Shown here: positions 1-59,266 of the stretch, piece by piece
Numbering within the stretch: the stretch's first letter is position 1
Layout of the letters: each line of letters opens with the position of its first letter
Assembly (NCBI GenBank): GCA_947495915.1
Contig: CANMAW010000006.1
Coordinates: 234,882 to 294,147, forward strand
Reading direction: 5' to 3'
Source of the DNA: Maribacter algarum (ex Lu et al. 2025) (nom. illeg.)
Lineage (GTDB): Bacteria > Bacteroidota > Bacteroidia > Flavobacteriales > Flavobacteriaceae
DNA length: 59,266 bases
Program-made: the position numbers and the translations under genes
The notes under the pieces: generated by a model
Seen by the model: only the letters and a program-made list of their open reading frames with translations
The model's database searches: none
What the model was told of the DNA's origin: nothing

Positions 1-2
1 TT

Positions 3-188
3 TCACCAGATGAATTTGTTCATTTTATTGGTGATGATATTCGTCTTGAGCCGGTTATGCTAGATAAGGCCATGTCAATAGAAGAATTACTAAGCTTCTA
101 TATGGGTAAAAATACACCTGATCGTCAAAAATTTATAATTCAAAATCTCAAAGTAGAGATTGATTTAGTCGAAGAAATACAAGAGTAA
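3..188 (+). CDS. parE: DNA topoisomerase IV subunit B, C-terminal end (partial)
   Basis: This is the last 61 codons of a gene that begins before the window. The reading frame ends in the TOPRIM/C-terminal segment typical of type IIA topoisomerase B subunits: LSFYMGKNTPDRQKFIIQNL, the usual GyrB/ParE tail in which a Met-Gly-x-x-x-x-x-R block is followed by a final helix. The B subunit supplies the ATPase and TOPRIM parts of the A2B2 enzyme that decatenates daughter chromosomes. The subunit A gene follows 39 bases downstream on the same strand, so the two are probably cotranscribed. ParE rather than GyrB is inferred from this pairing with a parC-type A subunit, since gyrB in this phylum is usually not next to parC. 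Confidence 0.85.
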   Translation, partial: SPDEFVHFIGDDIRLEPVMLDKAMSIEELLSFYMGKNTPDRQKFIIQNLKVEIDLVEEIQE

Positions 189-227
189 CCAACAAAGTAA
201 CAACCAAATAATAGGGAAGTATCCTTT

Positions 228-3023
228 ATGGAAGAGAATGATGAAGATTTGAATATGCCCGGAGAAGAGGGTTTATCTGCAGATGACAAGAGCCCATCTA
301 GTGAAGCACCAGACTTGAACGAAAATCAAGATGCTACTACTACTGGTGATGACAATGAAAATTCTCTAGACCATGCGATTGAAGAAGAAGACGATGCTTT
401 AACGAAAGTTACAGGCATGTATAAGGAGTGGTTTTTAGACTATGCCTCATATGTTATTTTAGAACGTGCGGTACCAGCCATAGAAGACGGATTCAAACCA
501 GTACAGCGCCGTATCATGCATGCTTTGAAAGAGTTAGATGATGGTCGATATAACAAAGTTGCCAATGTAGTTGGTCATACGATGCAGTATCATCCACATG
601 GTGATGCTAGTATAGCCGACGCCATGGTACAGATGGGTCAGAAAGATTTACTCATAGATACCCAAGGTAACTGGGGTAATATATTAACAGGTGACCGAGC
701 AGCGGCCTCAAGATACATTGAAGCCCGCCTTTCAAAATTTGCTTTAGATGTTGTTTTTAGCCCTAAAATCACCGAATGGCAACAGTCGTATGATGGGCGT
801 AAAAAAGAACCTGTAAACCTACCCGTAATGTTTCCGTTGCTTTTAGCGCAAGGAGCAGAAGGAATTGCAGTTGGACTCTCTACAAAGGTACTACCACACA
901 ACTTCATAGAACTTATAGATGCATCTATTAAACATCTAGAAGGAAAACGCTTTAAGATATATCCTGATTTTCCAACTTCGGGAATTATAGATGTTTCTAA
1001 TTATAATGACGGACTACGTGGAGGAAAAATTAGAGTGCGAGCTAAAATCGCTCAAAGAGACAAAAACACCTTAGTCATAAGTGAAATACCGTATGGCACA
1101 AACACCTCTTCACTAATTGATTCTATTTTAAAGGCAAATGATAAAGGCAAGATTAAAGTCAAGAAAATAGAAGATAACACGGCAAAAGATGTAGAGATAT
1201 TAGTTCATCTTCCATCGGGTTTATCTCCAGATAAAACCATAGATGCCTTATATGCCTTTACCTCTTGTGAAACATCAATTTCTCCATTAGGTTGTATCAT
1301 TGAAGATAATAAGCCGTTGTTTATTGGTGTTACTGAAATGCTGAAACGTTCTACAGATGCCACCGTTGAATTACTTCGTCAAGAATTAGAAATTCAACTT
1401 GCAGAATTAGAAGCCCAATGGCATGCCGCATCTTTAGAACGTATTTTTATAGAGAATAGAATTTACCGTGACATTGAAGAAGAAGAGACCTGGGAAGGCG
1501 TTATCGCAGCAATTGATAGAGGTCTAAAACCCCATACAAAACATCTTCGAAGACCAGTTACCGAAGAAGATATTTTACGCTTAACTGAAATTAAAATCAA
1601 GAAAATTTCAAAATTTGATTTAGACAAAGCGCAGTTACACTTAGATAATCTTGAAGAAAAAATTGCAGAAGTAAAACATCATTTAGCCCACATAATAGAC
1701 TACGCTATCACCTACTTTAAAAGGTTAAAAGATACCTACGGAGAAGGAAGAGAACGTAAATCTGAAATTCGAATTTTTGATGACATCGAAGCGACAAAAG
1801 TGGTGATAAGAAATACCAAACTTTATGTCAACCGTGAAGAAGGTTTTGTAGGTACTTCGCTACGAAGAGATGAATACGTCACTGATTGTGCTGATATTGA
1901 CGATATTATTGTATTTACCAAAGGTGGTCAAATGATGGTTACTAAAGTAGATTCAAAAACCTTTGTAGGTAAGAGTATCATACATGTAGCCGTGTTTAAG
2001 AAAAAAGACAAACGTACTACCTATAACTTAATTTATAAAGACGGCAGGGGCGGCCCTAGTTATATCAAACGTTTTAATGTAACGAGTATCACCAGAGATC
2101 GTTTATATGATTTAGGAACAGGAAAAGCTGCAACTGAAGTATTGTATTTTTCGGCTAATCCGAATGGAGAGGCCGAAGTAATTACAGTGCTACTGCGTCA
2201 AGTTGGTAGCGTAAAGAAATTGAAATGGGATCTTGATTTTTCAGATGTCATCATTAAAGGTAGAGCTTCAAAAGGTAACTTAGTTACCAAATATTCAGTC
2301 AAACGTATTGAACTTAAAGAAAAAGGGCTTTCTACTTTAAAACCTAGAAAACTATGGTTTGATGATACGGTACAACGTTTAAATATTGATGAACGTGGTG
2401 ATTATTTAGGTGAATTTACCAGTGAAGACCGACTATTGATTATTGACCAAAAAGGTGTTATTAAAACTGTAATTCCAGAATTAACATTACGCTTTAATGA
2501 TGATATGATTGTACTAGAAAAGTGGGATCCTGCAAAACCCCTATCTGCGATTTATTGGGAAGGCGAAAAAGAACTGTTTTATGTGAAGCGTTTCTTAATA
2601 GAACATCCTGATAAAGTTGAATCGATTATTACCGATCACCCAAAATCATATTTAGAAAAAATCTTCACAGATTATCGTCCGATGGCCGAGGTTGTTTTTG
2701 CAAAAAAAAGAGGTCAAGATCGACAAGATAATTTAGAAGTGAATTTAGAAGAGTTCATTTCGGTTAAAGGTATTTCTGCCATGGGTAATCAATTGACCAA
2801 AGACAAAGTGTTGGAGATAAATGCAATGGATTCTTTGCCTTATGAAAAGCCTGAACCTATAGCTACTAATGAGATTGAAGTAGTTGATGAAGAAAACGTA
2901 ATTACTAAAGAACTCTTAGTAGACCCCTTACCAAAAGATAAACTTCGTACTGAAAAACCCAAAAATAGCCTTAAGGAAAAGAGGGCAGAAGAGGATGATG
3001 AATCACAAACCAAATTGTTTTAA
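228..3023 (+). CDS. parC: DNA topoisomerase IV subunit A
   Basis: This is the DNA breakage-reunion subunit of topoisomerase IV, 931 residues, which works with ParE to unlink replicated chromosomes. The winged-helix/tower core begins near residue 65 (KEWFLDYASYVILERAVPAI). The catalytic tyrosine is Tyr163 in AAASRYIEARLS. The region lining the quinolone pocket is YHPHGDASIADAMVQM (121-136), and at the position of E. coli ParC Ser80 it carries Ala127, with Asp131 at the Glu84 position. The C-terminal third is a degenerate beta-pinwheel DNA-wrapping domain without a GyrA box, consistent with ParC rather than GyrA. A highly acidic tail of about 58 residues precedes the core, and a charged tail ends the protein. 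It follows parE by 39 bases and is followed by mscL after 2 bases. Confidence 0.95.
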   Translation: MEENDEDLNMPGEEGLSADDKSPSSEAPDLNENQDATTTGDDNENSLDHAIEEEDDALTKVTGMYKEWFLDYASYVILERAVPAIEDGFKPVQRRIMHALKELDDGRYNKVANVVGHTMQYHPHGDASIADAMVQMGQKDLLIDTQGNWGNILTGDRAAASRYIEARLSKFALDVVFSPKITEWQQSYDGRKKEPVNLPVMFPLLLAQGAEGIAVGLSTKVLPHNFIELIDASIKHLEGKRFKIYPDFPTSGIIDVSNYNDGLRGGKIRVRAKIAQRDKNTLVISEIPYGTNTSSLIDSILKANDKGKIKVKKIEDNTAKDVEILVHLPSGLSPDKTIDALYAFTSCETSISPLGCIIEDNKPLFIGVTEMLKRSTDATVELLRQELEIQLAELEAQWHAASLERIFIENRIYRDIEEEETWEGVIAAIDRGLKPHTKHLRRPVTEEDILRLTEIKIKKISKFDLDKAQLHLDNLEEKIAEVKHHLAHIIDYAITYFKRLKDTYGEGRERKSEIRIFDDIEATKVVIRNTKLYVNREEGFVGTSLRRDEYVTDCADIDDIIVFTKGGQMMVTKVDSKTFVGKSIIHVAVFKKKDKRTTYNLIYKDGRGGPSYIKRFNVTSITRDRLYDLGTGKAATEVLYFSANPNGEAEVITVLLRQVGSVKKLKWDLDFSDVIIKGRASKGNLVTKYSVKRIELKEKGLSTLKPRKLWFDDTVQRLNIDERGDYLGEFTSEDRLLIIDQKGVIKTVIPELTLRFNDDMIVLEKWDPAKPLSAIYWEGEKELFYVKRFLIEHPDKVESIITDHPKSYLEKIFTDYRPMAEVVFAKKRGQDRQDNLEVNLEEFISVKGISAMGNQLTKDKVLEINAMDSLPYEKPEPIATNEIEVVDEENVITKELLVDPLPKDKLRTEKPKNSLKEKRAEEDDESQTKLF

Positions 3024-3025
3024 AA

Positions 3026-3457
3026 ATGGCTGGTTTTCTGACTGAATTCAAAAATTTTGCCATTAAAGGAAACATGGTCGATATGGCAATAGGTGTAATT
3101 ATTGGGGCTTCTTTTAATGCCGTTGTCAATACTTTAGTAAAAAAAGTAATTATGCCACCTTTGTCTATTTTAACAGGTGGCAATGATTTTTCGGATATGA
3201 AAATTGTTCTTCGTGCTGCTAGTGATAATGTTGAAGAGGTGGCTATTGGTTATGGCGATCTTTTTAACGTCTTTTTAGATTTTCTAATTGTAGCCTTTAC
3301 AATTTTCATTGTTATAAAAGGTATGAATCGCTTCAGAACCCAAGCTGAAGATGTTAGTAATGAAAAGGTTGAAACGCCTAAAAATATAGAGCTTCTTTCA
3401 AAAATTGAAGGCTTATTAGAAGAACAAAACGCCTTATTACGCAAACAAAAAGAATAA
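3026..3457 (+). CDS. mscL: Large-conductance mechanosensitive channel
   Basis: This is a 143-residue MscL, the homopentameric inner-membrane channel that opens under membrane tension and releases solutes on hypo-osmotic shock. The N-terminal amphipathic helix and first pore helix are present (EFKNFAIKGNMVDMAIGVII, residues 7-26, with the Gly/Ala-rich gate helix). A second membrane helix lies near residues 83-100 (FLDFLIVAFTIFIVIKG), and a C-terminal helical bundle contains ELLSKIEGLLEEQNALL. Length and order fit the family. Only 2 bases separate it from parC, so it probably shares that transcript; I see no functional reason for the link. The ATG at 3026 is the only sensible start. Confidence 0.96.
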   Translation: MAGFLTEFKNFAIKGNMVDMAIGVIIGASFNAVVNTLVKKVIMPPLSILTGGNDFSDMKIVLRAASDNVEEVAIGYGDLFNVFLDFLIVAFTIFIVIKGMNRFRTQAEDVSNEKVETPKNIELLSKIEGLLEEQNALLRKQKE

Positions 3458-3513
3458 TAATTTAAAGCAGTATAAAAATTGTTTATGTATTTATATGCTG
3501 AATCAGTAGACAA

Positions 3514-3546
3514 TTGTCTTGAACGAATGGATATTACCTATCTTTG
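3514..3546 (+). promoter_or_regulatory. Predicted promoter for the sterol-desaturase-like gene
   Basis: A full match to the Bacteroidota -7 element TAnnTTTG lies at 3539-3546 (TATCTTTG). TTG triplets at 3519-3521 (17-base spacer) or 3514-3516 (22-base spacer) could act as the -33 element. The element ends 19 bases before the ATG at 3566, the same distance seen for the lrp and HD-hydrolase genes in this window. Inferred from sequence only. Confidence 0.5.
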
Positions 3547-3565
3547 GCAAAATTTAATATTTTAA

Positions 3566-4531
3566 ATGGATTTAACAAACCCCCTAATTTACGGCGTACC
3601 GGCCTTTATTGCATTTATATTACTTGAAATCACCTATAGTCATACCCATGGCGACAAAGACCTTTACGTTTGGAAAGATTTTTTTGCAAGTGGTGCTATG
3701 GGTATTGGCTCTGCAATTCTAGGACCATTAGTCAAGGTAACTGTACTTATTGTTGTATTTAATTTTACTTATGAATTGTTTAACCCAATTGTTGATGTAG
3801 CCACTGGGGCACGAAGAAATATAATGGGATATAACTCTTTTGGTTATGAATGGTATATTTTTGTTTTAGCGCAGTTCGCTGACGATTTCACTTATTATTG
3901 GTTTCATAGAGCAAATCATGAAATTCGACTATTATGGGCGGCACATATAGTACATCATTCTTCTGATCATTTTAATTTAGGTACTGCAATTAGAAACGGT
4001 TGGTTCACCTTACTTTACAAGCCTTTCTTTTATATGTGGATGCCAGCTATTGGTTTTCCAGTAGAGGTCGTAATATTTGCACTAGCAATTGAATCTTTTT
4101 GGCAATTTCAATTACATTCTCAATATGTTCCAAAAATGGGATGGGTTGAAAAAATATTCAATACCCATACTATGCACCAAGTACATCATGCACAAAATGT
4201 AGAGTATTTGGATAAAAATCACGGTGGGTTTTTAAACATTTTTGATAAGATATTTGGAACTTGGAAAGAGCTTGATGATGATTTAGAGGTGAAATTCGGA
4301 GTTATTCATGCACCACAGTCTTATAATCCATTGGTTATTTTGACTCATGAGTTTAAAGATATTTGGGCAGATACTAAAAAGTCTCCAAAATTATCTCATA
4401 AACTTATGTATATTTTTGGCCCTCCAGGTTGGAGCCACGATGGCAGTACTATGACCGTTAAGCAACAACAACGCTTGTTCAAAAAACAGAAAGCCGACAA
4501 CCCAGAAGCTTCATTTAGCCGCCCCAATTAG
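3566..4531 (+). CDS. Sterol desaturase / fatty acid hydroxylase superfamily membrane protein
   Basis: This 321-residue integral membrane protein belongs to the di-iron fatty acid hydroxylase superfamily (sterol desaturase, alkylglycerol monooxygenase-like). The three histidine clusters that hold the iron pair are visible: HRANH (114-118), HIVHHSSDH (127-135), and HTMHQVHH (201-208), plus His184 in LHSQY. Hydrophobic segments lie near residues 8-22, 40-70, 95-108 and 150-178. The motif LWAAHIVHHSS resembles bacterial homologs of alkylglycerol monooxygenase. The substrate cannot be told from the sequence; a membrane lipid is likely. It has its own predicted promoter and converges with the LRR lipoprotein gene. 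Confidence 0.88.
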   Translation: MDLTNPLIYGVPAFIAFILLEITYSHTHGDKDLYVWKDFFASGAMGIGSAILGPLVKVTVLIVVFNFTYELFNPIVDVATGARRNIMGYNSFGYEWYIFVLAQFADDFTYYWFHRANHEIRLLWAAHIVHHSSDHFNLGTAIRNGWFTLLYKPFFYMWMPAIGFPVEVVIFALAIESFWQFQLHSQYVPKMGWVEKIFNTHTMHQVHHAQNVEYLDKNHGGFLNIFDKIFGTWKELDDDLEVKFGVIHAPQSYNPLVILTHEFKDIWADTKKSPKLSHKLMYIFGPPGWSHDGSTMTVKQQQRLFKKQKADNPEASFSRPN

Positions 4532-4583
4532 TGGGTTTAAATTCTTGTTTTATCATAGAAAACATTGCTATTAAACGATTACA

Positions 4584-5954
4584 TTAATGCCATGGGTTTA
4601 CTGTTTCTATGGCGTATGATTTGTTATTTACTCTAATACTGGTGTTGGGCAGAGCTTCCCTAAGTTCTTGAACACTAATATAACTTTCGTCGATGTGGTC
4701 ATCCATAAACCACACTTCTTTCAATTTGGTTAAGTTTGTTAAAACAGAAAAATCTTTTACTTTCAGATTGCTAAGATCTAAATATTCCAATTCTGTTAGC
4801 CCTTCCAATATAGAAATATCAGTAACTTTATTTTTAGCAATGTTTAAACTTGTGAGTTTTGGCATTTGAGCTAAAAATGAAATATCATCAATACTATCAT
4901 TAGAGTATAAGGTCAAATCTCTCATTTCAGTAAGATTTTTTAAAAATGTGAAATCGGTTATATTATCATTTGATGTAAATCTTAACTTTTTAAGATTTGT
5001 TAATGTGCCAATAACACTTGCATTTTCCACATATCTTGCGGTCGTCATTAAAAGCGAATCTAATTGAGGAAGTGAAGCTAAAGGCGTTAGATCTTTTAGA
5101 CCATAAGTATATGTTAAGTCTAAGGTTTTTAAATTTTTCAAATTAGCGAGCGGTGAAATATCATGAATTCCAATATTCCATCCGAGGTGTAAATAGGTTA
5201 ACTCAGTTAAACCAGCTAGTGATTCCACTTCACGAATTTGATTATTAGCGAGATTTAGATATTTAATTTTCTTCAATTGGGCTAATGCCGTAATGTCGGT
5301 TAATGGAACACGAAATCCTCTTCCATATAAATTCAAAAATTCTAGATTTGTAAAATATTCTAGTCCCGATAAGGTCTTCGGAGACTCATAAGGATCCATC
5401 GCTTCATAGTATTGAATAGTTTCATCATTAGTCGGAAAACGTAGAATACTCTCTAATTCAGCTCTCGTATAATCACCTTCCGATTTTGTAAGCAATTCAC
5501 GTGTTATTTGATCAATTACAGGATCTTTAATCGCAATTAGCCCCGTGGTAAATTCATATATAGGACTAAAAGTATCATTACCATCGCGATTTTCTAAAAC
5601 CACTTGCCAGTAATAAGTTGTTTCTGGTTCTAATAAAAAATCAATGGGAATCGATTTTTCCGTATGATCAATTGCAATGGTTTCAAGATTAGACTCTGAA
5701 GTTCCTAAGCGAATATCATATTTTACAATCTCATCACTTTTACCATTAAACAAACTCCATTGAAGCTCTGGAATTGGTAACAAACCAACGTCAGTGCTTA
5801 AGTCATTTGGTGAGGTAGTGGAGTAAAACTCTAAAAGCTCTATTTGTTTTTCAGGTTCTTCGCCAACTTGATTAGGGGTTTCGTCTTTACTACAAGAAAT
5901 TAAAGACACTAATGACAAGAAAAAGATAAATAGGGGAGCAGTTGAAATTTTCAT
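4584..5954 (-). CDS. Leucine-rich-repeat surface lipoprotein
   Basis: This 456-residue protein has a lipoprotein signal peptide with the lipobox ending at Cys21 (SLVSLISC). Residues about 40-138 look like one fibronectin type III-like domain (TTYYWQVVLENRDGN is a typical strand). A linker follows, then about ten leucine-rich repeats of the internalin or SDS22 spacing from residue 195 to 430, such as LTELTYLHLGWN and LTELEYLDLSN, with recurring I/V-x-D-I/L-x-x-L turns. It should sit on the outer membrane or outer leaflet and bind protein or glycan; no catalytic motif is seen. The gene stands alone, with 152 bases upstream and no clear promoter element. Ligand unknown. Confidence 0.85.
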   Translation of the reverse strand: MKISTAPLFIFFLSLVSLISCSKDETPNQVGEEPEKQIELLEFYSTTSPNDLSTDVGLLPIPELQWSLFNGKSDEIVKYDIRLGTSESNLETIAIDHTEKSIPIDFLLEPETTYYWQVVLENRDGNDTFSPIYEFTTGLIAIKDPVIDQITRELLTKSEGDYTRAELESILRFPTNDETIQYYEAMDPYESPKTLSGLEYFTNLEFLNLYGRGFRVPLTDITALAQLKKIKYLNLANNQIREVESLAGLTELTYLHLGWNIGIHDISPLANLKNLKTLDLTYTYGLKDLTPLASLPQLDSLLMTTARYVENASVIGTLTNLKKLRFTSNDNITDFTFLKNLTEMRDLTLYSNDSIDDISFLAQMPKLTSLNIAKNKVTDISILEGLTELEYLDLSNLKVKDFSVLTNLTKLKEVWFMDDHIDESYISVQELREALPNTSIRVNNKSYAIETVNPWH

Positions 5955-6106
5955 GCGAATTGTTAACGGTTAGAGTGCTTAATTCAACGCAATTGTAAAC
6001 GCTTTAGTGTTTAAATATCACATTTATTATTCAGCACAAAATAATTGCATGTATCATCCATTATGATTCCTGAAATACAAGTTCACTACCAAAAATAGTT
6101 TGAGTA

Positions 6107-6526
6107 TTATTCTTTACGTAGCCAATACTGAGTTCTGCCAAAAAGAGAAACACCAATATACCCTCTAACCTTTAATTTGTTTTTTTCAACTAGCTCTAAA
6201 TAACATTTGTATACTTTGCCATTTTCAGGATCTAGGATGGTGCCTCCATTATATTCATCACCATCTTTAACAAGGTTTTCAATAATTACTAAGCCACTAA
6301 TAGGTTGATTTTTTCTTTCACCCTCACAATTTTTGCATTTAGCATTATTATCACTAACATAGCTCTCAACAATTCTGGCAAAATATATACCATCAGTTTT
6401 ATAAATTTCAATATTAGCCTTTCTTTCTTGGGTAACATCATCGTAAGTTTCCCAATGGCCAATGATAGTTTGACCACTGATTGTGAAACTGAATAGTAAG
6501 GCAATAAGCAGATATAGAAATTTCAT
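6107..6526 (-). CDS. DUF2147 family secreted protein
   Basis: This 139-residue protein has a short signal peptide (first 18 residues, ending ISGQ) followed by a DUF2147-type domain. The domain opens with IIGHWETYDDVTQERKANIE and ends with LKVRGYIGVSLFGRTQYWLR, both standard blocks of this family. Cys64 and Cys67 form a CxxC pair inside the domain, a feature of many members. The family is common in Bacteroidota and Proteobacteria; its biochemical role is not established, and a small beta-barrel binding fold is the usual expectation. It lies 32 bases downstream of the small membrane protein gene on the same strand and may be cotranscribed with it. Confidence 0.85.
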   Translation of the reverse strand: MKFLYLLIALLFSFTISGQTIIGHWETYDDVTQERKANIEIYKTDGIYFARIVESYVSDNNAKCKNCEGERKNQPISGLVIIENLVKDGDEYNGGTILDPENGKVYKCYLELVEKNKLKVRGYIGVSLFGRTQYWLRKE

Positions 6527-6558
6527 TTTAATAGTAATTAAGAATTATAGATTTCAGA

Positions 6559-7032
6559 CTAGATACTTTTCTGTTCATTCATTAGCACATCAAAACAAAG
6601 TTCAAGCATGATTAAAGATATCATTATAAAAATAACTCTCGACCAATGCCAATACCCCCAAGTTTTTAAAACAGTTTTTAGTTCAATAGCACTATAAGCA
6701 CTCGTATAAAACTGTATATTAACATCTTTAAAATAACCATAAAATAAGGCAATTACTACGAGAGAGAACACCGTGGATAAAATGGCGAATTTCAATGCTC
6801 TTGATCTGACAAAACTACAATATAGGCAAATACTAAGAGGAATCATCGAAGCGATAACTGTCAATATAGAATAAAATTTTGCTATAGTTAGGCCGTTTTG
6901 AGCGTAGTATTCATAGAACTCAGAAGTGGATAAAGTTTTCCAGAAAGGAATTAATAAGCAACCTTCAGTAATTTGACTACCTAAAAAGACAGCATAGATT
7001 GCAATGGATAAAAAATAAATGATGCGATTCAT
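6559..7032 (-). CDS. Small four-helix membrane protein, unknown function
   Basis: This 157-residue protein has four predicted membrane helices, near residues 5-25, 48-72, 80-100 and 130-150. The layout resembles small DUF1772-like or DUF4149-like proteins (GSQITEGCLLIPFWKTLSTS after the first helix), but I do not recognise a diagnostic motif and assign no function. It precedes the DUF2147 gene with 32 bases between and follows the Crp-like regulator gene by 71 bases, all on the same strand. That context suggests, but does not prove, a small regulated unit. Confidence 0.65.
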   Translation of the reverse strand: MNRIIYFLSIAIYAVFLGSQITEGCLLIPFWKTLSTSEFYEYYAQNGLTIAKFYSILTVIASMIPLSICLYCSFVRSRALKFAILSTVFSLVVIALFYGYFKDVNIQFYTSAYSAIELKTVLKTWGYWHWSRVIFIMISLIMLELCFDVLMNEQKSI

Positions 7033-7103
7033 ATGAAAATAAAATTATTGATCGCAAATTTGGATAACTTATAATATAGATACATTTACATATGTTAATG
7101 TAA

Positions 7104-7679
7104 CTATATTATTTTTAGTTTTTTTCGTATTCGACTTAGTTGTGTGGGTGTTATTCCTAAATAAGATGCGACATAATATTGAGGTACTATAGATTCTATA
7201 GCGGGAAATTTTTCTTTCATTATTATATATCTCTTATCAGCATCTAAAAGACCCATTTCAATTTCTTTCTGTTCTTTTTCTAAAAAATATTTTTCTGCTA
7301 TTTTTCTACCTAACCTTTCTAGATCATGATAGTTGTCGTAATTCTTTTCTAGCTGTTTGTAATTGGCTACCAGCAATACGCAATCGGTTAATGCTTGCTG
7401 AGCAATTTTAGTAGGTTGTTTGGTCAGTAAAGAAGAATAAGCACCAACTAGGCACGGTCCTACAAAAAATTGTTTAGTATATTCTTTTCCATCCTGATTT
7501 AAGAAAAAAGCTCTTACCACTCCAGATTTTAAAAAGCCTATTTGCTGTGCGCAGACTCCGCTTTGAATAAAAAAATCACCTTTAGCTAGCTCTAAAGGTT
7601 GAAAAGTAGTTTGTAAGGCAGTAAATGTCTCTGCAGACAGGGGGCTAATCTTGTTAATATAGTCGAAGAGTTCCTTCAT
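7104..7679 (-). CDS. Crp/Fnr-family transcriptional regulator
   Basis: This 191-residue protein has the Crp/Fnr layout common in Bacteroidota. A cyclic-nucleotide-binding-like beta-roll covers about residues 20-115 (LAKGDFFIQSGVCAQQIGFLKSG is spread over 33-55), and a C-terminal helix-turn-helix lies near 168-188 (VASYLGITPTQLSRIRKKL). The roll lacks the Arg/Glu phosphate-binding cassette of true CRP, as is usual in this flavobacterial subgroup, so cAMP binding is unlikely. No Cys cluster for an iron-sulfur centre is present. Targets are unknown; the downstream small membrane protein and DUF2147 genes are plausible. Confidence 0.85.
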   Translation of the reverse strand: MKELFDYINKISPLSAETFTALQTTFQPLELAKGDFFIQSGVCAQQIGFLKSGVVRAFFLNQDGKEYTKQFFVGPCLVGAYSSLLTKQPTKIAQQALTDCVLLVANYKQLEKNYDNYHDLERLGRKIAEKYFLEKEQKEIEMGLLDADKRYIIMKEKFPAIESIVPQYYVASYLGITPTQLSRIRKKLKII

Positions 7680-7736
7680 TTTTCAAACTGAATTATTGCA
7701 TGCTCATATCAATGATTTAGTTTGCTATTGTAAGAA

Positions 7737-8552
7737 CTACTCTGTAGAATTATGTTCATTTTTCAATTTCCGATTTTTGGTCATACGTAAATCGAAAAAT
7801 TCTACCATAAGTGAAAACGCAATTGCAAAATATAAGTATCCTTTTGGTATCGTACCGACCTCTTGGCCAAATACAACTAAATGACCTATATGTGAAGCTT
7901 CTGCGATAAGCATGAAGCCAATCAATATTAAAAACGATAAACCTAGTATTTGAATAGAAGGGTGCTTATTGACAAACTCACCAACAGGGTTAGCAAACAA
8001 CATCATTATAATTACAGAAATAACAACAGCTACTATCATCAAAATTAATGCGTCATTTGGGTTTGGCGAAATACCATTGGTCATACCAATAGCCGTAAGT
8101 ATAGAATCAAACGAGAACACAATATTGATAACCATAATTTGAACTATTGCTTTATTTAAAGAGTTACTTCTAGAATTGGTAACTTCACGTTCATCATGCC
8201 CACGGTCTTCAACCTTTTCATGAATTTCTTTAGTACTCTTGTATAATAAGAAGAGTCCTCCAGCAAATAAAATAAGTGCTTGAATACTAATACCTCCTGC
8301 AATCCATCCCTGGTCAAAAACCCAAAAAGGCTTACTTGCGGCAGTGAGCCATGTGATACCAAATAACAGCACAATACGCATTACCATAGCAAGTACTAAC
8401 CCAATATTAGTAGCTTTTTTGCGATGATTTTCAGGTAATTTACCAGCAGCAATAGAAATAAATATAATGTTATCAATTCCAAGAACTATTTCAAGAAATG
8501 TAAGGGTCAAAAGTGCGATCCAAGCATCAGGACTAGTAAAAATTTCAAACAT
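7737..8552 (-). CDS. TerC-family integral membrane protein
   Basis: This 271-residue protein is a TerC/YgdQ-type transporter-like membrane protein with about seven helices. Two family hallmarks are visible: LEIVLGIDNIIFISI near residues 20-34 and a second acidic membrane motif, VFSFDSILTAIGM, near residues 145-157. Together these two Asp-containing helices are thought to form a metal-binding path. The family is linked to manganese efflux and metal loading of exported proteins, and historically to tellurite resistance. The small lipoprotein gene lies 10 bases upstream on the same strand, so the two are probably cotranscribed. Substrate assignment to manganese is by family only. Confidence 0.9.
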   Translation of the reverse strand: MFEIFTSPDAWIALLTLTFLEIVLGIDNIIFISIAAGKLPENHRKKATNIGLVLAMVMRIVLLFGITWLTAASKPFWVFDQGWIAGGISIQALILFAGGLFLLYKSTKEIHEKVEDRGHDEREVTNSRSNSLNKAIVQIMVINIVFSFDSILTAIGMTNGISPNPNDALILMIVAVVISVIIMMLFANPVGEFVNKHPSIQILGLSFLILIGFMLIAEASHIGHLVVFGQEVGTIPKGYLYFAIAFSLMVEFFDLRMTKNRKLKNEHNSTE

Positions 8553-8562
8553 GGTTTCGTGT

Positions 8563-8922
8563 TTAATTGGTTCTTATGGCAGTGCCTTTAGCTTTTTTAG
8601 GGTCTCCAACAAGGCCATATTCAAATGTATAGGAATTATCTGTAGTAGACAATATTTTCATATGTACTGAAGTTTTTGTCTTGATATCTTGTAAAACAAA
8701 CTCGCAGTCATTTACCCATTTTACCGTAGCGCTATCAATTTTATTATCATAATATTCTACACTATACAAACTATCACGAGTAAAACGTCCCTTTTTTTCT
8801 TCACCGTTTAGCATGTAATTAAAATTGAATTCCCCAACTTTATAATCCTTGCAAACGCGTTCGGGGTGATAGCATGAAAATACTAGCACCATTAAAATCA
8901 GTAAAAAATAATATCGTTTCAT
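8563..8922 (-). CDS. Small lipoprotein, unknown function
   Basis: This 119-residue protein begins with a lipoprotein signal (MKRYYFLLILMVLVFSC; the Cys is the lipidated residue). The rest is a small beta-rich domain with CKDYKVGEFNF near the mature N-terminus, a family seen across Flavobacteriaceae. The frame is open three codons further upstream to a GTG at 8931, but the ATG at 8922 gives the normal signal peptide and is chosen. It lies 10 bases before the TerC gene. Database records of similar proteins sometimes carry the name DNA topoisomerase IV; nothing here supports that, and it is probably a transferred error. Function unknown. Confidence 0.75.
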   Translation of the reverse strand: MKRYYFLLILMVLVFSCYHPERVCKDYKVGEFNFNYMLNGEEKKGRFTRDSLYSVEYYDNKIDSATVKWVNDCEFVLQDIKTKTSVHMKILSTTDNSYTFEYGLVGDPKKAKGTAIRTN

Positions 8923-9056
8923 ATACCGCACAAATTACGGAAATACCACAATTTTACAACCAAATTGATGATGAAGTTTAACGTAAAATTCTCTGTTGTG
9001 ACAAAAACAGTATTTTTTCAAATCGATGAATTTTGTCGGTATATTTATGGTTGTAT

Positions 9057-10163
9057 ATGAGTTTAGAAAAAATATTTTTGCAAAATAAAGAACTGTCAGT
9101 TCAAGGTCGTTATATCACTAATAAAGAGATCATTGAATTTTTAGAAAACAGTTCAACTAAAATTACATCAGAAGTAATTGGATATTCAGTTGAAGATAGG
9201 CCTATACATTGCGTTTCAATAGGGGAGGGAAAGACCAAATTGTTTTTATGGTCTCAAATGCATGGTAATGAATCAACAACGACCAAAGCTTTGTTAGATT
9301 TTATCAATTATTTAATGAGTGTTAATAAAGGCGCGCATAAAATATTAGAACAATGCAGTTTAAAAATGATTCCAATTCTAAATCCTGATGGAGCTTTAGC
9401 GTATACCCGTGTTAACGCCAACAAGATAGATTTAAATCGTGATGCACAAAGTCGTACGCAACCTGAAAGTAAAATTCTAAGAAAGATCTATGATGAATTT
9501 CAACCAGATTATTGTTTTAATCTTCATGATCAACGAACCATTTTCAATGTAGGTAACACATCAAAACCTGCAACCGTTTCTTTTTTAGCTCCTTCACATG
9601 ATGAAGAGCGTAGTATATCAGAAGCACGTTCTACAAGTATGAAGTTGATTGTTGCTATGAATGAGATGCTACAAAAGAAAATACCTGGTCAAGTCGGTCG
9701 TTATGATGATGGCTTTAATGCAAACTGTATTGGCGATACCTTTCAAATGCTAGATACGCCAACCATACTTTTCGAATCTGGCCACTTTCCAAAAGACTAC
9801 GACCGTGAAGAGACTAGAAAATACATTTTTTATGCTATTCTTACAGCGGTAAATTGTATTTCAACAGTAAAATTGAATGATTTTTCTCAGTCAGCGTATT
9901 TTGATATTCCAGAAAACGGTAAGCAATTCCTTGATGTTTTAATTTATAATGCTCGTAATATCAATCCAAAACTTAAAGATGTTACCGGAATTCTCTATAA
10001 GGAAGTTTTACGAGATGGAAAAATCATGTTCGAACCGATCATCGATAACTTTCAAAATTTAAACGAAATTTTTGGCCATGCTGTTTACGATGCATCAAAA
10101 AATGCCGATTTAGAAGCGCTTAAAAATTCTAATATATGGAAGGTTTTAATCGCTGATGATTAG
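9057..10163 (+). CDS. M14-family zinc carboxypeptidase-like protein
   Basis: This 368-residue protein is a cytoplasmic-looking metallocarboxypeptidase of family M14. Zinc ligands are His69 and Glu72 (HGNE), with His157 in CFNLHDQR as the third; Glu240 in TILFESGHFP is a good candidate for the catalytic Glu. The substrate-binding block NPDGALAYTRVNANKIDLNR (109-128) is also intact. A C-terminal extension after residue 270 carries no motif I recognise. No signal peptide is seen. The frame extends eight codons upstream to a TTG at 9033, but the ATG at 9057 gives a normal start. The substrate may be a peptide, or a modified amino acid as in the AstE-like branch; this cannot be settled here. Confidence 0.88.
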   Translation: MSLEKIFLQNKELSVQGRYITNKEIIEFLENSSTKITSEVIGYSVEDRPIHCVSIGEGKTKLFLWSQMHGNESTTTKALLDFINYLMSVNKGAHKILEQCSLKMIPILNPDGALAYTRVNANKIDLNRDAQSRTQPESKILRKIYDEFQPDYCFNLHDQRTIFNVGNTSKPATVSFLAPSHDEERSISEARSTSMKLIVAMNEMLQKKIPGQVGRYDDGFNANCIGDTFQMLDTPTILFESGHFPKDYDREETRKYIFYAILTAVNCISTVKLNDFSQSAYFDIPENGKQFLDVLIYNARNINPKLKDVTGILYKEVLRDGKIMFEPIIDNFQNLNEIFGHAVYDASKNADLEALKNSNIWKVLIADD

Positions 10164-10217
10164 AAATTTCTTGCTGATTTTACTAGATCCTTACGTTTTT
10201 GTTAAAAAAAAGAAAGA

Positions 10218-10252
10218 TTTGATGCATATTATTTCTTAAATAATTATTTTTG
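10218..10252 (+). promoter_or_regulatory. Predicted promoter of the Lrp/AsnC regulator gene
   Basis: A full -7 match TAnnTTTG lies at 10245-10252 (TATTTTTG), ending 19 bases before the ATG. A TTTG at 10218-10221 fits the -33 element with a slightly long spacer of 23 bases. Confidence 0.5.
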
Positions 10253-10271
10253 CAACTAAATAAAATTTTTC

Positions 10272-10751
10272 ATGGCAAAAGTAAAATTAGACGAAATTGA
10301 CCACCAGATTCTAGACATGTTGATTGACAACACTAGAACACCTTTTACAGATATAGCTAAAAAACTTCTGATTTCTGCAGGTACTGTTCATGTACGTGTA
10401 AAGAAAATGGAGGAGTCAGGTATCATTAAAGGTTCTTCACTAACTCTTGATTATGTAAAGTTAGGATATGCCTTTATAGCATACGTTGGTATCTTTTTAG
10501 AAAAAACACACCAAACGAAATTCGTAATCGAGCGTTTAGAGCAAATACCAAATGTAACAATTGCTCACATTACGACAGGTAAATTCAATATTTTCTGTAA
10601 AATTCGTGCTAAAGATACGACGCATGCTAAGAATATCATTTTTAAAATTGATGATATTGACGGCATCAGTAGAACAGAAACAATGATTTCACTGGAAGAA
10701 AGCTTCAATGATAAAAAGCGTTTGATGCATATGATTTTCAATGAGCTTTAA
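10272..10751 (+). CDS. Lrp/AsnC-family transcriptional regulator
   Basis: This 159-residue protein has the two-domain Lrp layout. An N-terminal winged helix-turn-helix occupies residues 5-60 (LDMLIDNTRTPFTDIAKKL, then the recognition helix in ISAGTVHVRVKKMEESG). A RAM ligand-binding and oligomerisation domain spans about 70-145 (YAFIAYVGIFLEKTHQ and ISRTETMISLEES). These regulators sense amino acids and usually control their transport or catabolism. It sits between the M14 peptidase and a DinB protein, with its own predicted promoter and terminator. Which effector it binds is unknown. Confidence 0.92.
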   Translation: MAKVKLDEIDHQILDMLIDNTRTPFTDIAKKLLISAGTVHVRVKKMEESGIIKGSSLTLDYVKLGYAFIAYVGIFLEKTHQTKFVIERLEQIPNVTIAHITTGKFNIFCKIRAKDTTHAKNIIFKIDDIDGISRTETMISLEESFNDKKRLMHMIFNEL

Positions 10752-10777
10752 ATATTAAGATCGTAATTCGTAATTTT

Positions 10778-10810
10778 AAATCCTTAATGTAATTCATTAA
10801 GGATTTTTTA
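10778..10810 (+). terminator. Intrinsic terminator after the Lrp gene
   Basis: Perfect 12-bp inverted repeat: AAATCCTTAATG at 10778-10789 and CATTAAGGATTT at 10795-10806, with a 5-base loop and a T-run that continues to 10809. It ends 14 bases before the DinB start codon. Confidence 0.75.
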
Positions 10811-10823
10811 ATATCATACCCTA

Positions 10824-11339
10824 ATGAAAACAACAGAAATTAAGTCTGGTGATTATAATCCGTATTTTAAAACTTATGTCGATCTGGTTGGTGATGTAGA
10901 TTTGATACCTCAATTAGAAAAGCAATTGGAAAATTTTCCGAAGTTCATAAAAAGTATTCCAGAAGAAAAATTGAGATATTCCTATGCCGAAGGTAAATGG
11001 ACAGTATTGGAAGCCTTACAACATGTTATCGATACTGAACGAATTTTTCAATATCGAGCATTACGTTTTTCAAGAGGAGATGAGACTCCTCTGATGGGTT
11101 TTGATCAAGATGTATTTATACCTTATTCAAGAGCAAATGAAAAATCTATTACAGAAATTGTAAATGAATATATAACTGTAAGAAATTCAACCTTAAGTTT
11201 ATTTCGTTCTTTTGATTCAAATGCTTTAAAAAGAAAAGGTATAGCTAGTGAATCACCTATGAGCGTTGGAGCTATAGGTTTTATTCTTAGTGGACATCAG
11301 CGGCATCATCGCGACGTGATTCGAGACCGCTATCTTTAA
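10824..11339 (+). CDS. DinB-family (YfiT-like) putative metal-dependent protein
   Basis: This 171-residue protein belongs to the DinB/YfiT four-helix bundle superfamily. The helix with the first metal-ligand His is TVLEALQHVIDTERIFQYRA (residues 61-80), and the C-terminal pair of ligands lies in SGHQRHHRDVIRDRYL. The superfamily includes damage-induced proteins and thiol-dependent S-transferases such as those using bacillithiol or mycothiol; the substrate of this member is unknown. It follows the Lrp gene after an intrinsic terminator and ends 4 bases before a convergent gene. Confidence 0.85.
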   Translation: MKTTEIKSGDYNPYFKTYVDLVGDVDLIPQLEKQLENFPKFIKSIPEEKLRYSYAEGKWTVLEALQHVIDTERIFQYRALRFSRGDETPLMGFDQDVFIPYSRANEKSITEIVNEYITVRNSTLSLFRSFDSNALKRKGIASESPMSVGAIGFILSGHQRHHRDVIRDRYL

Positions 11340-11343
11340 GGTA

Positions 11344-11676
11344 CTAGTCTGGGTACTCTTCATCTGATTCTTGATCAGTTTCGAGTTCTGCCTCTATTTC
11401 TTGTGCATCAACCTCTTCAAGAATTGGTTCAGATGAGCCCTCTAATTCCTTTTCCATGGTTTCTTCGAAATTAGATATGAAGTTGGCTAAACTTTTACTA
11501 ATTTTTATGAGATAAAGTGTTTCTGGTGTTTGAACTTCAACAGCTTCAATGATATCACCATGTGCGTTTCTAAATGAAATGATATCATCATCACCATAAC
11601 CGTCAGGGTAGGTTTCAATTAAAAGCGCAGCAAGTTCATGGTCAAGTTTTTTGTAATCAACAAGTTTTCGTAACAT
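11344..11676 (-). CDS. Small acidic conserved protein, unknown function
   Basis: This 110-residue cytoplasmic protein has an ordered N-terminal half (KKLDHELAALLIETYPDGYG, then ISFRNAHGDIIEAVEV) and a very acidic C-terminal tail from residue 70 rich in Glu and Asp. It resembles a family found throughout Flavobacteriaceae whose members are sometimes labelled DNA primase in databases; there is no primase zinc finger, TOPRIM or catalytic motif here, so I do not use that name. It lies between convergent DinB and the upstream aroB gene (104-base gap). Function unknown; the tail suggests a nucleic-acid-mimicking or disordered linker role only as speculation. Confidence 0.7.
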   Translation of the reverse strand: MLRKLVDYKKLDHELAALLIETYPDGYGDDDIISFRNAHGDIIEAVEVQTPETLYLIKISKSLANFISNFEETMEKELEGSSEPILEEVDAQEIEAELETDQESDEEYPD

Positions 11677-11780
11677 AATTGTAGGTGTGGTTTGGGTTAC
11701 TAATTCAAACCTAAACTATGCTTTTTTTTAAAGTGAAAATTTATTGTGTTGTAAAACGCTACATTTAGTATATGAAGTCT

Positions 11781-12842
11781 TTAATCTTTGTAGTAAGAAA
11801 ATGCATCCTCATATAATTCAAGTGGAATTTGAATATCAATCAACGGATTTCCTATATTTTGAAGTAAAACAAAATTAATTTTACCATGAGAATTTTTCTT
11901 ATCAAATTTCAAGAGTTTTAAAATCTCATTAATATCTTCTTTAGTAAATGCTACTTTCGGATATCGGGCTAAAAAAGTGGTTTTAATATCTTCGAGTTCT
12001 TTTTTAGGCATTCCTTTTAATCGGTGAGAAAGATAGGCTTCAAGAACCATTCCAACGGCTATCGCCTCTCCATGCAAAAGAGTTTCATGATCTTCACTTT
12101 CTAAAAAATACGACTCTACTGCATGACCTAAGGTATGGCCATAATTCAATATCTTACGGAGGTTTTGCTCCGTTGGATCTTCCAAAACCACCTTGTTTTT
12201 TATCACAACCGAATCATAAATTAAATCATCGATCTCTTCGTACTCTTCAATTTGTTTTAAGATATTCCAATAGTTTGCACTTTGAATAAGTCCGTGTTTC
12301 AGCATTTCGGCAAATCCGCTTCTTAATTGACGCTGATTTAACGTTTTTAGAAAATTAGGAATTACTAAAACCATTTCAGGTTGATTAATAACACCGATTT
12401 GATTTTTTAAAGGCCCAAGGTCTACTCCGGTTTTTCCTCCTACTGAAGCATCAACCATTGCTAATAGGGTAGTAGGTATATTTATAAAAGCGATACCTCT
12501 TTTAAAAGTAGAAGCGACAAAACCACCTAAATCAGTAACCACACCACCACCTAAGTTTATTAATAAGCTTTTTCTATCAGCGTCTTTTTCTGACAGGCTT
12601 TCCCAAACAGCAGTACAAGTTGCAATGTTTTTATGAATTTCTCCGGAAGCAATTTCAATGACCTCAAAGTTTATATTACCAGTCATTTGATTTAAAAACA
12701 GTGGAAGGCAATCTGCCTTTGTATTCTCATCAACCAAAATAAAAACCTTCGAATATTTTTTTGCGCCTAAGTGTTCATTAATTCTTTGGTAAGCGATTTC
12801 TTTAAAATGAACGGCGTAAGTAGCGGTGATGATAGAATCCAT
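11781..12842 (-). CDS. aroB: 3-dehydroquinate synthase
   Basis: This 353-residue enzyme converts DAHP to 3-dehydroquinate, the second step of the shikimate pathway, using NAD and a divalent metal. The NAD-binding block GGGVVTDLGGFVASTFKRGI (about 98-117) is intact, followed by TTLLAMVDASVGGKTGVD. Metal ligands fall in GFAEMLKHGL, YGHTLGHAVES (His of NYGHTLGHA) and LHGEAIAVGM. Length is normal for the family. The gene is alone between a small acidic protein gene and a divergent proline dehydrogenase gene. Confidence 0.97.
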   Translation of the reverse strand: MDSIITATYAVHFKEIAYQRINEHLGAKKYSKVFILVDENTKADCLPLFLNQMTGNINFEVIEIASGEIHKNIATCTAVWESLSEKDADRKSLLINLGGGVVTDLGGFVASTFKRGIAFINIPTTLLAMVDASVGGKTGVDLGPLKNQIGVINQPEMVLVIPNFLKTLNQRQLRSGFAEMLKHGLIQSANYWNILKQIEEYEEIDDLIYDSVVIKNKVVLEDPTEQNLRKILNYGHTLGHAVESYFLESEDHETLLHGEAIAVGMVLEAYLSHRLKGMPKKELEDIKTTFLARYPKVAFTKEDINEILKLLKFDKKNSHGKINFVLLQNIGNPLIDIQIPLELYEDAFSYYKD

Positions 12843-12932
12843 AAATCTATATTTCTCTTTTTTTAAGGGTTTGTCGGAAAATATGACGCAAAATAACCTA
12901 AAAATTTATCCGAAGAATAGAATTGGTGTTTT

Positions 12933-12940
12933 TATCTTTG
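12933..12940 (+). promoter_or_regulatory. Predicted -7 element for proline dehydrogenase
   Basis: TATCTTTG matches the Bacteroidota TAnnTTTG element and ends 22 bases before the ATG. No convincing -33 element stands at the expected distance, so this is weaker than the other calls. Confidence 0.35.
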
Positions 12941-12962
12941 ACTGAAATAAGATTAGTTATAA

Positions 12963-14129
12963 ATGGACCCAATTTTTGAGAATACTGCAACGGCTTTCGC
13001 CCTTAAAACGGATTCTGAACTAGAACGTGCTTACTTTTTGTTTAAAATGATTGCGAACGAACCTTTGGTACGTATTGGTACCGCCATGACTAATTTTGCT
13101 ATTAAAGCTCACCTTCCGGTGGAGGGCTTAATTCGAGCTACTGTATTTGATCATTTCTGTGGAGGTGTAAGTGAAGAAGATTGTTTGCCAGTTGTTGATA
13201 AAATGTATGCTAAAGGAGTTTGTAGCGTTTTAGATTATTCGGTGGAAGGACAAGAAGGTGATGATCCATTTGATAGTGCTTTGGCAACCATTTTAAAAAT
13301 TCTTGATTTTGTTAAGGAAAAAGATTCTATTCCCTTTGCAGTTTTTAAGCCCACAGGATTTGGCCGCTTCGCTTTATATGAAAAAGTTGGAAAAGGAACA
13401 CCTTTAACACCAAGTGAAGAAGCAGAATGGCTGCGGGTAATTAATAGGTTTGATAAAGTATGCCAGAAAGCCTATGATTTAGATGTTAGTTTATTAATTG
13501 ACGGAGAAGAAAGCTGGATGCAAGATGCGGCAGATCAAGTTGTTGAAGATCTAATGCGTAAGTATAATAAGAAAAGAGCTATCGTTTTCAATACCTTGCA
13601 AATGTACCGTTGGGATCGTATGGATTACCTGAAAGAACTACATGAAAAGGCAAAAAAAGAGGGTTTTCGTATTGGTATGAAAGTCGTAAGGGGCGCTTAT
13701 ATGGAAAGAGAAAATGAACGCGCTCAAGAAAAAGGGTATAAAAGTCCTATCTGTGAAAATAAGAAAGCTACTGACGCAAATTTTGATGCAGCCATTAGTT
13801 ATATGGTTGAACATGTTGATACTATTTCTTTATTTGCTGGAACACATAATGAAGAAAGTTCATATCATTTAATGCGTTTAATGAGCAACGCAAACATTGC
13901 CAATGACGATAGTAGAATTTGGTTCGGCCAATTGTTTGGAATGAGTGACCATATCTCTTTCAATTTATCAGATAAAAAATATAACGTCGCTAAGTATTTA
14001 CCTTTCGGACCGGTACGTGATGTGATGCCATACTTAATACGAAGAGCAGAAGAAAACACTTCTGTTTCTGGCCAAACTACACGAGAATTATCGTTATTGA
14101 AAAAAGAGAAAAAAAGGCGAAAAATTTAG
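12963..14129 (+). CDS. Proline dehydrogenase (stand-alone)
   Basis: This 388-residue FAD enzyme oxidises L-proline to pyrroline-5-carboxylate and feeds electrons to the quinone pool. It is a single-domain PRODH barrel without the P5C dehydrogenase half of PutA. Family motifs in order are LIDGEESWMQDAADQVVEDL near residue 180, NTLQMYRWDRMDYLKEL near 215, KVVRGAYMERENERA near 240, FAGTHNEESS near 290, and PYLIRRAEENTSVSGQ near the C-terminus, where the two Arg bind the proline carboxylate. The C-terminus ends in a basic run. P5C dehydrogenase is not in the window. Neighbouring alanine dehydrogenase suggests amino-acid catabolism in this area, but the genes are convergent. Confidence 0.94.
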   Translation: MDPIFENTATAFALKTDSELERAYFLFKMIANEPLVRIGTAMTNFAIKAHLPVEGLIRATVFDHFCGGVSEEDCLPVVDKMYAKGVCSVLDYSVEGQEGDDPFDSALATILKILDFVKEKDSIPFAVFKPTGFGRFALYEKVGKGTPLTPSEEAEWLRVINRFDKVCQKAYDLDVSLLIDGEESWMQDAADQVVEDLMRKYNKKRAIVFNTLQMYRWDRMDYLKELHEKAKKEGFRIGMKVVRGAYMERENERAQEKGYKSPICENKKATDANFDAAISYMVEHVDTISLFAGTHNEESSYHLMRLMSNANIANDDSRIWFGQLFGMSDHISFNLSDKKYNVAKYLPFGPVRDVMPYLIRRAEENTSVSGQTTRELSLLKKEKKRRKI

Positions 14130-14130
14130 A

Positions 14131-14505
14131 CTATTGCCAGCGAAGTACGGTTACTTTTTCTGGGCAATTTTTTACTTCCATGAGAATATACTTAGTATCA
14201 ATTTCACCATTAATAACATAAGTTTTACAAGGTTTTGATTTGGTATCACTTTCACCAAAATCAATATTTCCTTGTGTTAATAATTTGGTAATTGATAGTG
14301 TATCTAATTCGTTGTTTGCCATCAATTTTGAAACAGCATCGGTGTAATGAATCGGTTTAGATCGTAAATCTTTAAGTACCCTACAATTGGGTAAATAGCA
14401 GAAAGAAACTCCTGTTTGATCTGATTTTTTTTTCAGAAAAAAGGTTAAGAATACAATTCCGATGGAAAGTCCCACCATAAAATAACCTAAACGTTTTATA
14501 AACAT
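14131..14505 (-). CDS. Small membrane-anchored protein, DUF4258-like
   Basis: This 124-residue protein has one N-terminal membrane helix (residues 7-25, YFMVGLSIGIVFLTFFL) and a small exported domain. The pattern CYLPNCRVLKDLRSKPIHYT followed by a helix and KTYVINGEIDTKYILMEVKNC resembles DUF4258-type or RelE-like small folds reported next to alanine dehydrogenase in flavobacteria; I hold this only loosely. It lies 9 bases after the alanine dehydrogenase gene and converges with proline dehydrogenase with 1 base between stops. Function unknown. Confidence 0.65.
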   Translation of the reverse strand: MFIKRLGYFMVGLSIGIVFLTFFLKKKSDQTGVSFCYLPNCRVLKDLRSKPIHYTDAVSKLMANNELDTLSITKLLTQGNIDFGESDTKSKPCKTYVINGEIDTKYILMEVKNCPEKVTVLRWQ

Positions 14506-14514
14506 AAAAAGGAA

Positions 14515-15714
14515 TTAAAAAATAAGAAAGTTGATATCACTATATTGTAAATCGAACCATTCGCCTACAGATTTACTGGTTAAAATGCCGTGATACATAT
14601 ATAGCCCATTTCGAAGACCTTTGTCAAACCGAAGTGAATTTTCTAGTCCGCCATCTTCACCTAATTTCAATAGGTAAGGCGTAAAGATATTACTTATAGA
14701 AATAGAAGCAGTTTTTGGATACCGCGAAGGTATGTTTGGTACGGCATAGTGAATAACACCATGCTTTTCTACAGTTGGTTTTTCGTGTGATGTAACTTGG
14801 CTAGTTTCAAAACAGCCTCCCATATCAATGCTCACATCAATTATAACCGCACCTTTTTTCATGTTTTTGACCATATCACTTGACACAACCACTGGTGAAC
14901 GGTCTTTTCCTCGAGTTGCCCCAATAGCCACATCACAACGTCTTAAGGCTTTTTTTAGATTTTTAGGTTGAATAGTCGATGTATAAATCGTTTTCTGAAG
15001 GTTGGTTTGAATGTTTCTAAGTTTGGTAATAGAATTATCAAAAAGCCGAATATTAGCCCCAAGCCCAATGGCAGATCTTGCGGCAAATTCACCAACTGTA
15101 CCAGCCCCAAGAATAACCACTTCTATAGGAGGAACACCACTAATATTGCCAAACATGAGCCCATTACCATCATTGGTTGCTGCTAAAATTTCGGAGGCAA
15201 TTAGAACGGAAGAAATTCCGGCAATTTCACTTAATGAACGTACAACAGGAAACTTACCATCTTCATCACGAATATATTCAAATGCAACCGCAGTAATTCG
15301 TTTTTTAGCAAGTGCCTCAAAGTATTTTTTTGTTTGTGTTTTTATCTGTAATGCAGATATAATAATACTCTGCGGGTTCATCATTTCTATTTCAGAAAAT
15401 GTAGGCGGTTCTACTTTCAAAATTAAAGGACAAGAAAAAACCTTTTTAGTATCATTAGTTACTTCAGCGCCTGCCTCGGTATATTCTAAATCGCTATAAA
15501 ACGCACTTTCACCTGCACCTGCTTCAATCATTACACGATGACCATTTGCTGTAATTGCTGTTACCGCATCAGGTGTTAAACATATACGCTTTTCTTGATA
15601 TTGATTTTCATTAGGTATTCCAATAAAAAGTTCCCCTTTTTGTCTTAAGACTTCAAGAGTTTCTTCTTGTGGTAGCAATTGCTGTTTGCTAAAAGGCGAG
15701 GAAGGTTGGTCCAT
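14515..15714 (-). CDS. ald: Alanine dehydrogenase
   Basis: This 399-residue NAD-dependent enzyme interconverts L-alanine and pyruvate plus ammonia. The N-terminal catalytic domain (FIGIPNENQYQEKRICLTPD near residue 30) is followed by the Rossmann segment VVILGAGTVGEFAARSAIGL near residue 200 and the conserved block MKKGAVIIDVSIDMGGCFET near 285. The first Arg/Lys that bind pyruvate fall in the opening KR pair and in ILKVEPP. An open frame reaches a TTG at 15738, but the ATG at 15714 gives the usual start (MDQPSSPFSKQQLL), matching Bacteroidota homologs. The small membrane-anchored protein gene follows by 9 bases. Confidence 0.93.
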   Translation of the reverse strand: MDQPSSPFSKQQLLPQEETLEVLRQKGELFIGIPNENQYQEKRICLTPDAVTAITANGHRVMIEAGAGESAFYSDLEYTEAGAEVTNDTKKVFSCPLILKVEPPTFSEIEMMNPQSIIISALQIKTQTKKYFEALAKKRITAVAFEYIRDEDGKFPVVRSLSEIAGISSVLIASEILAATNDGNGLMFGNISGVPPIEVVILGAGTVGEFAARSAIGLGANIRLFDNSITKLRNIQTNLQKTIYTSTIQPKNLKKALRRCDVAIGATRGKDRSPVVVSSDMVKNMKKGAVIIDVSIDMGGCFETSQVTSHEKPTVEKHGVIHYAVPNIPSRYPKTASISISNIFTPYLLKLGEDGGLENSLRFDKGLRNGLYMYHGILTSKSVGEWFDLQYSDINFLIF

Positions 15715-15815
15715 AAATTCTTGTACAAGTAATGACAATATATGCCATACTCAAAATTACAATTTTTAAATGAATTTTTTCAGGTATTAGAAGTTAGCAA
15801 ATACCATTTGAAACT

Positions 15816-16475
15816 TTAAAAATTTAGGTGTAACCAATTTCTAACATTATTTTGTAATTGTCTGAAGATAAACTCAATATTACCGGTTGAAAATTTTTGA
15901 TTCAACCACTCAGAAAGAGATCGATATTCGACCTTTTGAGGTAATTCATCAAACTCTTTGACCTTTTTTGTTTGACTCTCTTTTTGTTTTAAAGCATGCA
16001 ATTCTGCTTCCATCGCTTCTAAATCAATACCATGAACATGTTTATCGTATAGTTTAACACGAATGAGATAAACAAAAGGAATCACCACCATACAAACTGG
16101 TATTAACCACCAAATATTATCAGTATCAACTATATTATCTTCAGAATAAAGCACTTCAAAAATCTGAAATGCATACATCATAACAGGAATGAGGATAATA
16201 TGATACCACCAATGCTTACATGTAAAGAACCAAATGGTTAATAAATAAAAAGGAACAAATTTGCCTAATAAAAACCAAGCGTATGTATTAAGGTCTGCAA
16301 ATCCGTTTCTATCAATTGTGAAACCAAATAAATTTATGGTTGCCTCAGGGTCTACCGATAAATATTGATGAGATTTAAAAATAAAGGGAGAAATAATAAT
16401 AAAAAAAATAGCAAACGTTTCTATCAAAAACCGTTTTTGCGCTTTTACTTTTGGGTTTGATTCACTTTTCATCAT
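15816..16475 (-). CDS. Four-helix membrane protein with cytoplasmic tail, unknown function
   Basis: This 219-residue protein has four hydrophobic segments, near residues 19-35, 63-82, 88-106 and 124-142, then a charged helical C-terminal tail from about 150. Two short blocks, ESNPKVKAQKRFLIE at the start and YDKHVHGIDLEAMEAELHAL after the last helix, look conserved-type but I do not recognise the family. It lies between a terminator of the small lipoprotein gene and alanine dehydrogenase. Function unknown. Confidence 0.6.
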   Translation of the reverse strand: MMKSESNPKVKAQKRFLIETFAIFFIIISPFIFKSHQYLSVDPEATINLFGFTIDRNGFADLNTYAWFLLGKFVPFYLLTIWFFTCKHWWYHIILIPVMMYAFQIFEVLYSEDNIVDTDNIWWLIPVCMVVIPFVYLIRVKLYDKHVHGIDLEAMEAELHALKQKESQTKKVKEFDELPQKVEYRSLSEWLNQKFSTGNIEFIFRQLQNNVRNWLHLNF

Positions 16476-16521
16476 TACAAACAGACTTGGGAACTATACG
16501 TATAGAACTATTGTAACGAAA

Positions 16522-16549
16522 AAAAGAGCAATTTATTGATTGCTCTTTT
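16522..16549 (-). terminator. Intrinsic terminator of the small lipoprotein gene
   Basis: An 11-bp perfect inverted repeat (16522-16532 with 16539-16549, stem AAAAGAGCAAT, 6-base loop) is followed on the minus strand by a run of seven T. It sits 27 bases past the stop codon of the 49-residue lipoprotein gene and before the start of the next minus-strand gene, so it separates the two units. Confidence 0.75.
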
Positions 16550-16575
16550 ATAAAAACTATTTATTGGTAGTACTA

Positions 16576-16725
16576 TTACTTCCCTTGTGAAGGAATTTTA
16601 GTTTTATCTACTCCAACTTCATATAATTCATCTTCCTCTGCTGTGTTATTTGGTTCACATGAAACAGCTAACAAGGTTACTGCGGCCATTAGGCCAAAAA
16701 TGATTCTCTTTGCTTTCATTTTCAT
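16576..16725 (-). CDS. Very small lipoprotein (49 residues)
   Basis: This short gene encodes MKMKAKRIIFGLMAAVTLLA then VSCEPNNTAEE and an acidic mature part ending KTKIPSQGK. The signal peptide ends in a good lipobox (LLAVSC, lipidated Cys23), leaving about 27 residues in the mature peptide. It has its own predicted promoter 36 bases upstream and its own terminator 27 bases downstream, which supports a real, monocistronic gene. A second ATG two codons later is possible. Similar tiny lipoproteins are common in flavobacteria; the role is unknown. Confidence 0.7.
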   Translation of the reverse strand: MKMKAKRIIFGLMAAVTLLAVSCEPNNTAEEDELYEVGVDKTKIPSQGK

Positions 16726-16760
16726 AAGTTTTTAGTTAGAAATAGGGCTCAATAATGTAA

Positions 16761-16768
16761 CAAATGTA
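16761..16768 (-). promoter_or_regulatory. Predicted -7 element of the small lipoprotein gene
   Basis: On the minus strand this reads TACATTTG, a full TAnnTTTG match, ending 35 bases before the ATG. No clear -33 TTTG is seen. The remainder of the 245-base gap upstream (to 16970) is AT-rich and contains no gene I can support. Confidence 0.4.
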
Positions 16769-16970
16769 AGTATTCAAGGGTTAAATTATTGCTAATTATT
16801 GTTAAATTATTGCATTTCAACGGATAAAACCTTCATTTTATCGTTTTTCTTGTTAGTCATCGAAAAAATCATAATAAAAATCAGCTTCCATCGTTGCTGT
16901 AAAATTGTTTATTCGACGAAAATTCTATAATCAAATAAAAAAAAAGAAGTTTCCGTACAATACAAGCAAA

Positions 16971-17372
16971 TTAAAAGGAGATTTTTCGAGTATACTCATT
17001 TAATGATTCAATATATATGCTTGTACAATTCTCGGGAACAAACGAAGGAATTTTCTCAGGCCATTCGATGAATACCCAAACATTTTGATTTAAATAATCT
17101 TCAAAACCTAAATCTAGTGCTTCGTTTTCATCATTTATACGGTAAAAATCAAAGTGAAAACCTAGTAATTCACCGCTCGTCGTATGATATTCATTCACAA
17201 TACCAAAGGTAGGGCTACTAGCAGTATCAGAACCGTCGAGTTCATTTACTAGTGCTTTTATTAGCGTAGTTTTTCCCGCACCCATTTCACCGTAGAAACA
17301 TAAAATTTTAGAATTAACCTCTGCAATCAATTCTTTTGCAACATTAGCAATGTCAGCCTCTTGATATGTCAT
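16971..17372 (-). CDS. tsaE: tRNA threonylcarbamoyladenosine biosynthesis ATPase TsaE
   Basis: This 133-residue P-loop ATPase helps TsaD and TsaB make the t6A modification at position 37 of ANN-decoding tRNAs. Walker A is GEMGAGKTT (28-36), and the family signature SPTFGIVNEYHTTSGELLGFHFDFYR is present as SPTFGIVNEYH (57-67) and FHFDFYR (75-81). WVFIEWPEKI near residue 100 is the typical C-terminal block with the Walker B-like acidic residue. The start at 17372 gives the usual short N-terminus. It is the last gene of a minus-strand unit after porX and a secreted protein gene (32-base gap). Confidence 0.94.
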   Translation of the reverse strand: MTYQEADIANVAKELIAEVNSKILCFYGEMGAGKTTLIKALVNELDGSDTASSPTFGIVNEYHTTSGELLGFHFDFYRINDENEALDLGFEDYLNQNVWVFIEWPEKIPSFVPENCTSIYIESLNEYTRKISF

Positions 17373-17404
17373 ATAAAAATTTTGATAAAAAAAGTAAAAT
17401 ATAT

Positions 17405-18097
17405 TTATTTCTGGGTAGAAAAATAGTAATTAAAAATTTTAACCAAATCCGCTTCAGTAGCAATACCTAACCGTTCTTTTTTAATATACTTCATCATATC
17501 TTTTGAAGATTTGCCAAAAAATGAATAGAACTTTTTTTTCTTTCGAGGAATTTCTAGCAAAGTTTGCTTGTTCGATTTAAAATCTGATATATAAAAAGCA
17601 TCATTTAATGGTATAAAAGTAGCAGGTTTGGCGTCAGCATAGCCCTCTACTTTTTTTCTAGGAACAAATTTTTTACGTTCTCGCTTATATAATTTATGAT
17701 TAATTAACCCATCAACATGTTCAAAATAGGTGCGAATCAATATGCCATTTTCATCTAAATAATTACCAGTCTCATACGTTTTTTCAGAGCCATCTACTAA
17801 TGAAATTATATATTTCTTAGAAATGTCAATTCGCAAAATACCCTTAGTTGTTTTTACTTCTATATCGTGGTCAACGGGGTTAAAACGAACCAACTGGGTC
17901 TTTTTCATATCGTTAACCTTTGCTGGTAAAAAATCATCCGTCAAATAAGGCGAACCTTCAACATCTGCATATTTATTTTCATTAACACCAGGTACAAAAA
18001 CACCAACGTCAATAGTATTATCTTTAACAATTACCGTAGACTGAGCACCTACTATAGCGGTGTTAAGGGTAATTAAAAGGCTGATAAGAAATTTCAT
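17405..18097 (-). CDS. Secreted protein of unknown function between porX and tsaE
   Basis: This 230-residue protein has a signal peptide (first 18 residues, ending TAIVGAQ) and a beta-rich body with many short strands, followed from about residue 180 by a basic helical part (PRKKKKFYSFFGKSSKD). No transmembrane helix or lipobox is seen, so it is probably periplasmic. I do not recognise the family. It lies 23 bases after porX and 32 bases before tsaE on the same strand, so cotranscription is likely. Given porX as upstream partner, a link to envelope or secretion control is worth testing but is not shown by the sequence. Confidence 0.65.
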   Translation of the reverse strand: MKFLISLLITLNTAIVGAQSTVIVKDNTIDVGVFVPGVNENKYADVEGSPYLTDDFLPAKVNDMKKTQLVRFNPVDHDIEVKTTKGILRIDISKKYIISLVDGSEKTYETGNYLDENGILIRTYFEHVDGLINHKLYKRERKKFVPRKKVEGYADAKPATFIPLNDAFYISDFKSNKQTLLEIPRKKKKFYSFFGKSSKDMMKYIKKERLGIATEADLVKIFNYYFSTQK

Positions 18098-18120
18098 AGC
18101 ATGATATTAATATCTTTTGA

Positions 18121-19665
18121 TCATCTCGGCTCTAAAACCACAAATGGAATAATCATTTCTTCAAGAGAAACACCTCCATGTTGATAGGTATTTCGATAAT
18201 AACTTACGTAATGATTGTAATTATTTGGGTAGGCAAAAAACAAATCATTCTTTGCAAAAATAAAAGAACTACTCATCGTAATACTGGGTAATTGTATATC
18301 TCTAGGATTTCTAGACTCTAAAACATCTTTAGAATCATAGGTAAGACTCCTTCCTGTCTTATAACGTAAATTTAGGCTAGTATCTTTATCACCAATAACC
18401 TTAGATGGGTGTTTCACGTTAATGGTGCCATGATCGGTGGTTATAATTAATTTCATACCCATATTTTGTGCCTGTTGAATAATTTCTAATAACGGAGAGT
18501 TTTTGAACCAGCTTTGGGTTAGCGAGCGATACGCCTTATCATTTGATGCCAACTCTTTTATTACATCCATTTCGGTTTTAGAATGTGACAGCATGTCTAC
18601 AAAATTGTAAACTATTACTGTTAAATCATTGTCTTTTTGAGACCTGAAATTTTGAGATAAATTTCGACCTTGTTTAAGACTAGATATTTTGTGATATTCC
18701 CATTTTAAATCAAGCCCAAGTCGCTTTAACTGTTCTTCTAAGAACTTATCTTCAAACAGATTTTTACCACCTTCATCTGTATCGTTTTTCCACCAATCAG
18801 GATATTTCTTTTCCATATCTAAAGGTGTCAAACCAGAAAAAATAGCATTCCTGGCATATTGGGTAGCTGTTGGTAATATGCTAAAATAAGAGTCTTCTTT
18901 AGTCTTTTTATAGAAGGCATTTACGGTATCTTCAAAAGCAAACCACTGATCATATCTTAAATTGTCTATTACTACTAATAGGGTAGGAGTTTCGTTAATT
19001 TCTGGTTTTATCCATTCTTTGAATAAGGTATGTGACATCACGGGTGCATCGTGATCAGAAAACCAGTCTTGGTACTTCTTTTCAACAAACTTACCGAATT
19101 GATTATTGGCCTCAATTTTCTGCGATTCTAAAATTTCAAACATCCCTGAATCTTCAATATCTTCTAAACGCATTTCCCAATAAATCAACTTTTTATAAAG
19201 TTCAATCCATTCCGCATAAGTATTAACCATGGATAAATCCATTGCAATTTTGCGAAATTCTTGCTGGTAATTCGATGTGGTCTTTTCAGACACTAAACGA
19301 GAATGGTCTAAATTCTTTTTTAAAGAAAGTAATATTTGATTAGGGTTTACAGGTTTAATCAGATAATCGGCAATTTTTGAACCAATCGCCTCTTCCATAA
19401 TAAACTCCTCTTCACTTTTCGTTATCATAACTACTGGTAATGTAGCATTCATAACCTTTATTTCATTCAAGGTTTCCAGCCCTGAAATACCTGGCATGTT
19501 CTCATCTAAAAAAACAATGTCAACCTGAGAATTTATTAATTCCTCAAGGGCTTCTTGACCACTTCTACATTTAATTACTTGGTAATTTTTTGCTTCAAGA
19601 AAAATGATATGAGGTTTTAAAAGATCAATTTCATCATCGACCCAAAGAATGGTTATCTTGTTCAT
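18121..19665 (-). CDS. porX: PorX: response regulator with PglZ (alkaline phosphatase-like) output domain
   Basis: This 514-residue protein joins a CheY-type receiver domain (residues 3-120, acidic pocket Asp10/Asp11, phosphorylation site Asp54 in VFLDENMPG, conserved Lys104 in LIKP) to a helical linker and a C-terminal PglZ domain of the alkaline phosphatase superfamily (about 200-514). Metal or catalytic residues are visible in VVIDNLRYD (Asp234), LPTATQYARNAIFSG (Thr266 region) and ITTDHGTINV. In Porphyromonas and Flavobacterium, PorX works with the kinase PorY and controls type IX secretion. PorY and secretion genes are not in the window. The gene starts a minus-strand unit with a secreted protein and tsaE, and is divergent from the HD hydrolase gene. 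Confidence 0.95.
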   Translation of the reverse strand: MNKITILWVDDEIDLLKPHIIFLEAKNYQVIKCRSGQEALEELINSQVDIVFLDENMPGISGLETLNEIKVMNATLPVVMITKSEEEFIMEEAIGSKIADYLIKPVNPNQILLSLKKNLDHSRLVSEKTTSNYQQEFRKIAMDLSMVNTYAEWIELYKKLIYWEMRLEDIEDSGMFEILESQKIEANNQFGKFVEKKYQDWFSDHDAPVMSHTLFKEWIKPEINETPTLLVVIDNLRYDQWFAFEDTVNAFYKKTKEDSYFSILPTATQYARNAIFSGLTPLDMEKKYPDWWKNDTDEGGKNLFEDKFLEEQLKRLGLDLKWEYHKISSLKQGRNLSQNFRSQKDNDLTVIVYNFVDMLSHSKTEMDVIKELASNDKAYRSLTQSWFKNSPLLEIIQQAQNMGMKLIITTDHGTINVKHPSKVIGDKDTSLNLRYKTGRSLTYDSKDVLESRNPRDIQLPSITMSSSFIFAKNDLFFAYPNNYNHYVSYYRNTYQHGGVSLEEMIIPFVVLEPR

Positions 19666-19756
19666 TTAGTAGTACTATCGTTTAATTTAGAATAATAGAT
19701 CAAAACTTCTAAACAGGTAGTAACATAGAATATGCCAAAGTTTCAATTCGATTACA

Positions 19757-19764
19757 TAACTTTG
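19757..19764 (+). promoter_or_regulatory. Predicted -7 element of the HD hydrolase gene
   Basis: TAACTTTG is a full TAnnTTTG match ending 19 bases before the TTG start codon at 19784. The spacing agrees with other genes in the window and supports that start. The matching -33 element is not clear. Confidence 0.45.
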
Positions 19765-19783
19765 ATCGGTTAAAATACCTGTT

Positions 19784-21013
19784 TTGATAAAATCAAATAA
19801 GCTTAAAATCTTCAATGATCCAATTTACGGATTTATTCGAATTCCGAATAGCCTCATTTTTGACTTAATTGCCCACCCTTATTTTCAAAGACTAAGAAGA
19901 ATTTCTCAAATGGGACTTTCATATTTAGTATATCCTGGTGCGCATCATACTCGTTTTCACCATGCATTAGGAAGCATGTATCTTATGCAAAAAGCAGTGC
20001 AAGTACTTCGTTTTAAGGAAGTTGAAATTACAAGAAAGGAAGAGCAAGGTTTGTTGTGCGCAATTTTGCTGCATGACATTGGTCATGGTCCTTTTTCTCA
20101 TGCTATGGAAAATAGTATTGTTGAAGGAGTACATCATGAGCATATTTCTTTGCTTTTTATGGAAGAATTGAATGAAAGGTTTAACGGAAGTTTAACGGAA
20201 GCCATTTCAATTTTCAAAGGCGAACATCCTAAGAAATTTCTAAATCAATTAGTTTCTAGTCAATTAGATATGGATCGGCTAGATTATTTAAAACGTGATA
20301 GTTTCTATACCGGAGTTGCTGAAGGCAATGTAAATTCTGAACGACTTCTTACCATGTTAACTGTAATTAATGGTGAATTGATGGTAGAAGAAAAGGGTAG
20401 TTATTCGGTTGAAAAGTTTTTAATGGCACGTCGTTTTATGTATTGGCAAGTATACTTGCATAAAACGGGTATTGTTGCAGAACAATTGCTAATCAGAATA
20501 CTACAAAGAGCAAAAGAACTTGAACGAGCTGGTGAAAAATTATTTAGCAGTCAAGCATTAACCTTTTTTATGACAAACCGTATAAACAAGGAAAATTTTG
20601 ACCTTGAGGTACTAAATAGATTTGCAGAGCTTGATGATGTAGATATTTTATCTGCTATAAAATCTTGGCAAAACCATCACGATTTTGTTCTTTCTAGGCT
20701 TTGCAAAATGGTTATAAATCGACAACTTTTAAAAATTAAATTAAAAAACAAACCAATTGAAACAACCGATTTACAAAAGCATTTAGACCAATTTATTGAA
20801 AAATATCAGGTGTCAAAACTTGAAGCCAATTATTTTATTTTCCATGGCAAAATTTCTAACGTGGCTTATGACTCTAAAAAACAAAATATTAATATTCATC
20901 GAAAAAATGGAAAGATTTCTGATGTTGCTAAGGCATCTGATCATCTCAATTTAAAGAGTTTATCAAAAAAGGTTACCAAATACTACATTTGCTATCCTAA
21001 ATATGAAGAATGA
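19784..21013 (+). CDS. HD-domain phosphohydrolase (dGTPase-like)
   Basis: This 409-residue protein belongs to the HD superfamily branch that includes dNTP triphosphohydrolases and SAMHD1-like enzymes. Metal ligands are visible: His in HHTRFHHALGSMYLM (about residues 55-69), the HD pair in LLHDIGHGPFSHAME near 97, and Asp in LDMDRLDYLKRDSFYTG near 165. Substrate could be a dNTP or another phosphorylated nucleotide; this branch in Bacteroidota is not well defined. The frame starts with TTG at 19784; the next ATG is at residue 43, inside the domain (MGLSYLVYPG), and a -7 element at the right distance backs the TTG. It leads into the lipid A genes 73 bases on. Confidence 0.88.
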   Translation: MIKSNKLKIFNDPIYGFIRIPNSLIFDLIAHPYFQRLRRISQMGLSYLVYPGAHHTRFHHALGSMYLMQKAVQVLRFKEVEITRKEEQGLLCAILLHDIGHGPFSHAMENSIVEGVHHEHISLLFMEELNERFNGSLTEAISIFKGEHPKKFLNQLVSSQLDMDRLDYLKRDSFYTGVAEGNVNSERLLTMLTVINGELMVEEKGSYSVEKFLMARRFMYWQVYLHKTGIVAEQLLIRILQRAKELERAGEKLFSSQALTFFMTNRINKENFDLEVLNRFAELDDVDILSAIKSWQNHHDFVLSRLCKMVINRQLLKIKLKNKPIETTDLQKHLDQFIEKYQVSKLEANYFIFHGKISNVAYDSKKQNINIHRKNGKISDVAKASDHLNLKSLSKKVTKYYICYPKYEE

Positions 21014-21052
21014 TTCGAATGTTAGGTATAATTTTGTGTCCCTAAAATACAT

Positions 21053-21081
21053 TTTGGTTTAACGTATTTTTCTTACTTTTG
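21053..21081 (+). promoter_or_regulatory. Predicted promoter of the lpxD-lpxC/fabZ-lpxA-efp unit
   Basis: TACTTTTG at 21074-21081 is a full TAnnTTTG match and TTTG at 21053-21056 stands 17 bases before it. The element ends only 5 bases before the lpxD ATG at 21087, which would give a leaderless or nearly leaderless transcript (see findings). Confidence 0.5.
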
Positions 21082-21086
21082 TGCTC

Positions 21087-22121
21087 ATGGTTTTTACAGC
21101 AAGTCAAATTGCGGGTATTTTGGAAGGTGAAGTTGAAGGAAATCCAGAGATAGCCGTACACAAACTCGCCAAAATAGAAGAAGGCGAAAAGGGTTCATTG
21201 ACTTTTTTAGCCAACCCCAAATACACTCCCTTTATTTATACAACTAAGGCGTCAATTACCATTGTAAATAAAGATTTTACACCCGAGCAACATTTAGCAA
21301 CCACTTTAATTAAAGTTGAAGATGCTTACGAGTCATTTTCAAAATTATTAGAGTATTATGATCAGGTCAAGAATACCAAAATTGGAATTGAACATCCTGT
21401 TTTTCTGTCAGAATCTACAGTTTACGGTGAAGGTTTGTATCTCGGAGCATTTGCTTATGTAGCTGAAAATGTTGTAATGGGTAAAAATGTTAAAATATAC
21501 CCCAATGCCTATATTGGTGAAAATGTGCAACTTGGTGATAATGTTATTGTTTTTTCTGGAGCTAAAATATATTCAGAAACGATAATTGGTAACAACTGTG
21601 TTATTCAAAGTGGAGCTATTGTTGGGGCCGATGGTTTCGGTTTCGCCCCAACTAAAAATGGTACTTTTAGTAAGATACCGCAAACCGGCAATGTCATTTT
21701 AGAAGATGATGTTGATGTTGGTGCAGGTACTACCATAGATCGAGCTACGATGGGTTCTACCATTCTAAGAAAAGGGGTGAAATTAGACAATCAAATACAA
21801 ATTGCTCACAATGTAGAAATAGGTGAGCATACTGTAATTGCAGCGCAAACAGGAGTTGCAGGATCAACCAAAATAGGAAAAAAATGCATGATTGGTGGTC
21901 AGGTTGGTATTGTAGGCCACATTACCATTGGTGATAATGTGCGAATACAAGCGCAATCAGGCATTGGCAGAAATATAAAGGACAACGAAATTTTGCAAGG
22001 ATCACCAGCCTTAAATTATGGTGATTACAACAAATCATATGTACATTTTAAAAATTTCCCTAAAATCATAAATCAAATCAACGAACTGGACAAAAAGATC
22101 AACAGTGATAACAACGGATAA
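21087..22121 (+). CDS. lpxD: UDP-3-O-acylglucosamine N-acyltransferase
   Basis: This 344-residue acyltransferase adds the N-linked hydroxyacyl chain to UDP-3-O-acyl-glucosamine in lipid A synthesis. An N-terminal uridine-binding domain ([20 protein letters not shown]) is followed by a left-handed beta-helix of hexapeptide repeats. Both histidines known from E. coli LpxD are kept: the catalytic one in [12 protein letters not shown] and the second in [17 protein letters not shown] two codons upstream (21081) is open, but it lies in the promoter element and the ATG gives the family N-terminus. It overlaps the start of lpxC/fabZ by 17 bases. A second, divergent copy lies 2.8 kb downstream. Confidence 0.95.
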
Positions 22122-23511
22122 AAAACAAAGAACTATAGCCAAAGAAGTTGTACTCAAAGGAGTAGGCTTGCATACAGGAGAAAATGTAACCATGAAGTTT
22201 GTACCTGCTTCAGAAAATCATGGATATGCCTTTAAGCGCGTTGATCTTGAAGGAGAACCAATCATAGAAGCAGATGCTAATTATGTGGTAAACACTCAAA
22301 GAGGTACCAACCTTGAAAAGCACGGTGTAAAAATTCAAACCTCAGAACACGTTTTGGCGGCTTTAGTGGGTTTAGAAATTGATAATATTTTAATTGAGTT
22401 AGATGCTCCCGAACCACCAATAATGGACGGTTCTTCCAAGTTTTTTGTAAAAGCTTTAGAAGATGCTGGTGTGGTAGAGCAAGAAGCAGACCGCCTAGAA
22501 TACGTTGTAAAAGATGTTATTTCTTATCGTGATGAATCTACAGGTAGCGAAATTACTGTAATACCATCAGACACCTATCAAGTGACTACCATGGTAGATT
22601 TTGGAACCAAAGTATTAGGAACTCAAAATGCAACTTTAGAAAAATTATCTGATTTTAAATCAGAAATCGCTGATGCACGTACTTTTAGTTTTTTACATGA
22701 ATTAGAAGCACTTCTTGAACACGGACTTATAAAAGGTGGAGATTTAAATAATGCGATTGTGTATGTCGATAAAGAAATCGATGAGCAAACCATGAAAAAA
22801 TTGGAAAAGGCATTTGATAAAAAGAAGCTTTCTGTAAAACCAAATGGAATTCTCGATAATCTCACATTACATCAGCCCAACGAGGCAGCAAGGCATAAGC
22901 TTCTTGATGTAATTGGAGATTTGGCATTGACTAAAACAAGAATACGCGGTAAAGTAATAGCAAATAAACCTGGCCATTTTGTAAATACGCAATTTGCCAA
23001 GAAGTTAGCGAAAATTATAAAAACAGAAAAGCGTAATAACGTTCCAAAGGTTGATTTAAATAAACCACCTTTGATGAATATTACGCAAATAATGTCGCAA
23101 TTACCACACAGACCACCATTCTTATTAGTTGATAAAATTTTGGAGCTCTCTGAAACGCATGTGATAGGCATGAAAAATGTCACTATGAATGAACCTTTTT
23201 TTGTTGGTCATTTTCCAGGAGCACCAGTAATGCCAGGTGTTTTACAGCTTGAAGCAATGGCACAAACTGGGGGTATTTTAGTATTAAATACAGTACCTGA
23301 TCCTGAAAATTATTTAACCTATTTGCTAAAAATGGATAATGTACGTTTTAAACAGCAAGTAGTACCAGGTGATACTTTAGTATTCAAATTAGATCTAATG
23401 ACTCCAATTAGAAGGGGAATTTGTCAAATGCATGCGAAGGCCTATGCAAATGATAAGTTGGTTTCTGAAGCTGAAATTATGGCCCAAATTATTAAAGTAA
23501 AAGATAGCTAG
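22105..23511 (+). CDS. lpxC/fabZ: Bifunctional UDP-3-O-acyl-GlcNAc deacetylase / 3-hydroxyacyl-ACP dehydratase
   Basis: This 468-residue protein fuses two enzymes. Residues 1-310 are LpxC, the committed zinc deacetylase of lipid A synthesis: [44 protein letters not shown] and the zinc ligands in [20 protein letters not shown]. Residues 320-468 are FabZ, the hot-dog dehydratase of fatty acid elongation: [13 protein letters not shown] with the catalytic His and [19 protein letters not shown] with the catalytic Glu. This fusion is a known Bacteroidota trait that ties lipid A and acyl-ACP supply. The start is GTG at 22105, overlapping lpxD; translational coupling is likely. lpxA follows by 1 base. 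Confidence 0.96.
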
Positions 23512-23512
23512 A

Positions 23513-24298
23513 ATGAACCAACCCCTTGCCTATATACATCCCGGAGCTAAAATTGCTAAAAACGTAGTGGTAGAACCATTTACTACAATTCACAACAATG
23601 TAACCATTGGAGATGGCACTTGGATTGGTTCTAACGTAACCATAATGGAAGGAGCCAGAATTGGCAAGAATTGTAATATTTTTCCAGGAGCCGTTATTTC
23701 AGCCCCACCACAAGATTTAAAATATAAAGGAGAAGATACTACTGTATCTATCGGAAACGGAACCACCATACGTGAATGTGCCACAATTCATAAAGGTACT
23801 TCTGACAGAAACAAAACAGTTATTGGCAAGAATTGTTTAATAATGGCCTATTGCCACGTTGCACACGATTGTTTGGTAGGAAATAATTGTATTTTTTCGA
23901 ACAATTCTACATTGGCGGGGCATGTTACCATTGGTGACAATGTTATTCTTGCCGGTCTCGTTGCTGTACATCAATTTGTTTCAGTAGGTCAGCATGCTTT
24001 TGTAACAGGTGGGTCGTTGGTACGAAAAGATGTTCCACCGTTTGTAAAGGCCGCTAGAGAGCCTTTATCTTACGTTGGCATTAATTCAGTCGGACTTCGA
24101 AGAAGAGGCTTTAAATCAGAGAAAATCAGAGAGATTCAAAATATCTATCGCATATTATATCAAAAAAATTACAACAATACTCAGGCAGTTCAGATTCTTG
24201 AAGCTGAAATGGAGGCTACTCCTGAAAGAGATGAAATTTTGCAATTTATAAGAGATTCTCAACGTGGAATCATGAAGGGTTATTTTAGCAATAACTAA
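23513..24298 (+). CDS. lpxA: UDP-N-acetylglucosamine acyltransferase
   Basis: This 261-residue enzyme carries out the first step of lipid A synthesis, moving a hydroxyacyl chain from ACP to the 3-OH of UDP-GlcNAc. A left-handed beta-helix of hexapeptide repeats fills residues 5-190, and the catalytic His region is AYCHVAHDCLVG. HQFVSVGQHAFVTGGS and YVGINSVGLRRRGF mark the transition to the C-terminal helical domain, all typical. It starts one base after the lpxC/fabZ stop, so the order lpxD-lpxC/fabZ-lpxA forms one transcript. Length is normal. Confidence 0.96.
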   Translation: MNQPLAYIHPGAKIAKNVVVEPFTTIHNNVTIGDGTWIGSNVTIMEGARIGKNCNIFPGAVISAPPQDLKYKGEDTTVSIGNGTTIRECATIHKGTSDRNKTVIGKNCLIMAYCHVAHDCLVGNNCIFSNNSTLAGHVTIGDNVILAGLVAVHQFVSVGQHAFVTGGSLVRKDVPPFVKAAREPLSYVGINSVGLRRRGFKSEKIREIQNIYRILYQKNYNNTQAVQILEAEMEATPERDEILQFIRDSQRGIMKGYFSNN

Positions 24299-24328
24299 TA
24301 GACATTTACTAATTATTAAGCATTCAAC

Positions 24329-24895
24329 ATGGCGTCAACATCTGACATAAGAAAAGGATTGTGCATACGATACAACCACGATATTTTTAAAATTATTGAA
24401 TTTTTACATGTGAAGCCAGGTAAAGGCCCTGCATTTGTACGAACAAAACTTAAAAGTGTTACCACCGGAAAAGTGATTGACAATACTTTTTCTGCAGGTC
24501 ATAAAATTGAAGACGTACGCGTTGAAACCCGTTCTTATCAATTTTTATATGCAGAAGGTGAAACGTATCATTTTATGAATACCGATGACTATAATCAAAT
24601 AACGTTAGAAGAAAACTCACTCGACGCCCCAGGGCTATTAAAGGAGGGTGAAGTAGTAAAAGTGTTGTTTAACACTGAAGATAGTATGCCGCTTTCAGTA
24701 GAAATGCCTGCAAGCGTTATTCTTGAGGTAAGTTATACCGAACCAGGTGTAAAAGGTAATACAGCCACAAACGCAACCAAACCTGCTAAAGTTGAAACAG
24801 GTGCTGAAGTTAACGTTCCGTTGTTTATTAACGAAGGTGATAAAATTAAAATAGACACAGAAAAAGGCGCCTATATGGAGCGAGTTAAAGAATAA
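24329..24895 (+). CDS. efp: Translation elongation factor P
   Basis: This 188-residue three-domain factor relieves ribosome stalling at proline runs. Domain I is the KOW-like N-terminus (STSDIRKGLCIRYNHDIFKI), carrying the loop KPGKGPAF with Lys32 at the position that is beta-lysylated in E. coli. Domains II and III are OB folds ending in the family signature near residue 165 (EVNVPLFINEGDKIKIDTEKG). It lies 30 bases after lpxA and 16 bases before a second lpxD-like gene, so it is embedded in the lipid A unit. Modification enzymes are not present in the window. Confidence 0.97.
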   Translation: MASTSDIRKGLCIRYNHDIFKIIEFLHVKPGKGPAFVRTKLKSVTTGKVIDNTFSAGHKIEDVRVETRSYQFLYAEGETYHFMNTDDYNQITLEENSLDAPGLLKEGEVVKVLFNTEDSMPLSVEMPASVILEVSYTEPGVKGNTATNATKPAKVETGAEVNVPLFINEGDKIKIDTEKGAYMERVKE

Positions 24896-24911
24896 TATAA
24901 ACAAGTACTAA

Positions 24912-25844
24912 GTGAGGTTTCCAATTGCTTACACACTAAAACAAATTTCTGAAATCATCAGTGCCACTTATATTGGTTCTGATGATTTTCCTGTTTTAGG
25001 AATGAATGAAATTCATGTCATTCAAGAAGGAGAAATTGTATTTGTTGATCATCCAAAATATTATGATAAAGCATTGCAGTCGAAAGCTTCTATCATTTTA
25101 ATCAATAAAGAAGTTGAATGTCCGAAGGGAAAAGCATTACTTATTTCAGATGATCCGTTTAGAGATTTTAATAAGTTGACTACATTTTTCAAACCTTTTG
25201 AAAAGGCAAATTCAAGTATAGCAACTTCCGCTAAAATTGGAAAAGGAACTATAATTCAGCCTAACACTTTTATTGGTAATAATGTAACCATTGGTGAAAA
25301 CTGTATCATTCATGCTAATGTTGCTATCTATGATAATTGTGTGATTGGTAACCACGTGACCATACATTCAGGGTCTGTTCTTGGCGCTGACGCTTTTTAT
25401 TATAAAAATAGAGCCGAAGGTTTTGATAAATTAATTTCTGGAGGAAGGGTCGTACTTGAAGATTATGTAGAATTAGGTGCTTTATGTACCATTGACAAAG
25501 GTGTAACTGGAGATACGACTATTAAAAAGGGAAGCAAATTAGACAATCAAGTTCATGTCGGACATGACACTGTAATTGGGGAAAAATGTTTGATAGCTTC
25601 ACAAACCGGAATTGCCGGTTGCGTTGTTATAGAAGATGAAGTGACCCTATGGGGTCAAGTTGGCACCAATAGCGGAATTACCATTGGAAAAAAGGCCGTC
25701 ATTATGGGACAAACTGGGGTTACAAAATCGGTTGCCGGAGGTAAAAGTTATTTTGGCACACCAATAGAAGAATCTCGCGAAAAGCTGAAACAATTGGCTT
25801 ACGTTAAAAAAATTCCATCGATATTAAAAAAATTAGAAGATTAA
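24912..25844 (+). CDS. LpxD-like hexapeptide N-acyltransferase paralog
   Basis: This 310-residue protein is a second LpxD-type protein: an N-terminal uridine-binding-like domain (YTLKQISEIISATYIGS) followed by hexapeptide repeats. The catalytic-His block is kept (NQVHVGHDTVIGEKC), but the second histidine of LpxD is replaced by Gly in GQVGTNSGITIG. About 34 residues shorter than the first copy at the C-terminal end. It begins with GTG 16 bases after efp. Possible roles are another acyl transfer on a UDP-amino sugar, for example in O-antigen or unusual lipid synthesis, or a redundant LpxD. The sequence supports divergence but not a substrate. Confidence 0.8.
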   Translation: MRFPIAYTLKQISEIISATYIGSDDFPVLGMNEIHVIQEGEIVFVDHPKYYDKALQSKASIILINKEVECPKGKALLISDDPFRDFNKLTTFFKPFEKANSSIATSAKIGKGTIIQPNTFIGNNVTIGENCIIHANVAIYDNCVIGNHVTIHSGSVLGADAFYYKNRAEGFDKLISGGRVVLEDYVELGALCTIDKGVTGDTTIKKGSKLDNQVHVGHDTVIGEKCLIASQTGIAGCVVIEDEVTLWGQVGTNSGITIGKKAVIMGQTGVTKSVAGGKSYFGTPIEESREKLKQLAYVKKIPSILKKLED

Positions 25845-25878
25845 AGTGTGATTGCTTTATAAATCATTAACAAACCTA

Positions 25879-25886
25879 TATTTTTG
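25879..25886 (+). promoter_or_regulatory. Predicted -7 element of sucD
   Basis: TATTTTTG is a full TAnnTTTG match. A TTG at 25852-25854 could be a -33 element with a 24-base spacer. The leader to the ATG at 25946 would be about 55 bases. Confidence 0.4.
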
Positions 25887-25945
25887 TTGCACAAGGCGAC
25901 AAAACGAATAAAAGTCAAATAACCCATTAACGAATAACTTCAAGA

Positions 25946-26818
25946 ATGAGCGTTTTAGTAAATAAAGATTCCAAAATAATAGTACAAGGTTTTACCGGTA
26001 GCGAAGGAACATTCCACGCAGAACAAATGATCGAATATGGCACTAACGTAGTTGGAGGTGTTACTCCTGGAAAAGGAGGCCAAGAGCATTTAGGAAGACC
26101 AGTTTTTAATACCGTTTCAGAGGCTGTAGCCAAAGTTGGAGCTGATACCACTATTATTTTTGTACCACCAGCATTTGCAGCTGATGCAATTATGGAAGCT
26201 GCAGATGCAGGAATTAAGGTTATCATAACCATTACAGAGGGTATTCCAGTAGCTGACATGGTGAAAGCGTCAAACTATATCAAACATAAAGACTGCAGAT
26301 TGGTAGGACCTAACTGCCCCGGAGTTATCACTCCAGGGGAAGCAAAAGTAGGTATAATGCCTGGTTTTGTTTTCAAAAAAGGAAATGTAGGTATTGTTTC
26401 TAAATCAGGTACTTTAACATATGAAGCAGCAGATCAAGTTGTTCGTCAAGGTATGGGTATAACAACAGCTATTGGAATTGGAGGAGACCCAATTATTGGT
26501 ACAACCACAAAAGAGGCCGTTGAATTATTAATCAATGACCCAGAAACCGAATGTGTAGTTATGATTGGTGAAATTGGAGGTCAATTAGAAGCAGATGCAG
26601 CTAAATGGTACAAACAAAGTGGAAGCAAAAAACCAGTTATAGGTTTTATTGCCGGTGAAACTGCGCCTGCTGGTAGAACAATGGGGCATGCTGGAGCAAT
26701 TGTTGGAGGTAGTGATGATACAGCTCAAGCAAAAAAGAAGATTATGAGAGAGCATGGTATTCATGTTGTAGATTCTCCTGCTGAAATTGGTAAAAAAGTA
26801 AAAGAAGTTATGGGGTAA
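25946..26818 (+). CDS. sucD: Succinyl-CoA synthetase alpha subunit
   Basis: This 290-residue subunit binds CoA and carries the phosphohistidine of the TCA-cycle enzyme that makes ATP or GTP from succinyl-CoA. The CoA-binding Rossmann block is [20 protein letters not shown] (12-31), and the phosphorylated His is His248 in [32 protein letters not shown] and the loop [11 protein letters not shown] are typical. The beta subunit gene (sucC) is not in the window, so in this genome the two are split. It has a predicted promoter and a strong terminator, so it is probably transcribed alone. Confidence 0.96.
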
Positions 26819-26867
26819 TTAATACCATTATGGTGTTAAATTTTATCAAATAAACCGTATTTATAAG

Positions 26868-26903
26868 TCCATCATACTTAACTTTAGTGTGATGGATTTT
26901 TTT
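26868..26903 (+). terminator. Intrinsic terminator after sucD
   Basis: TCCATCATACT at 26868-26878 pairs with AGTGTGATGGA at 26886-26896 (11 bp including one G-U pair, 7-base loop), followed by seven T. Confidence 0.8.
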
Positions 26904-26976
26904 ATGTCACATCAATTCATATAACTTGTCTTTGTTTTAATCAATTATCACCTAACCATTCACAAATATTCGAAAC

Positions 26977-29940
26977 ATGCAAAAACTAATTCTTCTATCA
27001 GTTTTATGTCTCTTGGCCTTAAGTTCATGTAAAACTAATACCAATGAAAACGCCGTAACTACATCTAGTAAAACAGACTCTAATGGATATTCTTATGAGT
27101 CGGTAAGCAACGATCCAACCGGTTTAAGACTTTATACTCTAGAAAATGGGTTAAAAGTTTATTTAAGTCAAAATACCGATGAGCCAAAAATTCAAACCTT
27201 TATTCCGGTTAGAGCTGGCTCAGTTTATGACCCACAAGATAATACAGGTTTAGCGCATTACTTAGAACATATGGTCTTTAAAGGTACTGATGAAATAGGT
27301 ACTCAAGATTGGGAGGCTGAACAGAAGGTACTTGCTTTTATTTCAGATTTGTACGAACAACATAAAAAGGAAACAGACCCTGCCGAGAAAAAGAATATTT
27401 ATAAAAAAATAGATAGTGCATCTCTAGCTGCATCAAGAATTTCTATAGCCAATGAGTATGATAAAATGGTTGGCTCTTTAGGTGCAGAGGGCACGAATGC
27501 TTGGACCTGGCACGAGGAAACCGTTTATACGAATAAAATACCATCTAACGAACTTGATAAATGGTTACATTTAGAATCAGAACGGTTTAGTCAACTAGTT
27601 TTGAGATTATTTCATACAGAGTTAGAAGCCGTTTATGAAGAGTTTAATCGTGGCCAAGACGTTGATTTTTGGAAATTAGATGAAGCTTTAAACGCAGCTC
27701 TTTTTCCAACACATCCATACGGACAACAAACCACAATAGGTACTTCAGAGCATTTGAAAAATCCTTCTATGGTAGCCATTCACAATTATTTTGATACTTA
27801 TTATGTTCCAAATAACATGGCCATTATTCTTGTTGGAGATATTGATTTTGAAGATGCTATAAAAAAAGTAGATGCCGCTTTTGGAAAATTTAAATATAAA
27901 GAAGTTACGCATCCTGAAAGACCCGTTGAAGCGCCAATAACCGCTGCTATTGACATTGAAGTAACAGGGCCTGAAACAGAAACCATTAATATCGCGTTTC
28001 GAACAGATAAAATGGGATCTGAAGCAGAAAAAATGGTCACTTTAGTTGACATGATTTTAGCCAATAGTGAAGCAGGACTTATTGATCTCAATTTAAACCA
28101 GCAACAAAAGGTTCAACAGGCAGGTTCTTACACCCAATTCTTTAATGATTATGGTATTCATACGCTTTATGGTAACCCTAAATCAGGTCAAACTTTAGAA
28201 GAAGTTAAAGATCTATTATTATCGCAAATAGAGAAAATTAAAAAAGGTGAATTTGATGATTGGATGATTGAAGCGGTAACCAATGATTTACGACTTAGTG
28301 AAATACGACGTTTTGGAAATGCCTCTGCGGTCGCTAATGCTTATGTAAGTGCTTTTGTTCATTTTCAAGATTGGGAAAGTAGGGTTGCATTTATTGATGC
28401 CATGAGTGAAGTTAAAAAGGATGAGCTTGTAGCTTTTGCGAATAAATTTTATGGTGATAATTATGTCGCTGCTTTTAAGAGACAAGGAGAAAACTCTGGA
28501 TTGGTAAAAGTGGAAAATCCGGGAATTACGCCTATCGAATTAAATAGAGATAAAAAGTCGCCATTTTTAGAGCACTTTAGCGCTATGGAAACTCCTAAAA
28601 TAAAACCTAGTTATGTCAACTACAAAGAAGCTATTAATTCAAATACTTTAGAAAACGGATTAGAATTAGCTTTTGTTGAAAACCCTTTAAATGACTTGGC
28701 AGAACTTTATATCATTTTTGATATGGGTAAAGATCACAATAAAAAACTTGGACTTGCAATTGAGTATTTAGAGTATTTGGGTACGGATGAAATGTCTGCG
28801 GAGACCTTAAAAAAGGAATTCTATAAATTGGGAGTTTCCTATTCCGTAAGTTCAAACAATGATCGATCTTATATCGCACTTACGGGGCTACGTCAAAATA
28901 TTGATAAAGGTTTAGAATTACTTGAAAACTTATGGTCAAATGCAGTTTCAAACAAAGAAGCTTATGACAAATTAGTACTCAAAATTGCAAAAGGGAGGGA
29001 AGAAACGAAAGCTGATAAAGGAAGTATTATGTGGGAAGGACTCATGTCTTACGGTCAATATGGTGAGAATTCAAGATTGCGCGACATTTATACGATTGAA
29101 GAGTTAAAAGCCATGAACCCCGAAGAATTAGTTGATATAATTAAAGATCTTAGAAACTATAAACATCGATTCTTTTACTATGGAAAAGATAAAAATGAGG
29201 GTATCACTGCAGTAAATTCAAAGCACTCCATTCCTGCAACCTTAAAAGATTATCCAGAGAAAAAAGTTTATGAATCCAAAGAGATGGCAAGTAATGTATA
29301 TTTTGTTGATTATGACATGGTACAATCTGAAATGCTTTTCTTAGCAAAAGGAGATACTTTTGATGCCAACAAAATGGCAGCGACTTCGTTGTTCAACACC
29401 TATTTTGGAAGCGGATTATCATCCATTGTATTTCAAGAAATTAGAGAATCAAAGTCTTTGGCATATTCAGCATTTGCTGCTTACTCAATGGCAAGAAAAG
29501 CAGATGATCCAAATCTGATTTATGCCTACGTAGGTACGCAGGCTAACAAAATGAACCAAGCAATGGATGCTATGCTAGAACTCATGAACAATATGCCAGA
29601 AGCTGAAGAAAATTTCAGAACAGCAAAAGAGGCTACACTAAAACAATTAGCTGCAGAGCGTATCAACAAGACAAATATTTTCTGGTCATACGAACGTTTG
29701 AAAGATAGAGGAATGACCGAAGACAACAGAAAAGAAATGTATGAGGCAATTCAAAAAATGACAATGGAAGATTTAAAAGCTTTTTTCAATAATAATATCA
29801 ATGGAGCAACGTATGACTTAATGGTTATCGGAAACAAGAAAGATGTTGATGTAAAGGCATTAGAAAAATTCGGTAAAGTACAAGAGTTAGAAGTAGATCA
29901 TTTGTTTAATTACGAAAAGCCAGCTCCTATTAAATCGTAA
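26977..29940 (+). CDS. M16-family metallopeptidase lipoprotein (double-module)
   Basis: This 987-residue protein is a pitrilysin/insulinase-type zinc peptidase with two M16 modules. The N-terminal module carries the inverted zinc motif HYLEH (His94, Glu97, His98) with the third ligand in ELEAVYEEFNRG, so it is active. A further M16-like half follows after residue 530 without a zinc motif, forming the expected clam-shell. The signal peptide ends in a lipobox with Cys18 (LALSSC), so it is anchored to a membrane and faces the periplasm or exterior. Likely substrate is short peptides, such as signal-peptide or imported-peptide fragments. It stands alone between sucD and fabG. Confidence 0.9.
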   Translation: MQKLILLSVLCLLALSSCKTNTNENAVTTSSKTDSNGYSYESVSNDPTGLRLYTLENGLKVYLSQNTDEPKIQTFIPVRAGSVYDPQDNTGLAHYLEHMVFKGTDEIGTQDWEAEQKVLAFISDLYEQHKKETDPAEKKNIYKKIDSASLAASRISIANEYDKMVGSLGAEGTNAWTWHEETVYTNKIPSNELDKWLHLESERFSQLVLRLFHTELEAVYEEFNRGQDVDFWKLDEALNAALFPTHPYGQQTTIGTSEHLKNPSMVAIHNYFDTYYVPNNMAIILVGDIDFEDAIKKVDAAFGKFKYKEVTHPERPVEAPITAAIDIEVTGPETETINIAFRTDKMGSEAEKMVTLVDMILANSEAGLIDLNLNQQQKVQQAGSYTQFFNDYGIHTLYGNPKSGQTLEEVKDLLLSQIEKIKKGEFDDWMIEAVTNDLRLSEIRRFGNASAVANAYVSAFVHFQDWESRVAFIDAMSEVKKDELVAFANKFYGDNYVAAFKRQGENSGLVKVENPGITPIELNRDKKSPFLEHFSAMETPKIKPSYVNYKEAINSNTLENGLELAFVENPLNDLAELYIIFDMGKDHNKKLGLAIEYLEYLGTDEMSAETLKKEFYKLGVSYSVSSNNDRSYIALTGLRQNIDKGLELLENLWSNAVSNKEAYDKLVLKIAKGREETKADKGSIMWEGLMSYGQYGENSRLRDIYTIEELKAMNPEELVDIIKDLRNYKHRFFYYGKDKNEGITAVNSKHSIPATLKDYPEKKVYESKEMASNVYFVDYDMVQSEMLFLAKGDTFDANKMAATSLFNTYFGSGLSSIVFQEIRESKSLAYSAFAAYSMARKADDPNLIYAYVGTQANKMNQAMDAMLELMNNMPEAEENFRTAKEATLKQLAAERINKTNIFWSYERLKDRGMTEDNRKEMYEAIQKMTMEDLKAFFNNNINGATYDLMVIGNKKDVDVKALEKFGKVQELEVDHLFNYEKPAPIKS

Positions 29941-29960
29941 CAGAGTTAACGAAGAAGTTG

Positions 29961-29968
29961 TATTTTTG
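29961..29968 (+). promoter_or_regulatory. Predicted -7 element of fabG
   Basis: TATTTTTG matches TAnnTTTG, ending 39 bases before the fabG ATG. No clear -33 element is seen. Confidence 0.35.
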
Positions 29969-30007
29969 ACACCTAAGTAAAGCTTTAACAACGAACCAAC
30001 ATTATTT

Positions 30008-30754
30008 ATGAAATTATTAGAAGGAAAAAATGTAATTATTACTGGTGCTAGTAGAGGTATAGGTACTGGAATTGCTCAGGTGTTTGCTGATCATGGCGCG
30101 AATGTAGCATTCACTTATAGTTCAAGTGAGGCACCTGCTTTGGCCTTAGAAAAAGAATTATCAGCAAAGGGAATTACCGCAAAAGCGTACAAAAGTAACG
30201 CAGCTAGTTTTTCTGAGTCTGAAGAATTAGTAAAGCAAGTATTAGAAGATTTTGGTGGTATTGATGTACTTATTAACAATGCAGGCATTACAAAAGATAA
30301 CTTGCTAATGCGTATGCAAGAAGAGGATTTTGACAAAGTGATCGAAATCAACTTAAAGTCAGTTTTTAATATGACCAAAGCTGTACAACGTACAATGTTA
30401 AAACAACGTAGTGGTTCCATTATTAACATGAGTAGTGTCGTTGGGGTAAAAGGTAATGCTGGCCAAGCAAACTACGCAGCATCAAAAGCCGGAATGATAG
30501 GTTTTACCAAGTCTATTGCTTTAGAATTAGGCTCTAGAAATATTCGTTGTAATGCTATTGCTCCAGGTTTTATTGAAACTGAAATGACCGCAAAATTAGA
30601 CGATAAAGTAGTTCAAGGTTGGCGTGACGGAATTCCATTAAAAAGAGGTGGAGCACCTGAAGATATTGCGAATGCATGTTTGTTCTTCGCTTCTGATTTA
30701 TCAAATTATGTTACCGGTCAAGTATTGAACGTAGATGGTGGAATGTTAACCTAA
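30008..30754 (+). CDS. fabG: 3-oxoacyl-ACP reductase
   Basis: This 248-residue short-chain dehydrogenase reduces 3-oxoacyl-ACP in fatty acid elongation with NADPH. The cofactor loop TGASRGIG is at 12-19, NNAG near 90-93, and the catalytic set is Ser142/143, Tyr156 and Lys160 (YAASK). The motif CNAIAPGFIETEMTAKL and C-terminal YVTGQVLNVDGGM are the standard FabG blocks, which makes FabG more likely than a generic short-chain dehydrogenase. The vWA-like membrane protein gene follows after 65 bases. No other fab gene is nearby. Confidence 0.93.
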   Translation: MKLLEGKNVIITGASRGIGTGIAQVFADHGANVAFTYSSSEAPALALEKELSAKGITAKAYKSNAASFSESEELVKQVLEDFGGIDVLINNAGITKDNLLMRMQEEDFDKVIEINLKSVFNMTKAVQRTMLKQRSGSIINMSSVVGVKGNAGQANYAASKAGMIGFTKSIALELGSRNIRCNAIAPGFIETEMTAKLDDKVVQGWRDGIPLKRGGAPEDIANACLFFASDLSNYVTGQVLNVDGGMLT

Positions 30755-30819
30755 ACAAGTTGAAGAGATTTCAATAGCCCAGTTTGGTTTGGGCATTGGT
30801 TTTATTGCAACCAAAGTAT

Positions 30820-32844
30820 ATGCAAACAATCACAGTATTGCTCATTATTCTTGCTGCTATTGCAGCATTGCTTTTAGTCTTGTTTCAGTATTATTTTAAA
30901 TCTAAAAAGGGAGGTAAACTTTATGTTTTTCTCTCTTTTCTACGTTTTATAGCATACTTTGGCATTTTGATATTAATAATCAATCCTAAATTTTCAAAAA
31001 ATAGTTATGCTATTGAAAAAGCCAAACTAGCTTTAGTGGTAGACAATTCTTCATCAGTTTTTAATTCAAAAGAGTCTATTGTTACGGTGTTAAAAGCTTT
31101 ATCTAATAATAGCAAATTAGCTGATAAGTTTGATATTAAAACCTATTCTTTTGCTTCGAATTTATCAGAATCAGATTCTTTATCTTTTCGCAAAAAGCAT
31201 ACGAATATTACTAAAGCCTTATCATCACTTAATGATGTATATCGTAATGTGCCAGGTGCAGTTGTACTTATTTCAGATGGCAACCAAACCATTGGGCAAG
31301 ATTACGGTTTTTACTCCCAACAATTAAAATTACCTGTTTACCCAGTATCTGTAGGTGACACCACACAATATGAAGACCTTAGAATTGACCAGGTAAACAG
31401 CAACCGCTATGCGTTTCTAAAAAATAAATTCCCTCTTGAAGTCAACCTAACTTATGTGGGTGATGCTGCAATTACAACAACTCTTCAAGTTGATTTAAAT
31501 AATAAAAGTGTTTATCGAAAAAACATAAAATTAAGTGGTACAGACAATGCAAAAACCATAAATATTCTTCTTGATGCTGAATCGGTCGGAGTTAAAGATA
31601 TAGCTATAACTGCTACACCCCTTAGCAATGAAAAAAACACCATCAATAATGTAAAAAAAACCGCTATTGAAGTAATTGATGAAAAAACCAATATTGCGAT
31701 CATTTCTAGCATAGAACACCCAGATATCGGTGCTCTAAAAAAATCAATTGAAAGTAATGAGCAGCGAACAGTTAATATATTAAAGCCAACGGTGGGTACC
31801 AAGGTTTTAGATGATATTGATGTATTTATAATGTACCAACCAAATCAATCTTTCGCAACTATTTTTGACTTTGTAAAACAAAAGAAGGCAAGTGTTTTAA
31901 CCATTACAGGAGCAAATACAAATTGGAATGTTATTAATAACACTAAAAGAAAATATAGAGTAGAAAATGGTTACCCGACGCAAGAGATATTTGGAGTTTT
32001 AAATCCCTCATTTACTAAATTTGATATCTCTGACTTTGATATTGAAAGTTTTCCACCCTTAGAAAGTAATGTAGGTCAAATAGGTGTTGATAATGGCGAA
32101 ACACTATTGAATATGCAAATTCTGGGTCAAAATCAAAACAAACCTTTAATGTTTGCTTTAGACAATGAAAATGGTAAGGAGCTAGTACTTTTTGGAGAAC
32201 ACATTTGGAAATGGAGGATGCAGAGTTACCGAAATAATCAAAACTTTGAAAATTTTGATAAGTTCATTGGAAAATTAATGTTGTATTTAGCTTCTAATAA
32301 AAACAAAAGTCGACTTAATGTTGAATTTCAAACCATTTATGAGGGTAGTTCTGATGCAAAAATTAGAGCATCATATTTTGATGAAGCCTTTATTTTTGAT
32401 AGTAATGCAACGCTTTTACTCAAACTTAAAAGTAAAGATGCAAGCATTGAACAAGAGATACCAATGCTTTTGAAAAATGGATATTACGAGGTAGATTTAA
32501 GTAATCTTCTTCCATTAGAATATAATTTCACAGTAACAGTTAAAGACGAAAATCGTTCACAATCGGGTAACTTTAGTATTCTTGATTTCGATGTGGAAAA
32601 GCAATTTTTAAACACGAATGTTAATAAACTCTCTCAGCTTGCAAAAAATACTAAAGGAAAAGTATATTTTTCCGATTCTTATGATGAACTTCTGCAAGAA
32701 CTGCTTATTAATGAACAATTTAAGCCCACTCAAAGAAGCACTAAAAATGTCGTATCTTTGATAGATTTTCGAACACTTTTGGCTTTAATTATTGCCACTC
32801 TTTCTGGAGAATGGTTTCTTCGAAAATATAATGGATTAATATAA
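30820..32844 (+). CDS. vWA-like membrane protein of unknown function
   Basis: This 674-residue protein has two N-terminal membrane helices (about 4-24 and 38-56) and one at the C-terminal end (LALIIATLSGEWFLRKY). The region between lies outside the cytoplasm or in it, and begins with a vWA-type fold: ALVVDNSSSVFN has the MIDAS form D-x-S-x-S (Asp75, Ser77, Ser79). ISDGNQTIG near residue 160 fits the later MIDAS strand. The rest includes beta-rich segments with a glutamine-amidotransferase-like pattern seen in Bacteroidota vWA membrane proteins. A 36-base extension to a TTG is open, but the ATG at 30820 starts the membrane helix directly. It lies 11 bases before the SPFH gene, suggesting a shared transcript. 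Confidence 0.75.
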   Translation: MQTITVLLIILAAIAALLLVLFQYYFKSKKGGKLYVFLSFLRFIAYFGILILIINPKFSKNSYAIEKAKLALVVDNSSSVFNSKESIVTVLKALSNNSKLADKFDIKTYSFASNLSESDSLSFRKKHTNITKALSSLNDVYRNVPGAVVLISDGNQTIGQDYGFYSQQLKLPVYPVSVGDTTQYEDLRIDQVNSNRYAFLKNKFPLEVNLTYVGDAAITTTLQVDLNNKSVYRKNIKLSGTDNAKTINILLDAESVGVKDIAITATPLSNEKNTINNVKKTAIEVIDEKTNIAIISSIEHPDIGALKKSIESNEQRTVNILKPTVGTKVLDDIDVFIMYQPNQSFATIFDFVKQKKASVLTITGANTNWNVINNTKRKYRVENGYPTQEIFGVLNPSFTKFDISDFDIESFPPLESNVGQIGVDNGETLLNMQILGQNQNKPLMFALDNENGKELVLFGEHIWKWRMQSYRNNQNFENFDKFIGKLMLYLASNKNKSRLNVEFQTIYEGSSDAKIRASYFDEAFIFDSNATLLLKLKSKDASIEQEIPMLLKNGYYEVDLSNLLPLEYNFTVTVKDENRSQSGNFSILDFDVEKQFLNTNVNKLSQLAKNTKGKVYFSDSYDELLQELLINEQFKPTQRSTKNVVSLIDFRTLLALIIATLSGEWFLRKYNGLI

Positions 32845-32855
32845 ATTAAAACACA

Positions 32856-33668
32856 ATGGATAAATTACCCAAAATTGCATTACCCGTTATTTTTGTCTTA
32901 ATATTTCTGGTAATTCTTTTAACAAGAACAATAGTTAAAATCGGACCAGGAGAAGGTGGCGTTTTGTTTAAACCAGCCGCAGGTGGGGTTGTCACTGATC
33001 AAACATATGGTGAAGGATGGCATATCGTGGCCCCATGGAATGATATGCTAATTCATAAAGTACGTCAGCAATCAATATCTGATGAAATGAATGTTCTTTC
33101 GGTCAACGGATTAGAAGTAAAAGTTAATGGTACAATTTGGTACGAACCTGAATATAAAAACCTCGGTAACTTAATTAAAACCAAAGGAGAGCAGTACGAA
33201 TTAGAATTACTAGATCCTGCAGTAAATGCTGCAGCTAGAAGTGTCGTTGGCCGATATACACCTGAACAACTCTATTCTAGTAAACGTGATGTTATTGAAC
33301 AAGAAATATTAGAAGAAGTACGTCGTGAATTAGAAGGGCAATTCTTAAATGTTAAGCGAGTATTAGTTGAAGACGTAAAATTACCGCCAACAATTAAAGA
33401 TGCAATTGAAAGAAAACTAAAACAAGAGCAAGAATCATTAGAATATGAATTTCGTTTGGTAACTGCTGAAAAAGAAGCGGAAAAGGTTCGCATTGAAGCA
33501 CAAGGAAAAGCTGATGCAAACAAGATTTTAAGTGCCTCATTAACTGATAAAATCTTACAAGATAAAGGTATTGATGCTACTTTGAAATTATCAGAATCAC
33601 AAAATTCAAAGGTCATCGTTGTAGGTGGGGGTGATAAAGGGCTACCCCTTATTCTTGGAAATAATTAA
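32856..33668 (+). CDS. SPFH/prohibitin-family membrane protein
   Basis: This 270-residue protein has one N-terminal membrane helix (about 7-26) and an SPFH domain (about 28-190) with PGEGGVLFKPAAGG, NGLEVKVNGTIWYEPEY and the block AAARSVVGRYTPEQLYSSKR typical of prohibitin and HflK/HflC-like proteins. A coiled coil follows (residues 185-225, ERKLKQEQESLEYEFRLVTA). Such proteins form ring-shaped membrane assemblies that organise lipid regions or hold proteases such as FtsH. It overlaps in context with the vWA-like gene (11-base gap), and a partnership is possible. Client or protease partner unknown. Confidence 0.88.
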   Translation: MDKLPKIALPVIFVLIFLVILLTRTIVKIGPGEGGVLFKPAAGGVVTDQTYGEGWHIVAPWNDMLIHKVRQQSISDEMNVLSVNGLEVKVNGTIWYEPEYKNLGNLIKTKGEQYELELLDPAVNAAARSVVGRYTPEQLYSSKRDVIEQEILEEVRRELEGQFLNVKRVLVEDVKLPPTIKDAIERKLKQEQESLEYEFRLVTAEKEAEKVRIEAQGKADANKILSASLTDKILQDKGIDATLKLSESQNSKVIVVGGGDKGLPLILGNN

Positions 33669-33721
33669 AATGTTTTAGCACTCGAAAATCATCATCTTTT
33701 TGTTTGATTTTTAACTTTTCT

Positions 33722-33751
33722 TTTGCGAAAAGAAAATAAGTTTTATTTTTA
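33722..33751 (+). promoter_or_regulatory. Predicted promoter of the histidine operon
   Basis: TTTG at 33722-33725 and TATTTTTA at 33744-33751 fit the Bacteroidota -33/-7 pair with an 18-base spacer and one mismatch in the -7 element (final A for G). It ends 8 bases before the leader-peptide ATG. Confidence 0.4.
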
Positions 33752-33759
33752 CGATAATT

Positions 33760-33813
33760 ATGAGAAACACAAATACACATCATCATCTTTTAACTGGCTA
33801 TCAAGCGAGGTAA
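33760..33813 (+). CDS. hisL: Histidine operon leader peptide
   Basis: A 17-codon reading frame encodes MRNTNTHHHLLTGYQAR. Codons 7-9 are three consecutive CAT (His) codons at 33778-33786. It precedes the complete his operon, with a terminator hairpin 29 bases past its stop codon. This is the classical arrangement for ribosome-mediated attenuation: scarcity of charged tRNA-His should stall the ribosome on the His codons. The final codons (YQAR and stop) also form the 5' strand of an antiterminator (see attenuator entry). I infer translation from this logic; no ribosome-binding sequence is visible, as is normal in this phylum. Confidence 0.85.
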   Translation: MRNTNTHHHLLTGYQAR

Positions 33814-33877
33814 AGGTGTATTGTAGTATTACAAAATATTTAAAACCCGTTTGAGCAATCAAACGGGTTTTACTTTT
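33801..33877 (+). promoter_or_regulatory. his attenuator: antiterminator and terminator
   Basis: The terminator is a perfect 13-bp stem (AAAACCCGTTTGA at 33842-33854 with TCAAACGGGTTTT at 33859-33871) closed by a GCAA tetraloop and followed by a T-rich tail. The competing pairing is TCAAGCGAGGT (33801-33811) with ACCCGTTTGA (33845-33854): 10 base pairs including one G-U pair and one bulged A. It uses most of the terminator 5' arm, so the two structures exclude each other. The upstream strand lies inside the last leader codons: a ribosome at the stop codon hides it (termination), and one stalled at the His codons leaves it free (readthrough). Confidence 0.85.
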
Positions 33878-33914
33878 AAATCAAGTTGGTTGTCTCAAGC
33901 ACAAAAATTGCAAA

Positions 33915-34772
33915 ATGACTAAAATTAGAATTGCCATTCAAAAATCAGGAAGACTAAACGAAGACTCTCTTAAAATTTTAAAAGATTGTGGAATTTCAAT
34001 TGACAATGGTAAAGATCAATTGAAAGCTAGCTCTAGAAATTTCCCCATGGAAGTTTTCTTTTTACGAAATGGAGATATACCACAATACTTAAGAGACGGT
34101 GTAGTTGATATTGCTATCATTGGAGAAAATGTACTTATCGAAAAAGGTACTGATATTGCTGTAGTTGAAAAACTAGGTTTTTCAAAGTGTAAAGTGTCTT
34201 TAGCCATACCTAAAGGTATTAAGTATGACTCTATAAATGATTTTCAAGGAAAACGAATTGCAACTTCATACCCAAATACGGTGAACAATTATCTCAAAGA
34301 AAAGGGGGTACAAGCAGATCTGCATATCATTAGTGGTTCGGTAGAAATTGCACCTAATATTGGTTTAGCAGATGCCATTTGCGACATTGTATCTAGCGGT
34401 AGTACTTTATTTAAAAACAATTTAAAGGAAGTTGAAGTGATGCTAACCAGTGAAGCGGTGTTGGCCGTTTCTCCGCAAATTTCTGAAGAACGCAATACAT
34501 TACTTAAGAAGTTACAGTTTAGAATTCAATCGGTATTAAAAGCTAGGCAATCAAAATATGTGTTGTTGAACGCTCCGAATGAAAAACTTGATCAAGTTTT
34601 GAGCTTGTTACCAGGAATGCGCAGTCCAACGGTTTTGCCTTTAGCAGAAGAAGGTTGGAGTTCTGTACATACGGTAATCAATAAAGATAAATTCTGGGAA
34701 GTAATTGACGAGCTTAAACTCGCAGGAGCTGAAGGAATATTAGTATGCCCAATTGAAAAAATGGTGCTATAA
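33915..34772 (+). CDS. hisG: ATP phosphoribosyltransferase, long form
   Basis: This 285-residue enzyme joins ATP and PRPP in the first step of histidine synthesis. The two periplasmic-binding-like catalytic lobes are clear: IAIQKSGRLNEDSLKILKDC at the start, GVVDIAIIGENVLIE near residue 61, and the PRPP loop DAICDIVSSGSTLFKNN near 155. Residues about 210-285 form the ACT-like regulatory domain (LPGMRSPTVLPLAEEGWSSV), where histidine binds for feedback inhibition, so this is the hexameric long form that needs no HisZ. It is the first structural gene after the attenuator. Confidence 0.97.
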   Translation: MTKIRIAIQKSGRLNEDSLKILKDCGISIDNGKDQLKASSRNFPMEVFFLRNGDIPQYLRDGVVDIAIIGENVLIEKGTDIAVVEKLGFSKCKVSLAIPKGIKYDSINDFQGKRIATSYPNTVNNYLKEKGVQADLHIISGSVEIAPNIGLADAICDIVSSGSTLFKNNLKEVEVMLTSEAVLAVSPQISEERNTLLKKLQFRIQSVLKARQSKYVLLNAPNEKLDQVLSLLPGMRSPTVLPLAEEGWSSVHTVINKDKFWEVIDELKLAGAEGILVCPIEKMVL

Positions 34773-34780
34773 AATTTAAG

Positions 34781-35224
34781 ATGGCAAAAGCGTTTAAAAT
34801 CACGTTAATTCCCCACAACCAAATGGAAACGATTCTTCCATTAGTGGTTGAGTTGAACAACGGCGCCATAGAATTAAAACTACTTCAAAAACGTCTGAAG
34901 GCTATGCTTGAAATGGGCGGCTATGAATGCATTGGGGTTTATGATGGTGAAGAATTAATAGGTATTTGTGGTCTATGGATTTTAAACAAACTATATGCTG
35001 GCAAACATGTTGAACCCGATAATGTTTTTATTAAAGAGAAGTACAGAAGTGCTGGGGTAGGCCAATTAATGATTGACTATTTATTCCAATATGCCAAAGA
35101 AATCGGATGCGAAGGCACAGAAGTAAACTGTTATGTGCAAAATGAAAAAGGACGAAAGTTTTGGGAAAAACAAGGATATAAACCCTTAGCCGTACACTTC
35201 TTTAAAAACTTTGATACCGAATAA
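34781..35224 (+). CDS. GNAT-family acetyltransferase within the his operon
   Basis: This 147-residue protein has the GNAT fold; the acetyl-CoA loop is KYRSAGVGQLMIDYLF (R-x-x-G-x-G, around residues 89-104), with a C-terminal WEKQGYKPLAVHFFKNF. It lies 8 bases after hisG and its stop overlaps the hisD start by one base (TAATG), so it is translated as part of the operon. It is not a known histidine-pathway enzyme. The substrate is unknown; it might act on an intermediate, an amino acid or a protein. See findings for the shared pattern of inserted genes. Confidence 0.85.
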   Translation: MAKAFKITLIPHNQMETILPLVVELNNGAIELKLLQKRLKAMLEMGGYECIGVYDGEELIGICGLWILNKLYAGKHVEPDNVFIKEKYRSAGVGQLMIDYLFQYAKEIGCEGTEVNCYVQNEKGRKFWEKQGYKPLAVHFFKNFDTE

Positions 35225-36507
35225 TGAAAAAAATATACAAACCTAGTAAAGAAGATTGGAAAGCTTTATTAAAGCGACCAACCCAAACCGTAAGCGATAT
35301 TGAAAATGGGGTGGAAGCAATTTTTAATGAAGTACAATCTCATGGAGATGATACGCTTCGAAAATATACCGAGAAATTTGACAAAGTTATATTAGATCAG
35401 CTTGCAGTTTCGACAGAAGAAATACAAGCTGCTTCAAGTTTGGTTTCTAAAAACTTAAAAGAAGCTATTCAGCTAGCCAAATCTAATATCGAAAAATTTC
35501 ACCAAGCTCAAGCTACATCGAAAGTAGAAGTTGAAACAATGTCGGGCGTGCTATGTTGGCAAGAGAAAAGACCGATTCAGAAAGTAGGACTTTATATTCC
35601 AGGTGGAACGGCACCGCTATTTTCAACAATTTTGATGCTGGCAGTTCCGGCTACTATTGCGGGTTGTTCTGAAATAGTGTTATGTACACCCCCCGATGAG
35701 AATGCAGAAATTAATCCTGCAATTTTATATACAGCTGCGCTTTGCGGTATTAAGCAGATTTACAAAGTAGGTGGAATTCAAGCCATCGCCGCGATGACCT
35801 TTGGCACAGTAACCATACCTAAAGTTTATAAAATTTTTGGTCCTGGTAATCAGTATGTAACTGTAGCGAAGCAAATAGCAACAAAACATGGAGTGGCTAT
35901 CGATATGCCCGCAGGGCCCAGTGAATTGTTAGTTGTAGCTGACGATTCTGCTAATGCAAGTTTTGTTGCTTCAGATTTACTAAGCCAAGCAGAACACGGT
36001 ATTGACAGTCAAGTAATATTAGTTTCAACTTCAAAAGACTTTATGCTGTTAGTAGAAGATGAAGTGATGAAACAACTTCAAGATTTACCCCGCAAACAGA
36101 TAGCTCAAAAGGCCATTGAAAATAGCAAACTTATTTATGTTGAAAATGATCAAATTGCGATTGATTTGATCAATGAATATGGGCCAGAGCACTTCATAGT
36201 TTGCGTTGAAAATGAAGCGTTTTATTTAGAAAACACTTTGAATGCAGGTTCTGTTTTTGTTGGCAACTACACCCCTGAAAGTGCCGGCGATTATGCGTCA
36301 GGCACTAATCATACCTTGCCAACAAATGGTTATGCAAAGCAGTATAGCGGCGTTAACTTAGATGCCTTCATGAAAAGTATGACCTTTCAAAAAATAAACA
36401 AAGAAGGCATACAAAATATAGGAAAGGCCATTGAGCTTATGGCAGAAGCAGAAGGTTTGCAAGCTCATAAAAATGCGGTGAGTCTGAGGTTAAAAAGTTT
36501 GAAGTAA
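35224..36507 (+). CDS. hisD: Histidinol dehydrogenase
   Basis: This 427-residue zinc enzyme oxidises histidinol to histidine with two NAD in the last steps of the pathway. Family blocks in order are VGLYIPGGTAPLFSTILMLA near residue 120, KVGGIQAIAAMTFGT near 180, and KIFGPGNQYVTVAKQ near 202. The block AGPSELLVVADDSANASFVA lies near 227, followed by LLSQAEHGIDSQVILV holding zinc ligands, and later YGPEHFIVC and SGTNHTLPTNGYAKQYSGVN. Start is coupled to the preceding GNAT stop (TAATG). Length is normal. Confidence 0.97.
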   Translation: MKKIYKPSKEDWKALLKRPTQTVSDIENGVEAIFNEVQSHGDDTLRKYTEKFDKVILDQLAVSTEEIQAASSLVSKNLKEAIQLAKSNIEKFHQAQATSKVEVETMSGVLCWQEKRPIQKVGLYIPGGTAPLFSTILMLAVPATIAGCSEIVLCTPPDENAEINPAILYTAALCGIKQIYKVGGIQAIAAMTFGTVTIPKVYKIFGPGNQYVTVAKQIATKHGVAIDMPAGPSELLVVADDSANASFVASDLLSQAEHGIDSQVILVSTSKDFMLLVEDEVMKQLQDLPRKQIAQKAIENSKLIYVENDQIAIDLINEYGPEHFIVCVENEAFYLENTLNAGSVFVGNYTPESAGDYASGTNHTLPTNGYAKQYSGVNLDAFMKSMTFQKINKEGIQNIGKAIELMAEAEGLQAHKNAVSLRLKSLK

Positions 36508-36540
36508 CACCAGCCTATAAAAGGCAAATGATAGTATAGA

Positions 36541-37590
36541 ATGAGTTTTAATTTACAAAATAGCATTAGAGAAAACGTAAAAGCTTTGAAACCCTATTCA
36601 TCAGCTAGAGATGAGTATGTTTCCGATGGTTCAGAAATGATTTTTTTAGATGCTAATGAAAATCCGTTTGAGAATGGGGTAAACCGATATCCTGATCCAC
36701 AACAACGCAGTTTAAAAGCGGTACTTGCAGATCAAAAGGGTATTCATGCTGAAAACATCCTTTTAGGAAATGGAAGTGATGAAGTATTAGATTTGCTATT
36801 CCGTGCCTTTTGTGAGCCTCACGTTGATAAGGTTATTTCGTTACCGCCAACCTATGGCATGTATAAAGTATTGGCAGCAATTAATACCATTGAAAACAAA
36901 GAAATACAATTAACCAAAGCATTTCAACCCGATGTACAGAAGATTCTAGATGTGACAGATGATACCAGTAAAATACTCTTTCTTTGCTCACCTAACAATC
37001 CTACCGGAAATAGTTTTTCTGAGGAAAGCATCGTGGCTCTGCTAAAGAAATTTAGCGGGTTAGTGGTGATTGACGAAGCGTATATTGACTTTGCTGCAAA
37101 CGAAAGTTGGGTGGCCAGACTGCACGATTTTCCGAATTTAATTGTAACGCAAACGCTTTCTAAGGCGTACGGAATGGCGGGTATACGTCTAGGAATATGC
37201 ATGGCATCTAAAGAAATAATTGCAGTACTGAACAAAATTAAACCACCATATAATGTTAATGGTTTAACACAACTGAAAGCATTAGAGCGTGTATTGGCAA
37301 CCAAAACTGTAGCTGACGAAGTAAAGCACATTCTCTATGAAAGAGAGCAGCTCATAATTGAATTACGGCAGATATCGTTTATCGAAACTATTTACCCAAC
37401 TGACGCTAACTTTGTTTTAGTAAAAGTAGATGACGCTGATAAAAGGTACCAACAGCTTCTAAAAAAAGGAATTGTAATTCGAAATAGAAGCACCCAACCT
37501 TTATGTGAGAATACCTTGCGATTGACGATTGGTACAGCTTCCGAGAATGAAAAATTGATTAAGACTTTAAACGAAATAACAAATGAGTAA
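36541..37590 (+). CDS. hisC: Histidinol-phosphate aminotransferase
   Basis: This 349-residue PLP enzyme of fold type I transfers the amino group from glutamate to imidazole acetol phosphate. [17 protein letters not shown] at the start, [17 protein letters not shown] near 85, [12 protein letters not shown] near 149, and the Schiff-base lysine in [16 protein letters not shown] near 209 are visible. The C-terminal Arg block [15 protein letters not shown] binds the substrate phosphate or carboxylate. It lies 33 bases after hisD and overlaps hisB by 8 bases. Confidence 0.97.
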
Positions 37591-38722
37591 AAAGAAAGTC
37601 CTTTTTATTGATAGAGATGGTACGATTATTAAAGAAACCGTTGATGAGCAAATCGACGCTTTTGACAAAATGATCTTCTATCCTAAAGCATTTACCTATT
37701 TGAGTAAAATCGCGGCAGAACTTGATTTTGAGTTGGTAATGATTACCAACCAAGATGGGTTAGGTACCGATGTATTTCCAGAAGAATCATTTTGGCCTGT
37801 TCACAATTTTATCTTGAAATCATTTGAGAATGAAGGTGTTGTTTTTGATAAGGTCTTTTTAGATCGAACATTTCCACATGAAAATGCAAATACAAGAAAA
37901 CCAGGAACAGGACTGCTTACCGAATACTTTTCTGAGGATTATGATCTTGAAAATTCTTTTGTTATTGGTGACCGTTTAACTGATATTGAATTGGCGAAGA
38001 ATTTAGGAGCGAAAGGAATTTTCATTAATGATGAGACAAATTTAGGTACTGCCGAAATTACAGTGAAGCGCGATGAATTAGATGCTGTAATTGCTTTGGA
38101 AAGTAACGATTGGCAAAAAATTTATGAGTTTCTAAAACTAGATGCTCGAACTGCTGAAATTCATAGAAAAACGAATGAAACAGATATTCGCATTAAACTA
38201 AACCTAGATGGTACAGGTAAGAGTGATATAAAAACTGGATTGGCTTTTTTCGATCACATGCTTGATCAACTGGCACGTCATGGTCAAATGGATTTAACCA
38301 TTAATGTAGATGGCGATTTAGAAGTTGATGAGCACCATACTATCGAAGATACAGCAATTGCATTAGGCGAATTGTTTCATAAAGCACTAGGAAATAAATT
38401 GGGAATTGAGCGTTACGGTTTTTGTTTACCCATGGACGATTGTTTGGCACAAGTTGCTATTGATTTCGGTGGAAGAAATTGGCTCGTTTGGGATGCTGAT
38501 TTTAAACGAGAAAAAGTTGGTGACATGCCCACCGAAATGTTTTATCACTTTTTTAAATCGTTTACCGATGGTGCAAAAGCAAATTTGAATATTAAGGCCG
38601 AAGGAACAAATGAGCATCATAAAATTGAAGCCATTTTTAAAGCTTTTGCTAAATCGATAAAAATGTCAGTGAAGCGCGACCTTGAAAAAATGGTATTGCC
38701 AAGCACAAAAGGGGTATTATGA
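37583..38722 (+). CDS. hisB: Bifunctional histidinol-phosphatase / imidazoleglycerol-phosphate dehydratase
   Basis: This 379-residue fusion carries out two pathway steps. The N-terminal HAD phosphatase (about 1-165) has the DxD motif FIDRDGTII and GTGLLTEYF then [19 protein letters not shown]. The C-terminal dehydratase (about 190-379) has [29 protein letters not shown] and [17 protein letters not shown], the three manganese-binding His-rich blocks. This fusion is the E. coli-type arrangement and is common in Bacteroidota. Its start overlaps hisC by 8 bases and its stop overlaps hisH by 4. Confidence 0.97.
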
Positions 38723-39300
38723 AGATTGTAATTATAAACTATGGCGCGGGTAATATTCAAAGCATCAAATTTGCCATACGGCGATTAGGTTATGAAGCGG
38801 TTTTAAGTAACGATGTAGAAGAAATAAAATCTGCTGATAAAGTTATATTCCCAGGTGTTGGTGAAGCGAGTAGTGCCATGTCAAAACTTAAAGATAGTAC
38901 GTTAGACACACTTATTCCTAAATTGAAACAACCTGTTTTAGGTATTTGTTTGGGCATGCAATTAATGTGTAATTCTTCGGAAGAGGGCGATACCAAAGGC
39001 TTGGGTATCTTTGATGTTGATGTGGTTAAGTTTTCGAATCAAGTAAAAGTGCCACAGATTGGCTGGAATCAGATTACAGATTTGCGCGCTGGCTTATTTA
39101 AAAACATCGGTGAGAAAGAGTACATCTATTTGGTGCATAGTTTTTATGCGCCAATTTGTACTGCTACTATTGCTACTGCTACTTATGAAATGAAATTTAG
39201 TGCAGCCCTACAAAAAAATAACTTTTACGGCACTCAGTTTCACCCTGAAAAAAGTAGTTCGGTTGGTGAGCAATTGCTGAAAAATTTCTTGACTTTATAA
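38719..39300 (+). CDS. hisH: Imidazole glycerol phosphate synthase, glutaminase subunit
   Basis: This 193-residue class I glutamine amidotransferase supplies ammonia to HisF. The nucleophile is Cys77 in GICLGMQ, and the dyad is His175 and Glu177 in QFHPEKSS. Oxyanion and inter-domain elements such as [10 protein letters not shown] near the start are intact. It overlaps hisB by 4 bases and the next GNAT gene by one (TAATG). Its partner hisF lies three genes downstream. Confidence 0.97.
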
Positions 39301-39719
39301 TGAAAAATCAGTTCAAACTTTCAACAGATAAGCAATTGATTGATATCGATTTTGTTCATTTCAATATTGAAAAATCATATTGGGGTATGGGGCGTACGAA
39401 AGAGCAAACTGTAAAAACCCTTGAAAATTCCCTTTGTTTTGGAATGTATAATAACCATGAGCAGATCGGGTTTGCGCGAGTAGTAACAGACTATATTTTC
39501 TTCGGATATTTTATGGATGTCATCATTGCAGAAAACTATCAAGGTCAGGGCCTGGGAAAAAAATTGGTAACGTATATGTTAGAACACGAGGTTATCAAAA
39601 ATTTGCAAACTCTTGCTTTAAAAACTAAGGATGCGCATGAATTTTATGAGAAATATGAGTTCAAAAAAATAGGTGATTCAGCTTTGTGGATGTCTATTGA
39701 TAAACAAAAATTAAATTAA
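39300..39719 (+). CDS. Second GNAT-family acetyltransferase within the his operon
   Basis: This 139-residue GNAT protein has the acetyl-CoA loop [18 protein letters not shown] (Q-x-x-G-x-G/A form, around residues 79-96) and an adjacent block [16 protein letters not shown]. Its start overlaps the hisH stop (TAATG) and hisA follows after 4 bases, so it is embedded in the operon. It is not closely similar by eye to the first GNAT gene in the operon. Substrate unknown. Confidence 0.85.
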
Positions 39720-39723
39720 ACGT

Positions 39724-40452
39724 ATGAGAATCATACCTGCAATTGACCTCATTGATGGTCAATGTGTTCGACTTTCTAAAGGCGATTACAATACCAAGAA
39801 AGTGTATAATCAAAATCCTTTGGAGGTTGCCAAAGCTTTTGAAGCACATGGAATTGAACATTTGCATTTAGTAGATTTAGATGGCGCCAAATCAAAGCAC
39901 ATTGTAAATCACAAGGTGTTGTATGATATAGCCAATCAAACTACATTAAAAATTGATTTTGGTGGTGGGTTGAAATCTAATGAAGATTTACGTATTGCCT
40001 TTGAAAATGGTGCGCAACAAATTACTGGAGGAAGTATAGCTGTTAAAGATGCAGAAACATTTACCAATTGGTTAAATATATATGGTGCCGATAAGATCAT
40101 ACTCGGCGCTGATGCCTTAGATGAAAAAGTGGCGGTTTCAGGTTGGCAAGAAGAATCAAAAGAAGAATTGCTTCCCTTTATAAAGACGTATCATGAAAAT
40201 GGTATTGCATACGTTATTTGTACAGACATCAGTAAAGACGGCATGTTACAGGGACCTTCATTTGCATTGTACGAAAAAATACTAAAGCAAACCCCTGAAT
40301 TAAAACTTATCGCTTCTGGTGGCATATCTAAATTTGATGAGCTGCCGCAGTTGGCAGAAATGGGTTGTGAGGGTACCATTATTGGAAAGGCGATTTATGA
40401 AAATAAAATTTCACTAAAGCAATTAGAAAATTATATTGTATCCAATGGATAA
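39724..40452 (+). CDS. hisA: ProFAR isomerase
   Basis: This 242-residue TIM barrel opens the ribose of 5'-ProFAR in the fourth pathway step by an Amadori rearrangement. The catalytic Asp8 is in [14 protein letters not shown], and the second acid lies in [10 protein letters not shown] near residue 128. Phosphate-binding turns include FGGGLKS and [11 protein letters not shown]. It is a half-barrel duplication like HisF. It overlaps the following DinB gene by 8 bases. Confidence 0.96.
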
Positions 40453-40963
40453 TGAAAAATTACTTGTTGAAGAACTAGTGAAAAATGCCCTTTTTAGAAT
40501 GGATGAGAGCACTCGAATGATACGAAAAAGTTTGTTGGAAATTTCTGAGGAAGAGGTGTGGTTAAAGCCGAATGAGTCTTTAAATAGTATTGCGAATTTA
40601 CTACTTCACCTTAAAGGAAATATTACACAATACATACTATCTTCTTTAGGAGAAAAGGAAGACGAACGCGATAGAGATTCTGAGTTTAATCATCGTGGCG
40701 GAAAAACAAAATCTGAACTTTTTGAGACACTTGAAAACACTGTAGATGAAGCCAAACGTGTAATATTTGATGCGAGCGTTGATGATCTAATTAAAATAAG
40801 ATCAGTACAAGGCTTTTCATTTTCAGGTGTTGGTGTAGTACTTCACGCAGTTGAACATTATTCGTACCATACTGGGCAGATTGCTTTTTGGGTAAAACAA
40901 TTGAAAAATACTGATCTTGGTTTTTATGACAGTATCGACTTAAATATTAAAAATAAAAAATAG
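40445..40963 (+). CDS. DinB-family protein within the his operon
   Basis: This 172-residue protein is a DinB/DUF1572-like four-helix bundle. The first metal-ligand helix is [20 protein letters not shown] and the C-terminal ligands are in [20 protein letters not shown] (H-x-x-x-H). The ATG at 40445 overlaps hisA by 8 bases; a TTG three codons upstream is also open but less likely. Its TAG stop shares a base with the hisF GTG. It does not belong to the histidine pathway by known biochemistry; a thiol-transferase or metal-dependent role is possible. Confidence 0.8.
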
Positions 40964-41718
40964 TGCTTTCAAAACGAATTATTCCTTGTTTAGATATTAA
41001 AGATGGCCGAACGGTAAAGGGGGTTAACTTTGTAGACTTAAGAGACGCTGGTGATCCTGTAGAACTTGCTGAATTATATAGTCAAGCAGGTGCTGATGAA
41101 CTGGTTTTTCTAGATATTTCAGCTACAGAGCAAAAACGAAAAACATTAGCCGATTTGGTATATCACGTTGCAGAGAAAGTGAATATTCCGTTTACAGTGG
41201 GTGGCGGAATTTCTTCTGTCGAAGATGTCGATTTGTTGTTGCAAAATGGAGCGGATAAAGTATCGATTAATTCCTCTGCAGTAAAGAATCCGCAACTTAT
41301 AAATGACTTGGTTGCAAAATTTGGCTCTCAATGTATTGTAGTTGCTATTGATGCGAAACAGATTGATGGAGAATGGATTGTACATTTGGTAGGAGGAAAA
41401 GTACCGACAGAACTACGATTGTTTGACTGGGCAAAAGAAGTGGAACAACGAGGTGCAGGTGAAATACTATTTACCTCAATGGATAATGATGGAACAAAAG
41501 ACGGATTTGCAAATTCTGCCCTGGCAAGATTGTCAGTCGAATTAAATATTCCTATTATTGCCTCTGGTGGTGCTGGCAATATGCAACACTTCATAGATAC
41601 CTTTATAGAAGGAAAAGCAGACGCCGCCTTGGCTGCAAGTGTTTTTCATTTTAAAGAAATCGAAATAGTAGAGTTAAAAAAAGAATTAAAAAACAACGGT
41701 ATACCCGTACGTATCTAA
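40963..41718 (+). CDS. hisF: Imidazole glycerol phosphate synthase, cyclase subunit
   Basis: This 251-residue TIM barrel takes ammonia from HisH and closes the imidazole ring, also releasing AICAR. Catalytic Asp11 is in [18 protein letters not shown] and Asp130 in [13 protein letters not shown]. The phosphate loops [11 protein letters not shown] and [11 protein letters not shown] are intact. It starts with GTG overlapping the DinB stop. Length is standard. Confidence 0.97.
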
Positions 41719-41733
41719 ATTAAAGACCAACTA

Positions 41734-42315
41734 TTGATACGAGCAACAAAGAATGATAAAAAATTAGTAGTAGCTATCTTAATAGAGGCTTTTGAGCCTT
41801 TAAAAGAAGATAACTCTATTAATCTTGTAGTAAAACAAGATTCTAAACGTGTAGAACGCATGCAGATATTGATGGAATATTTATTTGATAAAGCCATGCG
41901 TACAGGTGAAATATTCTTGTCTGATAATCGGGCAAGTTGTTTATTAATCACATATGCACAACGTGATACCTTTAGTTTTGCAAAGCTATTCTCGACCTTA
42001 CGCTTGGCTACACGCTGTATAGGCATTGAAAGAGTTGGCAAAATTTTACAAAGACAGAAAATTGTACAACGCAATTATCCAGAGGGCAATTATATTAGAC
42101 CAATGATATTTGCAGTTAAAAATGAGTATAAAGGAACGGTGACGGCAGCCAAACTAATTATGCAGGTGTTTAAAGATTTTAAAGATAATGAGCTGCCTGT
42201 TATTGTAGATACAGCATCTGAAGATCATGTTCGCTTATATCAAAAATTTGGTTTAAAGATTTTCAATAAAGAAAAAGAATTGGGCTTCCCCATTTATCTT
42301 TTGAGAATGAATTAG
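41734..42315 (+). CDS. Third acetyltransferase-like (GNAT fold) protein within the his operon
   Basis: This 193-residue protein resembles a GNAT fold but is diverged: the acetyl-CoA loop region around NEYKGTVTAAKLIMQVFKDF lacks the usual R/Q-x-x-G-x-G/A pattern, while the C-terminal YQKFGLKIFNKEKELGFP fits the last GNAT helix and strand. Cofactor use is therefore uncertain. It begins with TTG, 15 bases after hisF, and hisIE follows 5 bases later. The earliest ATG inside is after residue 40, so TTG is the better start. Function unknown. Confidence 0.7.
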   Translation: MIRATKNDKKLVVAILIEAFEPLKEDNSINLVVKQDSKRVERMQILMEYLFDKAMRTGEIFLSDNRASCLLITYAQRDTFSFAKLFSTLRLATRCIGIERVGKILQRQKIVQRNYPEGNYIRPMIFAVKNEYKGTVTAAKLIMQVFKDFKDNELPVIVDTASEDHVRLYQKFGLKIFNKEKELGFPIYLLRMN

Positions 42316-42320
42316 AAAAA

Positions 42321-42920
42321 ATGACAATAGACTTTAAAAAAAATTCAGACGGATTAGTACCTGCGATAGTTCAAGATGCAAGCACCAAAAATGTTTTGAT
42401 GCTGGGTTATATGAATGAAGAGGCTTTTCAAAAAACACAAGAAACTAAAAAAGTAACTTTCTATAGTCGCTCAAAAAAAAGATTGTGGACGAAAGGTGAG
42501 GAGAGTGGCAATTTCTTAAATCTTGTCGAAATCAAGAATGACTGTGATAAAGATTCTTTATTGATTATGGTAAATCCAGTCGGGCCTACTTGCCACACCG
42601 GAAGTGACACCTGTTGGAATGAAAATAATGAACCTAATTTCGGATTCTTTTCGCAATTAGAACAAGTGATAAACCAACGAAGAACTGCAGCAGATGGCAG
42701 CTCTTCGTATGTGGCTTCATTGTTCGAAAAGGGAATCAATAAGATTGCTCAAAAAGTCGGTGAGGAAGCGGTTGAAACGGTTATTGAAGCTAAAGATGAT
42801 AACGACGATCTCTTCTTATACGAGAGCGCAGATTTATTGTTTCACTACCTTATATTGCTTCAAGCTAAAGGCTTCACCTTAAAAGATATTGAGTCCGAAT
42901 TGCGAAAACGTCATAAGTAA
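42321..42920 (+). CDS. hisIE: Bifunctional phosphoribosyl-AMP cyclohydrolase / phosphoribosyl-ATP pyrophosphatase
   Basis: This 199-residue fusion does steps 2 and 3 of the pathway. The HisI half (1-~110) has GYMNEEAFQKTQ, YSRSKKRLWTKGEESGN and the zinc ligands in DCDKDSLLIMV and CHTGSDTCW. The HisE half (~110-199) is the MazG-like helical bundle with KVGEEAVETVIEAKDDND. It is the last gene of the operon and converges with the GIN-domain gene with 2 bases between stops. No clear terminator is seen after it. Confidence 0.97.
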   Translation: MTIDFKKNSDGLVPAIVQDASTKNVLMLGYMNEEAFQKTQETKKVTFYSRSKKRLWTKGEESGNFLNLVEIKNDCDKDSLLIMVNPVGPTCHTGSDTCWNENNEPNFGFFSQLEQVINQRRTAADGSSSYVASLFEKGINKIAQKVGEEAVETVIEAKDDNDDLFLYESADLLFHYLILLQAKGFTLKDIESELRKRHK

Positions 42921-42922
42921 GC

Positions 42923-43660
42923 TTAGTTTCGATTCTTAAGTTCTGAAGCGCCACTAAGTTCTTTTCGAGTAATTACGGCATCACCTTTGAAACTTAAAAC
43001 ACTAGCACCTCTGGCCTCAATGTCAATAGATTCAGTAACTGACATAGCTGCTTCACTAGCATCTGTCATATCAATATCTAAACGGGCAACGGTCAAATCA
43101 TAATCTCGAAAGTCACTGCTACCCGATAAATTTGCATCTAAGATCGTTGCGCTGCCAAATAGATCGAGTTCAGAAGCACCACGTAGATCGAATCGTAAAT
43201 GATTAGCGTTTACTTCGCCATAAAGTTCAGAAGCACCTGTAAGTTCAATTCTGCCATCATTTACAATCCATTCATTCTCAAAGGTTATATTAGAAGCACC
43301 TTTAGCCTCAAACTTGTGAATATTGTTCGTTGTGATGTATGCTTTTAAAGTAGCATTACCTTTTACACTAGTGAAATTTTTAAGTTTAATAGTTAATGCA
43401 TTATCTTCTCGTTGTACTAAAATACGATCATGAAGATTATCATTAGCTTCAATTATTATAGATTCTTCGGTATCAGAAAAGGTGATGTATGCATCAAAAG
43501 CATTTGATATTTTAATTTCGGAATAAGCAGGTATAGCATATTCTAAAGAAGTAATTTCTTTATCAACCCTAATGTGGTCATAGTCACACGAGAAAAGGGT
43601 TAATAGCATAAAAATACATACGATGGCTAATGATTTCGATTTTATTTTGATTGATTGCAT
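42923..43660 (-). CDS. GIN-domain (DUF2807) surface lipoprotein
   Basis: This 245-residue protein has a lipoprotein signal ending LTLFSC and a right-handed beta-helix-type GIN domain (DUF2807). The repeats are plain to see: GASNITF, GASELYG, GASELDLFG, GSSDFRDY, DASEAAM, GASVLSF, GASELKN, each one turn of the helix. Such proteins are common on the surface of Bacteroidota and are thought to bind envelope components or act as adhesion or sensing elements. An AATCAATCAAA sequence directly precedes the ATG. It is the last gene of a possible sigma-factor-linked cluster. Confidence 0.88.
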   Translation of the reverse strand: MQSIKIKSKSLAIVCIFMLLTLFSCDYDHIRVDKEITSLEYAIPAYSEIKISNAFDAYITFSDTEESIIIEANDNLHDRILVQREDNALTIKLKNFTSVKGNATLKAYITTNNIHKFEAKGASNITFENEWIVNDGRIELTGASELYGEVNANHLRFDLRGASELDLFGSATILDANLSGSSDFRDYDLTVARLDIDMTDASEAAMSVTESIDIEARGASVLSFKGDAVITRKELSGASELKNRN

Positions 43661-43695
43661 TTTGATTGATTTTAAATGATTGATGAATTAAATTA

Positions 43696-43896
43696 TTATT
43701 GTTCGCTTGAACCTAACGGAGGTGGATATATTGCAATGGGTTGCCAAGAGAAATCGGTTGGAAACCATTCCATAGCTGTATCACCTGAGTTTTTCGGCGA
43801 ATTATTGTTTTTAATAAAAACCTGTTGATTTTTATTAAAAACATATCGTGTTTGAATTTTTTGATGTGCTGGTTTAAAAACTTTTGATAGTTCCAT
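43696..43896 (-). CDS. Small protein (66 residues) in the sigma-factor cluster
   Basis: This small open frame encodes a soluble, basic-to-neutral protein with EWFPTDFSWQPIAIYPPPLG at its C-terminal end. It begins 1 base after the stop of the beta-barrel gene and ends 35 bases before the GIN gene, and both neighbours are on the same strand, so spacing supports a real gene. No motif, signal peptide or helix is recognised. It could also be a chance frame; a conserved homolog next to the same genes in other genomes would decide. Confidence 0.5.
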   Translation of the reverse strand: MELSKVFKPAHQKIQTRYVFNKNQQVFIKNNNSPKNSGDTAMEWFPTDFSWQPIAIYPPPLGSSEQ

Positions 43897-43897
43897 C

Positions 43898-44566
43898 TTA
43901 CAAATTCTTTTTATACCTATTACGCCCCATATTAAAGACGCCTACTTTTATTCCTATTCCTGCGGAAAAACCATTGATACGATTTACGGGACTTTCAAAG
44001 AGGTCTATCTTGTTTGAAAAACGATATTTAACCCCAGCTTCTAACTGTAAATAGCGATTGATATTAAATAGCGCACTTATACCAGGTTCTAATACAAAAA
44101 GTAAAGCAACATCGTCTTCTGTAAAATTTATATCTTCATCGCGGTCTATAGTATCTTTATTTACATACCCTACTGCACCACCTCCTATAAGAATTGGAAA
44201 GGCAAGGTTTACCGCTGATTTACTAAAAAATATAGGCTCTAAATGTAAACCACCATAACCTCCGATTAGATCTTCGTTAAATCCATTTTGGCTATTGAAA
44301 GCATTTTGTTCTGAATAGAGAAAGTTTCCTGCAAATCCCACTTCAAATTTTTGATTTGCGACATAAGCAACTTTAATCCCTCCCATGTAAGAGTCTTTGT
44401 CATTAATTTCGCCAAGTGCAAAATTTAAACCAAGGTAAACGCCATGTACTACGTTGTTTCGGTCATTAAATACTAAGTATTCATCATCATCTTCTTGCGC
44501 ATGACTAAATACGCTGATGCATACTAGCAGCAGTGCTGTAAAAAAATTTTGATTGTTCATATTCAT
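43898..44566 (-). CDS. Outer-membrane beta-barrel protein
   Basis: This 222-residue protein has a signal peptide (ending VFSHAQ) and about eight to ten amphipathic strands such as VVHGVYLGLNFALGEI and QLEAGVKYRFSNKID, as in small porin-like or OmpA-barrel proteins of Bacteroidota. The mature protein starts with an acidic stretch (EDDDEYLVFND). It lies in the sigma-factor cluster, 80 bases after the DUF4097-like gene and 1 base before the 66-residue gene. AATCAATCAAA lies 4 bases before its ATG. No ligand can be assigned. Confidence 0.8.
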   Translation of the reverse strand: MNMNNQNFFTALLLVCISVFSHAQEDDDEYLVFNDRNNVVHGVYLGLNFALGEINDKDSYMGGIKVAYVANQKFEVGFAGNFLYSEQNAFNSQNGFNEDLIGGYGGLHLEPIFFSKSAVNLAFPILIGGGAVGYVNKDTIDRDEDINFTEDDVALLFVLEPGISALFNINRYLQLEAGVKYRFSNKIDLFESPVNRINGFSAGIGIKVGVFNMGRNRYKKNL

Positions 44567-44646
44567 ATAATTTGATTGATTTAAATAGTAGACTAAAATC
44601 CTTTTGAAATGTTACATCTCTTAATTTTTTTTTAAAATTAAACGGA

Positions 44647-45759
44647 TTACTTCCCCGAAGTTGGAAACATATCTTTTATGAGAATTAGTCCTTTTTTTCC
44701 GTCAATTTTTATCTTACCGTTTAGGCTTTTTCCGAAATCTGCATTTATTTCTCTAATGCGTTTTCCCTTATCAATAACCTTACTATCAACATTTTTATAT
44801 GACTTTGGAAGACGAACCAAGCCTTGTTCTAAAGTAGCGCTAAATCGATGTGAAAAACTCGAAACATTTATACTTACCTCTGAAGATTCTTGTTCAATGG
44901 CAATATCAGCATCTGCAGGTATAATTTTTTCAATTCTGAAATCGGCTATTTTAAGTGTGATATCTACAGAATTTACTAATCGATCGAGGGCAATGGTGGT
45001 AAATTTTAAATTTCCGTAAATGCTACCAACTTCTGTTATAACCGCCTCATCTTTATTAGAATACAATTCTAAAGAAGTAATTTTATTTAAATCTAAATCT
45101 GAACCACTACTATTGATTCTTAACGTTTTAGCGTCAGAAAGATCAAGAGCACCATTCATAAGATCTATGCTACCATAACTGATGTTTTGCGCTCGAATTT
45201 TACCGAAACTCATGTCAATGGTAGCTTTATTTAAATTTTCATTGATGAATAAATCTCCATGTTCAACAGTGGCCTTCAATTTACCTGTCCAATCATCAAT
45301 AATGATATCACCAAAGGTGTTAATGAGTTGTAGTTCTGCTTTTCTCGGCAAGAAAATCTCATAATCAATTTGAATATTACTTCGGTCGTAATCAAACGGA
45401 TTGGCCTTTTCAAAGAAATTAGTAAACCAGTTATCACTCTTTTCGGCGATTTCACAACTAACCGAGACGAAATTTTCACTGTCTCTAAAAACTGGGGTTA
45501 TACGTTTAAGTAAATCATCAGCAGTTTCCTTTTTTCTATGGTTTACCTTTACAATAACTTTTATTTGAATTTCATCGGTATCCCAGCCAGTGATATTGAC
45601 GTTTCCATATTTATTATTTAACTGAAGTTCTCCTGCATTGGTCATAGCATAGGTCTTTGATATCTTTTTAGACACCTTTTCCTGCGCATTAACGGAGGTA
45701 CTTATAACCAGCACACAGGCGAGCCATAGTATTTTTTTACAAAGTGTATCCATATTCAT
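44647..45759 (-). CDS. Secreted DUF4097-like beta-helix protein
   Basis: This 370-residue protein has a signal peptide (CKKILWLACVLVISTSVNA) followed by a DUF4097/adhesin-like body made of repeating strands, with KYGNVNITGWDTDEIQIKV near the mature N-terminus and FGDIIIDDWTGKLKATVEHG further on. The exact start is uncertain: ATGs at 45780, 45762, 45759 and 45753 are possible, and the first would overlap the upstream gene by 44 bases; one just before the signal peptide is chosen. Such proteins often stand next to ECF sigma factors and anti-sigma-like proteins in Bacteroidota. It may be a regulated surface protein or a sensor. Confidence 0.8.
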   Translation of the reverse strand: MNMDTLCKKILWLACVLVISTSVNAQEKVSKKISKTYAMTNAGELQLNNKYGNVNITGWDTDEIQIKVIVKVNHRKKETADDLLKRITPVFRDSENFVSVSCEIAEKSDNWFTNFFEKANPFDYDRSNIQIDYEIFLPRKAELQLINTFGDIIIDDWTGKLKATVEHGDLFINENLNKATIDMSFGKIRAQNISYGSIDLMNGALDLSDAKTLRINSSGSDLDLNKITSLELYSNKDEAVITEVGSIYGNLKFTTIALDRLVNSVDITLKIADFRIEKIIPADADIAIEQESSEVSINVSSFSHRFSATLEQGLVRLPKSYKNVDSKVIDKGKRIREINADFGKSLNGKIKIDGKKGLILIKDMFPTSGK

Positions 45760-46270
45760 CATCTTGTATTTTAGAATCATTTATCTGTTTCAACAACTGT
45801 TCAATTAGTTCAATTCGTTTTTTATAGTTGCTAACAATGGCTTCTAGTACCAACTGATTGTCTAGGTTTTTTTGCATTTCTAATCGCAACTCTTCATATT
45901 CTTCATCTAGCTCATCCATAAAAGACAAAAAATCAATTTTATCTTCTTCTGAAAGATTCGGATTGTTTTTTACCAATTCTACTTGATAAGAAACAAGACC
46001 TTTGTAGTGCATATCAATATCTAACAGTTCTTTTGATGCAAACGTTGTATTGGTATCGTTTCTTAGTGATACGCCTATAAATCCTGCTATTCCGATAAGC
46101 AATAATACCGTTGCTGCAATCTTTAGCATAGGCGACCTCCAAAAAGGAATCACTTTAGGTTCTTCTTTTATTAAATCTTTTGAAATTTTCGCCCACATTT
46201 TAGAGTGATCAGCTTTATGATCATCAAACTCAGCTGCATTTTCTCGAATATGTTTTTCAAAATTGTCCAT
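45737..46270 (-). CDS. Single-pass membrane protein, probable anti-sigma factor
   Basis: This 177-residue protein has a cytoplasmic N-terminal part (1-48), one membrane helix (about 51-69) and a charged coiled-coil C-terminal part (about 85-165, DFLSFMDELDEEYEELRL). Position decides the call: its start overlaps the sigma factor stop by one base (TAATG), and this layout is the usual one for ECF sigma and anti-sigma pairs. It lacks the zinc-binding HxxxCxxC of ZAS-type anti-sigmas, so the interaction domain must be of another type. The long periplasmic coiled coil could sense an envelope change. Treat function as inference. Confidence 0.65.
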   Translation of the reverse strand: MDNFEKHIRENAAEFDDHKADHSKMWAKISKDLIKEEPKVIPFWRSPMLKIAATVLLLIGIAGFIGVSLRNDTNTTFASKELLDIDMHYKGLVSYQVELVKNNPNLSEEDKIDFLSFMDELDEEYEELRLEMQKNLDNQLVLEAIVSNYKKRIELIEQLLKQINDSKIQDDEYGYTL

Positions 46271-46818
46271 TACAATTCTTTTATAATTTCTAGTAATTTT
46301 TTCTTAGCTCTATGGTATTGTGATTTTGAAGTTGATGCTGCTATATCTAATACTTCAGCAATTTCTACATGATCATACCCTTCAATTAAATACAAATTGA
46401 TAATTTGCTTATATCCTGTTGGTAGTTGTTCAATTCCTTTTTTTACTTTTTTAATTTCTACTGATTTTGTTTCTTCAACATATTCATCTGTTAAATGAAA
46501 TTCATGCTTATCAATTGGTACAACAGCAATTTGTTTTTTCTTCAGGTAATTGATACTTCTATTAATCACAATGCGTTTAAGCCATGCGCCAAACGTACTT
46601 TCATAATTAAAGCTGCCAAGGTTTTTAAAAGCTGAAATAAAACTTTCTTGAACTATGTCTTCAGCATCTTCTTTATTTCCCAGCATACGCATACCAATAT
46701 TAAACATAGCATCAACATATAGCATATATAGTTCATACTGTGAACTGCTATCACCATTCTTGCATTTTTCTACAAGAATTTGATGTGTAAAACGTATATC
46801 GGTTTCCAAGGTTTTCAA
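46270..46818 (-). CDS. ECF-type RNA polymerase sigma factor
   Basis: This 182-residue protein has the two-domain sigma-70 ECF structure. Region 2 spans about 25-90 (GMRMLGNKEDAEDIVQESFI, then FGAWLKRIVINRSINYL), and region 4 spans about 125-178 (LPTGYKQIINLYLIEGYDHV with helix-turn-helix EIAEVLDIAASTSKSQYHRA). It recruits RNA polymerase to promoters that its anti-sigma releases under a signal. It heads a minus-strand cluster with the membrane protein and surface proteins downstream; these are its likely targets. The 161-base upstream region has no clear promoter motif that I can see. Confidence 0.93.
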   Translation of the reverse strand: MKTLETDIRFTHQILVEKCKNGDSSSQYELYMLYVDAMFNIGMRMLGNKEDAEDIVQESFISAFKNLGSFNYESTFGAWLKRIVINRSINYLKKKQIAVVPIDKHEFHLTDEYVEETKSVEIKKVKKGIEQLPTGYKQIINLYLIEGYDHVEIAEVLDIAASTSKSQYHRAKKKLLEIIKEL

Positions 46819-46979
46819 TTGGATGCTTACCTAATCATTGCATATTTGTACTCTAAAGACAATTAAATCAATAGAGGGTTGCACGAATGTAGAAAAAAGT
46901 TGTAGTAAGCGAATACAAACTACTATTTACCTTTAGAAGTTTAATGGTAAATGCATAAAAAACTTTATAATCGGTTGGG

Positions 46980-47609
46980 TTATGATATTTCTAAAACCCC
47001 ATTACTTTTGGTTGGTTCATTGACTATAGCATTTATTTTGGGTTGTAGAATCCAAATACCAATCGGCCAAAACCAGAGCATAAAAAATTCGCCCGCAAAA
47101 TCACCAAAACTAACTTCTCGTTCTAGAATAATTGTTTTAAGGGTCTTAGCGCAGAAATATATACAATAAAAAATACTGAACATTGATAAAAGATGCATGG
47201 GGAGTATAATACCTATTATACCAGGAAATATAAATCCATTTGGATCAGTACTCATAGGGTCAAAACCACTAAAAATATTCGCCATAAAAAACATCAATAA
47301 GGTGATGTAAACTACCGGAATAAAAAAGAATATTTTAAACTTTTTAGTCTTCATGGTAATTGGCTTCTTAACTTTTGGCTGCAACCCAATGGCAATAGAC
47401 CAAAACCAACCAAATAACAATCCCATGTAAATCAACATTATAACAGGAAAGTACGCCATCATATCGAACATAAAGCTAGGGTCAGGTTGCCCCGTCTTAG
47501 TAATATTACTAAACATCATGATCATCATTCCGAATTGGAAAATTAAAGGAATTCCGAACATTAAAAGAAATAGTATCCAGTGTTTAGCTTTTAAAAATAA
47601 TGAGATCAT
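46980..47609 (-). CDS. Integral membrane protein, unknown function
   Basis: This 209-residue protein has about five hydrophobic segments (near 10-30, 48-70, 84-108, 120-148 and 175-195), with Met- and Phe-rich stretches. No motif is recognised. It lies 31 bases after the DUF3592-like gene on the same strand, so cotranscription is likely. It is separated from the sigma factor by 161 bases. Function unknown. Confidence 0.65.
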   Translation of the reverse strand: MISLFLKAKHWILFLLMFGIPLIFQFGMMIMMFSNITKTGQPDPSFMFDMMAYFPVIMLIYMGLLFGWFWSIAIGLQPKVKKPITMKTKKFKIFFFIPVVYITLLMFFMANIFSGFDPMSTDPNGFIFPGIIGIILPMHLLSMFSIFYCIYFCAKTLKTIILEREVSFGDFAGEFFMLWFWPIGIWILQPKINAIVNEPTKSNGVLEIS

Positions 47610-47640
47610 TATAAGTAGAATTAATTTTATTGAATATTGA

Positions 47641-48324
47641 TTATTTTGGCATAAACCTATTATGATCAGAAGGTTTAAAGTCTTTATTTACTTGGGCTTC
47701 ATTTTTCAATTCAGAAATAATACTGTTCGACACCACTACAGGTTTGGGTTTTGTTTTTGGAAGTATTACTGTTTTAGCTTGAGCTGCTGCTGTCACTTTA
47801 GTTTTAGGGGTAACCATTGAAGATTGTTTAGTTTTATCTGCAATAATAGCTTCTGGTTTTTTTGGCTGTTTAAAGGCTTTGACACGACCTATACCAATGA
47901 TTAAACTCACAAGTAATAATGCCAAACCAATATATAAAGACGTATTACTGTTAGATTGTTCTAACATTTTACTGAGTTCTTCTTGGGGTTGAATTGCATT
48001 AATATCTGGATCGGAAGGAAGATAGGTAACTTCCATTTGTGCCTGCGTTGGCGGATCGTTCAATGATTTTTTTCCGGAGAATTCATCTCCTAAAACGAAA
48101 AAGGTATATTCTACTTCATATAGTTTTATGGGTATACCTGCAATTTTAATGGTAGTTTCCTTGTATTGATCTGCTAATTGAGCGGTAGTAGTCGCTCCTT
48201 CATTACTAAGCCGTTCGTATTTTTGCTTTAATTCTTTACTTGTATCACCAAAGTGATCTCTTATAAACTGAATTCCAATGATAATCATTGCAAGGGGTAG
48301 TAGAAGGCCAATTACTTTTTTCAT
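47641..48324 (-). CDS. DUF3592-like membrane protein
   Basis: This 227-residue protein has membrane helices near residues 5-20 and 130-148. The exported loop between them resembles a DUF3592 domain: YEVEYTFFVLGDEFSGKKSL followed by AQMEVTYLPSDPDINAI, the usual V-x-Y-x-P-x-x-P block. The C-terminal part is a basic, Pro/Lys-rich cytoplasmic tail (TKQSSMVTPKTKV). The family has no firm function. It lies 31 bases before a membrane protein gene on the same strand. Confidence 0.7.
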   Translation of the reverse strand: MKKVIGLLLPLAMIIIGIQFIRDHFGDTSKELKQKYERLSNEGATTTAQLADQYKETTIKIAGIPIKLYEVEYTFFVLGDEFSGKKSLNDPPTQAQMEVTYLPSDPDINAIQPQEELSKMLEQSNSNTSLYIGLALLLVSLIIGIGRVKAFKQPKKPEAIIADKTKQSSMVTPKTKVTAAAQAKTVILPKTKPKPVVVSNSIISELKNEAQVNKDFKPSDHNRFMPK

Positions 48325-48466
48325 AAGTCCGATTTGGGTTAAGTAGGAATACCTTTTGGGTCTACTATTAACGTACAGATCAAAACTTTATTTAAAATCT
48401 ATAAATATTTAAACTGAAAGTAATTTAATGTGAATCAAATTTTAGGGTTGATATTATTCTAAAACT

Positions 48467-49387
48467 TTAATTTTTAATTGTTATCGAGATATTGCCTCGT
48501 TTACGCCCTGAATCAACGTAAGCATGAGCAGACACAATTTCTTGTAGTGCATAGGTACGATCAATAAATGGTAATATTTGACCAGTATCAGCTAGGTTAC
48601 AGAGCTCTTCAAGATGTTCTGTTTTTTCTTTGGTAAGCATTTTAATGCTAACAAAAGCACCATTTTTATGTAGAACTTTTTTTACATCAGCTTTGGTAGT
48701 TTTTCCAACAGCGTCGAAAACAATGTCATATTTTGCTGTGGTATCGGTGTAGTTTTGGGTTTTATAATCTACGATAGTAGTAGCTCCGAGGTCTGTCATC
48801 ATCCCTAAATTCGAAGTGCTACAAACTGTTGTAACTGTAGCTCCGAAATAAGAGGCAATTTGAACAGCAAAACTTCCTACACTACCAGATGCTCCATAAA
48901 CCAATATGTTTTGACCCTTTTTAATTCGGGCTTTTTCTAAAAGAAATAAGGCCGTCATTCCTCCGATAGGAAGACATGCAGCTTCTTTAAAACTTAACCG
49001 TTCAGGTTTAAAAGTTACAACACCATGCTTTGAAGTTTCTGGAAGACAAATATACTCGGCATGTGCACCAGTCTTTAACATCGTTGTTGTGCCAATCACC
49101 TGATCACCTACCTTAAATTTCGATACATTTTTTCCAATACCAACTACAACTCCAGATAGTTCGTGACCAAGAATTTTCTTCTTGGGTGTAAACAGACCAA
49201 AAATTAGCCGAGCAGGAAGCCAGAACAAAGCGGGAAAATCTGAAGCGCGTAGTCTTACATCACCAGATGTAACACTAGTGGCATAAATTTCAATTAATAT
49301 TTCATTGTCTTTAGGAGCAGGCCGTTCAACTTCGGTCAATTGAACGACTTCCGGTGAACCATATTTAGTATAAACTGCAGCTTTCAT
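48467..49387 (-). CDS. NAD(P)-dependent quinone oxidoreductase-like enzyme (MDR superfamily)
   Basis: This 306-residue protein is a medium-chain dehydrogenase of the zinc-free quinone-oxidoreductase type. The N-terminal GroES-like domain contains GHELSGVVVGIGKNVSKF, and the Rossmann nucleotide loop is GASGSVGSFA (165-174), with LGATTIVDYKTQNY further on. Zinc ligand patterns of true alcohol dehydrogenases are absent. It probably reduces a quinone or an enone with NADPH. Two overlapping copies of AATCAATCAAA precede the ATG. Confidence 0.88.
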   Translation of the reverse strand: MKAAVYTKYGSPEVVQLTEVERPAPKDNEILIEIYATSVTSGDVRLRASDFPALFWLPARLIFGLFTPKKKILGHELSGVVVGIGKNVSKFKVGDQVIGTTTMLKTGAHAEYICLPETSKHGVVTFKPERLSFKEAACLPIGGMTALFLLEKARIKKGQNILVYGASGSVGSFAVQIASYFGATVTTVCSTSNLGMMTDLGATTIVDYKTQNYTDTTAKYDIVFDAVGKTTKADVKKVLHKNGAFVSIKMLTKEKTEHLEELCNLADTGQILPFIDRTYALQEIVSAHAYVDSGRKRGNISITIKN

Positions 49388-49610
49388 CTTTTGATTGATT
49401 TGATTGATTATACATAAGACTACCGATTATTTAATTTGTTACGCTTTACCAAGTAAATTTTAACAAGTAACTATTTGCAGCTAAATATTTACAAGTTCTG
49501 TAACGATTGTATGGGTGATTCGTTTACCATGAACTACTTTTTTTATACGACATGCAACCCTGATCTTTTTTGAATGTCTATAAAAGGGAAATCAAAAAAC
49601 AACAACAAAA

Positions 49611-52019
49611 ATGATAAACAAAATGAATCAATCAGTATTCAAAATACGGCTTCGATGTAGCTGGTGTTTTGTCTTATTTTTAGTTGCATCGATAATGTAT
49701 GCACAAGAAGATTATACCTTAAGTGGTACTATTACCGATAAAAGTAACGGGGAGACACTTTTCGGAGCCTCTGTTTTGTTAAAAGGAACCACAGTAGGAG
49801 TAATCACCAATGAATACGGATTTTACTCCTTAACTGCACCACAGGGTAGCTATACTGTAATTATTTCGTATTTGGGTTATTCAGAAATAGAGCAGGAGGT
49901 TACCCTTTCTAACAATCAACAAATTAACTTTGAAATATCAGAATTCTCCACACAATTGCAAGAAGTGGTTGTGACGGCAGATGAACCCGAACGTGCAGTA
50001 TTGAAAAAGCCAGAAATGAGTACCGTAAAAATGAATATTGCTACCGTAAAGCAAATGCCTGTAGTAATGGGCGAAGTCGATATTCTCAAATCGTTACAAA
50101 TGTTACCGGGAGTAACAAATAATGGAGAGGGAACTGGTGGTTTTCACGTGCGTGGAGGTGCCCAAGATCAAAACCTCGTTTTACTAGACGAGGCCATTAT
50201 TTATAATACCTCACACATGTTTGGCTTCTTTTCTGTTTTTAATGCAGATGCCATAAAAGATGTAAAATTGTATAAAGGGGGAATACCAGCTCGATTTGGT
50301 GGGCGTGTTTCTTCCGTGCTCGATGTGCGCCAAAAAGATGGTAATAGCAAGAATTTTGCTGCAACCGGTGGTATAGGCATTATCTCAAGTCGATTAACCC
50401 TTGAAGCTCCTCTTTTTAAGGAAAAAGGTTCTTTTTTAATTGCTGGAAGACGTTCTTATGCCGACGTTTTTCTTAAGGCGTTTGGAAACGATAATAGTGT
50501 CTCTTTTTATGATTTAAATCTAAAAACAAATTATACCATCAATGATAACAACCGCTTATTTCTTTCTGGATATTTTGGTAGAGATTCTTTTAAACTAGGT
50601 GAAACTTTTAAGAGCTCTTATGGAAATTCAACCGGTAATTTAAGATGGAATCACCTTTTTAATGATAAACTTTTTTCAAACTTATCATTGATAGGTAGTA
50701 AATATGATTATGATTTAGGCTTAACATTTGCAGAGTTTGATTGGGTTTCTTCCATCACCAATTATAATTTGAAATATGATTTCAAATATTATTTAAGTGA
50801 TAAATTTAAACTAGATTTTGGCCTAAGCGGAATATATTATGATTTCGACCCTGGCCAAATTAAACCAACATCATCTACATCTGCAGTAAACCCGCTATCT
50901 CTAGATCGAAAGAAAGCTTTTGAAAGCGGCATCTATTTAAATGCAGAACATAAGTTAAGCGAAAAGTTATCAATGCAATACGGCTTGCGCTACAGTGCAT
51001 TTTCACGATTGGGAGGCCAGGCAATGAATGATTATGCAAATAATCAGCCCGTGATATATAATAATGCGCTTGATATTTATCAAAGAGGAACCGCCGTTGG
51101 AGAAACCAATTTTGATAAGGGAGAAACTATTAAAACCTTTGACAATTTAGAACCTAGAATTTCTTTGGCCTACCAGTTAAATGAAAATTCTGCAATAAAA
51201 ACTGGTTTTTCTAGAGTGGCTCAATACATTCATTTGTTATCGAATACCGCCTCGGCAACACCTTTAGATGTATGGACACCCAGCGGACAGTTCATTGATC
51301 CGCAACTATCAAATCAATATGCTGTAGGGTATTTTAGAAATTTTAAAGAAAAGATGTACTCTTTAGAAGTAGAAGCCTATTTCAAGAATACTGATAATAG
51401 AATTGATTATATCGACGGATCAGATTTAATTGGTCAAAACACCATTGAAACAGAAATTTTGTCTGGAGAATCTAGAGCATATGGTCTCGAATTATTGCTG
51501 AGAAAAAATGAAGGTAATTTTACCGGATGGATCGCTTATACACTGTCAAAATCAGAACAACGTACTCCCGGAGGAAGCGCCGGCGGATTAGGTATAAATA
51601 ATGGTAACTGGTACAATACCTCTTACGATCGAACCCATGATATATCGGTGTCAGGAGCCTATCGATTAAATGATAAATGGAGTTTTGCGGCCAATGTCGT
51701 TTTTCAAACGGGTAGACCGGTAACATATCCAAATAGTCAATATTCGTACGAAGATGTATCAATTGCTAGTTATGCGCCTAGAAATTCTGATCGATTGCCA
51801 GCGTATCATCGCTTAGATCTTTCGGTAAATTATAAACCAAACAAAAAACCGAATGCACGACTAAAAGGCGAATGGGTACTTGGTATTTATAATGCCTATG
51901 CAAGAAAAAATGCCGCTCAAATATCTTTTGGTCAAAATATTGACACGGGGGTTAACGAAGCTACTAGATTATCAATTTTCGGAATTGTCCCTTCAATAAC
52001 TTATAACTTTAAATTTTAA
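49611..52019 (+). CDS. TonB-dependent outer-membrane receptor
   Basis: This 802-residue protein is an active-transport barrel. A signal peptide (about 1-31) is followed by a carboxypeptidase-regulatory-like domain (about 34-118, SGTITDKSNGETLFGASVLL), a plug (about 140-240, GGFHVRGGAQDQNLVLLDEA and NADAIKDVKLYKGGIPARFG), and a 22-strand-type barrel to the C-terminal aromatic residue (TYNFKF). No SusD gene follows; instead a DUF4249 lipoprotein gene lies 4 bases on, a known pairing that implies a substrate other than polysaccharide, for example a metal-loaded or peptide ligand. An alternative ATG lies four codons in. Confidence 0.93.
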   Translation: MINKMNQSVFKIRLRCSWCFVLFLVASIMYAQEDYTLSGTITDKSNGETLFGASVLLKGTTVGVITNEYGFYSLTAPQGSYTVIISYLGYSEIEQEVTLSNNQQINFEISEFSTQLQEVVVTADEPERAVLKKPEMSTVKMNIATVKQMPVVMGEVDILKSLQMLPGVTNNGEGTGGFHVRGGAQDQNLVLLDEAIIYNTSHMFGFFSVFNADAIKDVKLYKGGIPARFGGRVSSVLDVRQKDGNSKNFAATGGIGIISSRLTLEAPLFKEKGSFLIAGRRSYADVFLKAFGNDNSVSFYDLNLKTNYTINDNNRLFLSGYFGRDSFKLGETFKSSYGNSTGNLRWNHLFNDKLFSNLSLIGSKYDYDLGLTFAEFDWVSSITNYNLKYDFKYYLSDKFKLDFGLSGIYYDFDPGQIKPTSSTSAVNPLSLDRKKAFESGIYLNAEHKLSEKLSMQYGLRYSAFSRLGGQAMNDYANNQPVIYNNALDIYQRGTAVGETNFDKGETIKTFDNLEPRISLAYQLNENSAIKTGFSRVAQYIHLLSNTASATPLDVWTPSGQFIDPQLSNQYAVGYFRNFKEKMYSLEVEAYFKNTDNRIDYIDGSDLIGQNTIETEILSGESRAYGLELLLRKNEGNFTGWIAYTLSKSEQRTPGGSAGGLGINNGNWYNTSYDRTHDISVSGAYRLNDKWSFAANVVFQTGRPVTYPNSQYSYEDVSIASYAPRNSDRLPAYHRLDLSVNYKPNKKPNARLKGEWVLGIYNAYARKNAAQISFGQNIDTGVNEATRLSIFGIVPSITYNFKF

Positions 52020-52023
52020 CACC

Positions 52024-52869
52024 ATGCAGAACTATATAAAATATACAATTGTACTTGTTGCAAGCATCTTTTTTTCATGTGAAGATGTCATAGATGTTGA
52101 AGTGCAAAATGATTCAGAAAGGTTAGTTATTGAAGCTTCTCTAGACTGGGAAAAAGGGACGAATGGAAACAATCAAAGTATTGAACTACGTAAGTCAACT
52201 CCATTCTTTGATACTACTAGCAATACCCCTGTTACGGGGGCTTCCGTTAAAGTTACCAATGATTCTAACGGAGACGAATTTATATTCATAGATCAAAATA
52301 ACGGGACTTATACCACCGATGCGTTTGTTCCTATAATCGATGCAACTTATTCCCTTGAAATCATTTATGGTGCAGAAGTATATACGGCTAAAGAAACCTT
52401 AATTGAAGTGCCTGATATAACGGATTTATTTCAAGGCACTGAAGACGGCTTTGATGATGAAATTCTTGAAGCCCATGTAGTATTCACTGATCCTCCTGAA
52501 GAAGGAAATAACTATTTATTTCGATATGATTTTGAGGATGAGCTATTGCCAGAATTAGAAGTAGGAGATGATGAATTTATTAATGGCAATGAAATCGATT
52601 GGTGGATAGAAATTGAAGAAGATGAAGAAACTGATGAGATAGAAGCTTTTCAACCAGGCGAAACAGTAGCTATTGAAATGTATGCAATTTCAACAGCCTA
52701 CAAAAATTACATTGAAATACTCATTGAACAAATGGAAGGTGTTGATCTTTTTTCCTCAACACCAGTATTGGTTAAAGGTAATTGTGTAAACGAAACCAAC
52801 CCTGATAATTATGCGCATGGTTATTTTAGAGTTACCCAAGTAAATAAAACAAGTTATACGTTTGAGTAA
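52024..52869 (+). CDS. DUF4249 surface lipoprotein, partner of the TonB receptor
   Basis: This 281-residue lipoprotein has the lipobox SIFFSC at its N-terminus (Cys near residue 19) and a DUF4249-type mature part: CEDVIDVEVQNDSERLVIEA, TPVTGASVKVTNDSNG, and TAKETLIEVPDITDL. The body is acidic. DUF4249 genes nearly always stand directly after a TonB receptor, and the proteins are thought to cap the receptor as SusD proteins do for glycan receptors. The start lies 4 bases after the receptor stop, so the two form one operon. No terminator of full strength follows, but an inverted repeat does. Confidence 0.88.
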   Translation: MQNYIKYTIVLVASIFFSCEDVIDVEVQNDSERLVIEASLDWEKGTNGNNQSIELRKSTPFFDTTSNTPVTGASVKVTNDSNGDEFIFIDQNNGTYTTDAFVPIIDATYSLEIIYGAEVYTAKETLIEVPDITDLFQGTEDGFDDEILEAHVVFTDPPEEGNNYLFRYDFEDELLPELEVGDDEFINGNEIDWWIEIEEDEETDEIEAFQPGETVAIEMYAISTAYKNYIEILIEQMEGVDLFSSTPVLVKGNCVNETNPDNYAHGYFRVTQVNKTSYTFE

Positions 52870-52897
52870 TTAGACATATTTTTTAGTTGTTGATGAG

Positions 52898-52939
52898 CAT
52901 CCGTTGTTGCATAGTTTTATAAACGAACAATAACGGATG
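52898..52939. terminator. Inverted repeat between convergent genes, possible weak terminator
   Basis: CATCCGTTGTTG (52898-52909) pairs with CAATAACGGATG (52928-52939), 12 bp with one G-U pair and an 18-base loop. Neither strand has a strong T-run, so termination is uncertain; it lies where the DUF4249 gene and the DUF1853 gene converge. Confidence 0.45.
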
Positions 52940-52977
52940 TCTTTATATCCTTTTTAAAAAAAGTAGCATGAACCATT

Positions 52978-53784
52978 TTACCACCAAACGACAAAAAATT
53001 TTTCTATGATACTTTCTGATTTTTTCATCCAAACCATGGGAGCGTTTTCTTCAATTAGTCGTAGCTGAATCTCCATAGCGATTTCAAAATGTGTTTTCCA
53101 TTCAAGATTTGAATGCGGTGTAATTACCCATTCTGATTTCGTGGGAATATAATACTGATGCTTCTGAAAATCTTTAGTATTGAATTCTGCGAAACGCAAC
53201 CAATAGCCTTCAATACAGTTGTTATTTAAGGGGCCAATGAAAGCATTTGTACTTTGAAATGGTTTAAAAAGCTGACCTTTAAAACAGGTTTGATGTTCTA
53301 TATCATCTACATCAATTTCTAATTGCTCAAGAGCCTTTTTCCCTTCCGTAGAGTGTAATAATGGAATTTGTACGTTTCTTATTTTTTCCATCTTCGTGAA
53401 AAACCGATCCCGTTTATTGGGTCCCATCAATCGATGGATAGGAGCAGTTATTTCAGGGTTTATAATATAGAATTTATAGGTTAATTCGATGTGTAGTAGT
53501 TGTTTAGTGAGCTTATCTTTCAGAACAAAATCTATTTCTCCTATAGTTCGGTGATCGTTCTTTATAGGCAAGTTATGCAGTAAGATATCATAAGCCTTTG
53601 AAGCTTCTACCAATTGTTTGAATACAAATTCTAATTGATGCCCTAACCTTATATTATGCGGTATGGCTTTGGGTTTAATGTGATCTATATTAAGTGTTGG
53701 AAAATCAAATTGTACAAGTCCGAATTGTGATTTTTCCCAAAGTGGTGGAGTATTCAAAAAACCAAGACATTGTTTTCTAATCAT
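52978..53784 (-). CDS. DUF1853 family protein
   Basis: This 268-residue soluble protein fits the DUF1853 family. A conserved block RTIGEIDFVLKDKLTKQLLH is followed by IELTYKFYI (the family has the E-x-D and E-x-K pattern of PD-(D/E)XK-type folds) and by GPNKRDRFFTKMEKIR. That acidic-basic pattern resembles a nuclease core, but activity has not been shown for the family as far as I know. The gene stands alone between convergent and divergent neighbours. Confidence 0.8.
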   Translation of the reverse strand: MIRKQCLGFLNTPPLWEKSQFGLVQFDFPTLNIDHIKPKAIPHNIRLGHQLEFVFKQLVEASKAYDILLHNLPIKNDHRTIGEIDFVLKDKLTKQLLHIELTYKFYIINPEITAPIHRLMGPNKRDRFFTKMEKIRNVQIPLLHSTEGKKALEQLEIDVDDIEHQTCFKGQLFKPFQSTNAFIGPLNNNCIEGYWLRFAEFNTKDFQKHQYYIPTKSEWVITPHSNLEWKTHFEIAMEIQLRLIEENAPMVWMKKSESIIEKFFVVWW

Positions 53785-53863
53785 TTGTAACGAAGGTAAA
53801 ACAAAGCGTTAAGTTTTCTTTAAAGAGAGCGATGCCTTTTCTTAAAATCGGTATTTTTATACT

Positions 53864-55027
53864 ATGGCTATGAATACAAGAAAAGGTTTTCGGTTCTCAA
53901 AATACGAAGCACCGGAACAAACTCCCTTTGAAAAACTTTTTGAGATATTTCAAGAACTAATTACACATACTTCTGGTGATTTCGACGAAGCCATTGATTG
54001 GCTGCATGAGTTAGACAAAGAATATGAACTAACTACTGATGATTATACCATTGATGATTTTATTGAAGAACTAAAAGCCAAAGGCTACATACGAGAAGAA
54101 TTTGAAGAGGGTGGAGGCGACCCTGCTGAAGATGGTGACGGAGATGAAGGTGGAAAGGGAAATGGTTCAATTACTATAACAGCAAAGATGGAGCGGATTA
54201 TCCGGCAACGTGCATTAGATCAAATTTTTGGAAAATTAAAACGTAGCGGCACCGGAAATCATAAAACAGGAAAATCAGGTCAAGGTGATGAACATACTGG
54301 CGATATACGAGAATATCGCTACGGTGACGGACTTGAAAACATTTCAATGACCGAAAGCCTTAAAAATGCTCAGATCAATCATGGTATAGCCAACTTTAAT
54401 TTAAGTGAAGCTGACTTGGTAGTAGAAGATACACAACACAAAGCTCAAATGAGTACCGTGCTAATGATTGATATTAGTCACAGTATGATTTTATATGGTG
54501 AAGATCGTATTACCCCTGCGAAAAAAGTGGCCATGGCTTTGGCAGAATTGATTACCACAAGATACCCCAAAGACACCCTTGATATTTTAGTTTTTGGTAA
54601 TGATGCCTGGCCTATACCTATAAAAGATTTGCCGTATTTGAAAGTTGGGCCTTATCATACAAATACCGTTGCCGGACTACAATTAGCCATGGATATGCTG
54701 CGAAGAAAACGAAATACCAACAAGCAAATATTTATGATAACAGATGGTAAGCCTAGTTGTCTTAGAATGCCAGATGGCACCTATTATAAGAATAGTGTAG
54801 GCCTTGATGATTTTATTGTTGAAAAATGCTACAATATGGCAAGGCAAGCCCGAAAATTACACATTCCGATTACGACCTTTATGATTGCTGAAGACCCTTA
54901 TTTGATGCAGTTTATTCGTCATTTTACAGAAGCAAATAAGGGAAAAGCATTCTTTACAGGGTTAAAAGGCTTGGGTGAAATGATTTTTGAAGATTACGAG
55001 AATAATAGAAGAAAAAGATTGAAATAA
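53864..55027 (+). CDS. vWA-domain protein, partner of the AAA+ ATPase
   Basis: This 387-residue soluble protein has an N-terminal helical part (about 20-80), a Gly/Asp-rich linker (83-102) and a C-terminal vWA domain (about 190-387). The MIDAS is complete: DISHS (Asp203, Ser205, Ser207), the Thr in TNTVAGLQLA near residue 266, and ITDGKPSC near 291. It precedes an AAA+ ATPase gene by 70 bases; the pair resembles MoxR-vWA and Mg-chelatase ChlI-ChlD systems, where the ATPase remodels a target bound through the vWA protein. The ATG two codons on (53870) is also possible. Confidence 0.88.
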   Translation: MAMNTRKGFRFSKYEAPEQTPFEKLFEIFQELITHTSGDFDEAIDWLHELDKEYELTTDDYTIDDFIEELKAKGYIREEFEEGGGDPAEDGDGDEGGKGNGSITITAKMERIIRQRALDQIFGKLKRSGTGNHKTGKSGQGDEHTGDIREYRYGDGLENISMTESLKNAQINHGIANFNLSEADLVVEDTQHKAQMSTVLMIDISHSMILYGEDRITPAKKVAMALAELITTRYPKDTLDILVFGNDAWPIPIKDLPYLKVGPYHTNTVAGLQLAMDMLRRKRNTNKQIFMITDGKPSCLRMPDGTYYKNSVGLDDFIVEKCYNMARQARKLHIPITTFMIAEDPYLMQFIRHFTEANKGKAFFTGLKGLGEMIFEDYENNRRKRLK

Positions 55028-55043
55028 GACCATTGGAAATCTC

Positions 55044-55067
55044 AACGAAATCGAAAGCGATTTCGTT
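55044..55067. repeat. Perfect 10-bp hairpin between the vWA and AAA+ genes
   Basis: AACGAAATCG (55044-55053) pairs with CGATTTCGTT (55058-55067) across a 4-base loop AAAG. No T-run follows on either strand, so it is not a normal terminator. It may be an RNA-stability or processing element inside the operon, or a copy of a dispersed palindromic element. Confidence 0.6.
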
Positions 55068-55097
55068 AAAAGAGAATTTTCGAATTTATTAAAAAAT

Positions 55098-56567
55098 ATG
55101 AAATTGAATTATAAAGAAATCTCCACATTAGGAGCGTTAAAAAAAGCAGGATATCAAACAAAGAGTATTAAAGATGAACTTCGTGAAAACCTTAGAGAAC
55201 GTATAAAAAACGGACAAGAATCGTTTGAAGGAGTTTGGGGATATGAGAACTCGGTGATTCCAGAATTAGAGCGTGCTATTTTGTCAAGACATAATATTAA
55301 TTTATTAGGATTGAGAGGACAAGCCAAAACACGTTTGGCTCGTTTGATGGTGAATCTGTTAGATGAATATATACCTATAGTTGAAGGCTCAGAAATAAAT
55401 GATGATCCTTTAGCACCCATGTCGCGTTATGCGATTGAATTGATTAAAGAGAAAGGAGACAAAACGCCTATTGCATGGTTACCAAGAGAAAACCGTTTTT
55501 TTGAGAAACTGGCAACGCCAGATGTTACGGTAGCTGATTTAATTGGTGATGTTGACCCAATAAAAGCAGCAAATTTGAAATTGTCTTATGCTGATGATCG
55601 CGTGATTCACTTCGGAATGATTCCGAGAGCAAACAGGTGTATTTTTGTGATCAACGAGCTTCCTGATTTACAAGCGCGTATTCAGGTATCTTTGTTTAAT
55701 ATTTTAGAAGAAGGTGATATACAAATCCGTGGTTTTAAATTGCGCCTTCCGTTAGATTTACAATTTGTATTTACTGCAAATCCTGAAGATTATACCAATC
55801 GAGGGAGTATAGTTACTCCTTTAAAAGATAGAATTGGTTCACAAATTTTAACCCACTATCCAGAAAATATTGAAATAGCTCGAAAAATCACAGAACAAGA
55901 ATCTATTTTAGACGAACGTCAAAAAGATGCCGTTTACATTCCTGATATTGCAAAAGACTTATTAGAGCAAATAAGTTTTGAAGCCCGTGATAGCGAATAT
56001 GTTGATGCAAAAAGTGGTGTTAGCGCAAGAACCAGTATTACTGCATTTGAAAATTTGCTAAGTACTGCTGAACGTAGAGCTCTGCTAAGTGGAGCAGATA
56101 AAACTACTATTCGATTAAGTGATTTTGTTGGTGTTATTCCAGCAATTACCGGAAAAATAGAATTAGTATATGAGGGAGAACAAGAAGGTGCTGACGGGGT
56201 AGCTTCTATATTAATTGATGATGCGGTTAAAACCTTGTTTGATTCTTATTTTCCTAAAATAAATAAGTTACAGCGCAAAGATGAAGAAACCCCATATGAT
56301 AATTTGTTGCATTGGTTTTTTCAAGGTGAAGGTTTCGAACTTGAAGACGATTATACTGATGAAGAATACAAACGTACGCTTGACAGCATTCCAGAATTAA
56401 ATCAATTAATAAAAGAATATCAACCGGAATTTCCGAAGGAAGATGTCTACTTTTTAAAGGAGGTGCTTCTATGGGGATTAGTAGCTCACAATAAATTAAG
56501 CAAACATAGGTTCAGCGAAGGCTATCAATTTAAAGATTTATACGGAAGCTTTATAAGCGGATTATAA
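55098..56567 (+). CDS. MoxR/ChlI-like AAA+ ATPase with atypical Walker motifs
   Basis: This 489-residue AAA+ protein resembles the magnesium-chelatase ChlI and MoxR group. The nucleotide loop is GLRGQAKT (71-78), with Ala in place of the last Gly of Walker A. Walker B is FVINELPD (183-190), with Asn in place of Asp but with Glu187 kept. Sensor 1 Asn228 (FTANPEDYTNRG), the acidic stretch after Walker B and Arg245 (PLKDRIGSQ) are present. A helical lid ends near residue 380, and about 105 further residues form an extension of unknown role. The vWA gene lies 70 bases upstream, with a hairpin between. Whether the changes reduce ATP hydrolysis is unknown. Confidence 0.88.
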   Translation: MKLNYKEISTLGALKKAGYQTKSIKDELRENLRERIKNGQESFEGVWGYENSVIPELERAILSRHNINLLGLRGQAKTRLARLMVNLLDEYIPIVEGSEINDDPLAPMSRYAIELIKEKGDKTPIAWLPRENRFFEKLATPDVTVADLIGDVDPIKAANLKLSYADDRVIHFGMIPRANRCIFVINELPDLQARIQVSLFNILEEGDIQIRGFKLRLPLDLQFVFTANPEDYTNRGSIVTPLKDRIGSQILTHYPENIEIARKITEQESILDERQKDAVYIPDIAKDLLEQISFEARDSEYVDAKSGVSARTSITAFENLLSTAERRALLSGADKTTIRLSDFVGVIPAITGKIELVYEGEQEGADGVASILIDDAVKTLFDSYFPKINKLQRKDEETPYDNLLHWFFQGEGFELEDDYTDEEYKRTLDSIPELNQLIKEYQPEFPKEDVYFLKEVLLWGLVAHNKLSKHRFSEGYQFKDLYGSFISGL

Positions 56568-56570
56568 TTA

Positions 56571-56604
56571 AAAAAGCCCTAACATCATGTTAGGGCTTTC
56601 TTTT
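56571..56604. terminator. Bidirectional terminator between the AAA+ and kinase genes
   Basis: AAAGCCCTAAC (56573-56583) pairs with GTTAGGGCTTT (56589-56599), 11 bp with a 5-base loop. T-runs follow on the plus strand (with one C) and on the minus strand, so it can serve both convergent genes. Confidence 0.8.
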
Positions 56605-56623
56605 TCACAACAATTTTCTTCCA

Positions 56624-58120
56624 CTAAACCTGCTGATATGCAGGTAAATTGAAAATAAATGAGCTACCTTCTTTAGGCTTGCTCAAAACCGTTATAGTAG
56701 TGTCATGTAACTCCATGATTTTTTTAACAATCGCCAGTCCTAAACCTGAACCTTGTTTTTTAGCACTTTCATCAACCTGTTTATAGCGATCAAATATAAA
56801 TGGTTGCTCATTTACAGGAATACCAGTTCCAGTATCGGTGATATTGATTTCAATGTTCTTGCCTATTTTCTGCAATGACAAAGTCACTTTACCTTTGGGT
56901 TCGGTATACTTTATGGCGTTTTCAATCAAATTCTGTAATGCACGTTCGACCAAGCTTACATCAGCAAAGACCATGCTATTTTGCTGAGGATTATCTAATT
57001 GTAGCTCTATTTGTTTCTGTTGCGCTATAACTTTAAACTTAGCAATTAAATCATGTGATAATTCTGTAATAGAAAAAGGTTCTTTAACGGGAACAACTTG
57101 TTCTGCTTCTAGCTTAGAATATTCAAAAAGCTGATTGATCAACTTAGAAAGTTTGTCGACATTACTATGCGTAATTTGAAGGTACTCTTGTTTCTCTTCT
57201 TCCGATAGTGTATCTCTTTTCATTTGTAGGGTTTCAATATACCCTTTTAAAATGGCTAGTGGTGTTCTTAAATCGTGAGAAACATTGGCAATTAATTCTC
57301 TTCGAAGTAAATCTACCGATTGCATTTTATCCATATTATCAACTATAGTATCAGCCATTTCATTAAAAGAATTTGCAAAAATAGAAATGTCTGAATCATC
57401 AGGATTTTCAATTCGCGCTGACAAATCACCATCGCTAAACCTACGTACAGTTCCTGTTATTAAACGAAGGTTTTTCGTTAAAAACCAAATGGCTATTAAT
57501 CCTATTAAAACAGTAAAAAACATCGTTAATATGAAAGAACCTAGTCCGAGTTTAGCAACGTATTGCCCTAGAAGCGTACTACTAACTTCTTGAAATTTTT
57601 TACCCGCTAAAACAATGTATACAAATCCATTATGACCATCAATAGCATAAGGTGCCGCTGAAAATATTTTTTGCTGTTCGGCATCTCTTGGGTCATCACC
57701 TAAAATGAAGTTTTTACCATCGTCAGCAATAAAGGAATTTATTGGAGCCAAAGAAACACTTTTAGTTGCATCTTTATCGTTCGGATCTAATACAACCGAG
57801 TATAAAATGGAACCTTTTTGGTCTAATAAATACACTTCAATTCCGCGGTTTACCGCCATCATATCATGCATTAAATCACCAAATAATGGCTTATTTACAG
57901 AACCATCTTCTAAAAAAGGAGATGCATTGGTGAATTTTTCATCAATCACATGTTTCGCCACATCCGCATTTAGGCGCTGAGTTGTTTCCTCGTTATGCAT
58001 ATTAGCCAGATAACTGGTAATACTGATATACGATATACCCATTAATAAAACTAAAAGTATAAAAGCTAACCATAACTTCTTTACCAATTTAGGTGTCAAC
58101 GTTTTAGCTGTTTTGCTCAT
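56624..58120 (-). CDS. Sensor histidine kinase
   Basis: This 498-residue membrane kinase has two membrane helices (about 15-38 and 191-215) around a periplasmic sensing part of about 150 residues, then a HAMP linker (about 215-268). The dimerisation helix has the phosphorylated His282 in NVSHDLRTPLAILKGYIETL. The ATPase domain has the N box in QNLIENAIKYTEP, the G1 box DTGTGIPVNEQPFIFDRY and GSGLGLAIVKKIMEL. It overlaps the preceding response regulator gene by 4 bases (ATGA), so the two are a pair. The periplasmic ligand is unknown. Confidence 0.95.
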   Translation of the reverse strand: MSKTAKTLTPKLVKKLWLAFILLVLLMGISYISITSYLANMHNEETTQRLNADVAKHVIDEKFTNASPFLEDGSVNKPLFGDLMHDMMAVNRGIEVYLLDQKGSILYSVVLDPNDKDATKSVSLAPINSFIADDGKNFILGDDPRDAEQQKIFSAAPYAIDGHNGFVYIVLAGKKFQEVSSTLLGQYVAKLGLGSFILTMFFTVLIGLIAIWFLTKNLRLITGTVRRFSDGDLSARIENPDDSDISIFANSFNEMADTIVDNMDKMQSVDLLRRELIANVSHDLRTPLAILKGYIETLQMKRDTLSEEEKQEYLQITHSNVDKLSKLINQLFEYSKLEAEQVVPVKEPFSITELSHDLIAKFKVIAQQKQIELQLDNPQQNSMVFADVSLVERALQNLIENAIKYTEPKGKVTLSLQKIGKNIEINITDTGTGIPVNEQPFIFDRYKQVDESAKKQGSGLGLAIVKKIMELHDTTITVLSKPKEGSSFIFNLPAYQQV

Positions 58121-58815
58121 ATAGTTATGTCTTCATTAAATTTATATCCAACTCCCCAAGTTGTTAAAATGTAATTAGGGTTTGCCATATCAGATTCGAT
58201 TTTGGCTCTTAAACGATTAATATGTGAGTTAACGGTATGCTCATAGCCTTCAAAATTATAACCCCAAATCATATCTAATAGTTCCGTTCGGGTATAGTTT
58301 CTACCAGGGTTCGATGCCATTAAGACCAAAAGTTCAAATTCTTTCGGTGACAACTCCACTTTTTTATCATCTAATACAACCCTTCGTCTATCGATGTCAA
58401 TTAACAGTCCATCAGCAGATATTACAGTTGAACTTTGATTCTGAATATTTGAAGCGGCTGTTCTTCGCATTACTGCTTTTACGCGCGCTAATAACTCCCG
58501 AATACTAAAAGGCTTAGTAATATAATCGTCTGCTCCCATTTCTAAACCTAAAACGCGATCAATTTCTTCTGATTTAGCAGTTAACATTATAACCGGGGTG
58601 TTCTTTTTTTCACGTAATCTTTTACAAATCGTTACCCCATCCATCGTGGGTAAAGTAAGATCTAACAGAATTAGATCATAATCATGCTCTAAAGCCATTT
58701 GCAAGCCAACCTCACCATCAGTTGCCTTGGAGGTAGTATAAATAAGATCGGTAAGATGAATTTCCAACAATTTTACAATTTCAGGATCATCTTCAATTAT
58801 AAGTATCTGTTTCAT
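58117..58815 (-). CDS. OmpR/PhoB-family response regulator
   Basis: This 232-residue regulator has a receiver domain (1-120; acidic pocket Glu8/Asp9/Asp10, phosphorylation site Asp52 in LILLDLTLPTMDG, Lys in DYITKPFS) and a winged-helix DNA-binding domain (about 135-230, LSPKEFELLVLMASNPGRNY and HTVNSHINRLRAKIE). A 12-codon extension upstream is open to 58851, but the ATG at 58815 gives the normal start (MKQILIIEDD). The kinase gene overlaps its end by 4 bases. The gene is divergent from the secreted protein gene at the window end, a possible target. Confidence 0.95.
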   Translation of the reverse strand: MKQILIIEDDPEIVKLLEIHLTDLIYTTSKATDGEVGLQMALEHDYDLILLDLTLPTMDGVTICKRLREKKNTPVIMLTAKSEEIDRVLGLEMGADDYITKPFSIRELLARVKAVMRRTAASNIQNQSSTVISADGLLIDIDRRRVVLDDKKVELSPKEFELLVLMASNPGRNYTRTELLDMIWGYNFEGYEHTVNSHINRLRAKIESDMANPNYILTTWGVGYKFNEDITI

Positions 58816-59050
58816 AATTAATTGGTTACGAAAGAAGTTAAAAAGTATCACACAATTATCACAGGAATCTCAAAAATGATAAACGGTGCAAAAACTTAGG
58901 GTAATGGCCATGTTTATTATGGTTTACTACATGAACACAAAAATTAGAGTCGAGAATCTCACAAAAACCTAACAGAATTTCTATCAAAGTTTACTTTTTC
59001 GTGATCAAATTCCAATGATATAAGACTTAGTTTGTTAAATAAACTATAAA

Positions 59051-59266
59051 ATGAAAAAGATGGAAAGAAAACTACTTTTAAAAATCCCCAATCAAAAGAT
59101 GTCATTTTTATGGCGATATTGGGGTATATCTTTAATCCTGTTGGTAGGTTTGTTCTCTAGTAATCTGAATGCTCAAGAGAACTCTGTAGAAGCAGGTGAA
59201 ATCGTAGGAGGTCCTTTTGAGTTTTGTGTTGACGGTACTCCTGATATGGTTTCCGGATTATCACTA
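59051..59266 (+). CDS. Large secreted protein, N-terminal end (partial)
   Basis: The first 72 codons of a gene cut by the window end. It has a long signal peptide (charged start, hydrophobic part WGISLILLVGLFSS, ending NLNAQ), then EAGEIVGGPFEFCVDGTPD. The G-G-P-F-x-F-C-V-D-G-x-P-D pattern is typical of the beginning of large multi-domain flavobacterial surface proteins that carry PKD-like or similar repeats and a C-terminal type IX sorting signal. That part is outside the window, so secretion route is inferred. It is divergent from the response regulator gene with a 235-base gap. Confidence 0.75.
   Translation, partial: MKKMERKLLLKIPNQKMSFLWRYWGISLILLVGLFSSNLNAQENSVEAGEIVGGPFEFCVDGTPDMVSGLSL

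Follow-up and report, generated by a model that had tools for sequence, protein, structure and literature searches.

The his operon of enterobacteria is preceded by an attenuator made up of a leader peptide with His codons, a hairpin over these codons, an antiterminator and a terminator, all placed before hisG. A 2004 FEMS paper by Vitreschak and colleagues on attenuation in proteobacteria reportedly mentions Bacteroidetes/Chlorobi in its abstract. The accessible part of a 2010 report states that no leader-peptide system was known outside Proteobacteria and Actinobacteria before its own finding in Firmicutes (PMC2965389), and the his attenuators of Firmicutes, which resemble the locus described here in having a leader peptide with 3-5 His codons, a terminator and an antiterminator, belong to another phylum and come without mention of a fifth strand in the excerpts available (PMC9413887). 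In the available text of a survey of his genes in the superphylum of Bacteroidota, attenuation is named once, for E. coli and Salmonella (PMC8305728). The closest published object is found in Flavobacterium psychrophilum, for which the accessible sections of a 2021 study report strong indications that amino-acid operons are controlled by attenuation at leader peptides and a structured element in the hisG 5' region that is conserved in other genera of Flavobacteriaceae and has no Rfam hit (PMC9723704). The element of our locus is in all probability the same one, for which those sections give neither an anatomy nor a fifth strand (PMC9723704). A preliminary description of our locus had left it undecided whether this version of his attenuation was described in Bacteroidota; that flavobacteria use such attenuation, and that hisG is preceded by a conserved element, has already been suggested in print (PMC9723704). 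In the titles and abstract openings surveyed from the open-licence literature, no description of a fifth strand was found.

The window, by which we mean the whole stretch of 59,266 nucleotides that was analysed, carries before hisG a region that is probably a ribosome-mediated transcription attenuator of the his operon with a fifth strand, and conservation and predicted pairing indicate that a ribosome-mediated his attenuator is very probably present ahead of hisG. It has the leader peptide, His-codon hairpin, antiterminator and terminator in common with the enterobacterial attenuator (RF00514, His_leader), and differs from it in having its antiterminator strand within the last codons of the leader and a further strand, strand 5, before hisG. 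No match to RF00514 at the gathering score (49 bits) was found in the window, and among 12 relatives two sub-threshold matches were recorded (33.9 bits in L141 and 32 bits in L155); the element works like His_leader but is not filed as a member of RF00514. The features of the region and of the operon are the following.

33744..33751, + strand: candidate -7 promoter box TATTTTTA, a TAnnTTTG-type sequence with its end 8 nt upstream of the leader ATG
33760..33813, + strand: leader peptide frame MRNTNTHHHLLTGYQAR, 17 codons, with TAA stop at 33811-33813
33772..33830, + strand: His-codon hairpin, a putative pause/protector hairpin, 33772-33779 with 33822-33830 and 33784-33790 with 33812-33818, enclosing strand 2
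33778..33786, + strand: His sensor, a conserved run of three consecutive His codons, CAT CAT CAT
33801..33811, + strand: strand 2, the antiterminator strand, formed by the last leader codons and the first base of the stop codon
33841..33872, + strand: intrinsic terminator, with strand 3 (5' arm), loop, strand 4 (3' arm) and U-rich tail
33887..33900, + strand: strand 5, UGGUUGUCUCAAGC, with complementarity to the apex of the terminator, ending 14 nt before the hisG AUG
33915..34772, + strand: hisG, which encodes ATP phosphoribosyltransferase and opens the operon (TIGR00070, 191 bits; TIGR03455)
35224..42920, + strand: hisD, hisC, hisB (bifunctional), hisH, hisA, hisF and hisIE-like, assigned by NCBIfam except hisIE-like
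42321..42920, + strand: hisIE-like, named by eye

The host genome measures 4.17 Mb. When the hisG of the window is compared with the best 80 of at least 564 relatives, the closest is that of Maribacter algarum, at 92% identity, these 80 coming from Flavobacteriaceae genera or Bacteroidota bins. Two GNAT acetyltransferases and a DinB/DUF1572 protein are encoded inside the operon (34781-35224, 39300-39719 and 40448-40963), the three insertions sitting between hisG and hisD, between hisH and hisA, and between hisA and hisF. The leader itself is a short frame rich in the cognate codon ahead of the operon and predicted to be translated, as expected of a his-type attenuator. A His-rich leader precedes hisG in 80 of these 80 related loci (the best 80 of at least 564), with 14-18 codons, a run of 2-4 His and a distance from leader stop to hisG of 69-198 nt (median 102). 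Conservation of the His run, named in the preliminary description as a check on its proposal, was borne out, at least three consecutive His being present in 77 of the 80 loci, with HQHH in L040, YHH in L056 and HRHH in L063 as the exceptions. The leader ends in QA plus one residue in 74 of the 80, and in three others, L008, L016 and L019, a TAG stop stands in place of the Q codon CAG, by which QAR is lost from the peptide; the GGCGAGG strand is kept despite this premature stop, which points to a constraint on the RNA, not on the peptide. The leader region of the window is also predicted to fold with a z of -7.3, none of 200 shuffles being as stable. For a wider sample, 80 further hisG-bearing Bacteroidota genomes were taken, in four sets of 20 from the window's own family, its order, its class and the phylum at large, chosen to spread over genera (the family set has several from one genus), and a leader was defined as an ATG frame of 7-45 codons upstream of hisG with at least three His within six codons. 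Such a leader was found in 63 of the 80 genomes, against 0/80 on the reverse strand and about 0.8/80 expected from dinucleotide shuffles, and the remaining 17 loci, which gave no leader, were dropped from further comparison. By rank, it occurs in 20/20 genomes of the family, 19/20 of the order, 19/20 of the class and 5/20 of the other phylum members, and the sole order genome without it is about 0.6 Mb in size.

Between the leader frame and the first gene lies the predicted intrinsic terminator, whose stem AAAACCCGTTTGA/TCAAACGGGTTTT (33842-33854 with 33859-33871) is a perfect 13 bp closed by a GCAA loop at 33855-33858, a 14th pair being possible between 33841 and 33872. Strand 2, UCAAGCG(A)GGU (33801-33811), can pair with ACCCGUUUGA (33845-33854) in 10 bp with one G-U and one bulged A, and since both structures share strand 3, antiterminator and terminator are mutually exclusive, as in his-type attenuators. 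The 17-codon frame, the His codons, the 13-bp stem with its GCAA loop and the 10-bp competing pairing had all been placed in the preliminary description, and each of them was found at the same coordinates; its reading of them as a his attenuator gains support from the conserved His run, the terminator and the competing strand in the last leader codons. A terminator was found for 139 of 144 leaders (none was found in L177, L183, L187, L190 and L191, which were dropped), and in an alignment of 58 loci, consisting of the window and 57 family loci with significant strand 5, 11 terminator stem pairs are intact in 58/58. Compensatory changes had been anticipated in both stems, and the outcome depends on the distance of comparison. 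Within the family the antiterminator varies too little to show any (of 580 cells, 95.0% are paired, and compensatory changes are absent), and the terminator shows one double change, in one pair of the 58-locus alignment. Between families the leader end and the terminator arm, as predicted pairing partners, do change in step: the fit of own compared with permuted partners was -13.62 versus -11.35 kcal/mol in the order (119 loci), -12.19 versus -8.99 in the order minus the own family (18 loci) and -11.18 versus -7.86 kcal/mol in other orders (20 loci), with 0/20,000 permutations as good in each case. When 38 more distant loci were compared individually with shuffled leader ends, the antiterminator reached p <= 0.05 in 23 and did not do so in 15. 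In loci with AGA or AGC as last codon (Flagellimonas/Muricauda, Arenibacter, Cellulophaga) one strand 2:3 pair is lost, and inspection by eye suggests that this is offset by the stop codon and the next bases (UAGAA) pairing with UUCUA before the arm. Three loci of the class outside the order (L189, L192, L194) have an antiterminator strand that runs through the leader stop codon, for example GGGTAAGC against GCTTACCC in L189.

The two parts of the region that had been absent from the preliminary description are strand 5 and the His-codon hairpin. The element had there been described as compact and two-state and as lacking a separate pause hairpin, and this last point is contradicted by the 58-locus alignment, in which RNAalifold pairs, besides the terminator, the last His codon and the following codons with a stretch after the stop. 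In this His-codon hairpin, the cells in which both partners have changed number 43, the shuffle mean being 19.9 (sd 3.6) with 0/500 shuffles as high, a count that kinship among the aligned sequences can inflate; the covariation score (0.220 versus 0.150) and the share of paired cells (85.8% versus 81.9%) likewise exceed those of all 500 shuffles, and all slid versions of the window fold score lower. Of the 20 pairs, 8 are doubly changed, about as many as in shuffles (7.5), and a small inner helix (33794-33799 with 33804-33809) shows no double change. Compensatory changes thus support the predicted hairpin over the His codons, and such a hairpin over the regulatory codons, for which a pausing role would be predicted, belongs to the his-type plan.

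Strand 5 can pair with the terminator apex GUUUGAGCAAUCA (33849-33861), loop included, in 13 pairs with 2 G-U and a bulged U at 33893, and the predicted duplex of the window has -15.3 kcal/mol (p = 0.004, dinucleotide shuffles). A terminator was found in 119 order loci; it is followed by 20 nt or more in 116 of them and by less in 3. Among the 116, the pairing is significant in 83 at 5% FDR (dinucleotide shuffles) and not in the other 33, and it spans the whole terminator loop in 79 of the 83. Paired with its own apex, strand 5 reaches -11.2, compared with -7.65 for permuted apices (0/20,000 as good, 40 apex classes). The most telling base is the second of the loop, which is unpaired in the terminator: in a masked test, in which the tested base was hidden while the strand 5 register was set for each sequence, it faces a Watson-Crick partner in strand 5 in 55 of 57 readable loci (A-T 26, C-G 15, T-A 13, G-C 1), the permuted mean being 20.2 with 0/5,000 as good. 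These locus counts are pseudo-replicated, since the hisG tree shows just 3 changes of the second loop base, and 3 of its partner, among 37 testable family rows, too few to give a paired-lineage test power; further loop changes outside that tree were seen by eye in L149, L155 and families f5, f7 and f15. Ten apex positions had enough loci for the masked test, and nine lay above permutation at 41/5,000 or better, position -5 not being significant (490/5,000). Counted within the alignment, where strand 5 is poorly aligned and has a gap column, three measures stand above shuffles and two at shuffle level. In the divergent family represented by L162, a wholly different terminator CTGCCGAAGTGTTTT is accompanied by a matching strand 5. 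The putative fifth strand and the terminator apex therefore change in matched fashion across the order. Outside the order, 18 of 20 loci gave no nominal strand 5 match, the two others being L194 (p 0.01) and L199 (p 0.02) in simple shuffles without correction. Strand 5 ends 13-16 nt before hisG in 60 of the 83 loci, with a mode of 14 nt (36 loci). The predicted stabilities of the 3:5 and 3:4 hairpins differ by a median of 0.8 kcal/mol in the 83 loci (2.4 in the window), and 3:5 is at least as stable in 34 of the 83, figures that are a description and not a test, since these loci were selected for pairing.

The start of the leader mRNA may lie close to the frame. In 71 of 81 loci, the window and L001-L080, a TAnnTTTG-like box (TA plus 3/4) has its end 6-8 nt ahead of the leader ATG, against a dinucleotide-shuffle mean of 3.9, and a second cluster of 39 matches ends 13-15 nt before it. 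Two other -7-like boxes in the window score equally with TATTTTTA, a sigma-70 promoter scan gave sites no commoner than in shuffles, and many other genomes of the order have a -7-like box 17-35 nt upstream of the leader ATG. In the accessible sections of the F. psychrophilum study the flavobacterial -7 box is given as TAnnTTTG and leaderless mRNAs as 5.5% (PMC9723704). Because the candidate box ends so close to the leader ATG, the leader mRNA may be nearly leaderless in this clade.

Folding calculations on the window reproduce part of the classical scheme. In RNA reaching to 33858, the 2:3 pairing forms when the His codons are covered (-16.6) and nothing forms if it is the stop region that is covered, both in agreement with the classical scheme; 2:3 also forms with no ribosome at all (-17.8). 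In the complete mRNA with a stalled ribosome, 3:4 is slightly preferred over 2:3 (-31.9 versus -31.0), and in the mRNA to 33960 without a ribosome the minimum-energy fold keeps 3:4, forcing 3:5 at a cost of 6.4 kcal/mol. The formation of 2:3 without a ribosome, together with 3:4 in the complete mRNA, implies in these models that the switch must rely on the order of folding. The modelled fold of the full mRNA also allows UGAGAAAC, with which the leader frame starts, a predicted pairing with a portion of strand 5 (33761-33895).

The mechanism that we propose would begin with transcription of the leader frame and formation of the His-codon hairpin (1:1'). With charged His-tRNA plentiful, the ribosome would reach the stop codon and cover strand 2, leaving strand 3 to pair with strand 4, and transcription would stop. 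When His-tRNA is short, the ribosome would stall on the His codons and open the His-codon hairpin, strand 2 would pair with strand 3, and transcription would enter hisG; the attenuator would in this way respond to histidine. Strand 5 is transcribed after the terminator and can therefore have no effect on termination, so that it can act only in readthrough mRNA, either in cis, by 3:5 replacing 3:4, or as the target of terminated leader RNA. Its site before the hisG start and the near-equal stability of 3:5 and 3:4 favour a role in hisG translation, and strand 5 may, though we are less sure of this, control that translation: present in readthrough mRNA only, it would form 3:5 and hamper hisG translation whenever strand 2 leaves strand 3 free. 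In that case the leader ribosome would govern the use of existing mRNA as well as termination. A helix that ends 14 nt before the AUG might, however, fail to block initiation.

Other amino-acid leaders offer a comparison. In 37 upstream regions of ilvD, thrA, pheA and trpE from 11 genomes, 26 leaders were found, of which 22 have a terminator and 14 leave 20 nt or more for the test, and none of the 14 had a strand 5 at p 0.05, the lowest value being 0.073; strand 5 as a general feature of flavobacterial attenuators was accordingly rejected. In the own genome, the trp leader was the only testable one (strand 5 p 1.0); the phe leader has its terminator 6 nt from the gene, the thr leader gave no terminator, and upstream of ilvD no leader was recognised. 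The leader peptides seen in this genome are MKTRNSNTWWWNNSRQSS (L251, trpE), MTKQYFYNRFFFYFFFLRS (L240, pheA) and a Thr-rich ...FTTATTTPLG (L234, thrA), and similar Trp, Phe and Thr leaders, with a few Ile/Val leaders, occur in other Flavobacteriales.

How strand 5 should be understood depends on several competing explanations. The region could be a plain classical attenuator in which the strand 5 pairing is real and has no regulatory role, being for instance a remnant or a means of mRNA stabilisation. Attenuation seems to work without strand 5, which many loci do not show (not significant in 33/116 of the order, no nominal match in 18/20 from other orders), and all 14 testable trp, phe, thr and ilv leaders lack it at p 0.05; yet a remnant would not be expected to follow loop changes, and the match of a loop base unpaired in the terminator in 55/57 loci and the 13-16 nt spacing to the hisG AUG in 60/83 speak for a function, which makes this explanation rather doubtful. 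Alternatively, terminated leader RNA, which would be abundant when histidine is plentiful, could use the apex of its hairpin to pair in trans with the 5' region of hisG in readthrough mRNA. The complementarity does take in the exposed loop, and a precedent exists in rnTrpL of Sinorhizobium meliloti, an attenuator RNA beginning at the leader ATG whose terminated product acts on other RNA, destabilising trpDC mRNA in trans; according to the accessible text (PMC7298713) it senses Trp and has its target in a different operon, whereas the complementary site here lies in the same transcript. The same complementarity exists in cis, however, and a cofold of the leader with the 5'UTR of the window did not choose the strand 5 pairing. 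The 12-mer, moreover, occurs in 3 of 6 genomes of one genus of the family, once in each and only before hisG, so that no second perfect target is seen in those three genomes, and a degenerate search of the own genome for strand 5 targets returned 7 places, one being the hisG site, against 3 for a reversed control. Action in trans is, on balance, unlikely.

Two further explanations concern the attenuator as a whole. A sub-threshold Rfam match in the window (RF00515, 41.1 bits, E 1.6e-4, gathering score 54) could suggest a PyrR-binding RNA under PRPP/pyrimidine control in place of a His sensor, but no match up to E 0.1 appeared in 12 relatives (in a search with a larger set and stricter filters than that of the window), and the conserved His codons and the operon content point to histidine; a PyrR element, being sub-threshold, confined to the window and absent from the 12 relatives, is highly improbable and was rejected. 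Chance, in the form of an ordinary terminator beside an unrelated short frame, might be invoked for an A+T-rich region where short frames and hairpins are common, but it is refuted by conservation and runs counter to the leader fold z, the own-versus-permuted fit of strands 2 and 3 and the leader counts against the reverse strand and shuffles, and we regard it as hardly credible. For strand 5 we tentatively consider it possible that the attenuator has a dual output, strand 3 reporting the charging of His-tRNA to two effectors: paired with strand 4 it would end transcription, paired with strand 5 it would close the hisG start on escaped transcripts, and strand 2, freed by a stalled leader ribosome, would draw it away from both. 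If this is true, the leader ribosome would keep controlling existing mRNA, which is impossible for classical transcription attenuation.

How closely ribosomes trail RNA polymerase in Bacteroidota is, to our knowledge, not yet established. Shine-Dalgarno sequences are described as absent from flavobacteria in the accessible sections of the F. psychrophilum study (PMC9723704). A his attenuator in nearly every sampled member of the class would mean that the ribosome reaches the leader before the polymerase has passed about 90 nt further, and since it would have to arrive that early, the his attenuator may serve as a natural reporter of coupling in these bacteria. Strand 5, kept through changes of the terminator loop and placed mostly 13-16 nt before hisG, suggests in addition that the attenuator may have a second output.
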